This document shows, in pieces, positions 1 through 64,000 of a stretch of DNA of 64,000 nucleotides (position 1 is the stretch's first letter; every line of letters starts with the position of its first letter). Made by a program: the position numbers and the translations under genes. Source of the DNA: Verrucomicrobiota bacterium (lineage in GTDB: Bacteria; Verrucomicrobiota; Verrucomicrobiia; Limisphaerales; PALSA-1396). The DNA lies in the NCBI GenBank assembly GCA_016200005.1, contig JACQFP010000006.1, forward strand, positions 61,086-125,085, given 5' to 3'. The notes beneath the pieces were generated by a model. It did not search any database, was not told where the DNA came from, and worked only from the letters and a program-made list of their open reading frames with translations.

Positions 1-40
1 TCCAGAGCGGGTGTGTCTTGCCCACACGCACCGTGCAACA

Positions 41-110
41 GCGGCGACAAGTCGCCGCACTCCAAACGCTGACGCGCCCCCCCGCATTCCCTTCGGTTCA
101 GGGGCGTCAG
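41..110. repeat. Hairpin repeats in leading intergenic stretch
   Basis: The first 209 bases hold no convincing gene. Positions 41-58 form a hairpin with 8-bp arms (GCGGCGAC / GTCGCCGC, AA loop), and 69-75 (CTGACGC) pairs with 104-110 (GCGTCAG). These look like the same kind of short palindromic repeat as those found further along the window, at the 3' side of the Uma2 gene. Confidence 0.5.
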
Positions 111-209
111 GCGCGTGCGAGGTTCGGGGAATTCTCTCCCACCTGCTCCATCGGTCGTCGAGCCCGCAGACTGCCCTGTAATGCGCTGATGGTCGTTCAC
201 TGGATTTCC

Positions 210-704
210 CTATTCATCACGCCGAATGCTCAGCGGCACGCCAAACAACTCCGCAATCGTCAGTTGAAATCCCGGCAGGAGATTTTCACTAAGCATTTCG
301 CGCCCGGCAAGAATTTGTTTCAACGCCATGCCGTAAGGACTGCCATGATAAACTTCCACGTTGTCATAGCGCGGATCAATCATCCACAAGCGCGGCAAAT
401 TCAAGTCCTCGTAAATCTGCTTCTTGACGACCGTGTCGGTGCGATGATCGTCTGAACTGACGATCTCCGCCACCAGCCAGACTTTGCCGGTGGCTTTCGT
501 CACCAAAGTCAAATCCGGCCGCACGATGGTGCCAGGCGAAAGTTGCACCACGGAACGCGAAGCCAGCAAGCGTGTTGTCGTTACGCGAACGAGGCTGCCA
601 GCCACATGCTGATGAAGACGGTCGCAAATCTCCTCATGCCGCGCGCCCGGCGGATGACGCAAGAACGTTTCGCCCTCTACCGTTTCTTCGTATCGCTCGC
701 TCAT
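210..704 (-). CDS. Uma2 family restriction-endonuclease-like protein (DUF820)
   Basis: A 164-residue protein of the Uma2 (DUF820) family, which has a PD-(D/E)XK nuclease fold; the biological role of the family is not established. The pattern is typical: RPDLTLV with Asp64, a strand ending in VAEIVS with Glu80, then YEDLNLPRLWMIDP, the usual Y...W.vDP block. Length fits the family. The ATG at 704 overlaps the stop codon of the upstream uvrA-like gene by four bases (ATGA), so the two are probably cotranscribed and translationally coupled. Uma2 genes are often abundant in cyanobacteria, Planctomycetes and Verrucomicrobia. No odd features were seen. Confidence 0.85.
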   Translation of the reverse strand: MSERYEETVEGETFLRHPPGARHEEICDRLHQHVAGSLVRVTTTRLLASRSVVQLSPGTIVRPDLTLVTKATGKVWLVAEIVSSDDHRTDTVVKKQIYEDLNLPRLWMIDPRYDNVEVYHGSPYGMALKQILAGREMLSENLLPGFQLTIAELFGVPLSIRRDE

Positions 705-3490
705 TTGCCGGAAAGAAGTTTGTTCAAAAACTGTCCCGTGTGCGAGTGTTTGTTTCGCGCGATTTGCTCCGGCGTCCCTTCAGCCACGATCCGTCCCCCG
801 CCATCGCCCCCCTCCGGACCAAGGTCGATCACCCAATCGGCCTCGGCAATCAAATCCAGATTGTGTTCGATCACGATGACCGAGTGTCCGGCATCGACGA
901 GCCGCTGCAAAACCTCGACGAGTCGTTTCACGTCTGCCATGTGCAGGCCGATGGTCGGTTCTTCAAGGAGGAATAGATTTGAGGAGCGTGATGCGTGATG
1001 CGTGTTGCGTGAACCCAACTGATCTGGTGCAGGACGCAAACCGGAAAGAAGATGTGATACGAGCTTCACTCGCTGCGCCTCGCCGCCGCTGAGCGTGGGA
1101 CTCGTCTGGCCGAGCTTCAAGTAACCAAGACCCGTGTCGGCCAGCGCCTGCAAGGAACGCTTGATCTTCGGGATGCCAGCGAAGAATTCGCGCGCCTCTT
1201 CAACGGACAGATCCAGAACCTGCGCGATATTCTTCCCGCCGTATTCAATGTCCAGTGTCTCGCGGTTGAAGCGCGTGCCGTTGCATGTCTCACAGCGGAC
1301 AAAGGCCGGCGGCAGAAAATTCATTTCCAGTTTGATCTGGCCGGCCCCTTCACATTCCGGACAACGCCCTTGCGCACTGTTGAAGGAGAAACGGCTCGCG
1401 GAATAGCCGCGCATCCGTGACTCCGGCAGTTGCGCGAACAACGCGCGGATGTCGTCAAAGAATCCCACGTAGGTCGCCGGAATTGAGCGCGGCGTGCGGC
1501 CGATCGGCGATTGGTCCACTTCATAGACCGCCTTGAGAGGTTCGTGACCAGTGAGACGTGAGGCGTGAAACGTGAGGCGTGAATTCTTCAGTGCGTCAGT
1601 GAGCGCAGGCAATAAACATTCCCGCACCAGCGTGCTCTTGCCCGAGCCGCTCACGCCCGTCACGAGCACGAGCCGACCTAGAGGAAACTTCACCGTAAGA
1701 TTTTTCAAATTGTTCGCTGAAGCGTGTTGCAGTGTGAGTGTCCCCTTTTCTCCCTTTCCCCTTTTCTCCCTTTCAATTCTTCGCCGCTCTCCTCGACTCG
1801 GAAATTTCCTCTCTTCCCGCAAACACTGCCCCGTGATCGACTCCGGATGCTTCGCCAGTTCACCAAGCGTCCCCACCGCCACGACTTCGCCGCCATGCGC
1901 GCCGGCACCCGGACCGAGATCCACGATGACATCGGCGCGCCGCATCGTTTCCTCATCGTGCTCGACGACGATGACGGAGTTGCCGCGTGCCTTGAGTTTC
2001 TGCAATGCTCCGAGCAGACGTTCATTGTCGCGCGCGTGCAGGCCGATGGTCGGTTCGTCGAGGATGTAAAGCACACCGCTTAGATTCGAGCCAAGTTGAG
2101 CCGCCAGCCGGATGCGCTGACTCTCGCCACCCGAAAGCGTGGGCACGCCACGACCGAGTTGAAGGTAGCCGAGCCCGACTTCGTTCAGGAACTTCAATCG
2201 CTCGCGAATCTCCGGCAGAATGTCGCGCGCAATCTCCGCCGCGCGTCCGGTAAACTTGAGTTTGTGGAAATACGAGAACGCTGTTTCGACCGATAAACGC
2301 GAAACATCTTCAATGGTCATCGACCGCGAGACTTTCCCCGCACCCGGCCTGACGGCCACCCTCTCCCCATCCGATGGGGAGAAGGACGGGGTGAGGGGAC
2401 GGTTCAAAGAGGGAACTCCGAGAAGCCGCACCGCCCGCGCCACGGGATTGAGCCGCGCTCCGTTGCACTCGGAACAAGTCTCGCGCTCGCCTTCCTGCCA
2501 TTCATACCACGACTCAGCGATGTCGTCTTCGCGCGCGCCGCGGTCCACATCTTCGGGCATGTAAAATAATTCGCCGAAGCCGCGACACTTGGGACACCAA
2601 CCCGCCGCGGAGTTGTAACTGAAATTCTTTGGATCAAGCGGCTCGAAGGAATGTGCGCATTTCGGACAGACTCGCTCAGTCGAGTGGACGGTGACTAGAC
2701 CGTGATCGTCAAGGCCCAGCAACGTGCCATTGCCGAGCTTGAGCGTTTCATCAACCAATTCTTGTAGCCGCGTCTCGTAAGAGCGCGGCTGACTTTTTCT
2801 GGAAGTATTGGCGGCGCTCTGCCGAGACGCCGCTACGACTCCGACAACAATCTCCACATTGTGCTCGCGGAAGCGATCCAGCCGCAAGCGCTCACTGGTC
2901 GGATACATCTTTCCATCGGCACGAACCTCCTTGTAACCGTGTTTGGCCGCCCATTCGGCAACGTCCGTGTGAAATCCCTTGCGGCCTTTCACCACCGGCG
3001 CGAGCAGCAGCAGGTCTCCTCGCTTCTTCAATTCGACCGACAATCGCCGGCCAACTTCGTCTCGCGTCTGGGTTGCGACAGGCAATTGGCAATCCGGGCA
3101 ATGCTGCACACCGAGCCGCGCAAAGAGCAGTCGGATGAAATGATAAACCTCCGTGACTGTGGCGACCGTGCTCTTGCCGCCGCCGCGCGTGCCTCGTTGT
3201 TCGATGCTGACGGTCGGCGGAATCCCGGTGATCAAATCCACGTCGGGCCGCGACATCTGCTCCACGAACTGCCGCGCATACACGTTCATGGAATCGAGAA
3301 AACGTCGTTGCCCTTCGGCGAAAAGGAGGTCGAACGCCAGCGTGCTCTTGCCCGAACCGCTGACTCCCGTTATGACGACAAATAAATTGCGCGGAATGGT
3401 GAGCGAAAGATTTTTCAGATTATGCTCGCGCGCGCCGTGGATGGCAATGGCGTTACCGCTGGCGGATTGAATGTCGGTTTCGACGAACAC
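701..3490 (-). CDS. uvrA: UvrA-family excision-repair ATPase, paralogue 1
   Basis: A 929-residue twin-ABC ATPase of the UvrA family, the damage-sensing subunit of nucleotide excision repair. Visible: first Walker A GVSGSGKST (42-50), paired CxxC zinc ligands (CPDC, CPKC...CPKC, CSEC), signature LSGGESQRIRLA with LYILDEPTIGLH, then a second Walker A, the CPEC/CETC zinc module, LSGGEAQRVKL and LFLLEEPTIGLH. The second Walker B has Glu in place of the usual first Asp. The start is GTG at 3490. At least four repeat-derived in-frame segments are present (families H, A, C, C); without them it would be about 860 residues, shorter than housekeeping UvrA (about 940). It may therefore be a specialised paralogue. 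Uma2 follows with a 4-bp overlap. Confidence 0.9.
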   Translation of the reverse strand: MFVETDIQSASGNAIAIHGAREHNLKNLSLTIPRNLFVVITGVSGSGKSTLAFDLLFAEGQRRFLDSMNVYARQFVEQMSRPDVDLITGIPPTVSIEQRGTRGGGKSTVATVTEVYHFIRLLFARLGVQHCPDCQLPVATQTRDEVGRRLSVELKKRGDLLLLAPVVKGRKGFHTDVAEWAAKHGYKEVRADGKMYPTSERLRLDRFREHNVEIVVGVVAASRQSAANTSRKSQPRSYETRLQELVDETLKLGNGTLLGLDDHGLVTVHSTERVCPKCAHSFEPLDPKNFSYNSAAGWCPKCRGFGELFYMPEDVDRGAREDDIAESWYEWQEGERETCSECNGARLNPVARAVRLLGVPSLNRPLTPSFSPSDGERVAVRPGAGKVSRSMTIEDVSRLSVETAFSYFHKLKFTGRAAEIARDILPEIRERLKFLNEVGLGYLQLGRGVPTLSGGESQRIRLAAQLGSNLSGVLYILDEPTIGLHARDNERLLGALQKLKARGNSVIVVEHDEETMRRADVIVDLGPGAGAHGGEVVAVGTLGELAKHPESITGQCLREERKFPSRGERRRIEREKRGKGEKGTLTLQHASANNLKNLTVKFPLGRLVLVTGVSGSGKSTLVRECLLPALTDALKNSRLTFHASRLTGHEPLKAVYEVDQSPIGRTPRSIPATYVGFFDDIRALFAQLPESRMRGYSASRFSFNSAQGRCPECEGAGQIKLEMNFLPPAFVRCETCNGTRFNRETLDIEYGGKNIAQVLDLSVEEAREFFAGIPKIKRSLQALADTGLGYLKLGQTSPTLSGGEAQRVKLVSHLLSGLRPAPDQLGSRNTHHASRSSNLFLLEEPTIGLHMADVKRLVEVLQRLVDAGHSVIVIEHNLDLIAEADWVIDLGPEGGDGGGRIVAEGTPEQIARNKHSHTGQFLNKLLSGK
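984..1012. repeat. Family C tandem repeat (GTGATGCGTGA type), copy 1, in uvrA-like 1
   Basis: Units of the type CGTGATG / CGTGTTG are repeated in tandem. Read on the minus strand in the gene frame they encode NTHHASR, at about residues 827-836, just before the second Walker B. The same peptide signature recurs in five places across both uvrA-like genes. Confidence 0.75.
1543..1585. repeat. Family C tandem repeat, copy 2, in uvrA-like 1
   Basis: Tandem GTGAGACGTGAGGCGTGAAA-type units encode SRLTFHASRLTGHEP on the minus strand, about residues 636-650, in the loop after the second Walker A. The reading frame is kept on both sides. Confidence 0.75.
2348..2400. repeat. Family A palindromic repeat, copy 1, in uvrA-like 1
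   Basis: Contains a perfect 10-bp inverted repeat with a 1-base spacer (TCTCCCCATC 2362-2371 / GATGGGGAGA 2373-2382) flanked by GGACGGGGTGAGGGG. It is translated in frame as LTPSFSPSDGERVAVRPG, about residues 364-381, directly after the CSECNGARLNP motif. Four other copies lie in this window. Confidence 0.85.
2764..2836. repeat. Family H palindromic repeat in uvrA-like 1
   Basis: Two related arms, 2764-2790 (GTAGCCGCGTCTCG...) and 2810-2836 (...CGAGACGCCGCTAC), form an imperfect inverted repeat, and each arm is itself a hairpin. It is translated in frame as VVAASRQSAANTSRKSQ and on, about residues 219-243, in the region that corresponds to the UvrB-binding part of UvrA. Confidence 0.7.
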
Positions 3491-3572
3491 GAACCATTCT
3501 TAACATTGGAAAGACGATTCGCAAAAAGTCTTTTCAATTTCGACGGTTGGGCGCAACCAAACGCCCACACCA

Positions 3573-3633
3573 GCCCCGGAGGGGCGAAATATTTATAGTT
3601 ACGAATCCCAAATTCCCAAAGCTCCGTAGGAGC
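3573..3633. repeat. Short hairpin repeats in the 3491-3814 intergenic region
   Basis: The 324 bases between the two flanking genes have no clear gene. They hold two small hairpins, GCCCC-GGA-GGGGC (3573-3585, followed by GAAATATTTATAG) and GCTCC-GTA-GGAGC (3621-3633, followed by GACATCATC), a known style of bacterial intergenic repeat. From about 3691 an open frame reads VQDLNAAAEQEIAVQLLNDI up to a TAA at 3778-3780. This could be the tail of a lost gene, but it is too short to assign. Confidence 0.5.
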
Positions 3634-3814
3634 GACATCATCACGGTTATGTCGCCCCTATGTTGCAGGAGCCGTACAAGGCAGAAAGCTAGTGCAAGAC
3701 CTAAATGCGGCAGCCGAGCAAGAGATCGCGGTTCAACTTCTCAATGATATTTACGGTTTTGTCGAGGCTGAGCAGAAATAATGGAGTCTGCGGCGCGTGT
3801 GGGCTTCTAACGCT

Positions 3815-4003
3815 ATGGAAAAAATTAAAATCGCAACATTCATAAATAATACTGAATCACCAGTCATTTATTGGCCGGTTGTTCCACGGATCGGTGAAAG
3901 CGTCGAAGCGGACGATAACGAGGAGTACAAAATCGTAGACGTTGTTCACATGTTTCGTCGGAAAAATGACGTGATACGGATTGTTTTAGAAACGAAGAAA
4001 TAG
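3815..4003 (+). CDS. Small hypothetical protein
   Basis: A 62-residue protein (MEKIKIATFINNTESPVIYW...) that I do not recognise. It begins at the ATG at 3815; an in-frame ATG at 3797 would add six residues with no better context. The composition is acidic in the middle (VEADDNEEYKIVD) and basic at the end, soluble, and lower in GC than neighbouring genes, which suggests a recent arrival. It ends convergently against the broken PIN toxin on the other strand, overlapping it by about 58 bases. It could be a small antitoxin-like or phage-type protein, but nothing seen fixes a function. Confidence 0.5.
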   Translation: MEKIKIATFINNTESPVIYWPVVPRIGESVEADDNEEYKIVDVVHMFRRKNDVIRIVLETKK

Positions 4004-4143
4004 TCCGCTTCATGCGTCTCGTAGGCGAGTTCCTGCCTTACAGCAGATGGGATGCTGATTTCACCGTAACGCCGCCTCAAAAAGTCGAGGCGACCGATGA
4101 TGGCCAGATTGGAAACGGGCGATGTGTCACTGACGACGCGCAT
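3946..4143 (-). pseudogene. Truncated DUF3368 PIN-domain toxin
   Basis: The first 45 or so residues (VSDTSPVSNLAIIGRLDFL..., then YGEISIPSAVRQEL) match the N-terminus of DUF3368 PIN-domain proteins, with the metal-binding Asp of VSDTSP intact. After that the sequence loses resemblance and stops at 65 residues, whereas the family is about 150-160. The later acidic residues of the PIN site are absent. It overlaps the stop of the UPF0175 gene, the usual antitoxin-toxin arrangement. It is most likely a toxin remnant cut by a deletion. Confidence 0.75.
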
Positions 4144-4381
4144 GGGCGAGGTCTTCCATCGCTTCGGTCATTCCATATTGGCGAGGGATGCTCCGCTCCG
4201 CCAGTTGCACGCCGAAGGCGTATTGGTCCAAGCCCGCCATGCGCGCACCTTGAGCGAGGGAGAGCCAGCCTTTTGCATAGAAGCGACAAGCCAGTTCGAT
4301 CTGCATGTGGCGCTCACGCTCGCCCGGCCCGAAAGGCAGACTGGCGAGCGCCTCTTCGTCGAGGTTGAGGGTGATGCTCAT
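4127..4381 (-). CDS. UPF0175 family antitoxin-like protein
   Basis: An 84-residue protein starting at MSITLNLDEEALASLPFGPG. The block ...ERHMQIELACRFYAKGWLSLAQGARMAGLDQYAFGVQLAER is the UPF0175 pattern, a small helix-turn-helix-like family that is regularly encoded upstream of DUF3368 PIN toxins. The start at 4381 is preferred to the in-frame ATG at 4456 because the family begins at about this point. It overlaps the toxin remnant downstream, so the antitoxin has outlived its toxin. UPF0175 proteins are thought to bind DNA and the toxin; that is family knowledge, not visible here. Confidence 0.8.
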   Translation of the reverse strand: MSITLNLDEEALASLPFGPGERERHMQIELACRFYAKGWLSLAQGARMAGLDQYAFGVQLAERSIPRQYGMTEAMEDLAHARRQ

Positions 4382-4505
4382 GTAGGACTTGTCGCCTGCA
4401 CGGATGAACTCGTTAAGCCGGATGTGCGCAGCGGCACAACTTGAAGCCTGCACCATAGGTTGGGCGTGTCACTGCAACAGGCGAGCATCTTCCCAAGTTT
4501 GATTG

Positions 4506-7500
4506 TCACAATATTTCCCGCAACGCCTTTCCGGTGTGGCTCGCCCGGCACGCGACAACTTGTTCGGGCGTGCCGCAAGCAACGATTTTCCCGCCCTGGT
4601 CGCCGGCGTCCGGGCCGAGGTCAATGACCCAATCGGCGGACTTGATCACGTCGAGGTTGTGTTCAATGACGACCAGCGAGTGGCCCGCATTGACGAGGCG
4701 TTGAAAGACCTGGAGCAACACCCGCACGTCATCGAAGTGCAACCCGGTGGTGGGTTCGTCGAACAAGAACAACGTAGCAGCCGACGTTAGTCGGCTCTGA
4801 TCAACTTCGGATTCCGGATTTCGGATTTCGGATTTTGAAATGAGCCGACTTACGTCGGCTGCTACTGGAGAAGAAGTCGCCTCCGCCAAATGCCGCACGA
4901 GTTTGAGCCGCTGGCTTTCGCCGCCGGAAAGGGTGTTGATGGGTTGGCCCAGTCTCAGATAACCGAGACCGACTTCCTGCAGTAGCTTCAGGCTTTCCTG
5001 CGCGCGTTTGGCGGGCCGCGACTCCGCGAAGCCGGAAAGAAAGTCGATGACTTCATCCACCGTGGCGTCGAGAAGATCGGCGATGCTCCAAGAAGAAGAT
5101 GAGAGTTGAGGGTTGAGAGTTGAGAGTTGTTTTCTTCGCGAGCGGTTACTCCCGCTTTCGTCTTTCGACCGTTGGCGCTCGACTTTGACTTCGAGAATGT
5201 GGGAGCGATAGCGGCGGCCATTGCAATCCGGGCAGCGGATGAATACGTCGCTCAAGAACTGCATCTCGATCTTCTCAAACCCCGCACCGCGACAGCGTTC
5301 ACACTGGCCGACGCTGGAATTGAAGCTGAACGCGCTGGCGTTGAAACCGCGTTGCCGGGCGACATCCGATTGGGCGAAGACTTCGCGAATGTCGTCGAAC
5401 GCACCAATATAAACGGCAGGATTCGAGCGCGGCGTTTTGCCCAGAATGGATTGGTCCACCATCACGACCCGGCTCAAGTGTTCTGCGCCCGTGATACGTG
5501 ATACGTGATGAGTGTTGCGTGTTGCGTCGTCCTCGCTTGCCGCGCCAGAGCCGGGCGAAGGCAGATCTTCGATCCGGTCGGAGGCTTTGACCGTCGCCGA
5601 TTTCACACTTGGGATTTGGGATTTAAGACTCTCCTGAAGCGCAGGGAAAAGAACTTCGCGGATGAGGGTGCTCTTGCCCGAACCGCTCACGCCTGTGACG
5701 CACACGAAGCGGTTGAGCGGAATTTCCACCGAAAGGTTTTGGAGGTTGTGGCGCGTGGCGTTGGTTATCGTTAAGGTAGCAGCCGACGTTAGTCGGCTCT
5801 GAACACGTTTGGGTTTTGAAGTGAGCCGACTGACGTCGGCTGCTACAGGGCGTCTTGGTGGAATCTCAATCTGCTTTCGCCTGCTCAAATATTTGCCGGT
5901 AAGCGAGTTTTTTGATTTCAGGATTTCCTTGTACGAGCCTTGGAAAACCACTTCGCCGCCCGTCGCGCCGTGACCCGGGCCGAGGTCAACGATCTGGTCG
6001 GCCGCGCGCATCACACTGGCTTCGTGTTCGACGACGACGACGGTGTTGCCGGTGTCGCGGAGTTTTTCGAGGATGCGCACGAGGCGGTCGGTGTCGCGCG
6101 GATGCAGCCCGACGCTCGGCTCGTCGAGGACAAAGAGGGTGTTGACCAACCGCGTGCCGAGGCAGGTGGTGAGGTTGACGCGCTCGGTTTCGCCGCCGCT
6201 CAAGGTTCGCGTCGGACGATCCAGCGTGAGATAGCCGAGGCCGACTTCGTTGAGGTAGGCGAGGCGGGCGCGAACTTCGTTCAGCGCGTGAAAGATTGGG
6301 TCGGTTGGTAAAGATCGTGATGCGTGACGCGTGAGGCGTGATTTCGTCAATTCGTCAATCAACGCCTGCGCGTCCCGAATCGGCAGCGCGTAGAAGTCGG
6401 CGAGAGTCAATCGTCTAGTCTGATTAGTTTCAGGAGCGCCCCTCACCCCATCCCTCTCCCCATCCGATGGGGAGAGGGTGTCCGCAGGACGGATGAGGGG
6501 TTTGGATAGGTTTCCGCAGCGGTCTTGCCCTCTGGCCATCGAAAGAAGATACAGCAACGCGTCTGGTTTCAGCCGTGCTCCGTCGCAGTCCGGGCATTTC
6601 GTGTAGGCGCGATACCGCGAGAGCAGCACGCGAACGTGCATCTTGTAGGACTTGGTTTCGAGCCAGCGGAAATAGCCCTTCACGCCGTACCATAAGCGCG
6701 GCCAGCGATGATCATCGTCAATGCCGTAATCCTTGTCACCTTCCACAACCCAGTGTTGGTGTTCGGCGGAAAGTTTATTGAACGGAACGTCCATCGACAC
6801 GCGGCGAATTCTACAGAACTTCTTCAAATCACTTTGACACTCCGCGCCCGTGCCGCTGCGCCAAGGCTTGACCGCGCCTTGCGCCAACGTGAGTGAGCGA
6901 TCAGGAATCGCGAGGTCGTAGTCGATGCTGATGATGCGGCCAAATCCTTTGCACGCCGGGCACGCGCCGAGCGGATGATTGAAGCTGAACAGGGCGGGAG
7001 AAGGTTCGGCGTATTCGATGTCGCAACTCGCGCAGTGGAGGCGGTTGCTGAAGAGTTGAGGGTTGAGAGTTGAGGGTTGAGAGTTTTCCAAAATGCGAAT
7101 TGCCAGCTTGCCTTTGCCGAAATGGTAGGCTTGCTCACAGGCTTCGACGAAGCGAGCGCGCGCCGGGGGCGAGAGCTTGAGGCGGTCTTGAATGATGGTG
7201 AGCGAGGCAACCCGTGAGGCGTGAGGCGTGATGCGTGAGAGCGCTTCGTCGAGGCGGACAACTTCGTCGTTGAGCAAGAGGCGTTGGTAGCCTTGTTTGG
7301 AGACCAGGGCGAGCGATTCGTCGAGGGAAAGTTTTTCGGAGAGCGGCAAATCGAAGGTGATGAGGACTTCCTTGCCTACGTAGCCGCCGACGTGAGGAGG
7401 CGGACTTTTGCTGATTGTCGCGCCTGATACATTCCGCCTCGTTACCTCGGCGGCTACGAGTTTTTTCCAGATTTGTTGGGGTGAATCTTTCGTTACTGGC

Positions 7501-7892
7501 TGGCCACAGGCGCGGCAATGGAGTTGCGCGATGTGCGTCCAGAGAATTTTCATGTGGTCACAGATCTCCGTCATCGTGCCGATGGTCGAACGCGTAGTGC
7601 GGACGGCGTTGCGCTGTTCAATGGCGATGGCGGGCGGGATGCCGTCGATGCGGTCCACCTGCGGCTTGTCCATGCGATCGAAAAATTGCCGGGCATAAGG
7701 CGAGAAGGTTTCAATGTAGCGCCGCTGGCCTTCGGCGTAGAGGGTGTCGAATGCGAGCGAGCTTTTGCCCGAACCGCTCAAGCCCGTGACAGCAATCAGA
7801 CGACCCAATGGCAGATCGAGGTCAAAGTTTTTGAGATTGTTGTGCCGGACACCGCGCAGACGGATGACCGACGACGAGTTTGATTCAGACAT
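4506..7892 (-). CDS. uvrA: UvrA-family ATPase, paralogue 2, enlarged by in-frame repeats
   Basis: A 1128-residue UvrA-type twin ABC ATPase. Landmarks: Walker A GLSGSGKSS (37-45), CRACGQPV, CASCDIEY...CPACKGFG, CPDCDGARLKP, LSGGETERVNL, LFVLDEPSVGLH, second Walker A GVSGSGKST, CERCRGAG/CPDCNGRRYR, LSGGESQRLKL and LFLFDEPTTGLH. It is about 190 residues longer than normal UvrA. The surplus is accounted for by about ten short repeats of five or six families (G, C, E, A, B, F) at residues of roughly 146, 218, 269, 465, 516, 683, 753, 789, 921 and 1010. None breaks the frame and all ATPase motifs remain. It lies downstream of the restriction-modification genes. It is clearly UvrA-like; whether it is the housekeeping copy is open. 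Confidence 0.9.
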   Translation of the reverse strand: MSESNSSSVIRLRGVRHNNLKNFDLDLPLGRLIAVTGLSGSGKSSLAFDTLYAEGQRRYIETFSPYARQFFDRMDKPQVDRIDGIPPAIAIEQRNAVRTTRSTIGTMTEICDHMKILWTHIAQLHCRACGQPVTKDSPQQIWKKLVAAEVTRRNVSGATISKSPPPHVGGYVGKEVLITFDLPLSEKLSLDESLALVSKQGYQRLLLNDEVVRLDEALSRITPHASRVASLTIIQDRLKLSPPARARFVEACEQAYHFGKGKLAIRILENSQPSTLNPQLFSNRLHCASCDIEYAEPSPALFSFNHPLGACPACKGFGRIISIDYDLAIPDRSLTLAQGAVKPWRSGTGAECQSDLKKFCRIRRVSMDVPFNKLSAEHQHWVVEGDKDYGIDDDHRWPRLWYGVKGYFRWLETKSYKMHVRVLLSRYRAYTKCPDCDGARLKPDALLYLLSMARGQDRCGNLSKPLIRPADTLSPSDGERDGVRGAPETNQTRRLTLADFYALPIRDAQALIDELTKSRLTRHASRSLPTDPIFHALNEVRARLAYLNEVGLGYLTLDRPTRTLSGGETERVNLTTCLGTRLVNTLFVLDEPSVGLHPRDTDRLVRILEKLRDTGNTVVVVEHEASVMRAADQIVDLGPGHGATGGEVVFQGSYKEILKSKNSLTGKYLSRRKQIEIPPRRPVAADVSRLTSKPKRVQSRLTSAATLTITNATRHNLQNLSVEIPLNRFVCVTGVSGSGKSTLIREVLFPALQESLKSQIPSVKSATVKASDRIEDLPSPGSGAASEDDATRNTHHVSRITGAEHLSRVVMVDQSILGKTPRSNPAVYIGAFDDIREVFAQSDVARQRGFNASAFSFNSSVGQCERCRGAGFEKIEMQFLSDVFIRCPDCNGRRYRSHILEVKVERQRSKDESGSNRSRRKQLSTLNPQLSSSSWSIADLLDATVDEVIDFLSGFAESRPAKRAQESLKLLQEVGLGYLRLGQPINTLSGGESQRLKLVRHLAEATSSPVAADVSRLISKSEIRNPESEVDQSRLTSAATLFLFDEPTTGLHFDDVRVLLQVFQRLVNAGHSLVVIEHNLDVIKSADWVIDLGPDAGDQGGKIVACGTPEQVVACRASHTGKALREIL
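4774..4865. repeat. Family B palindromic repeat, copy 1 (with family F core), in uvrA-like 2
   Basis: 24-bp terminal arms beginning GTAGCAGCCGACG and ending CGTCGGCTGCTAC, matching at 23 of 24 positions. Each arm is itself a small hairpin (AGCCGAC / GTCGGCT). The spacer holds tandem GGATTTC units (family F). It is translated as PVAADVSRLISKSEIRNPES and on, just before the last Walker B. Confidence 0.85.
5098..5130. repeat. Family E tandem repeat, copy 1, in uvrA-like 2
   Basis: Tandem GAGTTGAGGGTTGAGAGTT units, read on the minus strand as QLSTLNPQLSSS, about residues 921-932. The gene frame is open through it. A second copy lies at 7052-7087. Confidence 0.75.
5491..5528. repeat. Family C tandem repeat, copy 3, in uvrA-like 2
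   Basis: GTGATACGTGATACGTGATG-type units encode DATRNTHHVSRITGAEH on the minus strand, at about residues 789-801. Confidence 0.75.
5613..5635. repeat. Family F short repeat, in uvrA-like 2
   Basis: CTTGGGATTTGGGATTTAAG, a variant of the GGATTTNGGATTT units seen inside the 4774-4865 element and at 25590-25712. It encodes LKSQIPSVKS in frame. Confidence 0.5.
5776..5846. repeat. Family B palindromic repeat, copy 2, in uvrA-like 2
   Basis: The same 24-bp GTAGCAGCCGACG... arms as the copy at 4774, again 23 of 24 paired, with a shorter 23-base spacer. It is translated in frame as PVAADVSRLTSKPKRVQSRL, so both copies use the same reading phase and give the same PVAADVSRL peptide. Confidence 0.85.
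6315..6345. repeat. Family C tandem repeat, copy 4, in uvrA-like 2
   Basis: CGTGATGCGTGACGCGTGAG-type units encode KSRLTRHASRSLPTD on the minus strand, at about residues 516-526. Confidence 0.75.
6439..6500. repeat. Family A palindromic repeat, copy 2, in uvrA-like 2
   Basis: Outer arms CCCCTCACCCCATCC / GGATGAGGGG and an inner hairpin TCTCCCCATC / GATGGGGAGA. It is translated as KPLIRPADTLSPSDGERDGV, directly after the CPDCDGARLKP motif. This is the same position and reading phase as the copy in the other uvrA-like gene. Confidence 0.85.
7052..7087. repeat. Family E tandem repeat, copy 2, in uvrA-like 2
   Basis: GAGTTGAGGGTTGAGAGTTG units encode ENSQPSTLNPQLFSN in frame, about residues 269-281, just before the CASC zinc ligands. 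Confidence 0.75.
7212..7240. repeat. Family C tandem repeat, copy 5, in uvrA-like 2
   Basis: CCGTGAGGCGTGAGGCGTGA-type units encode SRITPHASRVASL on the minus strand, about residues 218-227. Confidence 0.75.
7380..7457. repeat. Family G palindromic repeat, copy 1, in uvrA-like 2
   Basis: Arms GTAGCCGCCGACGTGAGG... and ...CCTCGGCGGCTAC flank a spacer of about 28 bases. It is translated in frame as AAEVTRRNVSGATISKSPPP followed by HVGGY. A better-preserved copy lies in the GMC oxidoreductase gene at 43653-43722. Confidence 0.8.
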
Positions 7893-7937
7893 CGCGCGTC
7901 AAAAATAAAGCAGGAGATAACGATGTCAAACGCCGGG

Positions 7938-8606
7938 CTACTTCGTTTCGCTTTCGCCCAGGACCGAGGCGGCTGCGTCCTTGCCGTAAAGACCGCGATT
8001 GCTCTGATTAAACTCGAATTTCAAATCGACTTCCAGGTCTTGCAACGTGATGAGTTTCCAGTGTGTCGGGAGAAATGTCGTCTTGCCGGCGCGTTCCGTC
8101 TTTTTGAGTTCGTAGGCGAGCAACAAATGAAACGCGTCGCGCGTGACCTTCGGATGGGTGGACGGCGAGTAGTAGAAGGAACGCTGCGTGGTGTTGGCGG
8201 TCGCAGCGTTATAAGTCTTCAACTCCAGATAGCACGGCACGTCGCCAAGGATTTCGATGTCGGGATACCCGGTCGCCTGCGCCTCGCCTGTGGTAGTGAG
8301 CGGGATGCGGGCCGACAAACCCGCTTCTTGCAGGGCGGCGCGAACGAGCGGTTCGATGTGGTTGCCGGCTTCATTGGCACGAGCGGCGGCAAGGCCATTG
8401 GTGCCGGCGCGTTCACCGGCCAAGGCGGCGGCCTGGAGGATTTTCTTTCGCAAGGCGACGTGCGCGGCGTTATTCGTGTCGAATTCGAGAATGCGATGTT
8501 GCGTGGTGGCGAGAATGACGTCTTTGAACGGGAGTCTCTTTGCGGGTTTGGTGAGTTCGGCAATGGCGGCAACGGATGATGAGTTGGTGGCGTCGGCTGC
8601 CGACAT
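7938..8606 (-). CDS. Putative PD-(D/E)XK restriction endonuclease
   Basis: A 222-residue soluble protein from the ATG at 8606 (MSAADATNSSSVAAIAEL...). It contains GYPDIEI, then ten residues later CYLELKTYN, which fits the PD-X(n)-(D/E)XK nuclease motif with Asp and the Glu-Leu-Lys triad. It follows a DNA methyltransferase gene on the same strand by about 125 bases, and that pairing is the main argument for a type II restriction enzyme. The open frame extends upstream through a family D repeat and a hydrophobic stretch (LLSILLLVSLV), so an earlier non-ATG start cannot be fully excluded. No close named family was recognised, and the target site cannot be read from the sequence. Confidence 0.6.
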   Translation of the reverse strand: MSAADATNSSSVAAIAELTKPAKRLPFKDVILATTQHRILEFDTNNAAHVALRKKILQAAALAGERAGTNGLAAARANEAGNHIEPLVRAALQEAGLSARIPLTTTGEAQATGYPDIEILGDVPCYLELKTYNAATANTTQRSFYYSPSTHPKVTRDAFHLLLAYELKKTERAGKTTFLPTHWKLITLQDLEVDLKFEFNQSNRGLYGKDAAASVLGESETK

Positions 8607-8648
8607 TTTCACTAACGAGACCAGCAGGAGGATGGACAGCAAAACGAG

Positions 8649-8706
8649 TTGGAGTTCAGCCTTCAGGCTGTTCGGCGACCGGGACACGCTAAAGCGTGAA
8701 CTCCAA
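8649..8706. repeat. Family D palindromic repeat, copy 1
   Basis: Ends TTGGAGTTCA and TGAACTCCAA are a perfect 10-bp inverted pair. Inside are small hairpins (AGCCTTCAGGCT, ACGCTAAAGCGT). It lies between the methyltransferase stop and the putative endonuclease start. Confidence 0.8.
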
Positions 8707-8731
8707 CCCCTGCCGCATCGTAACTTCAGGT

Positions 8732-10120
8732 TCACGGTTTGCGGAACAGCACGATGCGATTGGTGTTCGTGCCCTTTGCCATATTGTCCACGCCCCAGCA
8801 GTTGGCGGTCTTCGTAAACTCCTGGTCGTTGATGACCACGAGCACAGGTACAAGTCCGACGGCAACACCGCACGGCAGGACGTGTTCTTCCAGTTTTGTC
8901 TTGCCACCGTGAACTTCGCCGACCTCAAACGCGACATGGCCGCCGGGCTTCAAGACGCGGTGGAGTTCGCGGAACACTCCGGTCACCGCCTCCCGCCAGG
9001 CGTCGAGCCTCTTGGGGACGGTTAGTTGCACAGACTTGGGATCAATGCCGAGAAACCAGCAACGCAGCCAGTTGTCGTCGGCATATTGCACGACATCGAG
9101 AAATGGCGGTGACGTGACGACGAGTAACACTGAGTCATCGGGCAATTCGCGGGTGGCATTCGCGGGCGAGTTCAAAAATCTGGCGTGATCTGCGACGCCG
9201 GCGAGCGTGGCGCGGACTTCGGGTGTGCAGTCGCGCAGCAATTGCCTGGACTTTTTCAAAATGAGTTTCGCCACGTCGCGGCGTGGCGGGGTTTGCTTTC
9301 GCTTTTCATTGATCCTACGCTGCGAGACGACCGAAACCGCCTGGTTCGGCGGCAACGTGTAAACGGAAAAGAATCCGGGCGAGTGGCCGGTGAGCCGGTT
9401 GAGCGCGACCATGCAGAACCAGTCGTCAACGGGGTCGAGGAGCGCGGGCTTTAGCCCGCTCCGCCAAGGTCGCGTGGCCCTGCTCGCTTTCTCCGCGACC
9501 GTTGAAATCTCGGATGTTGAAGCGGCGTTAACGCCGCGCTCCGCAGCGCGACGAGCAAGGAAGTATTTCTTCAACGCGCAAATCTCCCGCAGCGTGTCGG
9601 GGTGATAGAACACCAACAAGTCTTCCGGCAGTTCAGCGTGGTCGGACATGTCAATTGCACTCAAGCGCGTGGCGATTTCATCGACCGTTGGCGGGCGCAG
9701 ACGCGGGCGGGCGAATGCGAAGCTCAATGGATTGATATCATTGCCCCAGGGAACGCGACCGAGAAGCGCGGCTTCGAGCGGCGTTGTGCCGCGTCCCATG
9801 AACGGATCGTAAACGATGTCGCCCGGTTGAGTCAGCCGCTCGATAAAGAACCGCGGGAGTTGGGGTTTGAAGCAAGCGCGGTAGGAGATTTCGTGCAGCG
9901 AACTGGCCTGGCGTTGTTTGGCGGTCCAGTATTCGTTGACGAAGGTGAGCACTTCGCGCGATTCGCCGTCGTTGGTTTTGAACGAGGTCTCGATAGTGCG
10001 GGTGGCCTCCCCAAATTCATGGAAGGCGGCCAACTCCTCGCTCAACGGCGGTCTGCGCGTGCGAACGGAGGGCGCAGACGGTTGACCAAAAAGTGGCAGT
10101 TCCAAGACTTCGGGTGACAT
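8732..10120 (-). CDS. DNA methyltransferase, probably N4-cytosine type
   Basis: 462 residues from the ATG at 10120 (MSPEVLELPLFG...); an alternative ATG at 10168 adds 16 residues. Motif I appears as VYDPFMGRGTTPLEAALLG (SAM binding) and the catalytic motif IV as VTSPPFLDVVQYADDNW. TSPP(F/Y) rather than (D/N)PPY favours N4-cytosine methylation, though N6-adenine is possible. LKPGGHVAFEVG near the end is another class I methyltransferase strand. The gene carries an in-frame repeat pair at 9442-9545 between the two motifs. With the endonuclease candidate downstream it forms a likely restriction-modification unit. It is divergent from rpsP, with a 220-base gap. Confidence 0.85.
   Translation of the reverse strand: MSPEVLELPLFGQPSAPSVRTRRPPLSEELAAFHEFGEATRTIETSFKTNDGESREVLTFVNEYWTAKQRQASSLHEISYRACFKPQLPRFFIERLTQPGDIVYDPFMGRGTTPLEAALLGRVPWGNDINPLSFAFARPRLRPPTVDEIATRLSAIDMSDHAELPEDLLVFYHPDTLREICALKKYFLARRAAERGVNAASTSEISTVAEKASRATRPWRSGLKPALLDPVDDWFCMVALNRLTGHSPGFFSVYTLPPNQAVSVVSQRRINEKRKQTPPRRDVAKLILKKSRQLLRDCTPEVRATLAGVADHARFLNSPANATRELPDDSVLLVVTSPPFLDVVQYADDNWLRCWFLGIDPKSVQLTVPKRLDAWREAVTGVFRELHRVLKPGGHVAFEVGEVHGGKTKLEEHVLPCGVAVGLVPVLVVINDQEFTKTANCWGVDNMAKGTNTNRIVLFRKP
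9442..9545. repeat. Family I hairpin pair inside the methyltransferase gene
   Basis: Two hairpins, GCGCGGGCTTTAGCCCGC (9442-9459, followed by TCCGC) and AGCGGCGTTAACGCCGC (9521-9537, followed by GCTCCGC), bracket about 55 bases. They are translated in frame as AERGVNAASTSEISTVAEKA plus TRPWRSGLKPALL. Hairpins with TTTA or TTAA cores of this sort are otherwise intergenic repeats. Confidence 0.75.
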
Positions 10121-10227
10121 CGTCAAGTTCGTTAGAGGTAGCACAGCATCAATTGAATCCGGCGGCAAGGAGAGAGATTATATTTGGCTTGGTGTCGATG
10201 CTTTTTGGGCGACCAAAAATGTAAAAA

Positions 10228-10254
10228 CAGGGCTTGCCAAGCGCAAAAGCCCTG
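10228..10254. promoter_or_regulatory. Leader hairpin upstream of rpsP
   Basis: CAGGGCTT and AAGCCCTG form an 8-bp stem with an 11-base loop, about 90 bases before the rpsP start in the 220-base divergent region. It may be a leader structure for the ribosomal-protein operon. No clear -10/-35 could be assigned. Confidence 0.35.
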
Positions 10255-10342
10255 CATACGCTCTGCACTCCTTTTTGGGAAACATCGTTGATGATGGGCG
10301 GAAAATCGTGTGGCCGCCGCCGCCACAACAAACAACATTTTT

Positions 10343-10600
10343 ATGGCAGTTAAAATTCGCATGAAGCGGGTCGGAACGAAGAACACCCCGGCTTTCCGCA
10401 TTGTCGTGGCCGATGGCCGCAGCCCGCGCGATGGCAAGTTCATCGAGGAAATCGGCACCTATCAACCGCGGAAGAAAGGCGAGAACTTTGCGCTGAATCT
10501 GGAGCGGGCCAAATATTGGCTCAGCAAAGGGGCACAGCCCAGTGATACCGTGGCCAGCTTCATCAAGAAAGCGAGCAAGGCCGCCGTGGTGCCGGCTTAA
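10343..10600 (+). CDS. rpsP: 30S ribosomal protein S16
   Basis: 85 residues, the usual length for bS16, a component of the small ribosomal subunit. The start [20 protein letters not shown] and the following [20 protein letters not shown] are family hallmarks. The ATG at 10343 is chosen because it matches the conserved N-terminus, although the frame is open further upstream. It is first in a plus-strand cluster with khpA (16-base gap), trmD and rplS. This is the usual bacterial rpsP operon, except that rimM, normally between rpsP/khpA and trmD, is missing. Confidence 0.97.
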
Positions 10601-10616
10601 GAGGTTGGTTCGCCTT

Positions 10617-10862
10617 ATGCAAGCGTTCCTCGAATACGTCGTCAAAGGTTTGGTGAACCACGCCGACGCGGTGACGGTGACGCCGGTGGAACGCCAGGGG
10701 ATGACGATTTATGAATTGCGCCTGCACCCAGAGGACGTCGGCAAGGTGATCGGACGGCAAGGCATGACGATCAACGCGATTCGCTCGCTGTTGCTGGCCG
10801 GCAGTGCGAAGAAAGGGCTGCGCTGCACGTTGGAGATTGTGGAAGACAGCCCGAAGGGTTGA
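10617..10862 (+). CDS. khpA: KH-domain RNA-binding protein (KhpA/YlqC)
   Basis: An 81-residue single KH domain. [19 protein letters not shown] is the conserved opening, and [19 protein letters not shown] contains the GxxG loop (GRQG) that contacts RNA. KhpA proteins bind RNA, often as a dimer with KhpB (Jag), and affect division and translation in Gram-positive bacteria; here that is family knowledge only. The position between rpsP and trmD is conserved in many phyla. The start is at 10617, the first ATG matching the family. Confidence 0.93.
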
Positions 10863-10869
10863 GCGCGCG

Positions 10870-10944
10870 TTGGAGTTCAAGCTTCAGCTTGTCAGCGCCC
10901 GCTCATACGCTCCGGAGCGGAACAAGCTAAAGCTTGAACTCCAA
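10870..10944. repeat. Family D palindromic repeat, copy 2, between khpA and trmD
   Basis: Ends TTGGAGTTCAAGCTT... and ...AAGCTTGAACTCCAA; the arms pair over about 24 bases around a central TACGCTCCGGAGCG hairpin. It fills almost the whole 88-base gap inside the ribosomal operon and ends only six bases before the trmD ATG, so the folded RNA would sit at the trmD ribosome-binding region. Confidence 0.85.
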
Positions 10945-10950
10945 CAGAAG

Positions 10951-11619
10951 ATGAAGATCGATGTGCTCACTTTGTTTCCCGCGATGTTCGCGGGGCCGCT
11001 GGATGAAAGCATCGTCAAACGGGCGCGGGACGCGGGTCGGCTGGATTTGGCAGTCCACAATTTGCGGGACTACACCCATGACCGGCACAAGACGGTGGAT
11101 GACAAACCGTTTGGCGGCGGGCCGGGAATGTTGTTGAAGCCCGAACCGATCTTTGAAGCAGTGGAAAGTTTGAAGCGTGAAAAGACGCGCGTGATATTAC
11201 ACTCGCCGGCCGGCCGGAAGTTCGATCAAGCCGTTGCCCGCGAACTGGCGCAGCAGGAACATCTGTTGCTGATATGCGGCAGCTATGAGGGATTTGATGA
11301 ACGGGTGCGTGAACATCTGGCGGATGATGAATTGTCCATCGGCGATTACGTACTGACGAACGGCGCGCTGCCGGCGATGGTGATCATCGACGCGGTGACG
11401 CGGCTGCTGCCTGGTGTGCTGGGCGATGATGAAAGTTCGGCGGATGAATCGTTCAGCCACGGCTGGCTGGAATATCCGCAGTACACGCGGCCGGCGGAAT
11501 TTCGCGGGATGAAAGTGCCGGACGTATTGCTCTCTGGTAATCATGCGGAGATTGAGAAGTGGCGGCGCGAACAGGCAAAGCAACGGACGAAAGAACGAAG
11601 ACCGGATTTGATGAAGTGA
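10951..11619 (+). CDS. trmD: tRNA (guanine-N1)-methyltransferase
   Basis: 222 residues. TrmD uses SAM to make m1G37 in tRNAs that read CNN-type codons, preventing frameshifts. Family blocks: [13 protein letters not shown] at the start, [32 protein letters not shown] (the SPOUT knot region), [20 protein letters not shown], and [20 protein letters not shown] with [11 protein letters not shown]. The start at 10951 is set by the conserved [10 protein letters not shown]; the frame is open upstream only because the family D repeat has no stop in it. The stop codon lies at the edge of a family C repeat. rplS follows. Confidence 0.97.
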
Positions 11620-11684
11620 TGCGTGAAACGTGAAACGGAATTAAGGAACAGATTTCTTTTCACGTTTTACGTTTCACGTTTCAG
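11616..11684. repeat. Family C repeats in inverted pair between trmD and rplS
   Basis: GTGATGCGTGAAACGTGAAA (from 11616) faces TTTCACGTTTTACGTTTCAC (11659-11678), so the transcript can form a long hairpin between trmD and rplS. The trmD stop codon TGA (11617-11619) is the first full trinucleotide of the repeat, and rplS starts ten bases after it ends. Confidence 0.75.
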
Positions 11685-11693
11685 AAAAACTTT

Positions 11694-12083
11694 ATGAACC
11701 AGGCATTACTTGATAAAATTGAATCGGAACAGTTTCGCAAAAACCCGGTTGACTTCGGGGTCGGCGATTCGGTGCGCGTACATACCAAAGTTGTCGAAGG
11801 CGACAAGGAGCGAATCCAGATTTTCGCCGGTGTCGTAATTGGCCGTCGCGGTCGGGGGATGAACTCCACATTCACCGTCCGGCGCATCAGCTACGGCGAA
11901 GGCGTCGAGAGAATTTTCCCGGTGCATTCGCCGCGCGTGGACAAGGTGGAAGTGGAACGCAAAGGCTCGGTGCGCCGCGCCAAGCTGACCTACTTGCGCA
12001 AGCGACTGGGCAAAGGTGCGACATTGGTGAAGGAAAAGGAAGGGCGCGGGGAAAGTGCCGGAGCGAGCGCAGAAAAGAATTGA
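11694..12083 (+). CDS. rplS: 50S ribosomal protein L19
   Basis: 129 residues of bL19, at the interface of the ribosomal subunits. Recognisable blocks are [60 protein letters not shown] and [16 protein letters not shown]. The tail ([18 protein letters not shown]) is a low-complexity extension often seen in this protein. It is last in the rpsP-khpA-trmD-rplS cluster and converges with hisS on the other strand with a single base between the stops, so any terminator must overlap coding sequence. Confidence 0.97.
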
Positions 12084-12084
12084 T

Positions 12085-13353
12085 TCAGGCTGGAGCGTTG
12101 ACCAACCAGGCCGCCACCTCGGCCGGCGTAACGGCTGTTTCTTCGCGGGTCTTTAGATCCCGAATCTTCGCCACCATGCGACCGTCCGGATCGCGTGCAA
12201 GTCTGACCAGGCGCAGAGCTTTCAATTCCTGGGCGCGCTTGAATTGCTTGTCCGGATTAGCGGGCGTCAGCGAATAATCCACGGCGAATCCGGCGGCCCG
12301 CAGGTCTTGCACCAGTTTCAGCGATTCAGGCCGGAGGTTCTCATCCTCGATTGTAACAAAAGCGCCCAGGGCCGCGTGAAACTCCGGCAACAGCTTGCGA
12401 GCGTGCAGCAATTCCAGCAGAACTACGTCGCCCATGCCGAATCCCAACGCAGGCAGATTGACTTTGCCGCCGCTGATGACCTTGACGAGATTGTCGTAAC
12501 GACCACCACCGGCGATGGCGCGGAAATCGCCCTGAACATCGAACGCCTCAAAAACGACACCGGTGTAGTAGGCCAGGCCGCGAATGACGTGATAATCCAC
12601 TTTGACAAAGTCACGCAGTCCACGCGCCGTGAGATTGTTCATGATGGCATCGAGTTCCACGGTCGGTTTGCCGGACTTGATGAACGCGTTCACTTCGTCG
12701 ATGGAGACGCCAAGGGCCGCCAGCTTGGTGGTGGATTGCGCCGGGTCTTCGCGGTCCAGTTTGTCGATGAGCTGGTAGAATCCGTAAGCTTTGGATTCGT
12801 CTTTGCAACGTTCGTTGAAGAATTGCTGCCACGCATTGCGGCTGCTGAGGCGAATCACAAAATCCTTCGGGGTCAGCCCACAGGAACGAAGCGTATCAAT
12901 CAGCAGGGCGATGAGTTCGGCGTCGGCTGCCGGGTCGCTCTCTCCGACGATGTCGGCATTAAACTGGAAATGTTCGCGCAACCGGCCTTTCTGCTGGCGC
13001 TCGTAGCGGAAGAGTTGCGGGATGGCGAACCACTTGATGGGTTTCTTGTAGCTCCGCTCATGGGCGGCGACCATGCGCGCCAGGGTGGGTGTCATTTCCG
13101 GGCGCAGTGCCACGTTGCGTCCTCCCTTGTCGCTGAAGTTGTAGAGCTGGCCGACGATTTCATCGCCGCTCTTGGTGGTGAAAAGTTCCAGCGGCTCCAG
13201 CGGCGGGCCGTCGTATTCGCGAAAGCCGTAGCGCCGCGCGGTCGCGCGCCACTTTTCAAAAACATATTGGCGGGCGTCCGCGCTCCAGAGGTCGGGGTGC
13301 GGGAGCGGTTCGGGATAAAAATCGCGAAAGCCGGGTAAGCGTTCCATAGCCAC
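12085..13353 (-). CDS. hisS: Histidyl-tRNA synthetase
   Basis: 422 residues, class II aminoacyl-tRNA synthetase that charges tRNA-His. Motif 1 lies around LPGFRDFYPE...REYDGPPLEPLELF, motif 2 is FRYERQQKGRLREHFQFNAD, and the histidine-binding motif reads RGLAYYTGVVFEAFD (RGLDYYT in many bacteria; Ala replaces Asp as in some deep-branching forms). GGGRYDNLV and GFGMGDVVL complete the active site. The C-terminal anticodon-binding domain (from about residue 325) is present. It is last in a minus-strand group with an HU/IHF gene and pyrD upstream. Confidence 0.95.
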   Translation of the reverse strand: MAMERLPGFRDFYPEPLPHPDLWSADARQYVFEKWRATARRYGFREYDGPPLEPLELFTTKSGDEIVGQLYNFSDKGGRNVALRPEMTPTLARMVAAHERSYKKPIKWFAIPQLFRYERQQKGRLREHFQFNADIVGESDPAADAELIALLIDTLRSCGLTPKDFVIRLSSRNAWQQFFNERCKDESKAYGFYQLIDKLDREDPAQSTTKLAALGVSIDEVNAFIKSGKPTVELDAIMNNLTARGLRDFVKVDYHVIRGLAYYTGVVFEAFDVQGDFRAIAGGGRYDNLVKVISGGKVNLPALGFGMGDVVLLELLHARKLLPEFHAALGAFVTIEDENLRPESLKLVQDLRAAGFAVDYSLTPANPDKQFKRAQELKALRLVRLARDPDGRMVAKIRDLKTREETAVTPAEVAAWLVNAPA

Positions 13354-13490
13354 GAGCCGATGGTAAAAGGCAATGGCCGGAAGTTGAAAGGCAAAATCAA
13401 CGCTTCTCCAAAATCATTTGGAATTGCGAACTCGCTCAGCCAGCCAGAGCGCGCTGCGGTTGTTGGGAAGGCGAGCCGCCGGTTAATGGG

Positions 13491-13793
13491 TTATTGCGGC
13501 GGCGGCGGGATCTTGAGGACGGCTTCCCGCATTTCCTTGCCAGGTTTGAATTTCACGACCGCACGGCGCGGAATGGGAACATCGGTTTCCGGCGCGTTCG
13601 GGTTGCGACCGACGCGAGCCTTGCGGATCTTGACCTCAAACACCCCGAAGTTGCGCAACTCCACCTTCTGCCCCGTGGTCGCGGCTTCGGCGATGTAATC
13701 GAGTGTCTTCTGGACCACGTCCAGCACCTGTTGCTGCACCAATCCAGTTTCATTGCTGATGCGTACTACCAAGTCGCGCTTTGTCAGGCTCAT
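13491..13793 (-). CDS. HU/IHF family DNA-binding protein
   Basis: 100 residues from the ATG at 13793 (MSLTKRDLVVRISNETGL). The family signature is GQKVELRNFGVFEVKIRKAR followed by GRNPNAPETDVPIPRRAVVKF, with the DNA-bending proline in RNPNAP. HU and IHF subunits dimerise and bend DNA in the nucleoid; the sequence cannot tell HU from IHF with confidence, though the GRNP...T..PIP..R pattern is closer to IHF-alpha-type proteins. A short proline tail (KIPPPPQ) ends the protein. An in-frame ATG at 13859 is not used because it would add unrelated residues. Confidence 0.93.
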   Translation of the reverse strand: MSLTKRDLVVRISNETGLVQQQVLDVVQKTLDYIAEAATTGQKVELRNFGVFEVKIRKARVGRNPNAPETDVPIPRRAVVKFKPGKEMREAVLKIPPPPQ

Positions 13794-13911
13794 ACAGGTT
13801 TCGGGGTTAAATGTTAATCTCTGGGTAGATTGCTCTTGGGTATAAGCCTCGCTGTGCAAGCGGTCAAGCGGTAATCAATCAAATAATTTGAGCCTTTTTT
13901 TTCATCAACGC

Positions 13912-15036
13912 TCATCCCTCCTCGCAACCAACCGCCTGTCGCAGTTCCGTGAAACCTGCCGAGGCCAATCGTTCACACAAACCAGCGACAATTTCCCTGG
14001 CGATACCCGGCCCGCGATAAACCAGACCGGTATAAATCTGAACCAGCGAGGCGCCGGCCGCGATTTTTTCCCACGCTTCCGCCGCCGTGAAAATCCCGCC
14101 GACACCGATGAGCGGCAACTTGCCGTGCGTTTGCCGATACAGGTGACGAATCACTTCCGTGCTGCGGGCGCGCAATGGACGCCCGCTCAGGCCGCCCGCT
14201 TCGGCGTAAATGCGCTGCAACTTCGCATCGCTGGTTTCAGGTCGAGTGATGGTCGTGTTCGTGGCCACGATCCCCGCAATCTGCCGCGGTCCTACCAGCT
14301 CCAGAATCTCATCCATTGCTTCAAAGGAAAGATCGGGAGCAATCTTGATCAGAATCGGCTTGGGAACGCGTGCGGTGGCCGTGGTCCGGCTTTGCGTGGC
14401 GTTGACTTCCTGAAGCGCGCTCAAAATTTCATCGAGTGCCGCCTTGTCCTGGAGTTGTCGCAGGTTGGGCGTGTTGGGCGAACTCACATTCACCACAAAA
14501 AAGTCACCGTGCGGCCAAAGCACGCGCAACGATCCGGCATAATCTTCCGCCGCTTGGGCGAGCGGAGTGATCTTCGATTTGCCGAGGTTGAGGCCGATCG
14601 GATGGTCCGGCCAGCGGTTCGTGGCCCGCCAGTCCGCCAGCTTTCGCGCGATGGCTTGCGCGCCGGCGTTGTTGAAGCCCATGCGATTGACAAGCGCTTC
14701 ATCGGCGATGGCGCGGAACAGGCGCGGTGCAGGATTGCCCATTTGCGCGTGCCAGGTCACGCCGCCCAATTCGCTGAAGCCAAACCCAAGCGACGACCAA
14801 ATCGGCACGGCCACGGCATTCTTGTCCATACCCGCTGCCAGCCCGACCGGATTTGGAAATGTCAGACCGAACAGCTCGATCGGCAAATTGGGCGCGCTGA
14901 AGAATGAAGCGACTGCATCAGAAACCAGTTCATGCCGGCTCGCCCAAGCCAGCGCGTGCAAAGTGCGATCGTGAACGGATTCGGAATCCTGCGCAAACAA
15001 GGCGGGGCGGATTAGACAGCGATAGAGCCAGCTCAC
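13912..15036 (-). CDS. pyrD: Dihydroorotate dehydrogenase, class 2 (quinone)
   Basis: 374 residues. It oxidises dihydroorotate to orotate in pyrimidine synthesis and passes electrons to the membrane quinone pool. The N-terminal amphipathic segment (MSWLYRCLIRPALFAQDSESVH) is the membrane-contacting part of class 2 enzymes. LTFPNPVGLAAGMDKNA starts the barrel, NRMGFNNAG and NVSSPNTPNLRQLQ carry the conserved Asn and the catalytic Ser, and LIKIAPDLS, IATNTTI-like VATNTTI and IGVGGI bind FMN. It is first of the pyrD-HU-hisS minus-strand set, with a 76-base gap to the HEAT-repeat gene upstream. Confidence 0.96.
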   Translation of the reverse strand: MSWLYRCLIRPALFAQDSESVHDRTLHALAWASRHELVSDAVASFFSAPNLPIELFGLTFPNPVGLAAGMDKNAVAVPIWSSLGFGFSELGGVTWHAQMGNPAPRLFRAIADEALVNRMGFNNAGAQAIARKLADWRATNRWPDHPIGLNLGKSKITPLAQAAEDYAGSLRVLWPHGDFFVVNVSSPNTPNLRQLQDKAALDEILSALQEVNATQSRTTATARVPKPILIKIAPDLSFEAMDEILELVGPRQIAGIVATNTTITRPETSDAKLQRIYAEAGGLSGRPLRARSTEVIRHLYRQTHGKLPLIGVGGIFTAAEAWEKIAAGASLVQIYTGLVYRGPGIAREIVAGLCERLASAGFTELRQAVGCEEG

Positions 15037-15112
15037 GGAGACATTGTTAGCGGAAACCGCTTGGCAGGAAAACAGGAAAGGAGCGGCGCGACTCTTGATC
15101 TCGCGCCCAGAA

Positions 15113-16285
15113 TCATTTCGCCGGCGACGCCTGCGTCACACCAGGGATGATGTTCTTCAACGCTTCAGTCGCCGCCGCACGGACGGAATCCTCCCGATCC
15201 TCCAGAAGCCGCGTCAGAGCCGGAACGGCAAGTTTGGCGGTTGGGCCAACGTTGCCCAGAGCCCGAGCGGCTTGTTCGCGAACGGGGGCGGACTCGTCAT
15301 TCAAGGCTTCACTCAATGGTGGCACGGCGGGTTGGGCTTTGTCGTAAAGCTGGGTCAAAACTTTGGCCACGGCCAGACGAACTTCCTGATCCGGGTCTTT
15401 AAGCCTTTCGGTCAGCGCGAGAACAGTTTCCTTTTCCCAGGGCCAGATGGCGCCGATCAGTTCAATGGCCAGTCGGCGGAGTGAAGCGTCCTGGTCCTGA
15501 ATCATTTTCAGCAGCGCGGGAAGTGCATCCTCCGCAGTCACTCCCATCGCGGCGAGGGCTTTGGCGGCCAGCTCGCGGCGGGATTTATCCGGTTGTTTGA
15601 CGATTTCAATCAGCGCGGGGACGGCTGGTCCGCCAATCTTCGCAAGCGTGTCAACCGTGGAGCCGCGCACGTTCGCGTCCGGGTCATTCAACATCGAGAT
15701 GAGTTCAGGAACTGCAGCGCCAGCGTCAGACCGGATCAACCCCAAGGCGTAAACTGAGGCGTGACGCGTGGTGGGGGCTTCGTCCTTCAGAGCGCTGACC
15801 AGTGTGGAAACGGAATCCTTCCCCACATGGCCCAGAGCAGTCGCCGCTTCCCAAACCACCGTCCGGTCCTTGTCACGCAATGCCCGGCCCAGTGCTGGGA
15901 TGGCTTCTCCTGCCGGCGGTCCTATAGTGCCCAGCGCCCGCGCCGCAACCGCGCGGACCGTGGGCGCCGAAACCGGCTTGAGCATCTGATAGATCTTCAA
16001 GCGCAACCCGGGCGGCAGACGGCGGGCTAGGGGCAAGCAAATCCTGCGAAGCATTGAATCCTTTGCGTTGAGCAAATTCGTCAGGGCCGACAAGCCCTTG
16101 GGATCAAGTTCGCGCAGATGTCTGGCCGCTTGATCGCGAACGCGGACGTCCGGGGAATTCAAATCCATGCTCCATTGGCTGACCGACCTGGCCAGGACAG
16201 CATCCGAACTGAAGCGCATGAGCAAAATTCCGAACAACGCGCAAACGGTCAGCACGGACAGAAGAATGAAAAGACGTTTTTTCAC
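15113..16285 (-). CDS. Membrane-anchored HEAT-repeat protein
   Basis: 390 residues when started at the GTG at 16285 (VKKRLFILLSVLTVCALFGI), which places a single hydrophobic segment at the N-terminus as a signal anchor; the in-frame ATG at 16336 adds 17 unlikely residues. The rest is about ten HEAT/PBS-lyase-like repeats of some 35-38 residues with the pattern aVpALi.lL.D.d..vR..Aa.aLg.iGp. Such proteins are protein-interaction scaffolds, here facing the periplasm. There are no catalytic residues, and the partner is unknown. It lies between pyrD and squalene-hopene cyclase on the same strand. Confidence 0.85.
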   Translation of the reverse strand: MKKRLFILLSVLTVCALFGILLMRFSSDAVLARSVSQWSMDLNSPDVRVRDQAARHLRELDPKGLSALTNLLNAKDSMLRRICLPLARRLPPGLRLKIYQMLKPVSAPTVRAVAARALGTIGPPAGEAIPALGRALRDKDRTVVWEAATALGHVGKDSVSTLVSALKDEAPTTRHASVYALGLIRSDAGAAVPELISMLNDPDANVRGSTVDTLAKIGGPAVPALIEIVKQPDKSRRELAAKALAAMGVTAEDALPALLKMIQDQDASLRRLAIELIGAIWPWEKETVLALTERLKDPDQEVRLAVAKVLTQLYDKAQPAVPPLSEALNDESAPVREQAARALGNVGPTAKLAVPALTRLLEDREDSVRAAATEALKNIIPGVTQASPAK

Positions 16286-16423
16286 GGTGCTGGTTTGACC
16301 AGATGGAATAGTCGCCCGGAAATGGCGCAGAAGCAACTTCGCACATCTTCTTCCGCACCAAGCCGCGCTGGCGTCCTTTGCGCGATTCTGACTATACGAT
16401 TTGCCAAAATTATTTTACGGCTT

Positions 16424-16485
16424 GCCCTCGCCCCTTCCCTCTCCCCATCCGATGGGGATAGGGTGGCCGAAGGCTGGGTGAGGGC
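16424..16485. repeat. Family A palindromic repeat, copy 3, intergenic
   Basis: The same CTCTCCCCATCCGATGGGGA core with flanking GCCCTCGCCCC and GGGTGAGGGC arms. It sits between the HEAT gene and squalene-hopene cyclase, so the family is not confined to coding DNA. Confidence 0.85.
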
Positions 16486-16524
16486 TCTGCGAATATTTAT
16501 CCGAAAATATATTTTGGCAACCTG

Positions 16525-18567
16525 CTAGGAGCGTTGCGCCGCCGGTTGCTGCAGATCTTCGGGCAATTGTTGTAACGCGCCGTTGACGTGCGCATCGGCG
16601 CTGGCCATATTGCGCTTCCATAATTGATGGTAGGTGGCCAGGGCCAGGAGTGGCCAACTGTTTCGATACATGTCGTACTTCAAATAAAACACCCGCGGGA
16701 AACCGGTGCCGGTCGTTTCCAGTTCAGTCCACGAACCGTCGTGGTTTTGGGTTTGAATCAGGTATTGAATTCCACGCACCAGACTGGGCCGCTGCGGATC
16801 GTCGAACGCGCAGAGGCCCATCACCGCCCAGGCCGTTTGCGAAGCGGTGCTGGGCCCGCTCCCTTTGAAAACCGGATCATCGTAGGTGTTGCAGCGCTCG
16901 CCCCAACCGCCGTCTTCGTGCTGGACGCTCTCCAGCCAATCCCGCGCCTTGAGCAGCCACCGCTTCTGCATGTTCATGTTCAACGCGCGCAGGCCGCGCA
17001 AGACCTGCCAGGTCCCGTAAATGTAGTTCACGCCCCAACGCCCGTACCACGAGCCGTCTTCCTCCTGATGCTCATGAATAAACTGAATCGCCTTTTTCAC
17101 CTGTGGATGGTCAAGGCTGTAGTTCTCGTAACCGAGCAGTTCCAGAATGCGCGCGGTGATGTCGGCGCATTCCGGGTCGAGCATGGCGTTGTGATCGGCG
17201 AACGGAACTTTTTCCAGGATGCTCTTGGTGCAATCCTTGTCGAACGCCGCCCAACCGCCGTCCTTGCACTGAAAGGTCAGCATCCAGGTCAGACCGCGAC
17301 GGAAGCAGGCGTCGCGTCGGGCGGGATCGTCCGTGGGCACCTTGCGAAGCGCCAGCAAGACCATTGCGGTGTCGTCCACGTCCGGGTTCCATTTGTTTTC
17401 AAATTCAAAGACCCAGCCGCTCGGTTCGACGTTGGCGGGATTCTTGTAATACCAATCGCCGCGAAACCGGATTTCCTTGGTCATGAGCCATTCGCACGCG
17501 CGCTTCAGCGCAGGGTGATCGGGAGCCACTCCAGATTCGCTCAGGGCGTTCGCCACAATGGCGGTGTCCCACACCGGGGACAAGCAGGGTTCGATGCGCA
17601 CAGTGTCGGCCGTTTCATGTTCCAGGTTTTTGAGTTCCTGCTCGACGCGCCGGACCTGGGGGTGATCGTCGGCGTAGCCCAGGACCTTCAGCGCGATGAG
17701 CGAATTGAGCATGGCGGGGAAAATGGCGGCCAGCCCATTCGATCCTTCGAAACGTTCGAGCATCCAGCGCTCGGCCTTCTTCAGGGCCAGCTTCCGGAAC
17801 GGCCGCAGATTGTTATTCTCCACAAATTTGTGCAGCCGGTCGAGCCAGAGGAAGAAATTCCGCCAAGTGATGCGTTCGGGATCGGGCGCCAGGGCCAATC
17901 CCCGTTCATCAAGTCCCTTGGGATACAATTCATCCAGGGTGACGGGCGGATCCAGCGGGCGGGTGGGCTTGAAATGGTTGATGATGGAGAGGGGCACGAT
18001 CATCGACCGGCTCCACGAACTCATCTCGTGGAAGTTCACGTGAAACCATTTGCCGATGAGGATGACCTCGCTGGGAATAGTGGGGACGTAATCCCACGGA
18101 AACAGGCCAAGCAACGCCAGGTAAAGTTTTGAGAAGGTGTTCATGCGCGGTACGCCGCCGAGATAAAGCGCCACCTCCCGCGCGCGCAGCATCCGTGGAT
18201 CAGTCACCCGGACGCCGGCGAGTTTCAGCGCCAGATACGCCTTGATGGTGGCATTGACCTCCGCCGGGCCGCCATAATAAATATTCCAGCCGCCCTCCGG
18301 CAGTTGCATGGAAAAGATGTGGTTGATGGCCTTGCGCTGCCATTCCTTGTCCACCTTGCCGTTCCAATGATGATACGCAATGGTGTCGGAGACGATGGTG
18401 GAATCCACCATCAGTTCTCCAATCCAAAACCCTTCCGGCTTTTGCTCCTTGAGCAAATAATTCTGCGACCGCCGGATCGCGGTTTCCAGATCGATCAGGG
18501 GCCGAAATCCTAAGTCTTGTTGCGCCGGCGCATTCCCCAACCGGCCGTCTTGAGTGGACGTAACCAT
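16525..18567 (-). CDS. shc: Squalene-hopene cyclase
   Basis: 680 residues from the ATG at 18567, a normal length. It cyclises squalene to hopene or hopanol at the membrane. The catalytic DxDD motif is seen in NPDVDDTAMVLL. Several QW repeats are present: QLPEGGWNIYYGG, FQCKDGGWAAFDKDC, HQEEDGSWYGRWG, QHEDGGWGERCNTYDD and QNHDGSWTE. A longer open frame to 18720 adds 51 residues unlike the family. No other hopanoid genes are adjacent; a MarR-Lnt-Aas lipid operon lies 40 kb away. It is divergent from the dapF-like gene with 115 bases between starts, which must hold both promoters; no clear boxes were found. Confidence 0.95.
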   Translation of the reverse strand: MVTSTQDGRLGNAPAQQDLGFRPLIDLETAIRRSQNYLLKEQKPEGFWIGELMVDSTIVSDTIAYHHWNGKVDKEWQRKAINHIFSMQLPEGGWNIYYGGPAEVNATIKAYLALKLAGVRVTDPRMLRAREVALYLGGVPRMNTFSKLYLALLGLFPWDYVPTIPSEVILIGKWFHVNFHEMSSWSRSMIVPLSIINHFKPTRPLDPPVTLDELYPKGLDERGLALAPDPERITWRNFFLWLDRLHKFVENNNLRPFRKLALKKAERWMLERFEGSNGLAAIFPAMLNSLIALKVLGYADDHPQVRRVEQELKNLEHETADTVRIEPCLSPVWDTAIVANALSESGVAPDHPALKRACEWLMTKEIRFRGDWYYKNPANVEPSGWVFEFENKWNPDVDDTAMVLLALRKVPTDDPARRDACFRRGLTWMLTFQCKDGGWAAFDKDCTKSILEKVPFADHNAMLDPECADITARILELLGYENYSLDHPQVKKAIQFIHEHQEEDGSWYGRWGVNYIYGTWQVLRGLRALNMNMQKRWLLKARDWLESVQHEDGGWGERCNTYDDPVFKGSGPSTASQTAWAVMGLCAFDDPQRPSLVRGIQYLIQTQNHDGSWTELETTGTGFPRVFYLKYDMYRNSWPLLALATYHQLWKRNMASADAHVNGALQQLPEDLQQPAAQRS

Positions 18568-18682
18568 TACGCCTAATGTGCGAACTGGGTCGCAGCGTGT
18601 AAAGTTTTTTATCAGGAGTTCCCTCGGTGCCCGGAACAAGATTGAACTTTGAACGGCCCACGTTGATCGATAAACTCCCGGC

Positions 18683-19540
18683 ATGACTTTCGATTTCGCC
18701 AAGTACCACGCGCTGGGCAATGACTACATTGTCATCGATCCGAAGAACCTGCCGGCGCCGCTAACAACCGCACAGGTCAAGCTCATCTGCCATCGCAACT
18801 TCGGCGTTGGGTCGGACGGCATCCTGCTCGGTCCACTGCCAGCGGAAGACGCGAAGTGCGCGCTCCGAATTTACAATCCCGACGGCAGCGAAGCGGAAAA
18901 GAGCGGCAATGGACTGCGGATATTTTCGCGCTACCTGTGGGACCGCAAACTGGTCGGCGGTGAAGAATTCATCATTCAAACGGCCGGCGGGCGCGTGCGC
19001 TCGACGGTCTTCGATGGTGGAAAATCCGTCCGCGTGGACATGGGCAAGGTCAGTTTCTGGAGCGACAAAATCCCCGTGGCCGGCGCGAGGCGCGAAGTGA
19101 TCAACGAAGACATCATTGTCGGCGGCAGAAGGTTCACGTTCTGCGCAGCCACCATCGGCAATCCCCACTGCGTGTTGCTCCAGCCGGAAATCAGCGCCGA
19201 CTTGGCGAAGCAATTCGGCCCGTTGCTGGAAACGCACGCCAGTTTTCCAAACCGCACCAACGTGCAGTTCCTCAAAGTGCGTGACCGGCGCAACATTCAG
19301 ATCGAAATCTGGGAACGCGGCGCAGGTTACACGCTCGCCTCGGGCAGCAGCAGCAGCGCCGCCGCAGCGGTGGCGCACAAACTCGGCCTATGTGACCGCG
19401 CAATTTCCGTCCACATGCCCGGAGGCATCATCGCCATCGAGATCGGCGACGATTTTGCGATTCGCATGACGGGCGGCGTGACGAAAGTGTCCGAAGGAAT
19501 TATTGCCGAGGAAATGTTCAACACTCCCCTGCCCGCTTGA
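18683..19540 (+). CDS. dapF: Diaminopimelate epimerase-like protein with Ser/Ser in place of catalytic Cys pair
   Basis: 285 residues of the DapF fold, a PLP-independent epimerase family acting in lysine and peptidoglycan synthesis. Substrate-binding blocks are kept: KYHALGNDYIVID, FGVGSDGI, NPDGSEAEKSGNGLRIF, GNPHCVLL, RTNVQF and WERGAGYTLASGSSSSAAAA. However, the two cysteines that act as acid and base in DapF are both serine: SGNG instead of CGNG, and LASGSS instead of ACGTG. The protein is otherwise full length and well ordered, so this is not decay. It may be a subfamily with altered chemistry or substrate. It starts with ATG at 18683 and is alone on its strand. Confidence 0.85.
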   Translation: MTFDFAKYHALGNDYIVIDPKNLPAPLTTAQVKLICHRNFGVGSDGILLGPLPAEDAKCALRIYNPDGSEAEKSGNGLRIFSRYLWDRKLVGGEEFIIQTAGGRVRSTVFDGGKSVRVDMGKVSFWSDKIPVAGARREVINEDIIVGGRRFTFCAATIGNPHCVLLQPEISADLAKQFGPLLETHASFPNRTNVQFLKVRDRRNIQIEIWERGAGYTLASGSSSSAAAAVAHKLGLCDRAISVHMPGGIIAIEIGDDFAIRMTGGVTKVSEGIIAEEMFNTPLPA

Positions 19541-19553
19541 TTCGCGGCGGCGA

Positions 19554-20513
19554 TCATTTCGGCAGCCACTTCTCCCAGTTCTTCGCATACACTTCGACGT
19601 TCTCCTTCGTGACCGGCACCAGCGGGCTAACGTCTTTCAGGCTGGCCGGATTTTTCTTCAGATGAATCTTGTTGATGAGATGTTCAACCGAGCGGTAACC
19701 CCATTCATAGACTTGCTGCGCGAGCAGCAGTTGGACGTGGCCGCTCCGCAGATAGGCCAGTTCCGGCGGCAGAGCATCGACCGAGACGCACTTCACGGTG
19801 CCGGGCTGCCACTTGAGCGCGTTGTCGGTGAACAACGGCCAGCCGCCGATCATCGCCCAGCCGTTGATGTCAGGATGCGCTTGCATGACTTGCTCCACTT
19901 TCGCGGCGGCGTCCTGCGGGGTTTCCTTATGGTAGAACGTGTCGAGGATTTTGATGCCGGGATATTTCCTGGCCGCGTTCCTGGCCCCTTGCGCCCGCTT
20001 CTGAAGGTTCGGCGCATTCTGATTTCCAGCGAGGATGGCGACGACGCCTTTGCCATTCATGATTTTCGCCAACTCATCCATCACTTGTTCGCCGCACTTC
20101 ACATCATCAACGCCAAAGGTGACAAAACGTTTGCTGGCGGGCGCGTCGGAATCGAACGTGGCCACCGGCACACCGTTTTTCACGGCGGAATTGATGGCGT
20201 CGGTGAGCTTGTTGGCGTCGGAACAACTGACGGCGATACCGTCCGCGCCGGCCAGGACGAGTTGCTCGATGGCTTCGGCTTGTTTCTGCGCGTCCTCTTC
20301 ATTCGGTGTGCGCCAATCGATTTTGATGGCGACGCCGTATTTCTGGCCGAGGTCTTTGGCGGCCTGCTCTGCGCCGACACGTGCGGCCTGGAAGACCGGG
20401 TTACCCTGTGACTTGGCGACCAGGCCGAGGGTGTAGGATTCTTTTTGTTCGCCGTGAACGAAGAACGGCAGACCAAAGGCAGCGAGCGTCGTGAGTAAGA
20501 TGGACGATTTCAT
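19554..20513 (-). CDS. Sugar ABC transporter periplasmic substrate-binding protein
   Basis: 319 residues of the RbsB-like type 1 periplasmic binding family. A signal peptide (MKSSILLTTLAAFGLPFFVHG) is followed by YTLGLVAKSQGNPVFQAARV, then AEAIEQLVLAGADGIAVSCSD, VPVATFDSDAP, KGVVAILAGNQNAPNLQKRA and HPDINGWAMIGG, matching the two-lobe fold of ribose/galactose/autoinducer-2 binders. The ligand is probably a monosaccharide or sugar-like molecule. The matching permease lies 740 bases upstream on the same strand, with a toxin-antitoxin pair in between, and there is no ATPase gene nearby. The stop is 13 bases from the convergent dapF-like gene. Confidence 0.9.
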   Translation of the reverse strand: MKSSILLTTLAAFGLPFFVHGEQKESYTLGLVAKSQGNPVFQAARVGAEQAAKDLGQKYGVAIKIDWRTPNEEDAQKQAEAIEQLVLAGADGIAVSCSDANKLTDAINSAVKNGVPVATFDSDAPASKRFVTFGVDDVKCGEQVMDELAKIMNGKGVVAILAGNQNAPNLQKRAQGARNAARKYPGIKILDTFYHKETPQDAAAKVEQVMQAHPDINGWAMIGGWPLFTDNALKWQPGTVKCVSVDALPPELAYLRSGHVQLLLAQQVYEWGYRSVEHLINKIHLKKNPASLKDVSPLVPVTKENVEVYAKNWEKWLPK

Positions 20514-20541
20514 GGATGGAGATTAATTGGAGGTTTTGGTT

Positions 20542-20955
20542 TTAGACAGGACAAATAAGGGGAATGACCTGCCGGCCAAAGCGGCGATAGATTTTGAAAT
20601 CGCTGTCCGTGGTGATGATGCGGCAGTTGCGGTGGAGCTCCGACATCCGCACCAGGCAGGCATCGGCCAAATCCATGGGCACGTCAGCGTAACGACGCAT
20701 CAACACGGCAACCGACTCAAATTCGGTTGCCAAATCGAAACCAAGCTGCAAGACGCCGCGTCTCAGAAACAACCAGAGCGAGTCGAGGTCGCCGCCGCGT
20801 TGTTGAACCAAGTAGGTCGTTTCAGTCAGTACCGCTTCACAGGTTAGAAACGGACCCCGCAGCGCTGCAAACTGTTCCTTCGCCCAATGGTGATCCTGAT
20901 CATGAAAGGATAAATAGGCGAAGACCACACCGGTGTCCACTAACACCGCGTTCAT
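20542..20955 (-). CDS. VapC-type PIN-domain toxin
   Basis: 137 residues. PIN-domain RNases bind Mg/Mn through acidic residues; here these are Asp8 (VLVDTGVVFAYL), Glu in FLTCEAVLTETTYLV, Asp in MDLADACLVRMSE and Asp in RIITTDSDFKIYRRFG. The ATG at 20955 overlaps the antitoxin stop by four bases, as in typical vapBC operons. The longer open frame to 21147 is only read-through of the antitoxin region. All active-site acids are present, so the toxin looks functional. It is inserted within what should be an ABC transporter operon. Confidence 0.88.
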   Translation of the reverse strand: MNAVLVDTGVVFAYLSFHDQDHHWAKEQFAALRGPFLTCEAVLTETTYLVQQRGGDLDSLWLFLRRGVLQLGFDLATEFESVAVLMRRYADVPMDLADACLVRMSELHRNCRIITTDSDFKIYRRFGRQVIPLICPV

Positions 20956-21188
20956 CTCCCGATTCCCCTCAAATACTTCCGCGTATTTCGCGCCATATCG
21001 CGAGGCGCGCCTTTGATCACGCCACAGACGTCTTGCATTAGGTCGTGAACCGACGAGCCGGACTGTCCATTTCGTTTTCGCTCCAACGCTTCCCGCGCGA
21101 TGTCCGATTTGGTGCGACCCAGTTTCTTTGCCTCGCGTTCCAACCAATGCCCCAGGCCATCGTCAACCTTGATGGAGATGACTTTCAT
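20952..21188 (-). CDS. Ribbon-helix-helix antitoxin (VapB/CopG-like)
   Basis: 78 residues. The N-terminal MKVISIKVDDGLGHWLEREA followed by KKLGRTKSDIAREALER is a ribbon-helix-helix DNA-binding motif (short strand, then two helices). The C-terminal half (VHDLMQDVCGVIKGAPRDMA...) would wrap the toxin. The four-base overlap with the PIN toxin gene supports translational coupling. It is expected to repress its own promoter in the 63-base gap after the permease gene, by analogy with related modules. Confidence 0.85.
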   Translation of the reverse strand: MKVISIKVDDGLGHWLEREAKKLGRTKSDIAREALERKRNGQSGSSVHDLMQDVCGVIKGAPRDMARNTRKYLRGIGR

Positions 21189-21251
21189 AGGTCCGCTTAT
21201 AATACGCTTCTGTCACGAGCGCAATACTGAATTCAATCCTTGAATTTCTGT

Positions 21252-22379
21252 TTAACTGGCTTTCGTCAGTCGCCGCTTGGCGAGCCAATTGTTAAACTGA
21301 TCCAGCACGACGGCCAGAATCACCACCGCGCCGATGATGATCTGACTGTAATTCTGGTTGATGCCCAGAATCACGATGCCCGTGCTGATCATTTGAATCA
21401 CCAGTGCGCCGAGCAACGCCCCCAGCGCCGAGCCTTTGCCGCCGCTCAAACTCGCGCCGCCCACCACCGCCGCCGCGATGACGTTCAGTTCGTAGCCCTG
21501 ACCGTCGCCGGACGTGGCACCGCCGTAATAGCCAAGTGAAAGTAAAGCGGCGATGCCCGCCGTCAGTCCGGAAAAAATAAACACGCTCAACTTTACCCGT
21601 TCGACCCGGATGCCGCTGTAACGACTTGCCTGCTCATTCCCGCCCACGGCGTAAACACGGCGACCCGCCGCCAGCCGCGAAAGATAAATCCCGCCAATGA
21701 TCGCGACCAAGAGCATTACGCCCAAGGGTACGAGACTCAGACCATCGCCAACCTCCCACCGGATCAGATCGCGGAAGGCTGGTGGAAAACCGCCAACCGA
21801 TTGTCCCTTGGTGATGACGAAGGCGATGCCGCGAAAAATAGCCATCGTTCCCAACGTGATGATGAAGGGGTGCACCTTGAGCGCGACGATCATCCCGCCG
21901 TTGAGAAAACCACAGGCAGTGGCCACTCCGACGCAGACCAGCATCCCAAGCGGCGTGCCAATCCATGCACCCGCTCGTGGGCCATCGGGACCATAACATT
22001 GGAGAACCAACGCGCCGAGCACCGAGGCCAGCGCATAAATGGCGCCCACCGAGAGATCAATCCCGCCAGCAATAATGACGAAGGTCGCGCCCACTGCCAT
22101 GATGGCGATAAAGCTGGTGTCCTTGGCCAGTTGAGCGAGGTTGGCAGCGTTGAGGAATTTGTTTTTTTCGACGAACTCCGGTTCGCGTCCGCCCGCGGCA
22201 TCGGTTTTGAAAACCCGGACGCGCTCGCCGGCGGCGTTGGTTTCCAATCGCGGCACCTTGACGCTGCCGCCAAAAATGGTCAGCAACAGGCCCAGGACGA
22301 TAATCACAATCAGCAAGCCGCCTTCCTGCAATCGCAATCCCGGCAGGCGCGCCGGTCGGGTGTGGGTGGGCGAACTCAT
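21252..22379 (-). CDS. Sugar ABC transporter permease (RbsC family)
   Basis: 375 residues from the ATG at 22379. Membrane segments are visible from LLIVIIVLGLLLTIFGG onward, with the family signature IAGGIDLSVGAIYALASVLG, VALKVHPFIITLGTMAIFRG, YAVGGNEQASRYSGI and AVVGGASLSGGKGSALGALLGA. It matches BPD_transp_2 permeases that work with RbsB-like binding proteins. A loop of about 45 residues after the first membrane segment (VPRLETNAAGERVRVFKTDA...) is longer than usual. The partner ATPase (RbsA type) is absent here. The gene is divergent from the sensor kinase at 22661; the 281-base gap shows no clear repeat or RNA. Confidence 0.9.
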   Translation of the reverse strand: MSSPTHTRPARLPGLRLQEGGLLIVIIVLGLLLTIFGGSVKVPRLETNAAGERVRVFKTDAAGGREPEFVEKNKFLNAANLAQLAKDTSFIAIMAVGATFVIIAGGIDLSVGAIYALASVLGALVLQCYGPDGPRAGAWIGTPLGMLVCVGVATACGFLNGGMIVALKVHPFIITLGTMAIFRGIAFVITKGQSVGGFPPAFRDLIRWEVGDGLSLVPLGVMLLVAIIGGIYLSRLAAGRRVYAVGGNEQASRYSGIRVERVKLSVFIFSGLTAGIAALLSLGYYGGATSGDGQGYELNVIAAAVVGGASLSGGKGSALGALLGALVIQMISTGIVILGINQNYSQIIIGAVVILAVVLDQFNNWLAKRRLTKAS

Positions 22380-22660
22380 GTGCTTCAGAGCGACACTAAC
22401 AAAAGCAACCGTGCCGAGGCAAGCAACGGAAGGCGCGCTGGAAACATCTGGCCGAGGATCGCGAAAAAATTTGGTTGGCACAATCGAGCGAGCGGGTATT
22501 TTATGAGAGTTCTGGGAACTTGAGTGTTCGGCGGTTCTTCGACCGCGACACAGGACCCTGACCCAATCCTCGGCCGGGCTAAATTGGCATCAGGCACGGT
22601 CTTTCGCCGACCAGCCGTCGAAGGTGAAGATGCCGCGCGTGACGGCGTGGTTGGAACAGT

Positions 22661-24841
22661 ATGGGAAAATTTTTTAGGCAACTTTTATATGGATTGCGGT
22701 TTCGCCTGTTAGTGCTGGTGATTCTCGCGTGCGCACCCTTGGTGGGGCTGACGTTGCATACGGCGTGGGACGACCGCCGGCGGCAGGTGGCAGATTGGCA
22801 GCAGCGCTCGAAGGAGATGGTGCAACTGGCCGGTCGGGAGGAGGAGAAGGTCATCGGGCAGACGCGCCAACTGTTGTTCGCCGTCGCGGAATCTTCCCAG
22901 GTGCGTTCGGGCAATCACAAAGAGTGCAAGAAATATCTGGATCAACTGTTCGAGAGTTACCCGCGTTATGCCAATCTGGGTGTGATCAAGACCAATGGCG
23001 ATTTTCTCGCCAGCGCCCTCCCGGCGGCCGAACCCGTCCAGCCGGCGGACCTTCAGTTTTTCCGCCGCGTGCTCAAAACTCGCGCCTTTGCGATTGGCGA
23101 TTTTCCGGTCGGCCACACCAACAGCAAGGCGACGGTCAACTTTGGCTGTCCGCTCTTTGATCAGTCCGGGCAGATTCAGGCCGTGGTTTTTGCCGCGCTG
23201 GATCTGGCTTGGTTCAATCGTTACGAATCTGAATTGCAGGCGCAGTTGCCCAAAGATGCGACGTGGACCCAGATCGACCAAAGAGGGACGATTCTCGTTC
23301 GAAATCCGGCGCCAGAAAAATGGATTGGTCAGCCTTTGCCACAGAAGGGGCTCATGCAAACCGTTTCTAGTGAGACCAACGGCGTGGTGGAGGCCTTGGA
23401 TCTTGATGGTGTTCCCTCTTTTTACGGGTTTACCTCCATGCACAGCCAGCTTTTTCCGGGTGACGTCGTCACCTTGTTAGGTATTCCCAAGCAAGTTCTC
23501 TTTGCGGGAGTGGAGCGTATGCTTGCGCGCAACCTGGCCGGTGTGGCGTTGGTGGGTGCCTTGGCGCTTGTGCTTGGTTGGGCCGCCAGCAACCTGCTGG
23601 TCCTGCGACAGGTCAGAGCATTGGTGAATTCCAGCGCGCGGCTGGCCTCCGGCGATCTGAGCGCCCGCACGGGTCTGCCGCAGCGAGGGGATGAACTGGG
23701 GCGATTAACCGGCGCCTTTGACCAGATGGCGCAATCGTTGGAGCAACGCGACCTGAAACACCAGCAGGCTGAGAAAGCGCTGATGGCTTCCGAAATGCGA
23801 TATCACCGCCTGTTTGACACAGCCCAGGACGGCATTTTGATTCTCGACGCGGCAACGGGGCGAATCGACGATGTGAACTCGTCCGTGACGGAGATGTTGG
23901 GCTATGCGCGCGATACTCTCATCGGGAACAAGCTTTGGGAAATCAGCCCATTCAAAGAGATCGAAGCATTTAAGTCTGCATTTGCTGAATTGGAGAGGCA
24001 AGACTGTGTCCGGCTTGACGATCTGTCGCTCATGACCATTGACGGTGGGTCAATTCACGTGGAGTTTGTCAGCAACGTCTATCAGATCAACGGTGGAAGG
24101 GTTGTTCAATGCAACATCCGCAACATCAGCAAACGGCGGCGGGCGGAGGGAAGGCTCCAGGAATATAGTCGTAAACTTCAGGTGCTTTCCCGCCGGTTGG
24201 TGGAAGTGCAGGAGACGGAACGCCGGCACATTGCCCTTGAACTCCACGACGAAATTGGCCAGGCCCTGACGGTCGCCGAGCTGAACCTGCAAGCAATGCT
24301 CGAGTCGCCCGGCACCGAAGCTCTGTTGCCGCGCTTGAAAGAGAGTCTCGAAGTCGTGGAGCGCGTGCTGGAACAGGTGCACGATCTCGCGTTGAATCTG
24401 CGGCCGTCCATGCTCGACGATCTCGGCTTGGAACCGGCGTTGCTTTGGTTGACGAACCGACAGGCGGAGTTGACCGGCTTGCAGGCGGAATTTGAAGCAG
24501 ACGCCCTGGAGCAGCGCTTGGATCCCGTCATCGAAACCGAGTGCTTTCGGGTCGCGCAAGAAGCGTTGACGAACGTGGTGCGGCACGCCCAGGCGCGCAC
24601 CGTCAACGTGGATTTGCGCACAGCCAATGGGCACCTCCATCTGCGCGTGCGCGACGACGGCCGAGGGTTTGATGTGACCACGGTTTTGGACCGGGCCGTG
24701 CGCGGTGTGAGTCTGGGCTTGTTGAGCATGGAAGAGCGCGCCGCGCGGGCGGGCGGTGGACTGGAATACAATTCCGATCCGGGCCAAGGCACCGAGGTCC
24801 ACGCCTGGTTCCCGTTGCGGTGGCAGACGCCGCCATCCTGA
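22661..24841 (+). CDS. Membrane sensor histidine kinase, NarL/DegS type
   Basis: 726 residues. Order: a membrane segment (about 14-34), a periplasmic sensing domain of dCache style (about 35-285, with FLASALPAAEP and SFYGFTSM), a second membrane segment (LAGVALVGALALVLGWAASN), HAMP (ASGDLSARTGLPQRGDELGR), PAS (MRYHRLFDTAQDGILILDAA), a HisKA_3 dimerisation helix with phospho-accepting His in ERRHIALELHDEIGQALTV, and a HATPase domain (ECFRVAQEALTNVVRHAQA; VRDDGRGFD; GLLSMEERAARAGGGL). The response-regulator gene starts 11 bases after its stop, so the two form a standard two-component operon. The stimulus is unknown. Confidence 0.93.
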   Translation: MGKFFRQLLYGLRFRLLVLVILACAPLVGLTLHTAWDDRRRQVADWQQRSKEMVQLAGREEEKVIGQTRQLLFAVAESSQVRSGNHKECKKYLDQLFESYPRYANLGVIKTNGDFLASALPAAEPVQPADLQFFRRVLKTRAFAIGDFPVGHTNSKATVNFGCPLFDQSGQIQAVVFAALDLAWFNRYESELQAQLPKDATWTQIDQRGTILVRNPAPEKWIGQPLPQKGLMQTVSSETNGVVEALDLDGVPSFYGFTSMHSQLFPGDVVTLLGIPKQVLFAGVERMLARNLAGVALVGALALVLGWAASNLLVLRQVRALVNSSARLASGDLSARTGLPQRGDELGRLTGAFDQMAQSLEQRDLKHQQAEKALMASEMRYHRLFDTAQDGILILDAATGRIDDVNSSVTEMLGYARDTLIGNKLWEISPFKEIEAFKSAFAELERQDCVRLDDLSLMTIDGGSIHVEFVSNVYQINGGRVVQCNIRNISKRRRAEGRLQEYSRKLQVLSRRLVEVQETERRHIALELHDEIGQALTVAELNLQAMLESPGTEALLPRLKESLEVVERVLEQVHDLALNLRPSMLDDLGLEPALLWLTNRQAELTGLQAEFEADALEQRLDPVIETECFRVAQEALTNVVRHAQARTVNVDLRTANGHLHLRVRDDGRGFDVTTVLDRAVRGVSLGLLSMEERAARAGGGLEYNSDPGQGTEVHAWFPLRWQTPPS

Positions 24842-24851
24842 ATCAAAGCTG

Positions 24852-25520
24852 ATGAATGCTCCTGAAAAATCCATGCGCGTCATCCTGGCGGATGACCACA
24901 CCCTTGTGCGCGCAGGCATTCGTGCCCTGCTGGAGAAGTTCCCGGTCGTGGAAGTGGTGGGCGAGGCCGGCAATGGCCGCGCGGTCCTGGACCTGGTCAA
25001 AGCGCACCGACCCGATGTGGTGTTGATGGACATTGCCATGCCCGGCCTCAATGGTCTGGAAGCCACCGCGCGGCTGGCCAAGGAATTTCCGGAAGTGCGG
25101 GTCATCATCCTCTCCATGCATCAGAATGAAGAATACTACTGGCGGGCGCTCAACGCGGGCGCGTCCGGCTACCTGCTGAAGAAAGCCGCCACCGCCGAAT
25201 TGGAAACGGCCCTGCACCGCGTCGTCCACGGAGAAATCTATCTCAGCCGGGAAATCTCCACGCGGCTGCTCAGGAAGTTTCCTCAGCACGGGATCGCCGA
25301 TCGCAAAAGCCCGCTCGAGCAATTGACGAGCCGGCAGCGCGAGGTCCTTCAACTGATCGCGGAAGGCCAGAACACCAAGGAAATCGGTGACATTCTCAAG
25401 ATCAGTCCCAAGACGGTCGAATACCATCGCATGAAGTTGATGAATTGCTTGAGTGTTTACGACATACCGGGTCTCGTGCGATTCGCCTTGCGCGTGGGAT
25501 TGATTTCGCAGGAAGGCTGA
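24852..25520 (+). CDS. NarL/FixJ family response regulator
   Basis: 222 residues from the ATG at 24852. The receiver domain has the acidic pair in VILADDHTLVRAGIRALL, the phospho-acceptor Asp in DVVLMDIAMPGLNG and the Lys in GYLLKKAATAELE. The output domain is a LuxR-type HTH, LTSRQREVLQLIAEGQNTKE followed by ISPKTVEYHRMKLMNCL. It is cotranscribed with the kinase at 22661, its obvious partner. It probably activates or represses transcription; its targets cannot be told from here. Confidence 0.95.
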   Translation: MNAPEKSMRVILADDHTLVRAGIRALLEKFPVVEVVGEAGNGRAVLDLVKAHRPDVVLMDIAMPGLNGLEATARLAKEFPEVRVIILSMHQNEEYYWRALNAGASGYLLKKAATAELETALHRVVHGEIYLSREISTRLLRKFPQHGIADRKSPLEQLTSRQREVLQLIAEGQNTKEIGDILKISPKTVEYHRMKLMNCLSVYDIPGLVRFALRVGLISQEG

Positions 25521-25589
25521 GTCGCACTCCGTTGTCCGGCGGCGACCGCCCGCATCCACTGAAATGTCTTTCCATGTTCATGCGCCGGA

Positions 25590-25712
25590 ATTCCGAAATC
25601 CGAAGGCCGAAACGGGCTTGTGCCTCCCGGTGGCTTAATTGTTCCAAGGCCAACCGCCGGAGTGGAAGAGTTCGGGCTTTGGGCTTCGGATTTCGAGTCT
25701 CGGATTTCATTT
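25590..25712. repeat. Family F repeats in inverted arrangement, intergenic
   Basis: TTCCGAAATCCGAAGGCC near 25590 faces GGGCTTCGGATTTCGAGTCT near 25680-25700, followed by another CGGATTTC. The 283-base region between the response regulator and the Fn3 gene has nothing else recognisable. Confidence 0.6.
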
Positions 25713-25803
25713 CATGGCCGCTGGCAATCGCGCCGCGAGAGCGTGGTCTGAACTCAGGATAGATATTATCCCGGGTAACCCCCCCCACCTCCTTGTGAAG
25801 GTA

Positions 25804-26793
25804 TCATTGTCGCTCTCGTGCGCGATAATAGCGGGCCGGAAAGGCCGCCGCGCTGTAATCCACAAACTCAATCGAACCACGGTCCCCCACCCCCACACTG
25901 CTGATGACTGACCAATCCGAGAAATTTTGCGTCGCCAGGATATCGTATAAATGGCCGGGCTGCCCGGTCACGGTCAGAACCACCTGCATGGCCGGGTTGA
26001 CCCGGATTTGCAGTTTGGGAAGTCCCGGCAACACTTCGCTCAGACGGTAAAAGCGCGCCGGAAAGTTCACGGCATTCGTATCAACGAACTGAAACGAGCC
26101 GCTGGCATCCACAGTTCCAGTGCCAATAACGCTCCAGTGCTTAAACAACCACGTCGCTTGGATATCATACCTGTGGCCGACCTGGCCGATCGCCGTCAGC
26201 AGGGCATGCTTGTTGGGGAGGATGTTGAGCTGCAACTTTGTGGTGACCACCTCGATCAGGCGATACGACAAGGCCGGCAGGATCGCGGCATTGACATCAG
26301 TGAACTCCGTCGTGCCGCTGCCGTCAAGTGTCACCGTGCCGATGGTAACCCAGCCACCAACAAGTCGGTCCGCCTGGATCTGATACGTGTGGCCGATCAC
26401 GCCGGTCACTTGCAAAACCACCTGCCCGTCCAAGAGAGTGCGAAGAATGTTTACGACCGGAACCGATGTGACTGGAACTGTATAACTCGCCTCATTCGAA
26501 TAATCGCTTTCCAAACCGGCGCCGTTGTAAGTTGTGGCGGCGAAGAAGTAGGTCACTCCTTCCACGAGGCCGGAGATGGTGGCCGTCGTTGCATTGCCGA
26601 CCGAAACCAGGTTGGTGTAGGCACGGCTTGCCACGCCATAATAGATCTTGTAACCCGCAACGCCGGCGTCGGTGCTTGCGTCCCAAGCCAGAGTCACACT
26701 CCGCCCTGGTTGAATGGTTGCACTCAGCGCCTCACCCGGCGCGCTGAGCGCAGCCAGCAAGGGGATTACGCTCAGAAGCTTCATCCGTCCCAT
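25804..26793 (-). CDS. Secreted fibronectin type III protein with three C-terminal repeats
   Basis: About 329 residues (ATG at 26793, or at 26784 for MKLLSVIPLLAALSAPGEAL). After a signal peptide comes one Fn3 domain (GRSVTLAWDASTDAGVAGYK..., then YYGVASRAYTNLVSVGNATT and EGVTYFFAATTYNGAGLESD). The remaining 210 residues are three tandem copies of a module of about 70 residues, each with the pattern (V/L)GH.YdIqAt..f..WsviGtv.....G..eFvD.nA..fPArfYRl.E. This module is common in exported Verrucomicrobia proteins that sit on the cell surface. There is no catalytic site. The frame upstream of 26793 is a chance extension. Confidence 0.85.
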   Translation of the reverse strand: MGRMKLLSVIPLLAALSAPGEALSATIQPGRSVTLAWDASTDAGVAGYKIYYGVASRAYTNLVSVGNATTATISGLVEGVTYFFAATTYNGAGLESDYSNEASYTVPVTSVPVVNILRTLLDGQVVLQVTGVIGHTYQIQADRLVGGWVTIGTVTLDGSGTTEFTDVNAAILPALSYRLIEVVTTKLQLNILPNKHALLTAIGQVGHRYDIQATWLFKHWSVIGTGTVDASGSFQFVDTNAVNFPARFYRLSEVLPGLPKLQIRVNPAMQVVLTVTGQPGHLYDILATQNFSDWSVISSVGVGDRGSIEFVDYSAAAFPARYYRARERQ

Positions 26794-26924
26794 GAATCTG
26801 AAAAGTCGGTCCAAGACACCCTCTGCGCGGCGTGGTTGGAGTTCGCCGGAGCCTGGGCGCGCGCGAAAGGGCGGGCGCGGCCGGACCGCTGCACCATCAG
26901 GATTGGACACGGACGCTCGTGCCC

Positions 26925-27523
26925 GATTTACTTCTTGTCCGCAAGAAAAACGCATCGCGTGTTTTTACCCTCCGCGAGTTGCGGCCGCGACTAGGTCATT
27001 CCTCGGCGGCGCTAGGAGATTCCTTGGTGCCGGGTTGTTGCACGGGGCAGGAAGCCTGTTCCATTGCCATGGCATTCATGGAGTTCTCCCAGTCGGCTGC
27101 GGGGGCGTGTGTTCCGGCTCCACGTTTTTGTCGCGGACCTCAACGAGCTCCCTTTGGACAAGGCCCGCGAGGGTGTTTGTGCAGGAGTAATCCGAAGCCG
27201 CCAACGAGGAACTGCAAGCTTCCAACAAAGAGGTGCAGTCGGCGAACGAGAAGCTGCAAAGCATAAATGAAGAATTGGAGTCCACCAACAAAGAGTTGAT
27301 GTCCGTCAACGACGAGGTGGCCAGTCGCAACTCCGAACTCAACCGTCATAACAGCGATCTGAACAACCTCCACCTCAGCGTCGCAATGCCCATGTTGTCG
27401 CTCCGGCACGACCTGACCATCGTGCGCAACGCGACCCAACGGATGGGGGCAGGTCGGTTTTGAGTCGGAACCCGGCAAAGCGAGCACATTTTGGATCGAG
27501 TGGCCGGAGAGTAAAGAAGCGTG
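26925..27523 (+). pseudogene. Decayed CheR-methyltransferase / histidine kinase gene
   Basis: Three fragments in order, in different frames, belong to a CheR-coil-PAS-kinase fusion. About 27021-27090 reads SLVPGCCTGQEACSIAMAFM (the CheR SAM-binding loop WVPGCATGEEAYSIA). After a frameshift comes VFVADLNELPLDKAREGVCA. At 27190-27460 comes the coil SEAANEELQASNKEVQSANE... through LNNLHLSVAMPMLSL, typical of CheB/CheR-linked kinases. Finally 27451-27523 in another frame gives VGFESEPGKASTFWIEWPES plus KEA and a stop, the last strand of a HATPase domain. Large parts are deleted. The intact response regulator at 27621 was probably its partner. Confidence 0.85.
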
Positions 27524-27620
27524 ACACGCTCCCTTTTCGGGAACACACTGAAGCAGTATGGTGGCTGTAGAGCACGGCATTTCAAAATCTAAGAACGGTA
27601 GCTGTTGAAACCTTAAAAAC

Positions 27621-28073
27621 ATGAGCCAACCGATCTTGCTGGTGGAGGATGACGAGAACGACGTGACGTTCATGAAAATGGCGTTCAAGAAGGCCGGCGT
27701 GGACCTCCCGATGCACGTCGCGACCCATGGCCAGGAGGCTTTGGATTATTTCCAAGGAAGGGGAAGGTTTGCCAAGCGCGAAGACTTTCCCCTGCCTTGC
27801 CTGGTTTTGCTCGACTTGAAACTGCCGTTTGTGATGGGCCTGGGCCTGCTGAGGTGGATCCGCGAACAGCCTGAACTGGAATCGACCGTCGTAATTATTC
27901 TGAGCGCTTCCAGCGACGATCAGGACGTCCAGACCGCCTACGAGTTGGGAGCCAATGCCTATCTGGTCAAACCGGCTGACTTGGAAAAACTCTACCTTAT
28001 GGCCCACGCCATCAAAGATTTTTGGCTGACCTACAATCGGCCGGTGTCCAACCGCGCCGCAGTAAAGCCCTGA
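27621..28073 (+). CDS. Single-domain response regulator (Rcp1/CheY-like)
   Basis: 150 residues, a receiver domain only. ILLVEDDENDVTFMKMAFKK carries the acidic pair, CLVLLDLKLPFVMGLGLLRW the phospho-acceptor Asp, VIILSASSDDQDVQTAYELG the conserved Ser/Thr region and YLVKPADLEKLYLMA the Lys-Pro. The spacing with ENDV and LPCLVLLDLKLP is typical of Rcp1-type regulators that sit beside phytochrome-like or CheR-fused kinases. The adjacent kinase gene upstream is a pseudogene, so this regulator is probably an orphan or has been recruited to another kinase. It is followed by a palindromic element and the convergent REC-MBL gene. Confidence 0.92.
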   Translation: MSQPILLVEDDENDVTFMKMAFKKAGVDLPMHVATHGQEALDYFQGRGRFAKREDFPLPCLVLLDLKLPFVMGLGLLRWIREQPELESTVVIILSASSDDQDVQTAYELGANAYLVKPADLEKLYLMAHAIKDFWLTYNRPVSNRAAVKP

Positions 28074-28175
28074 CGGTCGCAGAGCTTGTCTGCGTTTCCC
28101 AGGTGTCTGATAGAATCTGAAGTCCACAAGGTCCCGGTGCCATCATCCGGGATCAAAAGAAAGATAACGAAATTT

Positions 28176-28312
28176 GGGCTATGCACTTGATGCCCCTGGA
28201 TTCAAACAGGGACAACCTAAAGGTTGAACTCCAACGAAAACGGCCCGCGCGCGGCGTTGGAGTTCACGCTTTAGCGTGTCCGATGGGCCAAGGGGAATCA
28301 GGTGCATAGCCC
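28176..28312. mobile_element. 137-bp MITE-like element with terminal inverted repeats
   Basis: 22-bp ends beginning GGGCTATGCAC and ending GTGCATAGCCC match at 20 of 22 positions. Inside lie two outward-facing family D halves, ACCTAAAGGTTGAACTCCAA (28214-28233) and TTGGAGTTCACGCTTTAGCG (28257-28276). No transposase is encoded. It occupies the 290-base gap between two convergent genes and could also act as a bidirectional transcription stop. Confidence 0.7.
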
Positions 28313-28363
28313 TAAAAGAAGTTTTGCGACAACCGGATTCGGCAAGGCCTCTGCCCGGCCAGG

Positions 28364-29752
28364 CTATCGGAACCGCACGGTGACCGGCTTGAGCACCACT
28401 TCCGATCCTTCGCGCGCCGCCTCCACGACTAGGGATTCGCCATGCATGGCCACTAATTTGCGGGCCCAATCCACCATGCGCGAGATTTGTGCGTCGTCAT
28501 GGCCCGGGTCGTGATGAAACAAGAAAAGCTTTTTGACGCCAGCCACCAGTGCCAACGTGACAACGTCGTCCAGGCAGCCATGTCCCCAGCCGACGTGACT
28601 CTTGTATTCGGCGTCATCGTATTGCGAGTCAATGATGAGAACGTCGGTCGCTTTGATGAATTCAACCAGTTTTTCATCCTGCTTGCGGGCATAGGTCAGC
28701 GATTCAGAAAAAGTTGTGTCGGTGGCATCGGGCGAGCCACGCAGGCGCGCATAAGGTTCATTATCGGGCAGATAAACCACCGAACCACAACTGGTGAACA
28801 GCCGGTAGCCCACGCAAATGCCGGGGTGGTTGGCAAAGGAGGCCTTCACCCGCACCTTGCCGATGTGGAAATCCAAGTCCTGAATCTCTTCCACGGAGAT
28901 GTGCCCGGGCATTTGTCTCATGCTGACGGGAAAGTAAGGGCTTTCCATCTGCGACGACAGCGTCGCCTGCAACCCTTCGCTCGAACCTTCAAAGCCACGA
29001 ATCCGCAGATTATTTTTCGGGTTGTAAGCGGGAATGAAAAATGGAAAACCCTGGATGTGGTCCCAATGCGTGTGTGAAATCAGCAACGTGGCATTGATGG
29101 GTTGATTCTTGAATTCGTTCATCAGCGCCAGACCCAACGGTCGAATCCCCGAACCAGCATCGAGGATGATGATCTCGCCATCCGCGCGCACCTCCACACA
29201 CGACGTGTTGCCGCCATAAAGAACCGTGCTTTCCCCAGGCGTGGGAATCGAACCGCGCACGCCCCAAAATTTTACTTTGGTCGGCTGATTGTGAGAACTT
29301 GGAGACGAATGAAGCTTGAGCGGTGCGAGCGGATCGCGCGACTGGGGGGATGTCTTTGGGTTGGGGGCTGGCGCGCCTGCTGGTCGTTTGGGCAAAGCGA
29401 GACGCTTCAGGAGTCTTGCCAGTTCCATGCGCTGGACTGGTTTGACCAGATATTCATCCGCACCCGCTTCCAATGCATTGAGCCGGTCGCCGGGATAACC
29501 GCGGCCACTGGAAATAATGATTTTGGTTTGCGCCAGTTGCGGTTGCTGATGGACGAGCCGGCATAATCGAAACCCGTTGCAACGCGGCATCAGCAGGTCG
29601 CAAATAACCAGTTCGGGACGATGTTGACGGATCAATTTAAAGCCCGCTTCACCTTCATCAGACTCAAGCACATGCCAGCCGTCGCCCGTAAGCCAGGTGC
29701 GTAGCGTCGTCCGAAAATCCCGGTCTTCGTCAATCAATAAAACGCTTTTCAC
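28364..29752 (-). CDS. Receiver domain fused to metallo-beta-lactamase-fold hydrolase
   Basis: 462 residues from the GTG at 29752. Residues 1-120 are a receiver domain (VLLIDEDRDFR, phospho-acceptor Asp in LVICDLLMPRCNG, EYLVKPVQR). A proline-rich linker leads to an MBL-fold hydrolase from about residue 158: KFWGVRGSIPTPGESTVLYG and GNTSC, the metal motif ISHTHWDHIQGFPFF, then PGICVGYRL, DVLIIDSQYDD and LFLFHHDPGHDD. Its nearest relatives in style are PhnP/RNase Z-like and cyclic-nucleotide phosphodiesterase MBL proteins. The fusion suggests a hydrolase switched by phosphorylation; the substrate is unknown. It converges on the orphan response regulator. Confidence 0.88.
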   Translation of the reverse strand: MKSVLLIDEDRDFRTTLRTWLTGDGWHVLESDEGEAGFKLIRQHRPELVICDLLMPRCNGFRLCRLVHQQPQLAQTKIIISSGRGYPGDRLNALEAGADEYLVKPVQRMELARLLKRLALPKRPAGAPAPNPKTSPQSRDPLAPLKLHSSPSSHNQPTKVKFWGVRGSIPTPGESTVLYGGNTSCVEVRADGEIIILDAGSGIRPLGLALMNEFKNQPINATLLISHTHWDHIQGFPFFIPAYNPKNNLRIRGFEGSSEGLQATLSSQMESPYFPVSMRQMPGHISVEEIQDLDFHIGKVRVKASFANHPGICVGYRLFTSCGSVVYLPDNEPYARLRGSPDATDTTFSESLTYARKQDEKLVEFIKATDVLIIDSQYDDAEYKSHVGWGHGCLDDVVTLALVAGVKKLFLFHHDPGHDDAQISRMVDWARKLVAMHGESLVVEAAREGSEVVLKPVTVRFR

Positions 29753-29928
29753 AATCTAAACCGGACCCACTCTTTCCGATTTAATTGAAAAAACAAGCGT
29801 TGTGTTTGCTGGATGCCGGATCGACTGGGATGGATTTCAGTCACGCATGATCGCTGTTCAATTCATCCTTGCCCACCTGCCGAAGGCGAAGGACGCCGGT
29901 AGCGGGGATTGAACCGCGACAACTCAAA

Positions 29929-29960
29929 AGAAAAATGGCGGGCAATTACTTGCCCGCCAT
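29929..29960 (-). terminator. Rho-independent terminator for the secreted-protein gene
   Basis: An 11-bp perfect stem (ATGGCGGGCAA 29935-29945 / TTGCCCGCCAT 29950-29960) with a four-base loop. On the minus strand it is followed by TTTTTC, so it terminates the gene ending at 29993. The rest of the 29753-29992 gap shows no gene. Confidence 0.85.
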
Positions 29961-29992
29961 TAGAATCAATCTCGCAGCGATTTGATTGACGT

Positions 29993-31183
29993 TTACGGTT
30001 CGGCCACAACCCGCAGAAACGCAGTCTGAGGTGCGGCAGCAATGTCCAGTGTTTTCTGAATCGTCCCGTTCACACCGGGGATGTCCTGCTTCAAGGTCTG
30101 CCAGTTGAAAAGCGGGGCCGTTAGGTCTGTACTGCCAACAATCTTGTAGTTCTTATCGGCCGACGCAGTCCATTGAACCTGGACGCTCGTGTTGCTCAGT
30201 GCCGAGATATTTATGTTTAGTGGCACATACGGCGTGAGCGTCTCACCCATGGCCCACTTTGCGGCACGCACGAAAATCACGCGGCCAAGGTCAGTCAGCG
30301 CATTAAAGTCCCGGCGGGCGCTGTTGCTACCTTCTTCGTTCACGAACATGTGAACCAAGCGGATCAGATTGGTTTCGGCGTAACCCAAGTTTATATTGGT
30401 GGCGAGCAGGCCACCAGCGTCATTGACGGCGAAACACGCCAGGGTCGGGTCTTCATCCAGAACGCCCAAGATCGTTGTCCCCGCTGCGGCGTTAGCGACT
30501 AGTTGAAGGGGCCAGCGGAATGTGTAGTTGTCCCTGCCGCCAACTGGAATGTACTTGGTCTCTTCTGGATATTTGTCACGCCAGATCTTGACCCGCCCCT
30601 GCGCATCGAGGGGAATGCCCTGCATGATCGGATGGTTGGGGGCAAGAACCTTCATGTACTTGTTGGTGGTTTGCGCCTGGGTGCGATCGCTACTTTGCGA
30701 CCCGTTTTCGTACATGTGGATGCTGCCCGGCCTGTCGGCCCGGTTACCCAGCACCACGTGTTCTCCCACCATCATCGGGATGCCGTTGGTTTGGGTGGGG
30801 GGCGGTGCGTCGCCCGAGCCGCCGCTGCCCGACACGATGAACAGCATAACAGCGGAATTTGGATCGATTGGATTGAACCACGTCTCTGCAGTGGGTGGAA
30901 GGGTACACCACGCTGCAGCCGCGCCAGTGTTATCCAGCAACTGATCCAAGACGAGGCGACAGGTATAGCCATGGTCGCAGAGCAGGTTTAACATATGTAC
31001 ATCGCCCGGCGTGACCATGCCAGAACCTTTCTCATCAGCGTAGTAGGAAGTTCCGGCCGCTGTGTCTTGTCCGGCACGCGTGCTGATCAGGATCACGCCA
31101 TTGGTGATGGCCTTCGTCTCGAACTGTGAACTAACCGTTACCGCCAGTGCCATTGCACTGACCCATAAGAACTTGTGTTTCAT
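29993..31183 (-). CDS. Secreted hypothetical protein
   Basis: 396 residues from MKHKFLWVSAMALAVTVSSQ, a clear signal peptide; the in-frame upstream extension to 31267 has no such signal. The next part (GVILISTRAGQDTAAGTSYY, MLNLLCDHGYTCRLVLDQLL) looks like an alpha/beta domain of the glutamine-amidotransferase/ThuA-like kind that tests for time-stamped resources, but the catalytic residues are not recognisable. The C-terminal 85 residues (LNINISALSNTSVQVQWTAS, YKIVGSTDLTAPLFNWQTLK) are a beta module of the verrucomicrobial surface type. I do not recognise a function. It has its own terminator, and a prepilin-like gene lies upstream. Confidence 0.75.
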   Translation of the reverse strand: MKHKFLWVSAMALAVTVSSQFETKAITNGVILISTRAGQDTAAGTSYYADEKGSGMVTPGDVHMLNLLCDHGYTCRLVLDQLLDNTGAAAAWCTLPPTAETWFNPIDPNSAVMLFIVSGSGGSGDAPPPTQTNGIPMMVGEHVVLGNRADRPGSIHMYENGSQSSDRTQAQTTNKYMKVLAPNHPIMQGIPLDAQGRVKIWRDKYPEETKYIPVGGRDNYTFRWPLQLVANAAAGTTILGVLDEDPTLACFAVNDAGGLLATNINLGYAETNLIRLVHMFVNEEGSNSARRDFNALTDLGRVIFVRAAKWAMGETLTPYVPLNINISALSNTSVQVQWTASADKNYKIVGSTDLTAPLFNWQTLKQDIPGVNGTIQKTLDIAAAPQTAFLRVVAEP

Positions 31184-31296
31184 ACGAATTTTTCTGGGGT
31201 TGATGGTTGATGTTTCTCGTTTAATTGGCTGTAGATTCTTTATGCAAGTTCGCGCGCCTAAACGCAAGTACTTTTTTCTGAACCGGTAAACTCATC

Positions 31297-32136
31297 TCAC
31301 TTGGGCGCACTCGTCCGCTCCTGCACCCAGGCGATGTCACGATTGCTGGCTTGAACAAGCCCGTATCTGAACCTCCCCGTGTAGGTCGTCCGCATCAAAC
31401 CCGTGACCGTGCGCCCGTCCTTCCATGACCTGATCTCGGAATGTCCATCGGCAAAACTGAACCCGCAACCACCCCCATGATACGTGGCAGGACCATCCTG
31501 CCAGATGAAAGGAGAGTGCCCGGGCAAACCCATGAGCACGGCGAACGCCGCATCGTTCACGCTGTCAGGGTTTTCGTCGATGATCACCCACAACGACGAC
31601 GGCGCCGGAGCAGTCATGTCTGAGGTCTTCTCGTAAAACCGCCAGGGCGGTGAAGGCGTCCATTGGTTGAACGATACGTTCTGAACAGAAGTCCTGAACA
31701 TCTGGCTCATGGAAATGCTTCGTACCCGCGGCGAACCTTTTTTCCCAGCAGTCAGGCTTTGGTCGGCAGGACATTTGTAAACGCCAATATTCTTCACATA
31801 GGTAGCCAATAATCCTTGATTCAAGATATTAACATTAGTGTTATCGGGACTGACGGCGCCGTCGTAATCAAGCCAGCCGCCAACCCAGTCAAAGGAGTTC
31901 GCAACCTTTCCTTGATAATCATCGGCGTACATCAACCAACCGATGAGAAGTTGCCTGCCATTGCTCATGCAACTCAAGGCTTGGGCCTTGCTCTTCGCCC
32001 TCGTCAACGCGGGCAACAGCAACCCAGCCAGGATAGCGATAATGGCAATCACCACCAGCAGTTCAATCAACGTGAAAGCACGAGCCCGGGAAGCGCAGGG
32101 CGACGTCTTGGATTCAGGGTAGCCAATGCTGCTCAT
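31297..32136 (-). CDS. Prepilin-like exported protein (type IV N-terminal methylation motif), copy 1
   Basis: 279 residues. A short basic leader, [21 protein letters not shown], is the prepilin peptidase site and hydrophobic helix of type II secretion pseudopilins. The soluble part has [56 protein letters not shown] and GCGFSFADGHSEIRSW, the H-X9-DG-type family that is greatly expanded in Planctomycetes and Verrucomicrobia. A near-identical architecture is encoded at 34832-35626, with the SUMF1-sialidase gene between them. The function of the family is unknown; surface or secretion-linked is an inference. Confidence 0.92.
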   Translation of the reverse strand: MSSIGYPESKTSPCASRARAFTLIELLVVIAIIAILAGLLLPALTRAKSKAQALSCMSNGRQLLIGWLMYADDYQGKVANSFDWVGGWLDYDGAVSPDNTNVNILNQGLLATYVKNIGVYKCPADQSLTAGKKGSPRVRSISMSQMFRTSVQNVSFNQWTPSPPWRFYEKTSDMTAPAPSSLWVIIDENPDSVNDAAFAVLMGLPGHSPFIWQDGPATYHGGGCGFSFADGHSEIRSWKDGRTVTGLMRTTYTGRFRYGLVQASNRDIAWVQERTSAPK

Positions 32137-32297
32137 AATTTCTTAGCCAGCCGAACACCTACGCATTTACTGGGTTTAATGGGTTTGCTGCGTTTACGTT
32201 AACAGCAAGTTCATTTCCCGACAAGATTTTTTTGGATAGTTGCCGTCGATAGAAGAGAACCCAGCATCTTGCTGGCGGGGCGGCGACGGCGAATCGG

Positions 32298-34619
32298 TCA
32301 CGGAGATACGGGTACCGCCGGTGAAGGCGTCTCCAGCCATTTGAAATTGAATTGATAATGCTGCCGGCTGCTGATGAGGTGAATCACTCCGTTGCGGGCC
32401 TGCACCGCGTCCAGATAACCCTTGGGTTCTGCGTTGCTGAAACTCATCGTAAACAGTTCGCCGTCGGTGGTTTCAACCGAGTGGCCAAGCCCGTCGTCCG
32501 AGACCAATCGTTTGAAAGGCCAGGTGGCCCCATCGTCATAAGAAATCGAGGCAAACAACCCGGAAACCGTGCGCGTCCCTCCGAGGAGGTTTGTGATGGT
32601 CATGTTCACACAAAAGGAGGCGAGGAACAACGGACCTTCTTTCAAGCGCAGCAGCTTCACGCGCTGACCACCCCCGATCGGCTGAAAAACACTCGCGCTG
32701 TAGGTCCAGTTGGTGCCTTGGTCGGACGAAATGCTTTTGGGCATCATGCCGTTGATGGTGTCACCGCGACCGAACGCCAGCCATCCACCATTGGTCATTT
32801 CCGCCACATTGCCATGAATCCCGGCGAGCCAGGCACCGACGCCGCTGTTCGTAAAACTGGGTTTGGGCCGGCCCGCCCCTGGATCGTTCCAAGTGAGCAT
32901 TCCGTCATTGCTGACATGGACGGCCGTCCCACCATTGCCGGTACTCACGGCATCCGCCGTCAAGACGACGGCCCCACTACTGATGCGAAACACCGAAGGC
33001 ACCAGTTGATGCCGCACGTTGTGCTCCGGCAGGATCAGGCGCGGTTTCGACCACGAGACGCCGTTATTGGTTGAAGAACGCAGCAACACGGCCAGCGGTC
33101 CCCAGGTGGCGGCAGTGGAAACGCCGTTGAAGTGGTGAATCGTGCCGTTGGCATCCGTGTAAAGCGCCGGAGCATGGTCATTGCGATCCGGCAAATCGTA
33201 GAGCGACGATGCTGTCTCCCAGTTGGTTTGCCCGTAGCGCAGACGACTCGCCGCCAATGCGAGTTCGCGTCCAGTCTCGGATACGGTCGTGTACCAAATC
33301 GCCAGCAGATCGCCATTGGGGCACTGGGTGATGCTCGGATCGTGATTATGTCCAGAGTAAACCGGTCCGACTGAGTTGGCGGGGATGTTCACGTATCGGT
33401 TGGGGCCTTTGAAGAATGGAAACAAAGGGTTGGGTCCGGTTTCGATGTCCGCTGGAATCGTCTGGTTCACGTTGGTCTGGTAAGGTTCAGGTGGCGATTC
33501 CGGAAGTGGTGGCGTCGCAGGGAGATCCGCCATGACAACGCGAAAGCCGATGTACCAACTCTTGTCCTCCGGCAAGGCCCCCATTCGGTTCTCTGAGCGG
33601 AGATGAAAAGCGAAGGTCGAGTGGCTGCCGCCGCGTGTGACCTTGGCCAGCGCATCCGCCCGGCCGACCGGGTCTGTCTGCGCCTCGGCGACATACGGGC
33701 CATACCAGTCATGACACCATTCCTCCACGTTGCCATGCATGTCGTACAATCCCCAGGGATTCGGCGGCGTCTGGCCCACAACCAGTGACTGCACGTCTCC
33801 CGGGTTCGGTCGATTTGGGTCGGGATACCAGCAATTGGTTGGGTTCTTCTGGTATTGCGCGGGCAACGTGTCACCCGTGGAGAAGTGAGTTGTCGTCGCG
33901 GCGCGACAGGCAAATTCCCATTCGGCCTCGGTCGGCAGGCGATAGGACTTTCCTTCTCGAACCGAAAGCCAGTCGCAAAAGGCCTTGGCCTCTTCCCAAC
34001 TCACGAAAACGACAGCCTCGTTGTCGTTGGTGGAAAAGCCCAGTTTGCCGCGCAACGCGTGGTGGCTTGGATCGAACTGTTCAAACTCGGCATTCGAAAC
34101 TTCATAGACGCCAAGGAAGAAGGGCCGTGTGATCGTGACTTGATGGGCCGGCTTCTCATCGTAATCGCCGTAGTCCGGAAACCATTGACCGACATTTGTG
34201 ATCTGGCTTGGCAGCTTGTCCGTCTGCCAATAACCCATGGTGGAAGACCCGGACGGAATCTGGACGAACTTCATCCCGATTGAATTAGTGAATCCCGGCA
34301 ATGGCGATTGGAGCAAACGGAAAAACCCTGCGTCGTCCGCCGGCGTCACCATCACCTGACAAGTGCCAAAGTTCACGCTCAACTGGTTGGTCACCTCTGT
34401 CCAAGGCAAGGCCGTGGAAAGGTCTGGACGAAATTGTAGTTTGAATACTCCGTTGGACGCCGGCCACGAAATGATCGCAGTTCCGTTCGAATCCGTAATC
34501 GTAAGTCTGGGTGGCGATTGCGCCGGGCTGCAGGCGGGGGTGAACCTGATTGCCAATACCGACAACGTGATGACCTTGGCGAACTGCATTGGCCGCTTTC
34601 CATTTCGGAAAATGTTCAT
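32298..34619 (-). CDS. Secreted SUMF1-type domain fused to sialidase-like domain
   Basis: 773 residues. The N-terminal signal region is MQFAKVITLSVLAIRFTPAC; the first ATG at 34619 or the one at 34589 may be used. A beta module of about 70 residues is followed by a formylglycine-generating-enzyme-like (SUMF1) domain: IGMKFVQIPSGSSTMGYWQT, VSWEEAKAFCDWLSVREGKS, YRLPTEAEWEFACRAATTTH, GLYDMHGNVEEWCHDWYG, RVTRGGSH-like KVTRGGSH and YIGFRVV. From about residue 410 comes a sialidase/BNR-type beta-propeller (HDPSITQCPNGDLLAIWY, SSTNNGVSWSKPRLILPEHN, SYDDGATWPFKR). It probably acts on glycans outside the cell; the SUMF1 part may only bind. Confidence 0.88.
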   Translation of the reverse strand: MNIFRNGKRPMQFAKVITLSVLAIRFTPACSPAQSPPRLTITDSNGTAIISWPASNGVFKLQFRPDLSTALPWTEVTNQLSVNFGTCQVMVTPADDAGFFRLLQSPLPGFTNSIGMKFVQIPSGSSTMGYWQTDKLPSQITNVGQWFPDYGDYDEKPAHQVTITRPFFLGVYEVSNAEFEQFDPSHHALRGKLGFSTNDNEAVVFVSWEEAKAFCDWLSVREGKSYRLPTEAEWEFACRAATTTHFSTGDTLPAQYQKNPTNCWYPDPNRPNPGDVQSLVVGQTPPNPWGLYDMHGNVEEWCHDWYGPYVAEAQTDPVGRADALAKVTRGGSHSTFAFHLRSENRMGALPEDKSWYIGFRVVMADLPATPPLPESPPEPYQTNVNQTIPADIETGPNPLFPFFKGPNRYVNIPANSVGPVYSGHNHDPSITQCPNGDLLAIWYTTVSETGRELALAASRLRYGQTNWETASSLYDLPDRNDHAPALYTDANGTIHHFNGVSTAATWGPLAVLLRSSTNNGVSWSKPRLILPEHNVRHQLVPSVFRISSGAVVLTADAVSTGNGGTAVHVSNDGMLTWNDPGAGRPKPSFTNSGVGAWLAGIHGNVAEMTNGGWLAFGRGDTINGMMPKSISSDQGTNWTYSASVFQPIGGGQRVKLLRLKEGPLFLASFCVNMTITNLLGGTRTVSGLFASISYDDGATWPFKRLVSDDGLGHSVETTDGELFTMSFSNAEPKGYLDAVQARNGVIHLISSRQHYQFNFKWLETPSPAVPVSP

Positions 34620-34831
34620 GGGTCCTCAAGACGTCGCGCAGCGCCGCATCCCGTTCCGGCCAAATCCAAAGCGTGACGAATATTTGCTCTTCCCGGAGGC
34701 AAGAGGCGCTCGGCCCGGTGCCGTCAGGGAAATCGTTTCAAGGGAAACGCACAAACGCGCCAGGCACGCTGCGGCATTTTTGTTTCGGTGAGACGTTTGC
34801 TGCCGGAAGCCGATCAGCAGTGTAACCAACT

Positions 34832-35626
34832 TTACCTCCTGGCGGTAGTTCGGTCCTGGGTCCAAACGAGGTCTTGTCCACCCTGAACCGTGCCGAAATT
34901 GAACCCGCTGGTGTACGTTGTCAACATGGGCTTCTTATAGCTCGTTGGTTCCTTCCACTTCTTGATTTCGGAGTGACCGTCGCCAAAACTGAAACCGCAA
35001 GCGCCCGCATGAGTAGTGGCGGGACCATCTTGCCAGGTTCTCTGCGGGGGCATTTTTACGGCCATCCCTGCGTCATTCACGCTGTCTGGATTTTCGTCGA
35101 TGATCACCCACACGAGGGCAGGCCCCGGCACAACCATGGCTGTAGTTTTCGGGTAGTGTCGCCAAGGTGGTGACGTGGTGTGTTGACCGTAATTTATATT
35201 CTGAAAATCTGACCTGAACATCTGGCTCATCGAAATGCTGCGCACGCGTGGCAAACCCTTCTTTCCCAAACTCCGGCTTTGGTCGGCGGGGCATTTATAA
35301 ACGGAGAGGTTTTTGAAATAGGGCGTCACCAAACCCGCCTGCAGGATATTGAGATTAGTGTTATCGGTACTGCCGTCGTAAGTGAGCCAACCTCCCACCC
35401 AATCATAATAATTGGCGACCTCATCTTTATAGTCGCCCGCATACATTATCCAGCCGATGAGAATCTGTCGGCCATTGCTCATACATTGGACGGCCTGCGC
35501 CTTTACCTTGGCCTTGGCCAAGGCCGGCAATAGGAGTCCCGCCAGGATGGCAATGATGGCGATGACCACCAACAGTTCGATCAAGGTGAAGCCCCGTCGC
35601 CGGGCGGAAACTGGTTCAATATTCAT
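34832..35626 (-). CDS. Prepilin-like exported protein, copy 2
   Basis: 264 residues from [20 protein letters not shown]; the ATG at 35665 would add 13 residues in front of the basic leader. It shares with the protein at 31297-32136 the order [79 protein letters not shown] and [15 protein letters not shown]. The two are clearly recent paralogues. The 212-base gap to the SUMF1-sialidase gene downstream and the 246-base gap upstream have no gene. Confidence 0.92.
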
Positions 35627-35872
35627 ATCAAGGTCTTTATAGTTTGCTTTGTAATTCACCCGCAAGTCCTCTTACCGCTAATCTTCGCAAACTTTAGCAG
35701 CTAGAGTATTCGGAGGCAAGAAATTTTATGACGATGGGGTGGCGACCAAAGCGTATTCGAGAATCGGATTCTGCTCAGTAGTATGACTTTCCCAGCCCAT
35801 CGTAATTGGTTGCGGCCTGATCACCTTCGTGCTGTTGCTGCCCAATCACCGATTGCCCATTTCTTCTCCGCC

Positions 35873-37186
35873 TCACTTGATCTTGCCGCGCATCTGGTAG
35901 AGCCAGACCAAGGCGGTGTTCATCATCTGTTCGCCCGCGCCGACGGCCACGGGCGACACGGTGCTGTCCGCCCCGTAACCGCCTTCAGCCACCGCCTCAA
36001 TTGTCGGGAAATATTGATGGTATCCGTTGCAGTAGCCGAGGAAGAAAAGTTGTTTCACCCGCGCCCGCTCCTTCAACCGAATCGAATGGTTGCTGAAAAA
36101 TTCCCCGGAACAGCCGACAAGGGCGATTTCGCCGTTGAGCAACGCCACCGTCAACCGCGGGCGGACGCCATCCGCATATTCATCCATAAAATTGGGAATC
36201 AACTCGGGGAAGAACGCCTTGGCAAAAGCGCCGGCCAGCAGCGGGTTTTTGAAATCGGTGCGGGAACTGAACTTGAAGCGGTCCTCCTTCACCTGCCATG
36301 ACGGTTCGGTGACCTCCTTCGTGGTCAGACTGGAGGCGAGTTTGATGGCCTCCCGTCCCAGCGCAGCGCCGTAGGCTTTGTAATCGGCGTTGTTGCCCCG
36401 ATTGGCCGACTGATCGCCGGCCGCGCCTTGCATGAAAATGGCGCTGACGTTCATCTCCTGCTCAATCGTCGCCTTCATCGCGCCGACATAGTCCGCAGAA
36501 AACTTCAAAATGGACGCATCGATCGACGTTGGATGCGCCGTGAAGTTGACGAGAACGGCGATTGGTTTACCGGAGAAATCGTCAAAACGCATCACGGCTA
36601 ATTCACGATCACTCGGCTTTGGTTCGATCTTCGTATGACGATTGCGATTGAAGCCTTCGAGTTGGACCGAGCCAGTCGCCATCTTCGCGGGGGTGAGTTT
36701 CGAATTCGCTTCGAGGATGGCGCCGACAATGCCGTCTTCCATTTCTTTGTAATAGCGGATCGCGGCGTCGAATCTCCCCTGCCCTTTGCCCGGTTCGTCC
36801 GTGAGTTCCAGCACCGGCCCGTGATGCGTGTGCGAGCCGGCGATGAAGGAATACTCGATCCCGGCTTCGGCCTTGATACGTTCCCGGATGGTTTGCAGCG
36901 ATTTTTCCGCCGGCGACCGTCCGAGATCAAGCCCGACGATGGCGACTTTGTTGCTGCCCGCTTGAATGACCAGCGCAGCGGCATAAAGCGGATCTAGCAC
37001 GCCCGTGGAAAGAGCGTCGTGGCGGGCGCCGTAACCCCACATCGGCACGGCTTCCTTGGGTGTGAGGTCGTGTTTTCCGGCGCCGACTTTGAATATCGGC
37101 GCAGGCGCGTCGGCCCAAGCGAGGTTTGAAACAATGAAGCAGGCCGTTAATAGCAATCGTGAGATGAATTTGCAATTTGGTGTCAT
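35873..37186 (-). CDS. Secreted neutral/alkaline ceramidase-like protein
   Basis: 437 residues starting at MTPNCKFISRLLLTACFIVS (signal peptide to about NLAWA). It matches the N-terminal domain family of neutral ceramidases: FKVGAGKHDLTPKEAVPMWG, VAIVGLDLGR, SFIAGSHTHHGP (metal-binding His), VNFTAHPTSID, SADYVGAMKATIEQEM, FMQGAAGDQSANRG and LVGCSGEFFSNHSIRLKE. The short C-terminal domain of true ceramidases is missing, as in many bacterial homologues whose substrate is untested. Presumed hydrolase in the periplasm. It stands alone, with 246 bases before the next gene. Confidence 0.85.
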   Translation of the reverse strand: MTPNCKFISRLLLTACFIVSNLAWADAPAPIFKVGAGKHDLTPKEAVPMWGYGARHDALSTGVLDPLYAAALVIQAGSNKVAIVGLDLGRSPAEKSLQTIRERIKAEAGIEYSFIAGSHTHHGPVLELTDEPGKGQGRFDAAIRYYKEMEDGIVGAILEANSKLTPAKMATGSVQLEGFNRNRHTKIEPKPSDRELAVMRFDDFSGKPIAVLVNFTAHPTSIDASILKFSADYVGAMKATIEQEMNVSAIFMQGAAGDQSANRGNNADYKAYGAALGREAIKLASSLTTKEVTEPSWQVKEDRFKFSSRTDFKNPLLAGAFAKAFFPELIPNFMDEYADGVRPRLTVALLNGEIALVGCSGEFFSNHSIRLKERARVKQLFFLGYCNGYHQYFPTIEAVAEGGYGADSTVSPVAVGAGEQMMNTALVWLYQMRGKIK

Positions 37187-37681
37187 AATGACAATTTCCG
37201 TTTCGGGCCAAAGGCATTGAGGTAGGAATGTCTCTGACGTTTCGACAACGCTAGGGTGGTTGGTTTGGGCTTTCAAGAACTAAGTTGACGCTGCATGTTT
37301 CTCGAATGAATGGAGTACCCGTAGTTACGACCTGAACTCGCGCGCGTTTGGCTCAGTTCCGTCGGGCGGGAGTGACGCATGGCAACCGTTGCTCTGGCGA
37401 ACCGGGTGGCGACTGCGGGATCCTGACGAGCGGCGGGATTAACCACGTGATGTGGAAGTCAAAATTAGGCTTGCTAAAATATTTTATCAGTAAAGCCTTG
37501 GCGTCATCATGAATGTCGCGGCCATAAATGTTTTCGACGTTCCGGAAGCGGGTTCGTGCCCGCTCGATCCGCAGCGTCAACCACCAGTAACCAACCTCGG
37601 CGTCCCAGGCGCGGGCACAATTTCCGTACGCGCTCAAACCCGGCCCAGTCGCTGTTTGCGGTCGAAAGACGGGAGGTCATC
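37187..37681. other. Intergenic region, 495 bases, no clear gene
   Basis: An open frame on the minus strand (37353-37637, 94 codons) contains no recognisable motif and ends in a proline-rich tail, so I do not call it a gene. No repeat from the families in this window was found. It must hold the promoters of the divergent ceramidase-like and radical SAM genes. Just before 37682, GGGAGG gives an unusually good ribosome-binding site for this genome. Confidence 0.5.
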
Positions 37682-39301
37682 ATGATGGTTTTTCTGGTGC
37701 ACGTCCGCGACCCGCAGTTTTACGCGCTGCCGGCCAAAACTCGCGCCAAGAACGGAAACATCCGGGTGATGGGGTTTCCGCCCATCGGCATCATGTCGCT
37801 CTCGGCGGTGCTGAAACGCGCCGGCCACCAGTGCGTGATGTTTGATCAGGCCAATCCGGACACACCCAATGAGGTCATCATCGAAGAAATCAGGAAGCAG
37901 AAGCCGGCGCTGGTGGGCTTGAGCTTCTTGAGCACCACCAGTTATCCGTATGCCAAAATGCTCGCCCGCGAGATCCGCGCCGCTGACGCCGGGGTGAAGC
38001 TGGCGTTTGGCGGTGTGTTCGCCAGCCTCAACGCGCCGCTGATCAAGCAACAATGTCCGGAGGTGGACTTCGTCTGTCGCGGCGACGGCGAACAGCTTCT
38101 GCTCGACCTGCTGGAGCATCTGGATGATCCGTCCAGCGTGGCGAGTGTGACCTGGGCGAAGGATGGCCAGGTCGTGAACAATCCGAATCGGGCGATGGAC
38201 CGCAATCTGGATCAATGGCCGTTCCCCGACCGGGAGAGTCTGCCGCTGGACTTTGTCGAATCCATGCCGCTGGACGTGCCGGCTGTGCTGTCCATGGAGC
38301 GGTTCACGACGATGCAAACCTCGCGCGGCTGTCCGTGGTCGTGCGTCTTCTGCGACATTCCGATTTTCAACGAAGGCAAGTGGCGCTCCCGGACGCCGCA
38401 ACACGTCGTGGACGAATTTAAGCATCTTCAGAAGCTGGGGTACGGCGCGGTTTATTTTGTGGACGACCATTTCCTGCTTCAGCCGAAACGGATCGAGGCC
38501 ATCTGCCAAGGTCTCAACGACGAGGACATCACGATTCAATGGGGCTGTGAAGGACGGGTGGATTCCGTCGCCCAGCACTTGTTTCCGGCGATGGCCAAGG
38601 CGCACTGCCGCACCCTGATGTTCGGACTCGAGAGTGGCAGCCAGAAAATTCTCGACCGCTTGAACAAGGAGCAGACGCTGGAGGAAATGAGGACGGCCGT
38701 GACCAACGCCAAGCGCGCCGGCATCCAGATCGTGCATGGATTTTTTGTGGTCGGCAACCCGGATGAAACCGTCGAGGACATGAAGGCGACGTTTGATTAT
38801 GCGGCGAAGCTGCCGCTGGATACGTTCGGGTTCAACCGGCTGTGTGTCTATCGTGGCACGCCGATGTGGCATGAATATGTGAAACGCGGCCTGGTCAATG
38901 AAGCGACCGATTGGTACAAATACTTCAAGTGTTCGGAGATCGATCCGACCTGTCTGCCGGGCGAGGTGATCAATGACGTGCGTCGCGCCGGGTTGCGGCA
39001 TTTGTTTGTTTACAAGCTGCTGCATTATCCGGTGCAGACCTTCCGGCTGTTGCGGCGCTTTCTTCGTTTCATGCCGTTGCGAGACGTGGTCTATCTCATC
39101 ATCAAACCGTTCCTGGGCAAGAAAAGCGGCGCCACGAAGGCGGAAGTGTTGTCGCGCGCGGTCGAGCATGGCGCGGTGAAGGATGCGGCGGCGCTGATGA
39201 CGCAGTTGAGTGAGGAAAGGCTCGAGCACGTGCTTCAGGAGTCGCGGGCGGAACGTCGGCGCATTCAAAAGGAAGCCGAAGGTTACGCGCCGTCGCGTTG
39301 A
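37682..39301 (+). CDS. B12-binding radical SAM protein
   Basis: 539 residues from the ATG at 37682, five bases after a strong GGGAGG. The N-terminal 140 residues are a cobalamin-binding-like Rossmann domain (FPPIGIMSLSAVLKRAGHQC, VGLSFLSTTSYPYAKMLARE, KLAFGGVFASLNAP, CRGDGEQLLLDLLEHL). The radical SAM core has the 4Fe-4S ligands in TSRGCPWSCVFCDI (CxxxCxxC), then YFVDDHFLLQPKRIEAICQG, MFGLESGSQKILDRLNKEQT and GFFVVGNPDETVEDMKATFD. Members do methylations, ring rearrangements and similar steps on lipids or natural products; the substrate here is not known. It is the first plus-strand gene of the probable glycolipid region. Confidence 0.9.
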   Translation: MMVFLVHVRDPQFYALPAKTRAKNGNIRVMGFPPIGIMSLSAVLKRAGHQCVMFDQANPDTPNEVIIEEIRKQKPALVGLSFLSTTSYPYAKMLAREIRAADAGVKLAFGGVFASLNAPLIKQQCPEVDFVCRGDGEQLLLDLLEHLDDPSSVASVTWAKDGQVVNNPNRAMDRNLDQWPFPDRESLPLDFVESMPLDVPAVLSMERFTTMQTSRGCPWSCVFCDIPIFNEGKWRSRTPQHVVDEFKHLQKLGYGAVYFVDDHFLLQPKRIEAICQGLNDEDITIQWGCEGRVDSVAQHLFPAMAKAHCRTLMFGLESGSQKILDRLNKEQTLEEMRTAVTNAKRAGIQIVHGFFVVGNPDETVEDMKATFDYAAKLPLDTFGFNRLCVYRGTPMWHEYVKRGLVNEATDWYKYFKCSEIDPTCLPGEVINDVRRAGLRHLFVYKLLHYPVQTFRLLRRFLRFMPLRDVVYLIIKPFLGKKSGATKAEVLSRAVEHGAVKDAAALMTQLSEERLEHVLQESRAERRRIQKEAEGYAPSR

Positions 39302-39416
39302 AAACGCGCAAGCCCGAGGATTTCGACTCATCAACGCAGTTGTGCCGGTGCCCGGCCAGCGCACGGACGGATGATTCAAGCGGGGGTGAGGCTATTAAAC
39401 TTTCGCGGTTGGTGAC

Positions 39417-41009
39417 TTAAGGCTTATCTCTCCAAGCGAAAGTGACGATCACCGGGGCCCAGGAGATATGCTGCACGACTTTTTGCAGCGACTTGATGGA
39501 ATCCGGCGGCGCGACTCTGGCGGTGTTGACCAATTGAATTTCCACCAGCTCCGGCCGCGATTTCAATTGCGCGATCACCGGCTCGTACCGGCGATAATAA
39601 TCAAACTGCGTCAAGATAACCTTGGATGGTCTCAACGAGATCAACCCTTCCACATCTGATCCAGTCTTGGAGGGTTGGATTTTGGCGAGCCAATCCGAAT
39701 GAATCCAATTCACGTCGTCATGGCGCGCGGCTTCGTAAAGATACGCCGCCGACAGCACCACCGCAGGCTTGCCCTCCTGGGAAAGGTTTCCCATTTCCTC
39801 TTGGACGCGCTGAATCGCCGACGCGTAGCTGACATCCGCCGCACAAATCAATCCCCAGGTCGTCATGCCCACCGCCCGGATTGAACCCAACAGCATCAAC
39901 AGCACAAAAAAAACTGCCTGCGCCCGCATCGAGCGTTTCCCCGGCAACAGCGCGGCGCGCAAGGCGAGATAAGCGGCGACCAGCAACGGTTGAAGGTAGG
40001 CGGCGACGCCGATCATGTTCGACGTCACCAATACCAGACACGCCGCCACAACCGCCAGTGCCGTCAACAAACCGGTCATCACCACCAGTTCGTGCGCCAC
40101 ATCCGCCGGCGACTCGAAATCCTTCCACTGCTTGAACCACAACCATGGCAAGAGCACGCCAATGGCGATCACGCCTGGCACCGTGCGCGCCACTTTCAGC
40201 AATTCCGCCGTCGTCGGCCATCGCCAGCCAGTCAACGATGGAGTCTGGCGGGCATGTTCCAGAAAACCGCTCCAGAGGTTCGGGTGAATGGAGGCTACGT
40301 AAATCACCAACGCAATTGGCACGAGCACCATGACCAACATCGGGGCGAGCGGAAACTTTTCTTCTTTGGCCAGCGTGCTTGCCAGCATCCCGATGGCAAT
40401 CCACAGAAAATAAATCCCGCCGATTTGCAGGCTGCTGCCCAGGCACAACACCACCAAGGCAGCAGCCGCAAGCGCCCATCCGTGACTGGGCTTCGCCGAA
40501 TCTTTTTGAGCAAAAAAACGGCGCGAGCGAATCCAGGAATAAACCGCCAACATGCCGAACACGTGCGCCAGGCCGTCCGGTCGATCGTGAAACGTCTGCA
40601 CCAGGAGAAATCCACCCGCAATGTTAACGCACCAGCTCGGCGTCCTTAAATGTTTGAAAATCGCCAGCAGGATCAGCATGTAAGCCCCAAACAACACCAG
40701 ATGCAGCCACATGGCTGACACCGCGGAAGTGCCAAACACGAACATCCACGGCAGCAGCACAAGTTGATAGAGCGGCGGGTAGGCGCTGAAAACTTCCGCG
40801 CCGGAAATGGGAAACGCCATCGCCAAAGCAGGGTTGACGTAGTTTCCGTTCAACAGAAAATTCACCACCGGCCCGTCGTAAAAAAACGAATCGTTCGCCG
40901 GGACAGGTTGGGCGGAGAAAACAAGGAGCGCCGCTTTCCACGCGAAGACGAGCACAAACACCAGCCACCGGCTGCTCATCCACTGTTTAGGCGACAATTG
41001 AGACGACAT
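39417..41009 (-). CDS. Multi-span membrane protein, glycosyltransferase 39 (GT-C) like
   Basis: 530 residues with about ten membrane segments. The first extracytoplasmic loop has SAQPVPANDSFFYDGPVVNF, with an acidic residue after the first helix as in GT-C enzymes of the PMT/ArnT type, and PLYQLVLLPWMFVFGTS. The C-terminal 100 residues are soluble (EEMGNLSQEGKPAVVLSAAY, VILTQFDYYRRYEPVIAQLK). GT-C enzymes take sugars from polyprenyl-phosphate carriers outside the membrane, which fits the UbiA fusion gene encoded divergently 204 bases away. The assignment rests on topology, not on a firm motif. Confidence 0.65.
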   Translation of the reverse strand: MSSQLSPKQWMSSRWLVFVLVFAWKAALLVFSAQPVPANDSFFYDGPVVNFLLNGNYVNPALAMAFPISGAEVFSAYPPLYQLVLLPWMFVFGTSAVSAMWLHLVLFGAYMLILLAIFKHLRTPSWCVNIAGGFLLVQTFHDRPDGLAHVFGMLAVYSWIRSRRFFAQKDSAKPSHGWALAAAALVVLCLGSSLQIGGIYFLWIAIGMLASTLAKEEKFPLAPMLVMVLVPIALVIYVASIHPNLWSGFLEHARQTPSLTGWRWPTTAELLKVARTVPGVIAIGVLLPWLWFKQWKDFESPADVAHELVVMTGLLTALAVVAACLVLVTSNMIGVAAYLQPLLVAAYLALRAALLPGKRSMRAQAVFFVLLMLLGSIRAVGMTTWGLICAADVSYASAIQRVQEEMGNLSQEGKPAVVLSAAYLYEAARHDDVNWIHSDWLAKIQPSKTGSDVEGLISLRPSKVILTQFDYYRRYEPVIAQLKSRPELVEIQLVNTARVAPPDSIKSLQKVVQHISWAPVIVTFAWRDKP

Positions 41010-41213
41010 GTTGTTTCAGCCAGCTTGCACCGAGCGCTCACCAAAGTCATGCAGTCTATTTCTCGTTCCTTTGGAGAGGTATCATGGAAAAGTCCACCTT
41101 TGCGGTCACCCGATTGATCAACTGCGCAGACTCGTTTTTCAAAAACGGAAGGGCTTGTCAATGGACAATGCCCTCGGCTACTTTCCCGGCATCCGTTGCA
41201 ACCGAAACTCAAC

Positions 41214-42665
41214 ATGCCCGCGACTGTCAGCACCGAACCAGCGACTCTAGTCCCGCTCTGCGTGGATCTGGACGGCACGCTGATCAAGACGGACTTGTTG
41301 GGTGAGTCCATGACGCGATTGCTCAAGCGCAATCCGCTCCACCTTTTCGTCCTGCCGTTCTGGTGGCTGAAAGGCCGGGCCTTTTTGAAACGCGAGATTG
41401 CCGCACGCGTTGAATTGGACGTAACCACCCTGCCCTATCACCAACCGTTGATTGATTTTTTGCGCGAAGAACATCGTCGTGGTCGCCCCATTTTCCTCGC
41501 GACCGCTTCGGACCGGAAGCTGGTGCAGCCCGTCGCCGATCACGTGGGGTTGTTCACCGCTGTGTTGGCCAGTGATGGTGAAACCAATCTGCGCGGGACG
41601 CAAAAACTTCGGGCGATGGAAGAGCGATTCGGGATGCGCGGCTTCGATTACGCCGGCAATTCATCCGTGGACCTGCCGGTGTGGCAACATGCCCGTCAGG
41701 CCATTGTGGTCAACGCGCGGGAAAGCGTCACGGCGCGCGCCCGGCAGATTGCGACCGTCAGCCATGTGTTCAACGAGGCGCAAATGCCCATCCAGTCACT
41801 TCTCAAAACCTTGCGCCCTCATCAATGGGTCAAGAACCTAATCATCTTCGTTCCCCTGCTCACTTCGCATCAACTCAACAACACCACGCTGCTGGCGCAC
41901 GCGGTGCGGGCGTTCGTCGCGTTCAGCCTGTGCGCGTCGAGCGTGTATGTCCTGAACGATTTGCTCGACCTCGATGCCGACCGCCATCATCCGACCAAGA
42001 AACTGCGGCCTTTTGCGGCCGGCGATTTGTCATTGCCGACCGGCTTTGCGCTCGTGCTGATCCTGCTGGTCGGGAGTTTCGGACTTGCGTGGCTGCTGCC
42101 GAAAACTTTCGCCCTGGTGCTGGCACTGTACTTCGTCCTCACGACGAGTTATTCATGGCGACTGAAACAATTCGTGTTGCTCGACGTGTTTTTTCTGGCG
42201 GGACTTTACACGATGCGGCTGATTGGAGGTCACGAAGCAACGGAGATTGCTTACTCATTTTGGCTGCTGGCGTTTTCGATGTTCATTTTCCTGAGCCTGG
42301 CACTGGTAAAGCGCTATCTCGAACTGCTTGCGTTGCGGCACGAAAACAGGCACGACGTGAAGGGCCGCGGTTACACCGCCAACGACCTCGAAATGGTCGC
42401 CACGCTCGGCACCGCCAGCGGTTATCTCTCCGCGCTCGTGCTGGCCCTGTACGTGAACAGTGAGCAGGTCGTGAAACTCTACGCGCACCCGATCCTGCTG
42501 TTGCTGGCGTGTCCGCTCTTGCTTTACTGGATCAGCCGTGTGTGGCTCATTGCGCATCGCGGACAAATGCACGACGATCCGATCGTCTTCGCGCTCAAGG
42601 ACAGCACCAGTTACGTCATCGGCGGGCTGACGCTGTTGGTGCTCTGGCTGGCCACCGGTCATTAG
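41214..42665 (+). CDS. HAD phosphatase - UbiA prenyltransferase fusion
   Basis: 483 residues. Residues 1-190 are a HAD-superfamily phosphatase (CVDLDGTLIKTDLLGESMTR, TASDRKLVQPVADHVG, FDYAGNSSVDLPVW). From about residue 195 comes a UbiA-type membrane prenyltransferase: LLKTLRPHQWVKNLIIFVPL, the first Asp-rich motif NDLLDLDADRHHPTKKLRP, later helices and KRYLELLALRH. In this architecture the UbiA part resembles decaprenyl-phosphate 5-phosphoribosyltransferase and the HAD part is thought to remove the 5-phosphate. The product would be polyprenyl-phosphate-ribose. The ATG at 41214 is chosen over an in-frame TTG at 41196. The GMC gene follows by 17 bases. Confidence 0.85.
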   Translation: MPATVSTEPATLVPLCVDLDGTLIKTDLLGESMTRLLKRNPLHLFVLPFWWLKGRAFLKREIAARVELDVTTLPYHQPLIDFLREEHRRGRPIFLATASDRKLVQPVADHVGLFTAVLASDGETNLRGTQKLRAMEERFGMRGFDYAGNSSVDLPVWQHARQAIVVNARESVTARARQIATVSHVFNEAQMPIQSLLKTLRPHQWVKNLIIFVPLLTSHQLNNTTLLAHAVRAFVAFSLCASSVYVLNDLLDLDADRHHPTKKLRPFAAGDLSLPTGFALVLILLVGSFGLAWLLPKTFALVLALYFVLTTSYSWRLKQFVLLDVFFLAGLYTMRLIGGHEATEIAYSFWLLAFSMFIFLSLALVKRYLELLALRHENRHDVKGRGYTANDLEMVATLGTASGYLSALVLALYVNSEQVVKLYAHPILLLLACPLLLYWISRVWLIAHRGQMHDDPIVFALKDSTSYVIGGLTLLVLWLATGH

Positions 42666-42682
42666 CTCGCAGTTGGTCCTGA

Positions 42683-44650
42683 ATGGCACAACGCATGAAC
42701 GCATGGTTTCACGACACGGTGTCGGCCTTGGCCTATTCGCTGGCTCAGCCCCACGCCGAGCCAACTCGGCCAGACTTGCAACCGCCTTACAACGATCTCA
42801 CCCAATTCGTTTTGGGTCAGCATGGGCGAATGACCGATTACCTCCGCACACCACTGAAAGCATTGACGTTGGGGTTTGATCTGCTTGGTTTTTTTGGAAA
42901 CTGGAAACCTTTTCATCAATTGTCGCCCGTCGCTCGCCGACGTCAGATCGAGGCCTGGAAAAGTTCGTCCAGTGGTTTTAAACGGGACTTAATCCGCTAT
43001 TACGAAAGTCTGGCGACGCTCGCCCTTTACAGTCGCGATCTAAGCGAATCCCCTCACGCAACCTCCGCCCACCCTCTCCCCCGCCGAGGGGGAGAGGGAC
43101 GGGGTGAGGGGAACATCAAGCAACCGGGAGATAACCTTAATATCATCGGGATCCCCAACCGCGAACTCCGCCATGAGATTGTGGTGATCGGTTCTGGGCC
43201 GGGTGGCGCGATCACCGCTTGTCTGCTGGCGGAGGCCGGACGCAACGTGTTGTTGATCGAAGAAGGGCCGTTTTATTCTCTCGCATCGTGCGTCCCATTC
43301 ACGAAAGAGGAAATGGTGCAAAAGTATCGCAACGGCGGACAGACCGTGGCGATGGGCACGAACAAAATCGCTTACGTCGAGGGGCGCTGTGTTGGCGGCG
43401 GCAGTGAGATCAACAGCGGGCTTTATCACCGCACGCCGCCCGACATTCTGGAAAGCTGGCGCAAAGAATTTCAGGTGGACGGATCGAACGAGATCGATCT
43501 GCTTCCGCATTTTGAAGCGTGTGAAAAGGAATTGTCGGTTTCGCTCCTGCCCGGCACAGCGCCGGCGGCCTCGTTGAAATTGCATGACTGCGCGACGCAG
43601 CTCGGCTGGAAATCATTTGAGGTGCCGCGCTGGTTTCGCTACGACGCAAACGGTAGCCGCCGACGTGAGGAGGCGGAAACCAAAGACGAAACAACCGTCC
43701 GCCTCCTCACGTCGGCGGCTACAGAGCGCGGGTCCGGCAAACGACAATCGATGACCGAAACTTACGTGCCGCGTTTTTTGAACGCCGGGGGTCAACTGTT
43801 GCCGCTCACCCGCGTTCAAACGATTCACCAGGACGGCGGAAGGTGGACGCTGTTCGCCCAACACGCCTCGGTCGGCGCGCTGCGCATCGAGTCGGAAACG
43901 CTGTTTGTGTGCGGCGGCGCGGTGCAGACACCCACGTTGCTAAGACGCAGCGGCATCAAACGCAACATCGGCAACTCGCTGCGACTCCATCCGACGATCA
44001 AGCTCGTCGCAAGATTTTCCGATGTGGTGAACTCAGCGCACATGGGCGTGCCGGTGCATCAAGTGAAGGAGTTTGCGCCGCGATTCAGTTTTGGTTGTTC
44101 CATCAGCACGCCGCCTTATCTGGCGTTGGGAATGATCGATCATCCCGAACATGGGAACGTTGTGCGACACTCCTGGCAGCAGATGGCCAATTATTACGCC
44201 ATGATCACCGGCGAAGGCCGCGGCACCGTGCGCCCGTTGCCGGGGTTTCGTGATCCACTGGTAAGGTACACCCTTACGAGAAATGACCGCCGCGATCTGG
44301 CTGAAGGTTTGCACAAACTCACCGAAGCTCTCTTTGCATCCGGTGCCGTGGCGCTCTATCCGGGCATTACCCGTGGCGGGTGTTTACTGCGCCCCGATGA
44401 TCTGGCAAAGTTGCCGAACGTTTTGCCCAACGCACTTGCCAGCCTGATGACGATTCACTTGTTTTCGTCTTGTCCGATGGGTGAAAATAAGACCAAGTGC
44501 GCCGTTGATTCTTTCGGTCGGCTGCACGGCTTCAAGAATCTATTCGTGGCAGACGCCAGTTTGCTGTGCACCGCGCCCGGCGTGAATCCGCAAGGCTCGA
44601 TCATGGCGCTCGCGCGCAGAAACGCGCTCAGGTTTTTGGGGGGCCATTGA
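42683..44650 (+). CDS. GMC family FAD-dependent oxidoreductase with two in-frame repeat insertions
   Basis: 655 residues. FAD-binding HEIVVIGSGPGGAITACLLA (Rossmann GxGxxG, about residue 160) is preceded by an unusual N-terminal helical region of 155 residues. GRCVGGGSEINSGLYHRTPP, the His-containing TIHLFSSCPMGENKTKC and GFKNLFVADASLLCTAPGVN with PQGS are GMC C-terminal motifs. Two repeats are inserted without breaking the frame: family A (ESPHATSAHPLPRRGGEGRG) before the FAD domain, and family G (GSRRREEAETKDETTVRLLT and SAATERGSG) in the substrate domain. It lies tightly between the UbiA fusion (17 bases) and an SDR epimerase (17 bases), so it is in one operon with them. It oxidises an alcohol; the substrate is unproven. 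Confidence 0.9.
   Translation: MAQRMNAWFHDTVSALAYSLAQPHAEPTRPDLQPPYNDLTQFVLGQHGRMTDYLRTPLKALTLGFDLLGFFGNWKPFHQLSPVARRRQIEAWKSSSSGFKRDLIRYYESLATLALYSRDLSESPHATSAHPLPRRGGEGRGEGNIKQPGDNLNIIGIPNRELRHEIVVIGSGPGGAITACLLAEAGRNVLLIEEGPFYSLASCVPFTKEEMVQKYRNGGQTVAMGTNKIAYVEGRCVGGGSEINSGLYHRTPPDILESWRKEFQVDGSNEIDLLPHFEACEKELSVSLLPGTAPAASLKLHDCATQLGWKSFEVPRWFRYDANGSRRREEAETKDETTVRLLTSAATERGSGKRQSMTETYVPRFLNAGGQLLPLTRVQTIHQDGGRWTLFAQHASVGALRIESETLFVCGGAVQTPTLLRRSGIKRNIGNSLRLHPTIKLVARFSDVVNSAHMGVPVHQVKEFAPRFSFGCSISTPPYLALGMIDHPEHGNVVRHSWQQMANYYAMITGEGRGTVRPLPGFRDPLVRYTLTRNDRRDLAEGLHKLTEALFASGAVALYPGITRGGCLLRPDDLAKLPNVLPNALASLMTIHLFSSCPMGENKTKCAVDSFGRLHGFKNLFVADASLLCTAPGVNPQGSIMALARRNALRFLGGH
43050..43111. 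repeat. Family A palindromic repeat, copy 4, in GMC gene
   Basis: Outer arms CCCCTCAC / GTGAGGGG and an inner hairpin CCCTCTCCCCC / GGGGGAGAGGG. It is in the opposite orientation to the copies in the uvrA-like genes, so the encoded peptide differs (HPLPRRGGEGRGEG), yet it is still open. Confidence 0.85.
43653..43722. repeat. Family G palindromic repeat, copy 2, in GMC gene
   Basis: A perfect 25-bp inverted repeat whose arms begin GTAGCCGCCGACGTGAGGAG, with a 20-base spacer, 70 bp in all. It is inserted in the coding sequence at about residues 324-347. Confidence 0.9.
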
Positions 44651-44667
44651 ATCGCGAACGCAGCTCT

Positions 44668-45723
44668 ATGAATCTTCAGACCAACCAAGTCATCGTCACC
44701 GGCGCGCTCGGCTGGCTCGGCATGAGCCTCGTGCAGGCGTTGGTCAAAGGCTTACCCGATCACGATGACCTCAAGCAGCCGCAAAAGGATTTGCGCATTC
44801 GCTGTCTGATTTTACCCGGACAAGATGGCAACGCGCTCAGTAAAATTTCAAAGCGAATTGTGGTCGATACCGGCGACATTCGCAACCCTGCCGACTGTGC
44901 GCGTCTTTGCCAGGGTGCAAAGGAAGCGATACTCTTCCACACCGCCGGCATCATCCACCCGCGTAACGTGGCGGAGTTTTATCAGATCAATCTGGACGGG
45001 ACGATCAACGTGCTCGACGCCGCCATCCGCGCCGGTGTCAAACGCGCAATCATCGTCTCCTCAAACTCGCCCTGCGGTTGCAATCCACACCCCGATCATT
45101 TGTTCGATGAACTTTCGCCGTATCGCCCTTACATGCACTACGGCCGCTCCAAGATGCGGATGGAACTGGCCGTGAAGCAGCGGCAGGACCGAATCGAAAC
45201 CGTCCTCATCCGTCCGCCGTGGTTTTACGGGCCGAATCAACCGCCGCGCCAGACCCTGTTCTTCCAGATGATTCGCGACGGCAAAGCGCCCATCGTCGGC
45301 AACGGCCGGAATTTGCGCTCGATGAGTTACATCGACAATCTCTGCCAAGGGTTGCTGCTCGCAGCGCTCGTCGAGCAGGCAAGCGGACAAACCTATTGGA
45401 TCGCGGACAAACGGCCTTATTCAATGAATGAAATCGTCGATACCGTCGAACGTTTGCTGGAAAATGAATTCGGACAACAATGCGCGCACAAACGCCTGCG
45501 ACTGCCGGGACTCACCAGTGAAATCGCATACGCGGTGGATGCCACCTTGCAAACGGCGGGCTTTTATCACCAGAACATTCACGTCCTTTCGGAGATGAAC
45601 AAAACCATCGCCTGCTCCGTGGCCAAGGCGGAAAAAGAACTGGGTTATCGCGCGGCAGTGGAACTGGAGGAAGGCATGCGGCGCTCGCTGCGGTGGTGTG
45701 GGGAAAGTGGAATTCGTATTTAA
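44668..45723 (+). CDS. NAD-dependent epimerase/dehydratase (extended SDR), 1
   Basis: 351 residues from the ATG at 44668. Nucleotide-binding VIVTGALGWLGMSLVQALVK, FHTAGIIHPRN, INLDGTINVLDAAIRAGVKR, and the catalytic Tyr and Lys in YMHYGRSKMRMEL are seen; RPPWFYGPNQPP and SMSYIDNLCQGLLLA continue the extended-SDR pattern. It resembles 3-beta-hydroxysteroid dehydrogenase/sugar epimerases. Position directly after the GMC oxidoreductase suggests the two act in turn, oxidation and then reduction of the same hydroxyl, to invert it. It converges with the membrane protein at 45767, with 43 bases between. Confidence 0.9.
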   Translation: MNLQTNQVIVTGALGWLGMSLVQALVKGLPDHDDLKQPQKDLRIRCLILPGQDGNALSKISKRIVVDTGDIRNPADCARLCQGAKEAILFHTAGIIHPRNVAEFYQINLDGTINVLDAAIRAGVKRAIIVSSNSPCGCNPHPDHLFDELSPYRPYMHYGRSKMRMELAVKQRQDRIETVLIRPPWFYGPNQPPRQTLFFQMIRDGKAPIVGNGRNLRSMSYIDNLCQGLLLAALVEQASGQTYWIADKRPYSMNEIVDTVERLLENEFGQQCAHKRLRLPGLTSEIAYAVDATLQTAGFYHQNIHVLSEMNKTIACSVAKAEKELGYRAAVELEEGMRRSLRWCGESGIRI

Positions 45724-45766
45724 CCCTCTTTAAAGAGCGGTCGTCGTCTCGCAACCTGCCCAACAA

Positions 45767-47386
45767 TCAGTCCGCGTCCAGAGCGGTTCGCTTCTCGGTG
45801 ACGGTTGCAGGTTTTCGCGGCACCAGGATTCGACAGTCCCCAATGAGAGGCAGGTAGCGCCCGATTTCAGCCCGGTCACTACATTCAGGTTTCTTGACGA
45901 CAGTTTGCAGTTGATAATTCCTTCCAATCTCGTCCAGGAATTCGGGAGGGTACCAATCTTCTACGGTCAGGTAGAGGCGATCGTAATAATGCTGACGAAT
46001 GCGATCCGGGAAGTGTGACAGGCCAGCATAGCCCGCGGCTTTGAGTTCGAGGATGGTGTTGACGCGATCCAAGGGCACTTCCCGCACTCCGGCACGAAGG
46101 AGATACATCATGCCGTGGCCGATGAGGATCTTGCGGCCGGCGTTGAGGTCCAGGTCAACCTGTTGCTGGATTTTCGCGCAAGCCGCATACATGGCCGGGT
46201 GAGCCGGGAAGCGTGTGGGGAATAGCAAAAGCACAAACGCGGTGAGCAACCATCCCACCACAAAATCGAATCGAGAATACTGACTTGCGGCCAGCGCTGG
46301 GCGCAGCCTCATTTGGTTCAGCCACAGTCCAACAGCCGGCCACACCAAGAACAGCAACCAGAATTGAAAGATGATGAGATTGTTATAGGACCCGAAGTGC
46401 TTCGCATAAGCCAGGGCGGCCGGCCAGACAGAGCAAACGCCTATCGCAATCCAGACTTGCAAATATTGCCGGCCTGCCGAACCTGCGCCCCAGACGAGCG
46501 GCAGTGCCGCCAACCCGAGCACCGCCAACATCGCCCGGTCGGCATGCAACATGTCAAAGATCAACCAGTAAAACCTCGTCAGATGCACACCTTGGCGGGT
46601 GAGTACTTCCCACGTGTAAAAGCGCGCGAACTCAGGACGCCACAGCACAGCCAGCGCCGCGCTGCTGGCCAGCGCACCGACTCCCGCAAGCAAAACCGAT
46701 TTCCGCCACCCCCAGGGATTGAACCGCGCAAAGACCAATGCAGAACCGACAAACGACACGCTGAGCGTTTGCTTTGCAAACACTCCCAATCCGGCAAACG
46801 CCATGGTGGCAAGTGCCAGCCCGAAGGATCGCTTTTGCAGAGCGGTGAGCGTAAGCAGAAACAAACCCGCCATGTGCAGCATCGCCAGGTTATCTGGATG
46901 CGTAATGTCCGAAGTGAGATTCTTGAAAATAACCAGCAGAGCGATCCCGCTGCCCAGCCACGCCAGCCGCGTAGATCGCCTATCGTCCCCCACCATCAGC
47001 AGCGCTCGGCGCAACGCCAACCCGGCCATCCCGGCCGCGAGGACACCGATGCCCACGTTGACCATTCGACAGAAGCGAATGTCCAAGTGCAGGCCTAGTG
47101 GCTTCAGCAATGCGAAAGTGAGATATTCCAGCCCGGGACTATAAACGAAGGAATTGCCATCCGCCGGTGGACCGAACAGGGAGTGGCCCAGCTCCAGCTT
47201 GAGCATGTTCGTCATAAACGGGCTTTCCGACCAAATGAACAAGTCCCAGGGGAAACTGATTCTGAGGGCAACCTGAACGATGAGAATCACGACGAACAAA
47301 CCCACCAGCACGGACACCAGCCACAGAGACGGCACGTGAGTCCAAACCCGGCTGGCTGGCGCATCTTCTGAATTCCCGACCGGCAT
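45767..47386 (-). CDS. Multi-span membrane protein, GT-C glycosyltransferase-like
   Basis: 539 residues with about eleven membrane segments. After the first helix the extracytoplasmic loop reads SFPWDLFIWSESPFMTNMLK, with an acidic residue in the usual GT-C place, then NSFVYSPGLEYLTFALLKPL. The last 140 residues are soluble (DLNAGRKILIGHGMMYLLRA, YYDRLYLTVEDWYPPEFLDE). It is like the protein at 39417 in plan but not closely in sequence. It is likely to move sugars from lipid carriers on the outer face of the inner membrane; this rests on topology and on neighbouring UbiA and SDR genes. Confidence 0.65.
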   Translation of the reverse strand: MPVGNSEDAPASRVWTHVPSLWLVSVLVGLFVVILIVQVALRISFPWDLFIWSESPFMTNMLKLELGHSLFGPPADGNSFVYSPGLEYLTFALLKPLGLHLDIRFCRMVNVGIGVLAAGMAGLALRRALLMVGDDRRSTRLAWLGSGIALLVIFKNLTSDITHPDNLAMLHMAGLFLLTLTALQKRSFGLALATMAFAGLGVFAKQTLSVSFVGSALVFARFNPWGWRKSVLLAGVGALASSAALAVLWRPEFARFYTWEVLTRQGVHLTRFYWLIFDMLHADRAMLAVLGLAALPLVWGAGSAGRQYLQVWIAIGVCSVWPAALAYAKHFGSYNNLIIFQFWLLFLVWPAVGLWLNQMRLRPALAASQYSRFDFVVGWLLTAFVLLLFPTRFPAHPAMYAACAKIQQQVDLDLNAGRKILIGHGMMYLLRAGVREVPLDRVNTILELKAAGYAGLSHFPDRIRQHYYDRLYLTVEDWYPPEFLDEIGRNYQLQTVVKKPECSDRAEIGRYLPLIGDCRILVPRKPATVTEKRTALDAD

Positions 47387-47517
47387 TCACGACCGAGAGT
47401 ATCCGAAACTTATGCGCTGACAAGTCAATTCCCGAAACCTTATGCTATTCCGCCAAAAAAAATGATTCCGGCCAACCAACTACGTTGCAGGGAACGGAAC
47501 TGTCCGCCATTCTGTTC

Positions 47518-48555
47518 ATGACCAACTCCAACGCACTCATCACTGGCGGCTCGGGCTACTTCGGCTCGCTCTTGCGCGACCGTTTGCGGGCGCGCGGCCA
47601 GACGGTGCGCGTCTTTGATCTGGTGGATGCCGGGGATCGAACGAGCGACGTTAGTTTTGTTGCAGGCGACATTCGGGACGAAGCGCGTGTGGCGGAAGCG
47701 TGCACCGGTTGCGATTTGGCTTATCATTGCGTCGCGCAAGTGCCGCTGGCGAAGGACAAGAAGTTGTTTCACTCCGTCAATGTTGATGGCACGGACAATC
47801 TACTCAAATGCGCGCTCGCCGCCAGGGTGCGCAAAGTTATCTACGTCTCGTCGAGCGCAGTGTTTGGCGCGCCGAAGAAAAATCCGGTCACGGAAGAAAC
47901 GTTGCCCACGCCTGCCGAAGCTTATGGTCGCGCCAAACTGGAAGGCGAAACGCTGTGCGCCCACTACGCACGGCTGGGGTTGGATGTCTCGGTCATCCGC
48001 CCGCGCACCATCATGGGCCACGGACGGTTGGGTATTTTCCAGATTCTTTTTGAATGGATTCGCGAAGGTTACAATGTGCCCGTGCTGGGAAGCGGAGAAA
48101 ATGTTTATCAATTCGTCCATGCCGATGATCTCGCTGAAGCCTGCATCCTGGCCGCCGCCCGGATCGGACCGACGACTTACAATTGCGGCACGGACCGTTT
48201 CGGTTCGATGCGCGAAGTGTTGGCGCATTTGTGCGCCCACGCCAAGACGGGTTCAAAAGTGAAAAGCGTTCCAATGCAACCCGCCGTCTGGTTCATGAAT
48301 GTCAGCAGTGCGTTGGGTCTCTCGCCCCTCGGGCCGTATCATGCGCTGATGTATGGCCGCTCGCTTTACTTTGACATCGCCAAAGCGCAGAAGCAGTTGA
48401 GCTGGCAACCGCGTTTCTCCAACAACGAGATGTTCGTGCAGAGCTACGATTGGTATCTCCAAAACCGCGAGGCCATTCTACGCTCACCCGGCGCGTCGCA
48501 TCATCGTTCGGCGGTCAAGCAGGGAGTTCTGAGTCTCGTAAAACATTGGTTGTGA
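47518..48555 (+). CDS. NAD-dependent epimerase/dehydratase (extended SDR), 2
   Basis: 345 residues from the ATG at 47518. SNALITGGSGYFGSLLRDRL binds the cofactor; VNVDGTDNLLKCALAARVRK, VIYVSSSAVFG, EAYGRAKLEGETL (Tyr and Lys) and SVIRPRTIMGHGRLG follow. The family is that of sugar-nucleotide or 3-beta-hydroxysteroid-type epimerases/dehydrogenases. The last bases overlap the lnt start (GTGA), so they share a transcript. It could be the reductase partner for the GMC enzyme or serve another sugar; it is distinct in sequence from the SDR at 44668. Confidence 0.9.
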   Translation: MTNSNALITGGSGYFGSLLRDRLRARGQTVRVFDLVDAGDRTSDVSFVAGDIRDEARVAEACTGCDLAYHCVAQVPLAKDKKLFHSVNVDGTDNLLKCALAARVRKVIYVSSSAVFGAPKKNPVTEETLPTPAEAYGRAKLEGETLCAHYARLGLDVSVIRPRTIMGHGRLGIFQILFEWIREGYNVPVLGSGENVYQFVHADDLAEACILAAARIGPTTYNCGTDRFGSMREVLAHLCAHAKTGSKVKSVPMQPAVWFMNVSSALGLSPLGPYHALMYGRSLYFDIAKAQKQLSWQPRFSNNEMFVQSYDWYLQNREAILRSPGASHHRSAVKQGVLSLVKHWL

Positions 48556-50213
48556 ACTTTGTTCGCTCATTCATCCAGAGCCGTTATCCGCTGGCCATCG
48601 TCGCGGGACTTTTGCTCGCGGCTTCCTTTCCGAAAATTGGGATCGCGGGTTGCGCCTGGATAGCCCCAGGCCTGATGCTCGCGGTCGCCTTCGGACAGAC
48701 TGGGAAACAGGTTTTCCGAATCGGATATGTGGTGGGAATGGCGCATTATCTGGCAACACTCTATTGGCTGCTCCTGATCCCAGTCCGCGGAGCGCCGATT
48801 CTGGGCTGGCTGGCGTTAAGCACGTTTCTGGCGCTCTATCCGGCCACGTGGGTCTGGCTGGTCTCCAAGGTTGCAGGTTTCAAGGTTGAGGTTGCCAATT
48901 CAACCGCTCCGACGAAACTCTCACTGGCTGATGCAGTGTTCTCGTCAAGTTGGATTCGACGAACTGGATGGGCACTTTGCGGCGCGGCCATCTGGGTCGC
49001 GCTCGAAATGACACAGGCGCGCTTTCTGAGCGGCTTTCCCTGGAATCTGCTGGGCACGTCGCAATACAAAATCCTGCCGCTGATCCAGATCGCGTCAATC
49101 ACAGGTGTTTATGGCGTGTCGTTTCTCGTCGTCTGGTGTTCGTTGTCAATGCTGTGCGCGCTGGTCGCCGTCATTCAACGGCCCAAGGTGCGTTCGGCCT
49201 GGGTTGGTGAACTGTTGCTGCCATTGCTGGTCGTGGGAATCGTATTTGGTTGCGGCTATCGCAAAATCATGCAGCCAGCCTCAACCGGTCGCGAACTGAC
49301 ATTGGCGCTGGTCCAGCCCAGCATTCCGCAGACGCTGATCTGGGACGCCAATGAAAACACCAATCGCTTCCAACAATTGCTGAAACTTTCGGAACAGGCA
49401 TTGACCAATCATCCGGACGTATTGCTGTGGCCGGAGGCGGCCGTGCCGAATCTTTTGCGCTGGCACGAGCCGACTTACCGCGCCGTCACCGGCCTCGCCC
49501 GCTCAAACAAAGTCTGGATGATCATCGGGGCGGACGACGCCGAACCGCGTCGCAACACGCCCAATCCCAATGACGCCGATTATTTCAACAGCAGTTTCCT
49601 TATCAGTCCCCAGGGAGAAATCGTGAAAAGTTATCGCAAACGACTGCTCGTCGTTTTCGGCGAATACATCCCGCTGGTGCGTTGGCTGCCGTTTCTGACA
49701 TATTTTACGCCCATCGAAGAAGGCGGCTTTACTCCGGGCGACCGGCCCGTGCCGTTCGAGCTGCGTGATTTGAGAGTGAAGACTTCGGTGCTGATTTGTT
49801 TCGAAGATAATTTTCCGCACGCCGTTCGAGATTACGTGGACGACGACACCGATTTTCTGGTGAACCTGACGAACAACGGTTGGTTCGGCGAAGGTGCCGC
49901 GCAATGGCAACACGCCGCCAATGCAATATTCCGCACGGTGGAGAACGGCTTGCCGCTGGTTCGTTGCACGAACAATGGTTTGACTTGCTGGGTCGATGCC
50001 AACGGACGCTTGCGCGATGTGTTCGGGATGGAAAGCGGCAATGTCTATGGCAGTGGTTTCATCACCATTCGAGTTCCGCTGCTCCCCCTCGGACAAAAAC
50101 GCGAGCCGACATTTTACCACCAGCACGGCGACTGGTTTGGATGGGGTTGCGTGTTCGCGACCGTGTTGATGATGACGAAATTAGCCATTCGACGGAAGTC
50201 TGCGACGGACTGA
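48552..50213 (+). CDS. lnt: Apolipoprotein N-acyltransferase
   Basis: 553 residues from a GTG at 48552 that overlaps the previous stop codon. It transfers an acyl chain to the N-terminus of outer-membrane lipoproteins. The N-terminal third has about six membrane segments (IVAGLLLAASFPKIGIAGCA, LEMTQARFLSGFPWNLLGTS). The nitrilase domain carries the catalytic Glu in LLWPEAAVPN, Lys in YRKRLLVVFGEYIP and Cys in TSVLICFEDNFP. LTNNGWFGEGAAQWQHAANA is also diagnostic. It is a little longer than E. coli Lnt because of a loop between helices (EVANSTAPTKLSLADAVFSS). A second Lnt-like enzyme is encoded at 59165. Confidence 0.93.
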   Translation: MNFVRSFIQSRYPLAIVAGLLLAASFPKIGIAGCAWIAPGLMLAVAFGQTGKQVFRIGYVVGMAHYLATLYWLLLIPVRGAPILGWLALSTFLALYPATWVWLVSKVAGFKVEVANSTAPTKLSLADAVFSSSWIRRTGWALCGAAIWVALEMTQARFLSGFPWNLLGTSQYKILPLIQIASITGVYGVSFLVVWCSLSMLCALVAVIQRPKVRSAWVGELLLPLLVVGIVFGCGYRKIMQPASTGRELTLALVQPSIPQTLIWDANENTNRFQQLLKLSEQALTNHPDVLLWPEAAVPNLLRWHEPTYRAVTGLARSNKVWMIIGADDAEPRRNTPNPNDADYFNSSFLISPQGEIVKSYRKRLLVVFGEYIPLVRWLPFLTYFTPIEEGGFTPGDRPVPFELRDLRVKTSVLICFEDNFPHAVRDYVDDDTDFLVNLTNNGWFGEGAAQWQHAANAIFRTVENGLPLVRCTNNGLTCWVDANGRLRDVFGMESGNVYGSGFITIRVPLLPLGQKREPTFYHQHGDWFGWGCVFATVLMMTKLAIRRKSATD

Positions 50214-50238
50214 ACACCTAACTCTGCCCATGTGCAAG

Positions 50239-50352
50239 TAGATCGCGCCGGGATATTGGATGCGCAGTTGGCGGGGCATCACAACCTTTTACCGCCACAC
50301 CGGATTGGTGTCAATAGTACGGAGCGACCCCTTTACGGAGCGACCCCTTTAC
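50239..50352. repeat. Family K repeat, copy 2 (partial)
   Basis: It shares with the copy at 51401-51557 the run GATATT-GATGCGCAGTTGGC through GGTGTCAATAGTA and ends with GGAGCGACCCCTTTAC, which is doubled here. The left terminal arm is missing. It fills most of the 354-base gap after lnt, which has no gene. Confidence 0.75.
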
Positions 50353-50452
50353 GTTGCCTTCATGCCCGCCAACCAAGCTTCCAATCCAGTTCGTGAATTG
50401 GCCATGACTTTCGGAGAGCAGATGAACTGTGCGCTTGACAGATTTAAGCCAT

Positions 50453-50550
50453 ATCAACGAAAGAACTCAGCCACGCCGGGCCGATGATATGAACCGCGAA
50501 GGCGGAACAGAATGCGCCATCCGGCGTTGGCTGCGGTGATCTTGTTGGAT
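50453..50550 (-). other. attC-like imperfect palindrome downstream of the lipoprotein gene
   Basis: On the minus strand, ATCCAAC-AAGAT-CACCGCAGCC and GGCTGAGTTCTTTCGTTGAT bracket a 98-base imperfect palindrome (inner arms CCAACGCCGG / CCGGCGTGG). One end fits the integron R box consensus RYYYAAC; the other (GTTGATA) fits GTTRRRY poorly. It begins 18 bases after the gene's stop codon. Confidence 0.45.
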
Positions 50551-50567
50551 GTGCTTTTCATCAGACT

Positions 50568-51281
50568 TTATTTCAAACGGACTGTGACCTTACTCGCGTA
50601 ATCCCTTGGACCGGTCTCCCAGCAAATAAGATCAAAGCTGTCACCTCTGGCCTTATTCAAATCGGCGAGTGGTATCGCAAGTTCCACACCATCCGTACCG
50701 TGGGCAATCAGAGGCACTTCGCTTCTTGAACTCGCCTCGTGTGTTCCTGAGGAAAAACTATTTTTTGCTGAATCCCAAAGCTTAACTTCATAGCTAACGT
50801 AACATCCCGATTGGTCCTTTCGGCATCCCCCAGTGCTCATGTAAATCCCAACTAGAAGTGGAATTTCTATATCCGCGCCCGGCACGGTTGCCATACCCGA
50901 CGCGTCCCTCCCCGTAGCGCCAGTGTTTGTGTCAGAATCGCTGTCGATATAGATAGAACCTAACGAACCAGCGGAATGACGCTTGTCATAGCGCTCTTGC
51001 ACGCTTGGTTTGCATTTCACAAACAAATACAGGTAAGCACCATCGTTGTCGTAATGGAGCTCTTTCAGATCAAAACCATCGAAGGGTGGATCGACATTGA
51101 TTTTGCTCCAATCCAGTCCCGTTTCTGTCCATGAAGTCTCGAAAGTTTTCCAATCCAGGAAATCCCCATCAATCTTGTACTTCGGCGTAATCGAATAGGT
51201 GGGCCCAACGGATGGCGCACATCCACAAAGCCAGACTGTGGCAAAAGCGAACAGCCAATTTACGAAAGTGGTGCGGCTCAT
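50568..51281 (-). CDS. Lipoprotein with DOMON/CBM9-like domain, possible gene cassette
   Basis: 237 residues. MSRTTFVNWLFAFATVWLCG ends in the lipobox LCGC, so the mature protein is lipid-anchored. The body (YKIDGDFLDWKTFETSWTET, DLKELHYDNDGAYLYLFVKC, IYIDSDSDTNTG, VELAIPLADLNKARGDSFDL) has the pattern of CBM9/DOMON-like ligand-binding beta sandwiches. GC content is visibly lower than in flanking genes. attC-like palindromes lie 20 bases before its ATG and 18 bases after its stop, and family K repeats lie outside those, all of which point to arrival as a mobile cassette. The function is unknown. Confidence 0.8.
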   Translation of the reverse strand: MSRTTFVNWLFAFATVWLCGCAPSVGPTYSITPKYKIDGDFLDWKTFETSWTETGLDWSKINVDPPFDGFDLKELHYDNDGAYLYLFVKCKPSVQERYDKRHSAGSLGSIYIDSDSDTNTGATGRDASGMATVPGADIEIPLLVGIYMSTGGCRKDQSGCYVSYEVKLWDSAKNSFSSGTHEASSRSEVPLIAHGTDGVELAIPLADLNKARGDSFDLICWETGPRDYASKVTVRLK

Positions 51282-51301
51282 AGTGGCTACGTAATCAGTG
51301 C

Positions 51302-51371
51302 ATCCAACGACCCAGCGACGGCGGCCACGCGGCGCGCCGATTGCAATTGCGACGGCCCGCCGCCGTTAGAT
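51302..51371 (-). other. attC-like site upstream of the lipoprotein gene
   Basis: On the minus strand it runs from ATCTAAC (RYYYAAC) to GTTGGAT (GTTRRRY), with a GC-rich imperfect palindrome between (ACGGCGG / CCGCCGT). Both outer boxes fit the integron consensus. The next gene starts 20 bases downstream, as cassette genes do. No integrase was found in the window. Confidence 0.5.
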
Positions 51372-51400
51372 GCCATGATGGGTTGAACGTCGCTCCGCGC

Positions 51401-51557
51401 GTAAAGGGGTCGCTCCTTACTTTTGACACAAGTTCAGGTCGTAAAGGGCTCGCTCCTGGTAGATTGCGTCGGGATATTCGATGCGCAGTTGGCGCGGCAT
51501 GGCAACCCTTTACCGCCACACCGAATTGGTGTCAATAGTAAGGAGCGACCCCTGTAC
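51401..51557. mobile_element. Family K MITE-like element, copy 1
   Basis: A 157-bp element with 29-bp terminal inverted repeats, GTAAAGGGGTCGCTCC... (51401-51429) and ...GGAGCGACCCCTGTAC (51529-51557), matching at 27 of 29 positions. A third partial copy of the arm lies at 51441-51456. It has no coding capacity. The rest of the 389-base gap 51282-51670 is the attC-like site and about 110 bases with nothing recognised. Confidence 0.8.
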
Positions 51558-51670
51558 GGTGAAACGCGTCCCTCCCAACATCAAAAATCTGCGGCTAAAA
51601 TCAAATTGGATCACACGGCGCTCATCGCGAGGATGCGGGAAATCATTTTCTCCGAACGCCCAACGCCGAA

Positions 51671-52213
51671 TCACCGGTCGGTCTTTTCGGGAATCAACTT
51701 GATGGCGCGCAAGTCCATTACCGCGAGGCCGGGCTTGGTGAGCGGCTTGACGGAAACGGTGTAATTGCCGGGCTTGTCCAGTTTCACTGTGCCGATCTTG
51801 CGATTTACGAAATTGGTGAAGGCGCCGGTGTCGGGAACTCTATCGGTGAGTGTCCGGTTGCCGATGGTCACAGTGTAATCGCTGCCGCCACTGCCCTTGC
51901 CGCACGCTTGCGTGAGTTCGAGCGTGAACTTGCCTAAGGTGTGCAACTTGAAATCCCAACTCACCCAATCCTCCTTCTTCGTCCAATAGCCGATGGTGTT
52001 TTTGTGCGGTTGCGGTTCGTAGCGGATGGTCGTGCCATGCGTGGTCGCGTCTTTGGCCAGCAGTGTGACTGAGCCGTCGCGGTCCTGGTCGATGATCTTG
52101 GTTGGCTCCTTTGTCGTGTCGGAAGACTTCCTCTCCTCGCCAACGGCATTAGCCGCGCACAGCAACAGAGCGAGAGCAACAGTTCCGCCGTGAAAGCATC
52201 TGGTCGTTTTCAT
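51671..52213 (-). CDS. Secreted carbohydrate-binding-like protein
   Basis: 180 residues. A signal peptide (CFHGGTVALALLLCAANAVG) precedes a short acidic stretch and a single beta-sandwich domain: GSVTLLAKDATTHGTTIRYE, HKNTIGYWTKKEDWVSWDFK, LGKFTLELTQACGKGSGGSD, IGTVKLDKPGNYTVSVKP and VMDLRAIKLIPE. The pattern matches modules found at the ends of fucosidases and sulfatases in Verrucomicrobia and Planctomycetes, which bind sugars, but here the module stands alone. No catalytic residues. The next gene upstream on the minus strand is recN, 45 bases away. Confidence 0.75.
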   Translation of the reverse strand: MKTTRCFHGGTVALALLLCAANAVGEERKSSDTTKEPTKIIDQDRDGSVTLLAKDATTHGTTIRYEPQPHKNTIGYWTKKEDWVSWDFKLHTLGKFTLELTQACGKGSGGSDYTVTIGNRTLTDRVPDTGAFTNFVNRKIGTVKLDKPGNYTVSVKPLTKPGLAVMDLRAIKLIPEKTDR

Positions 52214-52258
52214 GAGGAGGAGAATGGTGAATATTTGCGGTCGATCTACAAGCTGGAA

Positions 52259-53914
52259 CTACTTGAGCATCGCCTCAGCGTGTTTGCGAGCGGCGTCGGT
52301 GCCACCGCCCAGCATCCGCGCCAGTTCAATCACGCGCTCTTTTTTGTCGAGGAGGGTGATTTCCGTAATGGTGCGACCGGCCTTGATTTGTTTGGTCACA
52401 ACATAATGGGCCGCGGCGTTGGCAGCGACGGGCGCCAGATGGGTGATGCATATCACCTGATGTTGCCGGGCGATTTGCAGCATTTTGTCGCCGACGGCGT
52501 TGGCGGTCTCGCCGCCGATGTTGGCATCCACTTCATCGAACACCAACACAGGAATCTCGTCCTCCACAGCGAGCACGGTTTTAAGCGCCAACATCACGCG
52601 GGCCATCTCACCGGAGGAGGCAATGGCCCGCAACGGACGCGCTGGTTCGCCGACATTCGGCGCGAACTGAAACTCAACCGTGTCGGAGCCAGAAGCAGTG
52701 GGTTGCTCCGCGCTGGAAATCGCCACATCAAAATGACTTTGCTGAAAACCAAGATCGGCAAGTTGCTTGCCAACAACCTTGCTGAGTTGCGGGATGGTCT
52801 TCCGGCGTTGAGCCGAAAGCGTCTGACCCGCGCGCAAGATTTCGCCGTCCAGTTGTTGCAGCGCGGAGTTGATCCGCGTCAGTTCCACGTCGCGTTGTTC
52901 GAGTTGCTGCAGTTTTTGTCGGGCTTCTTCGCCGAAGGCGATGACTGCATCAAGCGACACGCCGTATTTGCGCTTCAGTGAATGGATGAGATTCAACCGC
53001 TCCTCGAGTTGCTGAAGTCGCGCGGGATCGATCTCCAACTTCTCCGCATTGCGCGAGAGCTCGCTCTGGACATCGCGCAGCGCGTTGACCGCTTGCTCGT
53101 GTTGCGACAGCAGGCTGTCGGTGGCAGGATCAACGCGGTGAAGTTCCTGCATGGTTTTTCCAAGAACACCAGCCAGCGCGAGCAGCGAATTTTCATTTTC
53201 GCTCAACAGCCCGAGCGCTGTTTGACTAAGCTGAAGGAGCTTTGCGGAATTGCTCGCCCGTTGGTAATCCTGCTCCACTTGTGTCTCTTCGTCCGGCTGA
53301 AGCCGCGCCGCAGTAATTTCGTTGACCTGAAAGCGCAGGAGGTCGAGTTGTTGCGCGTAAGTTTTCTCGTCCACGATGAGCAAAGATTTCTCGGCTTCCA
53401 ACCCCGTTCGGCTTCGAACCAATTCACCGAACGCCTCGCGTTGGCTGAGCAGATTGCCAAACGCGTCGAGGATGGCCAGTTGTGTCGAAGCATGTAGCAA
53501 TGATTGATGATCGTGCGGCCCATGGATATCGACCAGCCATTCACCCAGCGCAGCCAGAACATTGAGTGTGGTCGGCGAGCCGTTGATAAACTGGCGATTG
53601 GTGCCGTTGATCGTGAATGTTCGTTTGAGGACGAGCTGGTTCTCTTCACACGGTTCGAGACCGTTCTTCTCCAGGAACGATTTGAGCGGAGCGCGCAATC
53701 GCGAGACATCGAAAATCGCCTCTACCGAACAAGCCTCACAATCGCTCCTGATCAGCGTGCGGTCGGCGCGTTCGCCGAGCACGAGGTTCAAGGCGCCGAT
53801 GACGATGGATTTTCCGGCCCCCGTCTCGCCGGTGATGACGTTGTAGCCCGGCAGCAGTTCCAGAGTTAAATCCGCCACCAGAGCGAGATTTTTGATGCGC
53901 AGCGTCGTCAACAT
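52259..53914 (-). CDS. recN: DNA repair protein RecN
   Basis: 551 residues, an SMC-like ATPase in double-strand break repair. LTTLRIKNLALVADLTLELL and VITGETGAGKSIVIGALNLV (Walker A) open the protein; a long coiled coil covers about residues 150-370; RAIASSGEMARVMLALKTVL is the signature, followed by IPVLVFDEVDANIGGETANA (Walker B) and QVICITHLAPVAANAAAHYV. Length is normal and there are no repeat insertions, unlike the UvrA genes. It is divergent from the MBL gene at 53978 with 63 bases between. Confidence 0.96.
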   Translation of the reverse strand: MLTTLRIKNLALVADLTLELLPGYNVITGETGAGKSIVIGALNLVLGERADRTLIRSDCEACSVEAIFDVSRLRAPLKSFLEKNGLEPCEENQLVLKRTFTINGTNRQFINGSPTTLNVLAALGEWLVDIHGPHDHQSLLHASTQLAILDAFGNLLSQREAFGELVRSRTGLEAEKSLLIVDEKTYAQQLDLLRFQVNEITAARLQPDEETQVEQDYQRASNSAKLLQLSQTALGLLSENENSLLALAGVLGKTMQELHRVDPATDSLLSQHEQAVNALRDVQSELSRNAEKLEIDPARLQQLEERLNLIHSLKRKYGVSLDAVIAFGEEARQKLQQLEQRDVELTRINSALQQLDGEILRAGQTLSAQRRKTIPQLSKVVGKQLADLGFQQSHFDVAISSAEQPTASGSDTVEFQFAPNVGEPARPLRAIASSGEMARVMLALKTVLAVEDEIPVLVFDEVDANIGGETANAVGDKMLQIARQHQVICITHLAPVAANAAAHYVVTKQIKAGRTITEITLLDKKERVIELARMLGGGTDAARKHAEAMLK

Positions 53915-53977
53915 TTCAGAATTTGTTCGCGCTGAATCTGGCGGTTGTGCTAACTTTCGGCAAAAGAAATTTTATTC

Positions 53978-54796
53978 ATGGCTTTCTCGTTCATTTTTCT
54001 CGGTTCAGGAACTTCCCAGGGCGTGCCGGTCATCGGCAAAGAATATCCGCCGGAGTTTCTGGCCAATCCGAAGAATCATCGAACCCGGCCCTCGATTTAC
54101 GTAGCCACAGAACAAATCAAACTGGTGGTGGATACGACGCCCGAATTTCGGATTCAGATGCTGCGCGAGAACATTCGCTGGGTGGACGCGGTGATTTTCA
54201 CGCACTCGCACGCCGATCACATCATGGGTCTGGATGATTGCCGGCGCTTCTGCGACTTGCGCGACAGCAAACCGCTGCCGGTTTATGCCAGCGAAGGAAC
54301 GATGAAGGATTTGAAGCGCGTCTTTGCCTACGCGTTCAACGGCGGTCCGATCCCACGCGGATATTTTCATCCCGATCCGCGCGTGATAAGTGGGCCGTTT
54401 GAGATCGGCGATGTACGCGTCACTCCCCTGCCCTTGCCACACGGTTCGATGGGAACGAACGGTTATCTGTTTGCGCAGGGTGAAAAGAAACGACTGGCCT
54501 ATCTGAGCGATTGCAAGGAAGTCCCGCTTGAAATTGTGAGACTGATCGAGGGTGCGGAGGTCGTGGTGCTGGACGCGTTGCGCCGAACGCCGCATCCCAC
54601 GCACATGTGTCTCGATGAAGCGCTGACGGCCGCCCGGCGTATCGGCGCGGAGCGCACGTACTTTACGCACCTGACTCACGATTACGATCACGACGTGAGC
54701 CAGGCGGAACTTCCCCCCGGCGTCAAACTGGCTTACGATGGATTGAGAATTAGTTGTGATGGATCAGGAACGTGTTGCGTGAAACGTGGTGCGTGA
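53978..54796 (+). CDS. MBL-fold metal-dependent hydrolase (PhnP-like)
   Basis: 272 residues. [40 protein letters not shown], the metal-binding [19 protein letters not shown] (HxHxDH), [23 protein letters not shown] and [20 protein letters not shown] define the PhnP/GloB-like phosphodiesterase branch of the fold. It is often annotated as a phosphoribosyl cyclic phosphodiesterase, but the substrate here is unproven. The last eight residues (TCCVKRGA) and the stop codon come from a family C tandem repeat at 54771-54806, so an older C-terminus has been replaced or extended. Confidence 0.9.
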
Positions 54797-54806
54797 TGCG
54801 TGATGG
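54771..54806. repeat. Family C tandem repeat, copy 7, at the 3' end of the MBL gene
   Basis: CGTGTTGCGTGAAACGTGGT and following GCGTGATGCGTGATG units. It provides the stop codon (TGA 54794-54796) of the hydrolase gene. Confidence 0.75.
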
Positions 54807-54862
54807 ATGCAACACAGAAAAAGAAATACGCACCAGTCCTCACCCACTTGTGAATTAAAAAA

Positions 54863-56506
54863 ATGATGTTGAGCAAATTCTTGGTGAGCGTTTTCAGTTT
54901 GATCGCAACTGTCACGCTCCTTCACGGCGCGAATAGGGGCGATGAAGTGGTGGTGGTTTACAACACCCGCCTCCCGGAATCGAAGAGCGTGGCTGAACAT
55001 TACGCGGAGCGGCGACAGGTGCCGGCCAACCAGGTTTTCGGGTTTAATCTGCCGGTCACCGAAATCATGACGCGGGCGGAATTTCGCGACCAGTTGCAAC
55101 TACCACTGGTGAAAGCGCTCGAGAAGGAAAAGCTGTTTCGCTTTGGCCCGCTATCCATCCCCTCAACGAACGGACAACCAAGTCGCGTCATCGAAGCCAC
55201 GCTCGAAGCCAAGGTTCGTTATGCGGTGCTTTGTTACGGGGTGCCCTCCAACATCCTGCCCGACGCGGCGGTGGTGGAGGAAGGCGCGGAGAAACTGAAG
55301 TCTGAATTGCGGCGTAATGAGGCCGCTGTGGACAGTGAATTGGCCTGGCTGCCACGCATCGAGCAAAAGCTGCCGCTGACCGGGCCTCTGCCAAACTGGG
55401 TTTATACCGTCACGAACACGGCCCCACTTCATCCCACCAATGGTATTTTGATGGTAACGCGTTTGGACGGGCCGACCGCCGAAGTCGCGCGCGGGCTGGT
55501 GGACAAAGCCATTCAAGCAGAAACAGATGGACTGTGGGGGCGGGCTTACTTTGATTTACGCGGAATTACCAACGCCGATTACAAGCTGGGTGACGACTGG
55601 ATTCGCGGAGCGTCGGAGATTTGCCGCCGGTTTGGATTTGAGACGGTGGTGGATGAGAATCCCGGCACGTTCCCCGTCAGTTTCCCGCTGAGCCAGGTGG
55701 CGTTTTATGCCGGTTGGTACGATGAAAATGTTTCCGGCCCCTTCACGCGACCAGTGGTCGAATTCATGCCTGGCGCAATTGCTTACCATTTGCATTCGTT
55801 CAGCGCAGGCACGATTCGCTCCACGACCCGCAACTGGGTCGGCCCCTTGCTCGCCAAGGGCGTCACGGCCACCATGGGCTGCGTCAACGAACCGTATCTG
55901 AGCGGCACCCCCGACGTCGCCGCGTTCTTCGCGCGCTTTATTTATTTCGGTTTCACGTTCGGTGAGGCGGCTTACGCGGCGCAGGGACAGCTCTCCTGGC
56001 AAACCACCGTCATTGGCGACCCGCTTTACAAACCTTTCGGAAAAGATCCGCTCAAACAACATGAAGAGCTGGCCCGCCGGCACAGCAAATTGATCGAGTG
56101 GTCGAACCTGCGCGTGGTGGATTTGAGTCTGGCCAAAGGGACACTTTTGGCGGCGGTGGTTGGATACTTGAACGAAATCGACACCACGAAAAAGAGCGCC
56201 GTGCTGATGGAAAAGTTGGGAGAGCTCTACGCCTTGCAAGGCAAACCGTCTTCAGCGGTTGACGCGCTCCAGAAGGCGCTGAAACTCGAACCCAGCCCAC
56301 AGCAGCGCATCCGGCTCCGGCTTGAACTCGGCGACAAGCTGGCCGCGCTCAGCCGTGACGAAGAGGCCTACCAGAATTACCAGAAGTTTCTCGAAGAATC
56401 GCCGGACTATCCCGATAAAGCTTCCCTCTACCGTAAGCTCCTGCCGCTCGCGCAAAAGCTCGGCAAAAAGGACGACGCGGAAAAATATCAACGCCAGCTC
56501 AACTGA
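54863..56506 (+). CDS. TIGR03790 family secreted protein with C-terminal TPRs
   Basis: 547 residues. A signal peptide (MLSKFLVSVFSLIATVTLLH) leads into the TIGR03790 family pattern: DEVVVVYNTRLPESKSVAEH, YAERRQVPANQVFGFNLPV, VRYAVLCYGVPSNILPD, LVTRLDGPTAEVARGLVDKA-like MVTRLDGPTAEVARGLVDKA, PGAIAYHLHSFSAGTIRST and MGCVNEPYLSGTPDVAAFFA. The last 120 residues are TPR-like helices (LYALQGKPSSAVDALQKALK, SRDEEAYQNYQKFLEESPDY). The family is of unknown function and is found mainly in Verrucomicrobia, Planctomycetes and Acidobacteria. It ends 21 bases from the convergent isomerase gene. Confidence 0.88.
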   Translation: MMLSKFLVSVFSLIATVTLLHGANRGDEVVVVYNTRLPESKSVAEHYAERRQVPANQVFGFNLPVTEIMTRAEFRDQLQLPLVKALEKEKLFRFGPLSIPSTNGQPSRVIEATLEAKVRYAVLCYGVPSNILPDAAVVEEGAEKLKSELRRNEAAVDSELAWLPRIEQKLPLTGPLPNWVYTVTNTAPLHPTNGILMVTRLDGPTAEVARGLVDKAIQAETDGLWGRAYFDLRGITNADYKLGDDWIRGASEICRRFGFETVVDENPGTFPVSFPLSQVAFYAGWYDENVSGPFTRPVVEFMPGAIAYHLHSFSAGTIRSTTRNWVGPLLAKGVTATMGCVNEPYLSGTPDVAAFFARFIYFGFTFGEAAYAAQGQLSWQTTVIGDPLYKPFGKDPLKQHEELARRHSKLIEWSNLRVVDLSLAKGTLLAAVVGYLNEIDTTKKSAVLMEKLGELYALQGKPSSAVDALQKALKLEPSPQQRIRLRLELGDKLAALSRDEEAYQNYQKFLEESPDYPDKASLYRKLLPLAQKLGKKDDAEKYQRQLN

Positions 56507-56527
56507 CCGGCGGCGGAAGTGGGCGCG

Positions 56528-57559
56528 TTAGGCTCCCATCCCTTCCTCGAACGAACCGCTGGCCGTTGGAAAACAAAGATTATCGCGCACGTATTGGATT
56601 CCATTGGCGCTGGTCGCATCGAGATCGCGATACGCGCTTTCGGCTTCGACAATTAACGGTGCCGTTTTTGTTCCCATGATTTTGCAGTAGCGTTGCGGGT
56701 AGCCGCTGCGAATCAACAGCTCCACATAACGCACCATGTTCAAATCGCCCGACGGGATATCCACGAACTGCATCGCGCGACCCTGCCAGTTCGTCTCCAT
56801 CTTGCGCAACGGCACGTTCGGACGGATGACGAAATTCTTCACGTGGCAGCCGTAAATGCGGTCGGCGGTCTTCTCAAACCGCACCTGCCAGCTTTCACCT
56901 TCCCAACAGTGCGAAGGGTCGGCGTTGACGGTCAGCACCTTGTCGCCGTCACAAATCTCGACGAGCATGTTGAAATCATCCGCGCACATTGCCGCGGTGC
57001 CGGGATGAATTTCATGCGCGAGATAGATGCCCATTTTTTTCGCGCGTTGACGGAGCTTCGCCGTCTTCTTGACAAACCGTTCCTGGCCTTCCTTAATGAG
57101 ATCATAATCCCCGGCCTGCCAGAAACCCCACGGATAACCCGACGCCAGTTCCCAGCCCAACGCCACGCCCCAGAACATCGGCAGAATCTTCACCCCGAGT
57201 TCCACCGACAGGTCCATTAACTCCAGCAAGTAATCCTCCGCCCATTTCTCGATGGCCGCGGGCGACTTTTTCGCGACGTCGGCCGGAGTGAAAGGCCGGA
57301 TCGTAGGGCTGCCCGTCCACGCCGTGGTGTGAACCCAAAACGGACAATGACACGAAATACCGTCCAAGGTCATGCCACGCCGATCAAACAGTTCGCGGAT
57401 CTCCTTTGCGCTCTTAAATCCCTTGCCGTCCTGAAGCATGTAGTTGGACGGTTGCGCGCCCGTGGCGCCGGAGCGCTTGGCGTAATCCAGAAAATCGGCG
57501 AGACTTTTCGCGCCGTGTTGACCGCCTTCGATGCTGGGATGAAAACATTTGTTGGCCAT
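56528..57559 (-). CDS. Sugar phosphate isomerase/epimerase (xylose isomerase-like TIM barrel)
   Basis: 343 residues. TIM-barrel AP-endonuclease-2/xylose isomerase-like fold: SLADFLDYAKRSGATGAQPS, YLLELMDLSVELGVKILPMF, KKMGIYLAHEIHPGTAAMCA (Glu/His of the metal site), VLTVNADPSHCWEGESWQ (Asp-His), IYGCHVKNFVIRP and GDLNMVRYVELLIRSGYPQR. The metal ligands Glu, Asp, His and Glu appear present. It most likely isomerises or epimerises a sugar or inositol-type compound; the substrate is unknown. It stands alone; the 150 bases to tatD hold both divergent promoters. Confidence 0.88.
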   Translation of the reverse strand: MANKCFHPSIEGGQHGAKSLADFLDYAKRSGATGAQPSNYMLQDGKGFKSAKEIRELFDRRGMTLDGISCHCPFWVHTTAWTGSPTIRPFTPADVAKKSPAAIEKWAEDYLLELMDLSVELGVKILPMFWGVALGWELASGYPWGFWQAGDYDLIKEGQERFVKKTAKLRQRAKKMGIYLAHEIHPGTAAMCADDFNMLVEICDGDKVLTVNADPSHCWEGESWQVRFEKTADRIYGCHVKNFVIRPNVPLRKMETNWQGRAMQFVDIPSGDLNMVRYVELLIRSGYPQRYCKIMGTKTAPLIVEAESAYRDLDATSANGIQYVRDNLCFPTASGSFEEGMGA

Positions 57560-57709
57560 AGATATTGATATTGGTGTTAAAGATTCGGGGAAGAAATACC
57601 GATGTCATTGACGGATTGCAACCTGAATTCCATCATCATGCAAACGGCGGACCGTGGCCAACAATTGATTGGACGTTGGTGACCGGCGACGAAACACTCG
57701 GCGCGAACT

Positions 57710-58525
57710 ATGGCGACTTTTTACGACACGCACGCCCACCTCGATTATCCGGACTTTGCCGCCGACCTTCCGCAGGTCATCGAACGGGCACGGGCTGCCG
57801 GCATCACCAAAATCATTTCCATTGGCACCGATCTGGAAAGCAGCGCGCGGGCGATCAAACTCAGCGAACAGTATGCCGGTGTCTTTGCCGCGGTCGGCTG
57901 GCATCCGGGAAACGCTGCCGAAGCCCCCGAAGATTTGCGGCCCGCGTTGCGTGAACTGGCGCGGCATCCGAAAGTGGTGGCGATCGGCGAAACGGGATTG
58001 GATTACCACCATCTTCCGAGCGAGAAACCGGAATGCACCGCAGCCGATGATGAGCGCTACAAACAAAAGCAGGCCGCCATTTTCCACCAACAACTCGAAG
58101 TCGCTGCCGATTTCGGCTTGAACTGTGTCATTCATCAGCGTGATTGTTTGGAGGAGACGCTTGCGCAATTGCAACCGTTCGCCGACCGCGTGCGCGGCGT
58201 GTTCCATTGCTTTGTTGACAACCCCGAGGCCATGCAGCGAATCATCCCCATGCGTTCGCTGGTCAGTTTCACGGGCATCGTGACTTTCAAGAATGCGCAA
58301 TCGGTCCGCGACACCGTAGTCGCAATGCCGCTCGATCAATTGATGTTGGAAACCGACTGCCCCTACCTTGCCCCCGTCCCGCATCGCGGCAAACGCTGCG
58401 AACCTGCCTACGTGAAGGACATCGCCGCAACAATGGCCCAGGTAAAAGGATGTTCTCTCGACGAACTCAGCGCAACCACCTGCGCCACCGCCGAAACGTT
58501 TTTTCCCAAGCTTCACGACCACTGA
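57710..58525 (+). CDS. tatD: TatD family metal-dependent hydrolase (DNase)
   Basis: 271 residues. FYDTHAHLDYPDFAADLPQV supplies the HxH pair, VVAIGETGLDYHHLPSEKPE the metal-binding Glu, NCVIHQRDCLEETLAQLQPF a His, VRGVFHCFVDNPEAMQRIIP a His, and LMLETDCPYLAPVPHRGKRC the final Asp. TatD proteins are 3'-5' exonucleases implicated in DNA fragmentation and peroxide-damage repair; cellular role here is by family. A stretch after the first Glu (CTAADDERYKQKQAAI) is slightly longer than in E. coli TatD. Confidence 0.93.
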   Translation: MATFYDTHAHLDYPDFAADLPQVIERARAAGITKIISIGTDLESSARAIKLSEQYAGVFAAVGWHPGNAAEAPEDLRPALRELARHPKVVAIGETGLDYHHLPSEKPECTAADDERYKQKQAAIFHQQLEVAADFGLNCVIHQRDCLEETLAQLQPFADRVRGVFHCFVDNPEAMQRIIPMRSLVSFTGIVTFKNAQSVRDTVVAMPLDQLMLETDCPYLAPVPHRGKRCEPAYVKDIAATMAQVKGCSLDELSATTCATAETFFPKLHDH

Positions 58526-58655
58526 TGGCGTCAAACCCTCGCGAAGCGTTTGGAGCGCGACCGATTTGTCGGCGCTTTTATTAACCAGTCCGGTTTCCTT
58601 GTCAGGAAACGATGCACGACGACGCCTCCCAACCGCCACGCAACCAGAAACTTTG

Positions 58656-58684
58656 TTGACATATAGACAATCTACTCCTAAACG
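58656..58684 (+). promoter_or_regulatory. Sigma-70-type promoter of the MarR operon
   Basis: TTGACA (58656-58661), 17 bases, then TAAACG (58679-58684). The MarR ATG is at 58692, so the transcript would be nearly leaderless. TTGTTGACATATAGACAA overlapping the -35 is a loose palindrome of the sort MarR proteins bind, suggesting autoregulation. Confidence 0.6.
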
Positions 58685-58691
58685 TTAGGGC

Positions 58692-59168
58692 ATGGCCACC
58701 TCCTCCCTCGCTGCCGAGCCGCGTTACGAGGCGCTGTTGCAACTGTTGCGCACGGCCGACACACTGTGGAATGCCAGCCGGGTTTTCTTTGCGCGCTGGA
58801 ATCTCAGCCCCAGCCAGTTCAATGTGTTGAACCTCCTGGCCAGTCACCCCAAAGGTCTTTCCCAGATCGAACTGGGCCGTTTGCTCGTCATGCACCGTTC
58901 CAACGTGACCGGACTTATCGACCGGTTGGAAACGCGGGGTTTGGCGCAACGTCGCGATCACTTGACCGATCGACGGGCTTTCGTCGTCGTGTTGACGCCC
59001 GTGGGAAAGAGACTGATTTGCCAGATCGAACCTCATTACCGGAGAGCAGCGGCTGGAGTCTGGGGCGGCGTCCCGGTCAAGCGCGTCAATCAATTGCTGT
59101 CGGAGCTGGTCACCGTCAGCGCCAACGCCGAACGCATTGCTGGAGAAATCGCCCCCAAATTTTCATGA
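58692..59168 (+). CDS. MarR family transcriptional regulator
   Basis: 158 residues, winged helix-turn-helix. NASRVFFARWNLSPSQFNVL, LASHPKGLSQIELGRLLVMH, RSNVTGLIDRLETRGLAQRR, DHLTDRRAFVVVLTPVGKRL are the MarR core with the DxR wing. It is the first gene of a tight operon; its stop codon overlaps the start of the Lnt-like gene (ATGA). MarR proteins usually repress their own operon until a small lipophilic ligand binds. Here the operon products are membrane lipid enzymes, so a fatty acid or membrane-active compound is a reasonable guess. Confidence 0.92.
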   Translation: MATSSLAAEPRYEALLQLLRTADTLWNASRVFFARWNLSPSQFNVLNLLASHPKGLSQIELGRLLVMHRSNVTGLIDRLETRGLAQRRDHLTDRRAFVVVLTPVGKRLICQIEPHYRRAAAGVWGGVPVKRVNQLLSELVTVSANAERIAGEIAPKFS

Positions 59169-60577
59169 ACGACACCACCATGACCGCGCGCAAACCGGTG
59201 CTTTCCTGGAAACAGGCGCTGGGATGGTCGGCGTTGGCCATCGCTGCATTTCATGTCGCTTACGGCTTCGCCCGATGCAGTTTGCTGATTCTGATTTATC
59301 TCTATTGTCTTTGCGCGTTGACGCGGCTCGCCAGCGACCGACGCGCTTTTTATTTCGGACTGGTGATCGGGATGCTGGTTTATGGACCGCAACTCTATTT
59401 CTTCTACACCATCTTTGGAGCGGCAGCAGCGGTGCTTTGGCTCGTGCTGGCATTCTGGTTGGGGCTTTTCATGCTGCTGGCGCGCCATTGCCGACAGCGA
59501 CTTGGCCCAAGCGTGGCGGCTTTGCTGATCCCCTTCCTCTGGACGGGTCTGGAATACGTTCGCAGCGAACTTTACTATCTTCGTTTTTCCTGGCTGAACG
59601 TCGGCTATGTGTTTTGGGACAATCCAGCTCTGCCGTTCATCAAATATCTCGGTGTTTATGGCACTGGCTTTGTGCTCACGGCCATCATGGCGCGAGTGGC
59701 CCTGATCCGTAAAGGTCTGCTGGCAGTTTATGCCATGAGCATTTCCTTGCTGGCGACGTTGCTGATCCTCAATGCCCATTCGATTCCAAGCGAGCCGGCC
59801 GGTAACCGCGTTTCCGTCGCGGGCGTGCAAATGGAATTTCCTGCTCCACTGGAAGTGCCGCTCGCGCTCGACAAGCTGCTTCAGCAAAATCCGGACGCGC
59901 AATTGCTGGTCTTGAGCGAATACACATTTGACGGCCCTGTGCCAGAACGCGTCAAGAACTGGTGCGAGAAGAACAATCGACATCTCATTGTCGGCGGAAA
60001 AGCTCCGGCCTCGGAGCATCAGTATTACAACACGGCCTTTGTCATCGACCCCAACGGCGAAATCGTCTTCCAACAGGTCAAAAGCGTCCCGATTCAATTC
60101 TTCAAGGATGGTCTGCCCGCGAAGGAACAGAAAGTGTGGGAGTCGCCCTGGGGCAAGATTGGCATCTGCGTTTGTTATGATTTGAGCTACACGCGCGTCA
60201 CCGACGAGCTGATTCGTCAAGGCGCACAAGCGTTGATCGTCCCGACCATGGACGTGGCCGAGTGGGGTGGACATCAACACCGGTTGCACACGCGGGTCGC
60301 TCCCGTGCGTTCGGCGGAGTATGGCGTGCCGGTTTTTCGCGTTTGCAGTTCCGGCATCTCGCAACTCACCGACGGCGACGGGCGCATCCTCGCAACTGCG
60401 CCGTTTCCCGGCGAAAACGAGACTATCGCAGGTCAACTTCGTTTGAGTGAAGGCAGCCACCGGCCAATCGACCGCTGGCTCGCACTGCCGGCGGTGTTGA
60501 TCGCGGCCACTGTGCTGATTTGGTTTGCGGCGGCTGGCCTGCGTCGGCGTCCACCGATGTCACGTCGCCAATCCTGA
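59165..60577 (+). CDS. Lnt-like membrane carbon-nitrogen hydrolase, second copy
   Basis: 470 residues from the ATG at 59165. About six or seven membrane segments (LVIGMLVYGPQLYFFYTIFG, LVLAFWLGLFMLLARHCRQR) are followed by a nitrilase domain: Glu in LLVLSEYTFDGPVPERV, Lys in VFQQVKSVPIQFFKDG and Cys in IGICVCYDLSYTRVTDELI. The layout is that of apolipoprotein N-acyltransferase, but the sequence around the Glu and Lys differs from canonical Lnt, and a true lnt is at 48552. Placed between MarR and an acyltransferase/acyl-ACP synthetase fusion, it may acylate or hydrolyse an amine-containing lipid. A much longer open frame starting at 58766 is a read-through of MarR. Confidence 0.82.
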   Translation: MNDTTMTARKPVLSWKQALGWSALAIAAFHVAYGFARCSLLILIYLYCLCALTRLASDRRAFYFGLVIGMLVYGPQLYFFYTIFGAAAAVLWLVLAFWLGLFMLLARHCRQRLGPSVAALLIPFLWTGLEYVRSELYYLRFSWLNVGYVFWDNPALPFIKYLGVYGTGFVLTAIMARVALIRKGLLAVYAMSISLLATLLILNAHSIPSEPAGNRVSVAGVQMEFPAPLEVPLALDKLLQQNPDAQLLVLSEYTFDGPVPERVKNWCEKNNRHLIVGGKAPASEHQYYNTAFVIDPNGEIVFQQVKSVPIQFFKDGLPAKEQKVWESPWGKIGICVCYDLSYTRVTDELIRQGAQALIVPTMDVAEWGGHQHRLHTRVAPVRSAEYGVPVFRVCSSGISQLTDGDGRILATAPFPGENETIAGQLRLSEGSHRPIDRWLALPAVLIAATVLIWFAAAGLRRRPPMSRRQS

Positions 60578-60585
60578 TTTAGCCC

Positions 60586-62775
60586 ATGAGAACTTTCTTC
60601 CGCCTTCTTCTGCGTTTGCTGTTTCGATTCCGCGCCTACAACGAATCAGTCTTGAGCGCGCCGGGACCGGTGCTGCTCCTTCCCAACCACGTCTCGTGGC
60701 TCGATTGGCTTTTCCTGCTGGTCTGTCTCGATGATGACTGGCGTTTTGTGACCTCGAGTACACGGGCGCAAAGCAGTTGGTTGCATCGGCGGCTCATGAT
60801 CAACCGTCACACGTTCCCCGTGGACACGAACTCGCCCTACGCGGTGAAGCATATCGCAGAATTCTTGCAGAAGGGCGGACGGCTGGTGTTGTTTGCCGAG
60901 GGGCGGCTTTCGCGCACGGGAACATTGATGAAACTGTTCGACGGCACCGGTTTCCTGCTTTTCAAAACTCGTGCAAAAGTGATCACCTGTTATCTGCGCG
61001 GCGCGCAACGCGTGCTCTGCTCCCCGCACGCCGGCTGGAAAAAATGTTTTCCCCGTGTCACCGCCCACTTCAGTGAAGTGCTCACGCCGCCGCACTTGGA
61101 ACATCTCAGCGCTTTCCAAGTCCGCACTCAAACCACCAACTGGCTGCGCGACAAACTCGTGAACCAACAGTTCAACGTGGAAATGGAATTTGGCCCGCCA
61201 AACGTGCTGGCGGCCATCGCGGAGATGGCCAAGCAACGTCCGAAACAGATAGTTTTGGAAGACCTCACGCGCCAGAAACTCACCTACCGGCGGTTGCTGG
61301 TTGGCGCGGACGTTTTGTCGCAACAGTGGAAAACCCTGCTGTCTCCAGGCGACTCGCCCTGTGAAATAACCCCAGCGTCCACCACCGTCGATGCAGCTAC
61401 GGCTACTCCACAGGGCGAGCGCGTCGGCGTTCTGCTTCCCAACGTCAACGCCATGCCCGTGGTCGTTCTCAGTCTATGGCGCTTTGGGAAAGTCCCAGCA
61501 ATTCTGAATTACTCGACTGGCATGGCGACGATGCTGGCGTGCGTCCAATTGGCCGGGATCAAGCAAATCATTTCCTCCCGCGCATTTCTGGAACGGGCCA
61601 GACTAAACATCGAGCCGCTCATCAAAGCCGGCATCGAAATTATTTATCTGGAGGACGTGCGCGCTCAGGTTTCCGGCGCACAAAAGTTCTTCACCTTGTT
61701 CCGGCACATTTTAACCTCACATTCCGTACTCCGCCCTCCCCACTCCGGCGATGATCCTGCCGTCGTCATGTTCACGAGCGGGTCGGAAGGCGAGCCGAAG
61801 GGCGTGGAACTTTCCCATCGCAACCTGCTGGCCAACATCCGCCAGATGCTGGCTGTCGCCGACATGCAGGACACTGACCGCATGTTCAACGCGCTGCCGC
61901 TCTTTCACAGTTTCGGCCTTACGGTGGCCACGTTGCTTCCGTTGGTGCGCGGAATGTATGTGTTCATTTATCCGTCGCCGCTGCATTATCGCGTGGTCCC
62001 GACTGCTTTTTATGATACCAACTGCACCATCTTTCTGAGCACGAATACATTCCTGAACGGCTACGCGCGCAAAGCCCACCCGTATGATTTTCGGAGCGCG
62101 CGCTACGTTTTTGCCGGCGCGGAACAATTGCAGGAAGCCACCGCCACCACTTGGGCGCAACGCTTCGGCGTGCGCATCCTCGAAGGTTACGGCGCGACGG
62201 AATGTTCGCCCGGCATCAGCGTCAACACTCCACTCGCGCCCAAATACGGTTCCGTCGGACGTCTCATGCCGGGAATGGAATTCAAGCTCGAGCCCGTCGA
62301 AGGCGTGGAGGAGGGCGGACGGTTGTTTGTGCGTGGCCCGAACATCATGCGCGGTTACCTGAACGCCGAAGCCAACGCCCAATTCAAGGCCCTCGGCGGC
62401 TGGTATGACACTGGCGACATCGTGAGCGTGGATGCCGACGGTTACCTGCACATTCGCGGTCGCCTGAAACGTTTTGCTAAGGTCAGTGGCGAAATGGTGA
62501 GCCTGGCCGCCGTCGAGGACGCGCTGGCCGGCGCGTTTCCACAATTCGGCTTGCGCGGTCAGGTCGCCATCGTGGCGCGGCCGGACGAACACAAGGGCGA
62601 AGTGCTCATCGCTGTCACCAACGAACCAAAGTTGCAACTCGAAGACATCCGCGCGGCGATCAAAGCCAAAGGGCTGACGAATCTCTGCGTGCCACGTGAG
62701 GTGAAAGTAGTCCGCGAAATTCCAAAACTGGGAACGGGCAAGGTAGATCATCGCGAACTGGCGAAAATGATTTAG
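60586..62775 (+). CDS. Acyltransferase - acyl-ACP synthetase fusion (Aas type)
   Basis: 729 residues. The N-terminal 200 residues are a PlsC-type acyltransferase: LLLPNHVSWLDWLFLLVCLD holds the HX4D motif and VLFAEGRLSRTGTLMKLFDG the second motif. From about residue 215 comes an AMP-forming acyl synthetase: VMFTSGSEGEPKGVELSHRN, ILEGYGATECSPGISVNTPL, GWYDTGDIVSVDADGYLHI and LGTGKVDHREL. This is the layout of E. coli Aas, which re-acylates lysophospholipid. There is an in-frame palindrome at 61353-61419 between two strands of the synthetase. The operon position, eight bases after the Lnt-like gene, suggests joint lipid remodelling. Confidence 0.92.
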   Translation: MRTFFRLLLRLLFRFRAYNESVLSAPGPVLLLPNHVSWLDWLFLLVCLDDDWRFVTSSTRAQSSWLHRRLMINRHTFPVDTNSPYAVKHIAEFLQKGGRLVLFAEGRLSRTGTLMKLFDGTGFLLFKTRAKVITCYLRGAQRVLCSPHAGWKKCFPRVTAHFSEVLTPPHLEHLSAFQVRTQTTNWLRDKLVNQQFNVEMEFGPPNVLAAIAEMAKQRPKQIVLEDLTRQKLTYRRLLVGADVLSQQWKTLLSPGDSPCEITPASTTVDAATATPQGERVGVLLPNVNAMPVVVLSLWRFGKVPAILNYSTGMATMLACVQLAGIKQIISSRAFLERARLNIEPLIKAGIEIIYLEDVRAQVSGAQKFFTLFRHILTSHSVLRPPHSGDDPAVVMFTSGSEGEPKGVELSHRNLLANIRQMLAVADMQDTDRMFNALPLFHSFGLTVATLLPLVRGMYVFIYPSPLHYRVVPTAFYDTNCTIFLSTNTFLNGYARKAHPYDFRSARYVFAGAEQLQEATATTWAQRFGVRILEGYGATECSPGISVNTPLAPKYGSVGRLMPGMEFKLEPVEGVEEGGRLFVRGPNIMRGYLNAEANAQFKALGGWYDTGDIVSVDADGYLHIRGRLKRFAKVSGEMVSLAAVEDALAGAFPQFGLRGQVAIVARPDEHKGEVLIAVTNEPKLQLEDIRAAIKAKGLTNLCVPREVKVVREIPKLGTGKVDHRELAKMI
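61353..61419. repeat. Family J palindromic repeat inside the Aas-type gene
   Basis: CTCGCCCTGTG (61353-61363) and CACAGGGCGAG (61409-61419) are perfect 11-bp inverted arms around 45 bases that include CGATGCAGCTACGGCTAC. It is translated as DSPCEITPASTTVDAATATP plus QGER. Only one copy lies in this window. Confidence 0.55.
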
Positions 62776-62791
62776 CTTGAGAGCGAACGGC

Positions 62792-63631
62792 ATGAACAAA
62801 GACGTTGAACAACTCCAACTCCGCATTCACGGCGACGCCTCATTGCCGACGTTGGTGTATTTGCCGGGCACGCACGGCGACTGGACGCTGGTCACCAGTT
62901 TTCGATTGGCGATGGCGAAGCGCGTTCGCTTCGTGGAATTCACCTACCCGCGCACGGTGACCTGGTCACTCGACGATTACGCGGCGGCGGTTGAAGCCGA
63001 GTTGCTCGCCAACGGAATCCAGCGCGGCTGGTTGCTCGGTGAATCGTTCAGCTCAATCGTTGCCTGGGCAATGATCGGTAGAAATTCCGGCGGCGAGAAT
63101 CGATTCCAAATCAAAGGATTGATTTTGACCAACGGTTTCGTGCGACATCCTCTGCCTTGGGGCGCGCGGTTGGCGAAGAGATTTTGCGCCGGTGTCTCAC
63201 TGACCTGGCTGACTCGCTTCCTCTACCTCTACGCCAAGTACGCGCGATTCCGTCATCGCCATGCGCCCGAAACCATGGCCAGCATCAAGGAGTTCATCGC
63301 CCGCCGCACCGATCTGGACCGTTGCGCCGCCGCGCATCGGCTGGGCTTGATTGCCGAAAATGATTTGCGCGACGTTGCTCGCCGGACACATTTACCCGTG
63401 TATTACCTGGCGGGAATGGTCGATCCGATCGTGCCGTGGTATCACGCCCGGTGGTGGCTGCGACGAAATTGTCCGGGCTATCGCGGTGGCAAAACCGTCT
63501 GGCGCGCGGACCACAACGTTCTCGGCACCGCGCCAAAAACATCCGCCAACCAGGTTGTGAGTTGGCTGAACGAAACGCGCGAACCATCTCCAATAACGCA
63601 AACCTCAACGCCGGTCGCCGCAAGAAGCTGA
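62792..63631 (+). CDS. Alpha/beta hydrolase
   Basis: 279 residues from the ATG at 62792; an in-frame TTG at 62777 is also possible. LPTLVYLPGTHGDWTLVTSF (oxyanion loop), GWLLGESFSSIVAWAMIG (nucleophile Ser in GESFS), LPVYYLAGMVDPIVPWYHAR (acid Asp) and VWRADHNVLGTAPKTSANQV (His) give a complete catalytic triad. It is the last gene of the MarR-Lnt2-Aas operon with a 16-base gap, so an esterase, thioesterase or lipase acting on the same lipid is likely. A basic stretch (FLYLYAKYARFRHRHAPET) suggests membrane contact. Confidence 0.88.
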   Translation: MNKDVEQLQLRIHGDASLPTLVYLPGTHGDWTLVTSFRLAMAKRVRFVEFTYPRTVTWSLDDYAAAVEAELLANGIQRGWLLGESFSSIVAWAMIGRNSGGENRFQIKGLILTNGFVRHPLPWGARLAKRFCAGVSLTWLTRFLYLYAKYARFRHRHAPETMASIKEFIARRTDLDRCAAAHRLGLIAENDLRDVARRTHLPVYYLAGMVDPIVPWYHARWWLRRNCPGYRGGKTVWRADHNVLGTAPKTSANQVVSWLNETREPSPITQTSTPVAARS

Positions 63632-63681
63632 TTGTCGCCAGGAAGAAAGCCGCTATAATGTTAATTATGCAGTTGAACACG

Positions 63682-63728
63682 CCCCTCACCCCGGCCCTCT
63701 CCCCGTCCGACGGGGAGATGGTGAGGGG
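63682..63728. repeat. Family A palindromic repeat, copy 5, intergenic
   Basis: Outer arms CCCCTCACC / GGTGAGGGG and an inner hairpin CTCTCCCCGTC / GACGGGGAGA. It is shorter than the other copies because the second hairpin is lacking. It lies in the 145-base gap before the last gene. Confidence 0.85.
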
Positions 63729-63776
63729 CGCGTCCAGTTGCATCGTTAAGGACAATGCCGCCCGACAAAGGACTTT

Positions 63777-64000
63777 ATGACACGCCAGCAAATTCTTGAT
63801 CTCTACTTCATGGACGCCCGTCACAAGCTCATCGATCTCGCGGCCTTCATGGACCGCGTTGAACGCGCCGAAGGAGACGACGATTTTCGCTTCAAAGCCT
63901 TTCGCGAAGCATTGAAAGAGCTTGGTCAGAACAATCATGAGAAAGCCAAGCAAGTCTTGCTGACGTTCAGTGATCCGACGACGAAACCGATAGCTGCAGC
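63777..64000 (+). CDS. Hypothetical protein, cut by the window end
   Basis: The first 74 residues are visible (MTRQQILDLYFMDARHKLID, LAAFMDRVERAEGDDDFRFK, AFREALKELGQNNHEKAKQV). It is highly charged, predicted helical, with no signal peptide or known motif. The ATG at 63777 opens the frame; the 3' end lies beyond the window. I do not recognise the family. Its short distance from the Aas operon, with a family A repeat in between, suggests a separate transcript. Confidence 0.7.
   Translation, partial: MTRQQILDLYFMDARHKLIDLAAFMDRVERAEGDDDFRFKAFREALKELGQNNHEKAKQVLLTFSDPTTKPIAA

Follow-up and report, generated by a model that had tools for sequence, protein, structure and literature searches.

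A gene set with a GMC-family flavoprotein that probably remodels lipid-linked ribose in many unrelated bacteria

A conserved set of genes, found in many unrelated bacteria, probably remodels lipid-bound ribose to another five-carbon sugar, by means of enzymes unrelated to those that take this step in tuberculosis bacteria. We describe it from a window of 64,000 nucleotides, the whole stretch of DNA that was analysed, from a Verrucomicrobiota bacterium. The gene set is real and not a product of chance, since it recurs across phyla. We think it quite likely that the product of the module is a pentofuranose different from ribose, linked to polyprenyl phosphate, and that its GMC oxidoreductase and the short-chain dehydrogenase SDR1 do the job of DprE1 and DprE2.

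The genes of the locus and the first step

The centre of the locus is formed by three co-directional genes on the plus strand: a HAD-UbiA fusion (41214–42665), a putative polyprenyl-phosphate phosphoribosyltransferase (PPPRS) carrying a phosphoribose phosphatase domain; a GMC-family FAD oxidoreductase of 655 aa (42683–44650), the proposed polyprenyl-P-ribofuranose oxidase; and the extended SDR called SDR1 (44668–45723), its proposed reductase partner. With the starts as chosen the two gaps are 17 bases each, and the order, strands and spacing given in the first-pass annotation are borne out. The trio is flanked by GTC1 (39417–41009, minus strand, 530 aa), a candidate GT-C-fold membrane glycosyltransferase divergent from the operon, by GTC2 (45767–47386, minus strand, 539 aa), a second GT-C-like membrane protein, and by SDR2 (47518–48555, plus strand), another extended SDR and the proposed second epimerase/reductase. 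Alternative starts are possible at an upstream TTG for HAD-UbiA (41196) and for SDR2 (47485), and the SDR1 frame opens further upstream, with a GTG at 44566.

The fusion protein matches the Pfam families HAD (1e-9) and UbiA (9.7e-22), the family model NF006088 at 1.7e-202 (673.4 bits against a cut-off of 351) and, by phmmer, the Rv3806c structure 8j8j at 1.3e-32, and its assignment to the DPPR-synthase type is supported at the level of sequence. Its motifs are intact, with the nucleophile D18 in DLDGT and NDxxDxxxD at N248/D249/D252/D256, numbered from the ATG at 41214. ORF15 of Citrobacter youngae, a proven polyprenyl-phosphoribose synthase/phosphatase, has D18, N247/D248/D251/D255 and R366/E369 (Kelly 2024, PMC11127046). 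The first five residues correspond by numbering, and R367/E370 may in the same way be the counterparts of R366/E369. Judged by family model and motif numbering, the protein belongs to the ORF15 type of PPPRS. The UbiA part would then attach phosphoribose, drawn from PRPP, to polyprenyl phosphate, and removal of the 5-phosphate would fall to the HAD domain fused to it, the family being identified here and the activity taken from ORF15.

GTC1 has no Pfam match at E<=0.01, and a structure search with its model (pLDDT 81.6) gave 11 PDB chains at E<=0.001, from ArnT (2.0e-6), AftA, AftB, DPY19, OST, AglB, ALG3 and Pmt4, all of which we take to be GT-C class enzymes. The modelled fold is nearest to ArnT and AftA and appears to be a GT-C membrane fold, with TM-scores of 0.34–0.47 by query, therefore a distant match. 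The first-pass annotation had placed two GT-C-like proteins and a second SDR around the trio; their positions hold, and so does the fold of GTC1 as modelled, while GTC2 matches only PMT_2, and that below the cut-off (3.1e-4, 21.4 bits against 26.1). Homologues of GTC1 form a cluster found in 14 of 75 GMC loci, those of GTC2 in just 2. At the end of the pathway the lipid-linked sugar would be flipped and added to a surface glycan by a GT-C enzyme such as GTC1. A small SMR/EamA-type transporter is present in 14 of the 75 loci; the source genome has no match to the SMR family PF00893, and no flippase was found among the ten flanking genes scanned.

A GMC enzyme at the position of DprE1

The flavoprotein is a GMC enzyme by its FAD-binding GxGxxG, its two domains (GMC_oxred_N, PF00732, 2.3e-28; GMC_oxred_C, PF05199, 3.9e-19), its His-Asn pair and its modelled fold (pLDDT 88.5). 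H592 and N635 are invariant in the 29 sequences aligned, and we take them to be the His plus His/Asn pair of the family. Cyanobacterial loci encode the helical N-terminal part of about 120 aa as a small ORF of its own, 118–162 aa long and 43–49% identical in the ten looked at. Foldseek matched the model to cholesterol oxidase, fructose dehydrogenase, choline oxidase, and C-glycoside and pyranose oxidases, and because the nearest structures include steroid and choline oxidases alongside sugar oxidases, the fold leaves the substrate unnamed. In the open-access literature searched we found no description of a GMC enzyme in a polyprenyl-P-pentose pathway. PMC8526041 was considered as a prior link and rejected, the terms "GMC oxidoreductase" and "UbiA" being unrelated gene-table entries where they occur in that paper. 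The combination had been presented as undescribed; going by the literature searched this stands for the GMC part, and not for the HAD-UbiA part, of which C. youngae ORF15 is a described example (PMC11127046).

We compared 286 genomes of the class, scoring the DprE1 profile on the best 5 candidates per genome. Among the 26 with a HAD-UbiA above cut-off, a near full-length DprE1 was present in 12, the GMC enzyme in 5, both in none and neither in 9 at these limits, and with only the best 5 candidates scored a DprE1 may have been missed in those nine. DprE1 adjoins HAD-UbiA in 10 of the 26, as its direct same-strand neighbour in 9 and in convergent orientation, with DprE2 in the middle, in 1; it lies on a different contig in 2, and the GMC gene adjoins it in 5, at the position held by DprE1 in the siblings. 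The profile matches 181 of the 286 genomes at E<=1e-10. Sixteen of the matches listed are near full-length (E<=1.5e-129; 432–740 bits in the siblings), and the others listed are partial, about 110–185 positions at E 1.3e-24 or weaker; these we read as other FAD_binding_4 enzymes and left out of the count.

In the source genome all 28 candidates were scored, giving five partial matches, the best at 3.6e-11 (43 bits, positions 34–192 of 447), so the absence of DprE1 there, proposed earlier as a check, was found as expected. PF04030 has no match in this genome either, which is a weak test because the sibling DprE1 scanned matches only PF01565, and the DprE1 profile was used instead. For the other four GMC genomes, scoring of all candidates in their named copies gave no DprE1 at E<=1e-30. 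In a set of 50 GMC genomes, two gave a weak match (184 and 139 bits). SDR1 at E<=1e-80 occurs in exactly the five of the 286 genomes that have both GMC and HAD-UbiA; one of the five has it on a separate contig.

Two of the genomes with neither enzyme (L059 and L069) have GDP-mannose-dehydratase-type and epimerase genes, by Pfam, beside HAD-UbiA. No third epimerase type was recognised in the gene order of seven of the nine (all except L058 and L061), the view of L056 being centred on another gene.

With a DPPR-synthase-type UbiA, no DprE1 in the genome and a sibling DprE1 beside the same kind of HAD-UbiA, the evidence agrees with the earlier idea that the GMC enzyme stands in for DprE1 as a non-homologous protein, the support coming from genomic context and fold. 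The enzyme would turn a ring hydroxyl of polyprenyl-P-ribofuranose into a ketone, which SDR1 would reduce from the opposite face; the two would be non-homologous, or only distantly related, to DprE1 and DprE2. SDR1 matches 3Beta_HSD (5.2e-25), with TGxxGxxG at 11 and Y158-K162, and has no adh_short (PF00106) match at E<=0.01.

Spread of the module, its second SDR and its product

A genome-wide scan gave 75 GMC loci in many phyla, including Verrucomicrobiota, Cyanobacteriota, Planctomycetota and others, as well as rhizobial plasmids. UbiA was found in 60, SDR1 in 59, SDR2 in 63, all three in 44 and at least one in 74, and DprE1 and DprE2 in none. Where 5 kb of flanking sequence is available in both directions (48 loci), UbiA is present in 44 (missing in L105, L112, L119 and L125), SDR1 in 40 and SDR2 in 44; with nine reference-protein loci set aside, the counts are 52, 53 and 54 of 66. 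The same nine rhizobial plasmids among 72,556 records, pNGR234a included, carry GMC, SDR1 and SDR2, and no relative was found on viral contigs. In Sinorhizobium fredii NGR234 the GMC gene is NGR_RS31070. The UbiA partners fall into two deeply separated branches, one of 20 rows with GMC throughout and a second, of 43 rows, in which DprE1 partners occur as well. The eight SAR11 loci have GMC and UbiA in all, the latter without the full DPPR-synthase motif, SDR2 in 6 and SDR1 in none. These loci speak against our main proposal, as do the nine HAD-UbiA genomes with neither enzyme, the two weak DprE1 matches, the four well-flanked loci missing UbiA and the lack of an SMR match in the source genome. 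A radical SAM plus GT2 protein lies beside one SAR11 module.

SDR2 (Epimerase, 9.9e-41; TGxxGxxG at 9, Y136-K140) had been treated as peripheral. This has to be revised, as it is a core partner, as constant as SDR1, and the module is thus not simply a copy of the two-enzyme DprE1/DprE2 system. In our proposal SDR2 would act as the third enzyme of the module and may carry out a second epimerisation. A hopanoid or steroid role was rejected, the HpnA- and HpnJ-like matches being under cut-off and the loci including SAR11 and Helicobacteraceae.

Inversion at C2, giving arabinose, was assumed in the first-pass annotation and is still, by analogy, the leading guess for the product, the alternatives being C3 (xylose) or both (lyxose). 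It is quite possible, if somewhat short of an even chance, that the same substrate gives another product, by inversion at C3 (xylofuranose), at C2 and C3 (lyxofuranose), or at C4 via a C5 aldehyde; this would be a sub-case of our main proposal. Primary alcohols are substrates of many GMC enzymes, which favours such a product, as does the constancy of two SDRs whereas DprE1 works with one. In C. youngae a lone SDR, ORF13, decides between Xylf and Ribf (PMC11127046). DprE1 at the GMC position in the siblings weakly favours the same C2 chemistry. A specific version, in which GMC and SDR1 invert C2 and SDR2 inverts C3 to give polyprenyl-P-lyxofuranose, would make this a second, independently evolved, phylum-spanning route by which lipid-linked pentofuranoses are diversified, and we regard it as a long shot; according to PMC11127046, lyxofuranose is in no solved carbohydrate structure.

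That the substrate of the GMC enzyme and the SDRs is some different sugar or lipid within this glycan pathway, with UbiA merely supplying ribose beside them, would agree with a fold that names no substrate and with the general resemblance of SDR2 to sugar-epimerase families (HpnA at 1.5e-32, below cut-off). We consider it unlikely, given the UbiA of two distant forms in 60 of the 75 loci, with DPPR-synthase or NF006088 as best model in the six scanned, and given that DprE1/DprE2 occupy the same position in siblings. The pentose might also be left permanently oxidised, as a keto- or aldehydo-sugar, with SDR1 and SDR2 serving for a reaction that is not an inversion, and the SAR11 loci, which pair GMC and SDR2 without SDR1 (0 of 8 loci, 0 of 4 genomes), point that way. 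Against this, 50 of the 59 loci that have SDR1 place it behind GMC on the same strand, no more than 300 bases away, and its Tyr-Lys is kept in the four sequences aligned. We consider this reading unlikely as well.

Comparison with known pentofuranose pathways

In the literature surveyed, DprE1/DprE2 is the only oxidase-reductase pair for this step. If the GMC enzyme and SDR1 do form a non-homologous pair across phyla, the step would have evolved more than once, an unrecognised pentofuranose would be predicted in the surface glycans of the organisms with the module, and glycoengineers would gain new enzymes.

The mycobacterial DPA pathway (Rv3806c, Rv3807c, DprE1/DprE2) is laid out alike, with a DPPR-synthase-type UbiA, then an FAD enzyme and an SDR, then GT-C. 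The DprE1/DprE2 type, judged by one sibling protein of each, is FAD_binding_4 and adh_short (PF00106, 1.7e-33), whereas here the flavoprotein is GMC (PF00732/PF05199) and the SDR is extended.

The three-component pentofuranose system of C. youngae consists of the PPPRS ORF15, the epimerase ORF13, the MATE protein ORF14 and the GT136 enzyme ORF12 (Kelly 2024, PMC11127046). It shares with our locus a HAD-UbiA of the same type and motifs, an adjoining GT-C candidate and SDR partners. The terms "GMC" and "oxidoreductase" have 0 occurrences in the main text of that paper, whereas our locus has a flavoprotein and two SDRs and no MATE or SMR flippase found alongside.

The rhizobial noeCHOP genes, for the arabinosylation of Nod factors, are also similar: they form a lipid-linked arabinose pathway tied to symbiosis, in which mycobacterial enzymes have their counterparts. 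In the papers on them, noeC, noeH and noeO are related to mycobacterial orthologues (PMC2443382, PMC5080398), whereas the set near nodS on pNGR234a is of the GMC type.

Gene set and host genome

All six genes of the set were found in the window where the first-pass annotation had placed them, and gaps of 17 bases separate HAD-UbiA from GMC and GMC from SDR1. The genome is 6.54 Mb in 87 contigs and 96.2% complete, and the closest named relatives are Verrucomicrobiota, one Limisphaerales MAG and Pedosphaera. A scan of ten flanking genes revealed no flippase, and a Pfam profile search of the genome gave no PF00893 gene.

Two apolipoprotein N-acyltransferase (Lnt)-like genes were also observed, at about 48555-50213 (+) and 58766-60577 (+). 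The first comes after SDR2, and 7 of the 75 GMC loci have a homologue next to the module. A B12-binding radical SAM protein is encoded at 37556-39301 (+); its top NCBIfam matches, BchE and HpnJ, are below cut-off, and the only homologues seen in the GMC loci are weak ones, in two of the 75.

GMC and DprE1 within the class

Among 286 genomes of the class, a GMC homologue was present in six (E<=1e-30). HAD-UbiA was over its cut-off in 26 and at E<=1e-60 in 35, seven of the nine extra matches being through the HAD part alone. The DprE1 profile, with the five best candidates scored per genome, matched 181 genomes at E<=1e-10; among the matches listed, 16 genomes had a near full-length DprE1 and the remainder were partial. 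The 26 HAD-UbiA genomes comprise 12 with DprE1 (among the matches listed), five with GMC, nine with neither and none with both. The one-sided chance of this, no DprE1 in five GMC genomes under independence, is about 0.03 by hand calculation, so the exclusion alone is modest evidence. DprE1 was beside HAD-UbiA in ten of the 12 DprE1 genomes, nine times adjacent on the same strand and once, in G257, convergent with a DprE2-like gene in between; in the other two the genes are on different contigs. In G184, the sixth genome with GMC, the gene is fragmentary and a piece of UbiA lies about 2 kb off.

The earlier suggestion that the GMC enzyme is a non-homologous stand-in for DprE1 called for absence of DprE1 from the genome. 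This held in the window's genome when all 28 candidates were rescored, the best match to the DprE1 profile being partial (43 bits). SDR1 (E<=1e-80) was found in five class genomes, exactly those with GMC and HAD-UbiA, in G101 on a separate contig. SDR2 (E<=1e-70) was found in nine: the same five, G012, which has an SDR1 tail at the edge of a contig, and three weaker ones (282-315 bits).

GMC loci across phyla and on plasmids

Five GMC proteins were used to scan genome contigs; of the 124 stretches matched, 80 encode relatives, in 75 loci. The class genomes G101, G039, G136 and G172 seem to correspond to L104, L126, L138 and L151, respectively. Partners were counted by tblastn, using one constant set of reference proteins and limits of 100 bits (GMC and DprE), 70 bits (UbiA) and 150 bits (SDRs). 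UbiA was at 60 loci, SDR1 at 59, SDR2 at 63, all three at 44 and at least one at 74; the single locus without any, L163, is on a 4.7 kb contig. Nine loci were sources of the reference set and so inevitably match themselves; the 66 others gave 52, 53, 54, 39 and 65, respectively. The 48 loci with at least 5 kb on either side had UbiA in 44, SDR1 in 40, SDR2 in 44 and all three in 36. GMC and UbiA were on the same strand in all 60 cases, 25 of them with a HAD domain. Neither DprE1 nor DprE2 was detected at any of the 75 loci with this reference set, and a search of 50 GMC genomes (50 of the 75 loci) gave DprE1 at E<=1e-30 in two, both weak.

Nine genomes without SDR1 at the GMC locus were searched; five had it elsewhere, and it was absent from all four SAR11 genomes among them. 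The SAR11 loci also have an incomplete UbiA motif, and their function may differ from that of other GMC modules. A single protein beside one SAR11 module (L165:10303-12381) combines a GT2 domain with a radical SAM/SPASM part. Eight cyanobacterial loci (L115, L116, L117, L119, L120, L122, L123, L147; e.g. L123:10982-11542) encode, between SDR1 and SDR2, a conserved protein some 187 aa long, the one scanned being DUF218. A small membrane transporter was found in 14 of the 75 GMC loci, with PF00893/PF00892 in the three members scanned; the flippase proposed in the mycobacterial pathway, according to PMC11127046, is an SMR-family protein.

On plasmids (72,556 records) GMC was found in ten, nine rhizobial and one Embleya, and SDR1 in nine (both E<=1e-40). 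SDR2 (E<=1e-50) was in 14, nine at >=54.0% identity and five at <=37.2%. The same nine rhizobial records hold all three. HAD-UbiA relatives occur in 83 records as compared to these nine, and HAD-UbiA is thus more widespread than the module. On pNGR234a (295302-314729) the complete module is near nodS, with transposase genes in between: SDR2, an SMR transporter, a small protein and GMC follow in order on one strand, and UbiA, SDR1 and a membrane protein without family assignment are on the opposite strand.

A tree of 63 UbiA domains has two branches, which are fully supported by SH-aLRT; it was made by a quick method, with 22 of 60 inner branches below 80 and some long branches. The first branch has 20 rows without HAD, each beside GMC. 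The second has 43, of the HAD type (a few short or without HAD), labelled by local neighbourhood as 25 GMC, nine DprE and nine none, the 'none' rows L050 and L062 having DprE1 on another contig. Excluded beforehand were those from SAR11, those in which no UbiA ORF was called (including L054, L058 and L061) and repeats of named loci (L045, L046, L048, L052). The tree shows that the GMC module is paired with two widely separated forms of the pathway's first enzyme. Six distant UbiA proteins scanned best matched DPPR-synthase models or NF006088, mostly below cut-off; that of L157 exceeds the cut-off of NF008978.

Enzymes of the module and known systems

The predicted GMC model (pLDDT 88.5) matched GMC enzymes, such as cholesterol oxidase (2.0e-25), fructose dehydrogenase (1.1e-24) and choline, C-glycoside and pyranose oxidases. 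H592 and N635 are invariant across 29 sequences, a pair known as catalytic in GMC enzymes. The N-terminal part of about 120 residues is a separate ORF (118-162 aa, 43-49% identity to the window's GMC) in all ten cyanobacterial loci that were inspected, and seven further loci have a small ORF directly before GMC. The window's GMC therefore appears to be a two-part fusion. The GT-C-like protein GTC1 (39417-41009, -; model pLDDT 81.6) matched 11 chains at E<=0.001, presumably all GT-C, including ArnT (2.0e-6), AftA (5.7e-5) and AftB (7.0e-4), with TM-scores by query of 0.34 to 0.47. No GTC1 relatives were found among the ORFs of DprE1-type loci, and the final transferases are thus uninformative as to whether both modules yield one and the same sugar.

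Family, motifs, linkage and exclusion are established for the module. Our best reading is that GMC would oxidise the lipid-linked ribofuranose and SDR1 would reduce the oxidised form; we infer substrate, order and product. SDR2 is no less constant than SDR1, with its Y-x3-K intact, and a second stereocentre may therefore be inverted. In the open-access literature no description of a GMC enzyme in this pathway was found among the matches listed. PMC11127046 refers to elaborate systems that have several candidate epimerases, with a supplementary figure, and may hold a prior notice of such a module.

HAD-UbiA scored 673 bits with NF006088 (cut-off 351), with decaprenyl-phosphate phosphoribosyltransferase models second-best and below cut-off; its relatives in the PDB at E<=0.001 are limited to 8j8j and 8j8k, two sequences of decaprenyl-phosphate phosphoribosyltransferase. 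A similar HAD also precedes Lnt in one ORF in six genomes of the window's order (L074-L077, L079, L080; e.g. L074:5532-7685, -), by Lnt homology; the one scanned with Pfam has HAD, LNT_N and CN_hydrolase, and the HAD parts match NF006088 at 4e-66 to 7e-62. For ORF15, a fusion of the HAD-UbiA type, formation of farnesyl-P-ribofuranose from PRPP was proven and D18 and the N247/D248/D251/D255 motif were tested by Kelly et al. 2024 (PMC11127046). The window's HAD-UbiA has D18 and N248/D249/D252/D256 as compared to these residues. The predicted pathway as far as polyprenyl-P-ribofuranose is therefore, by homology, well founded.
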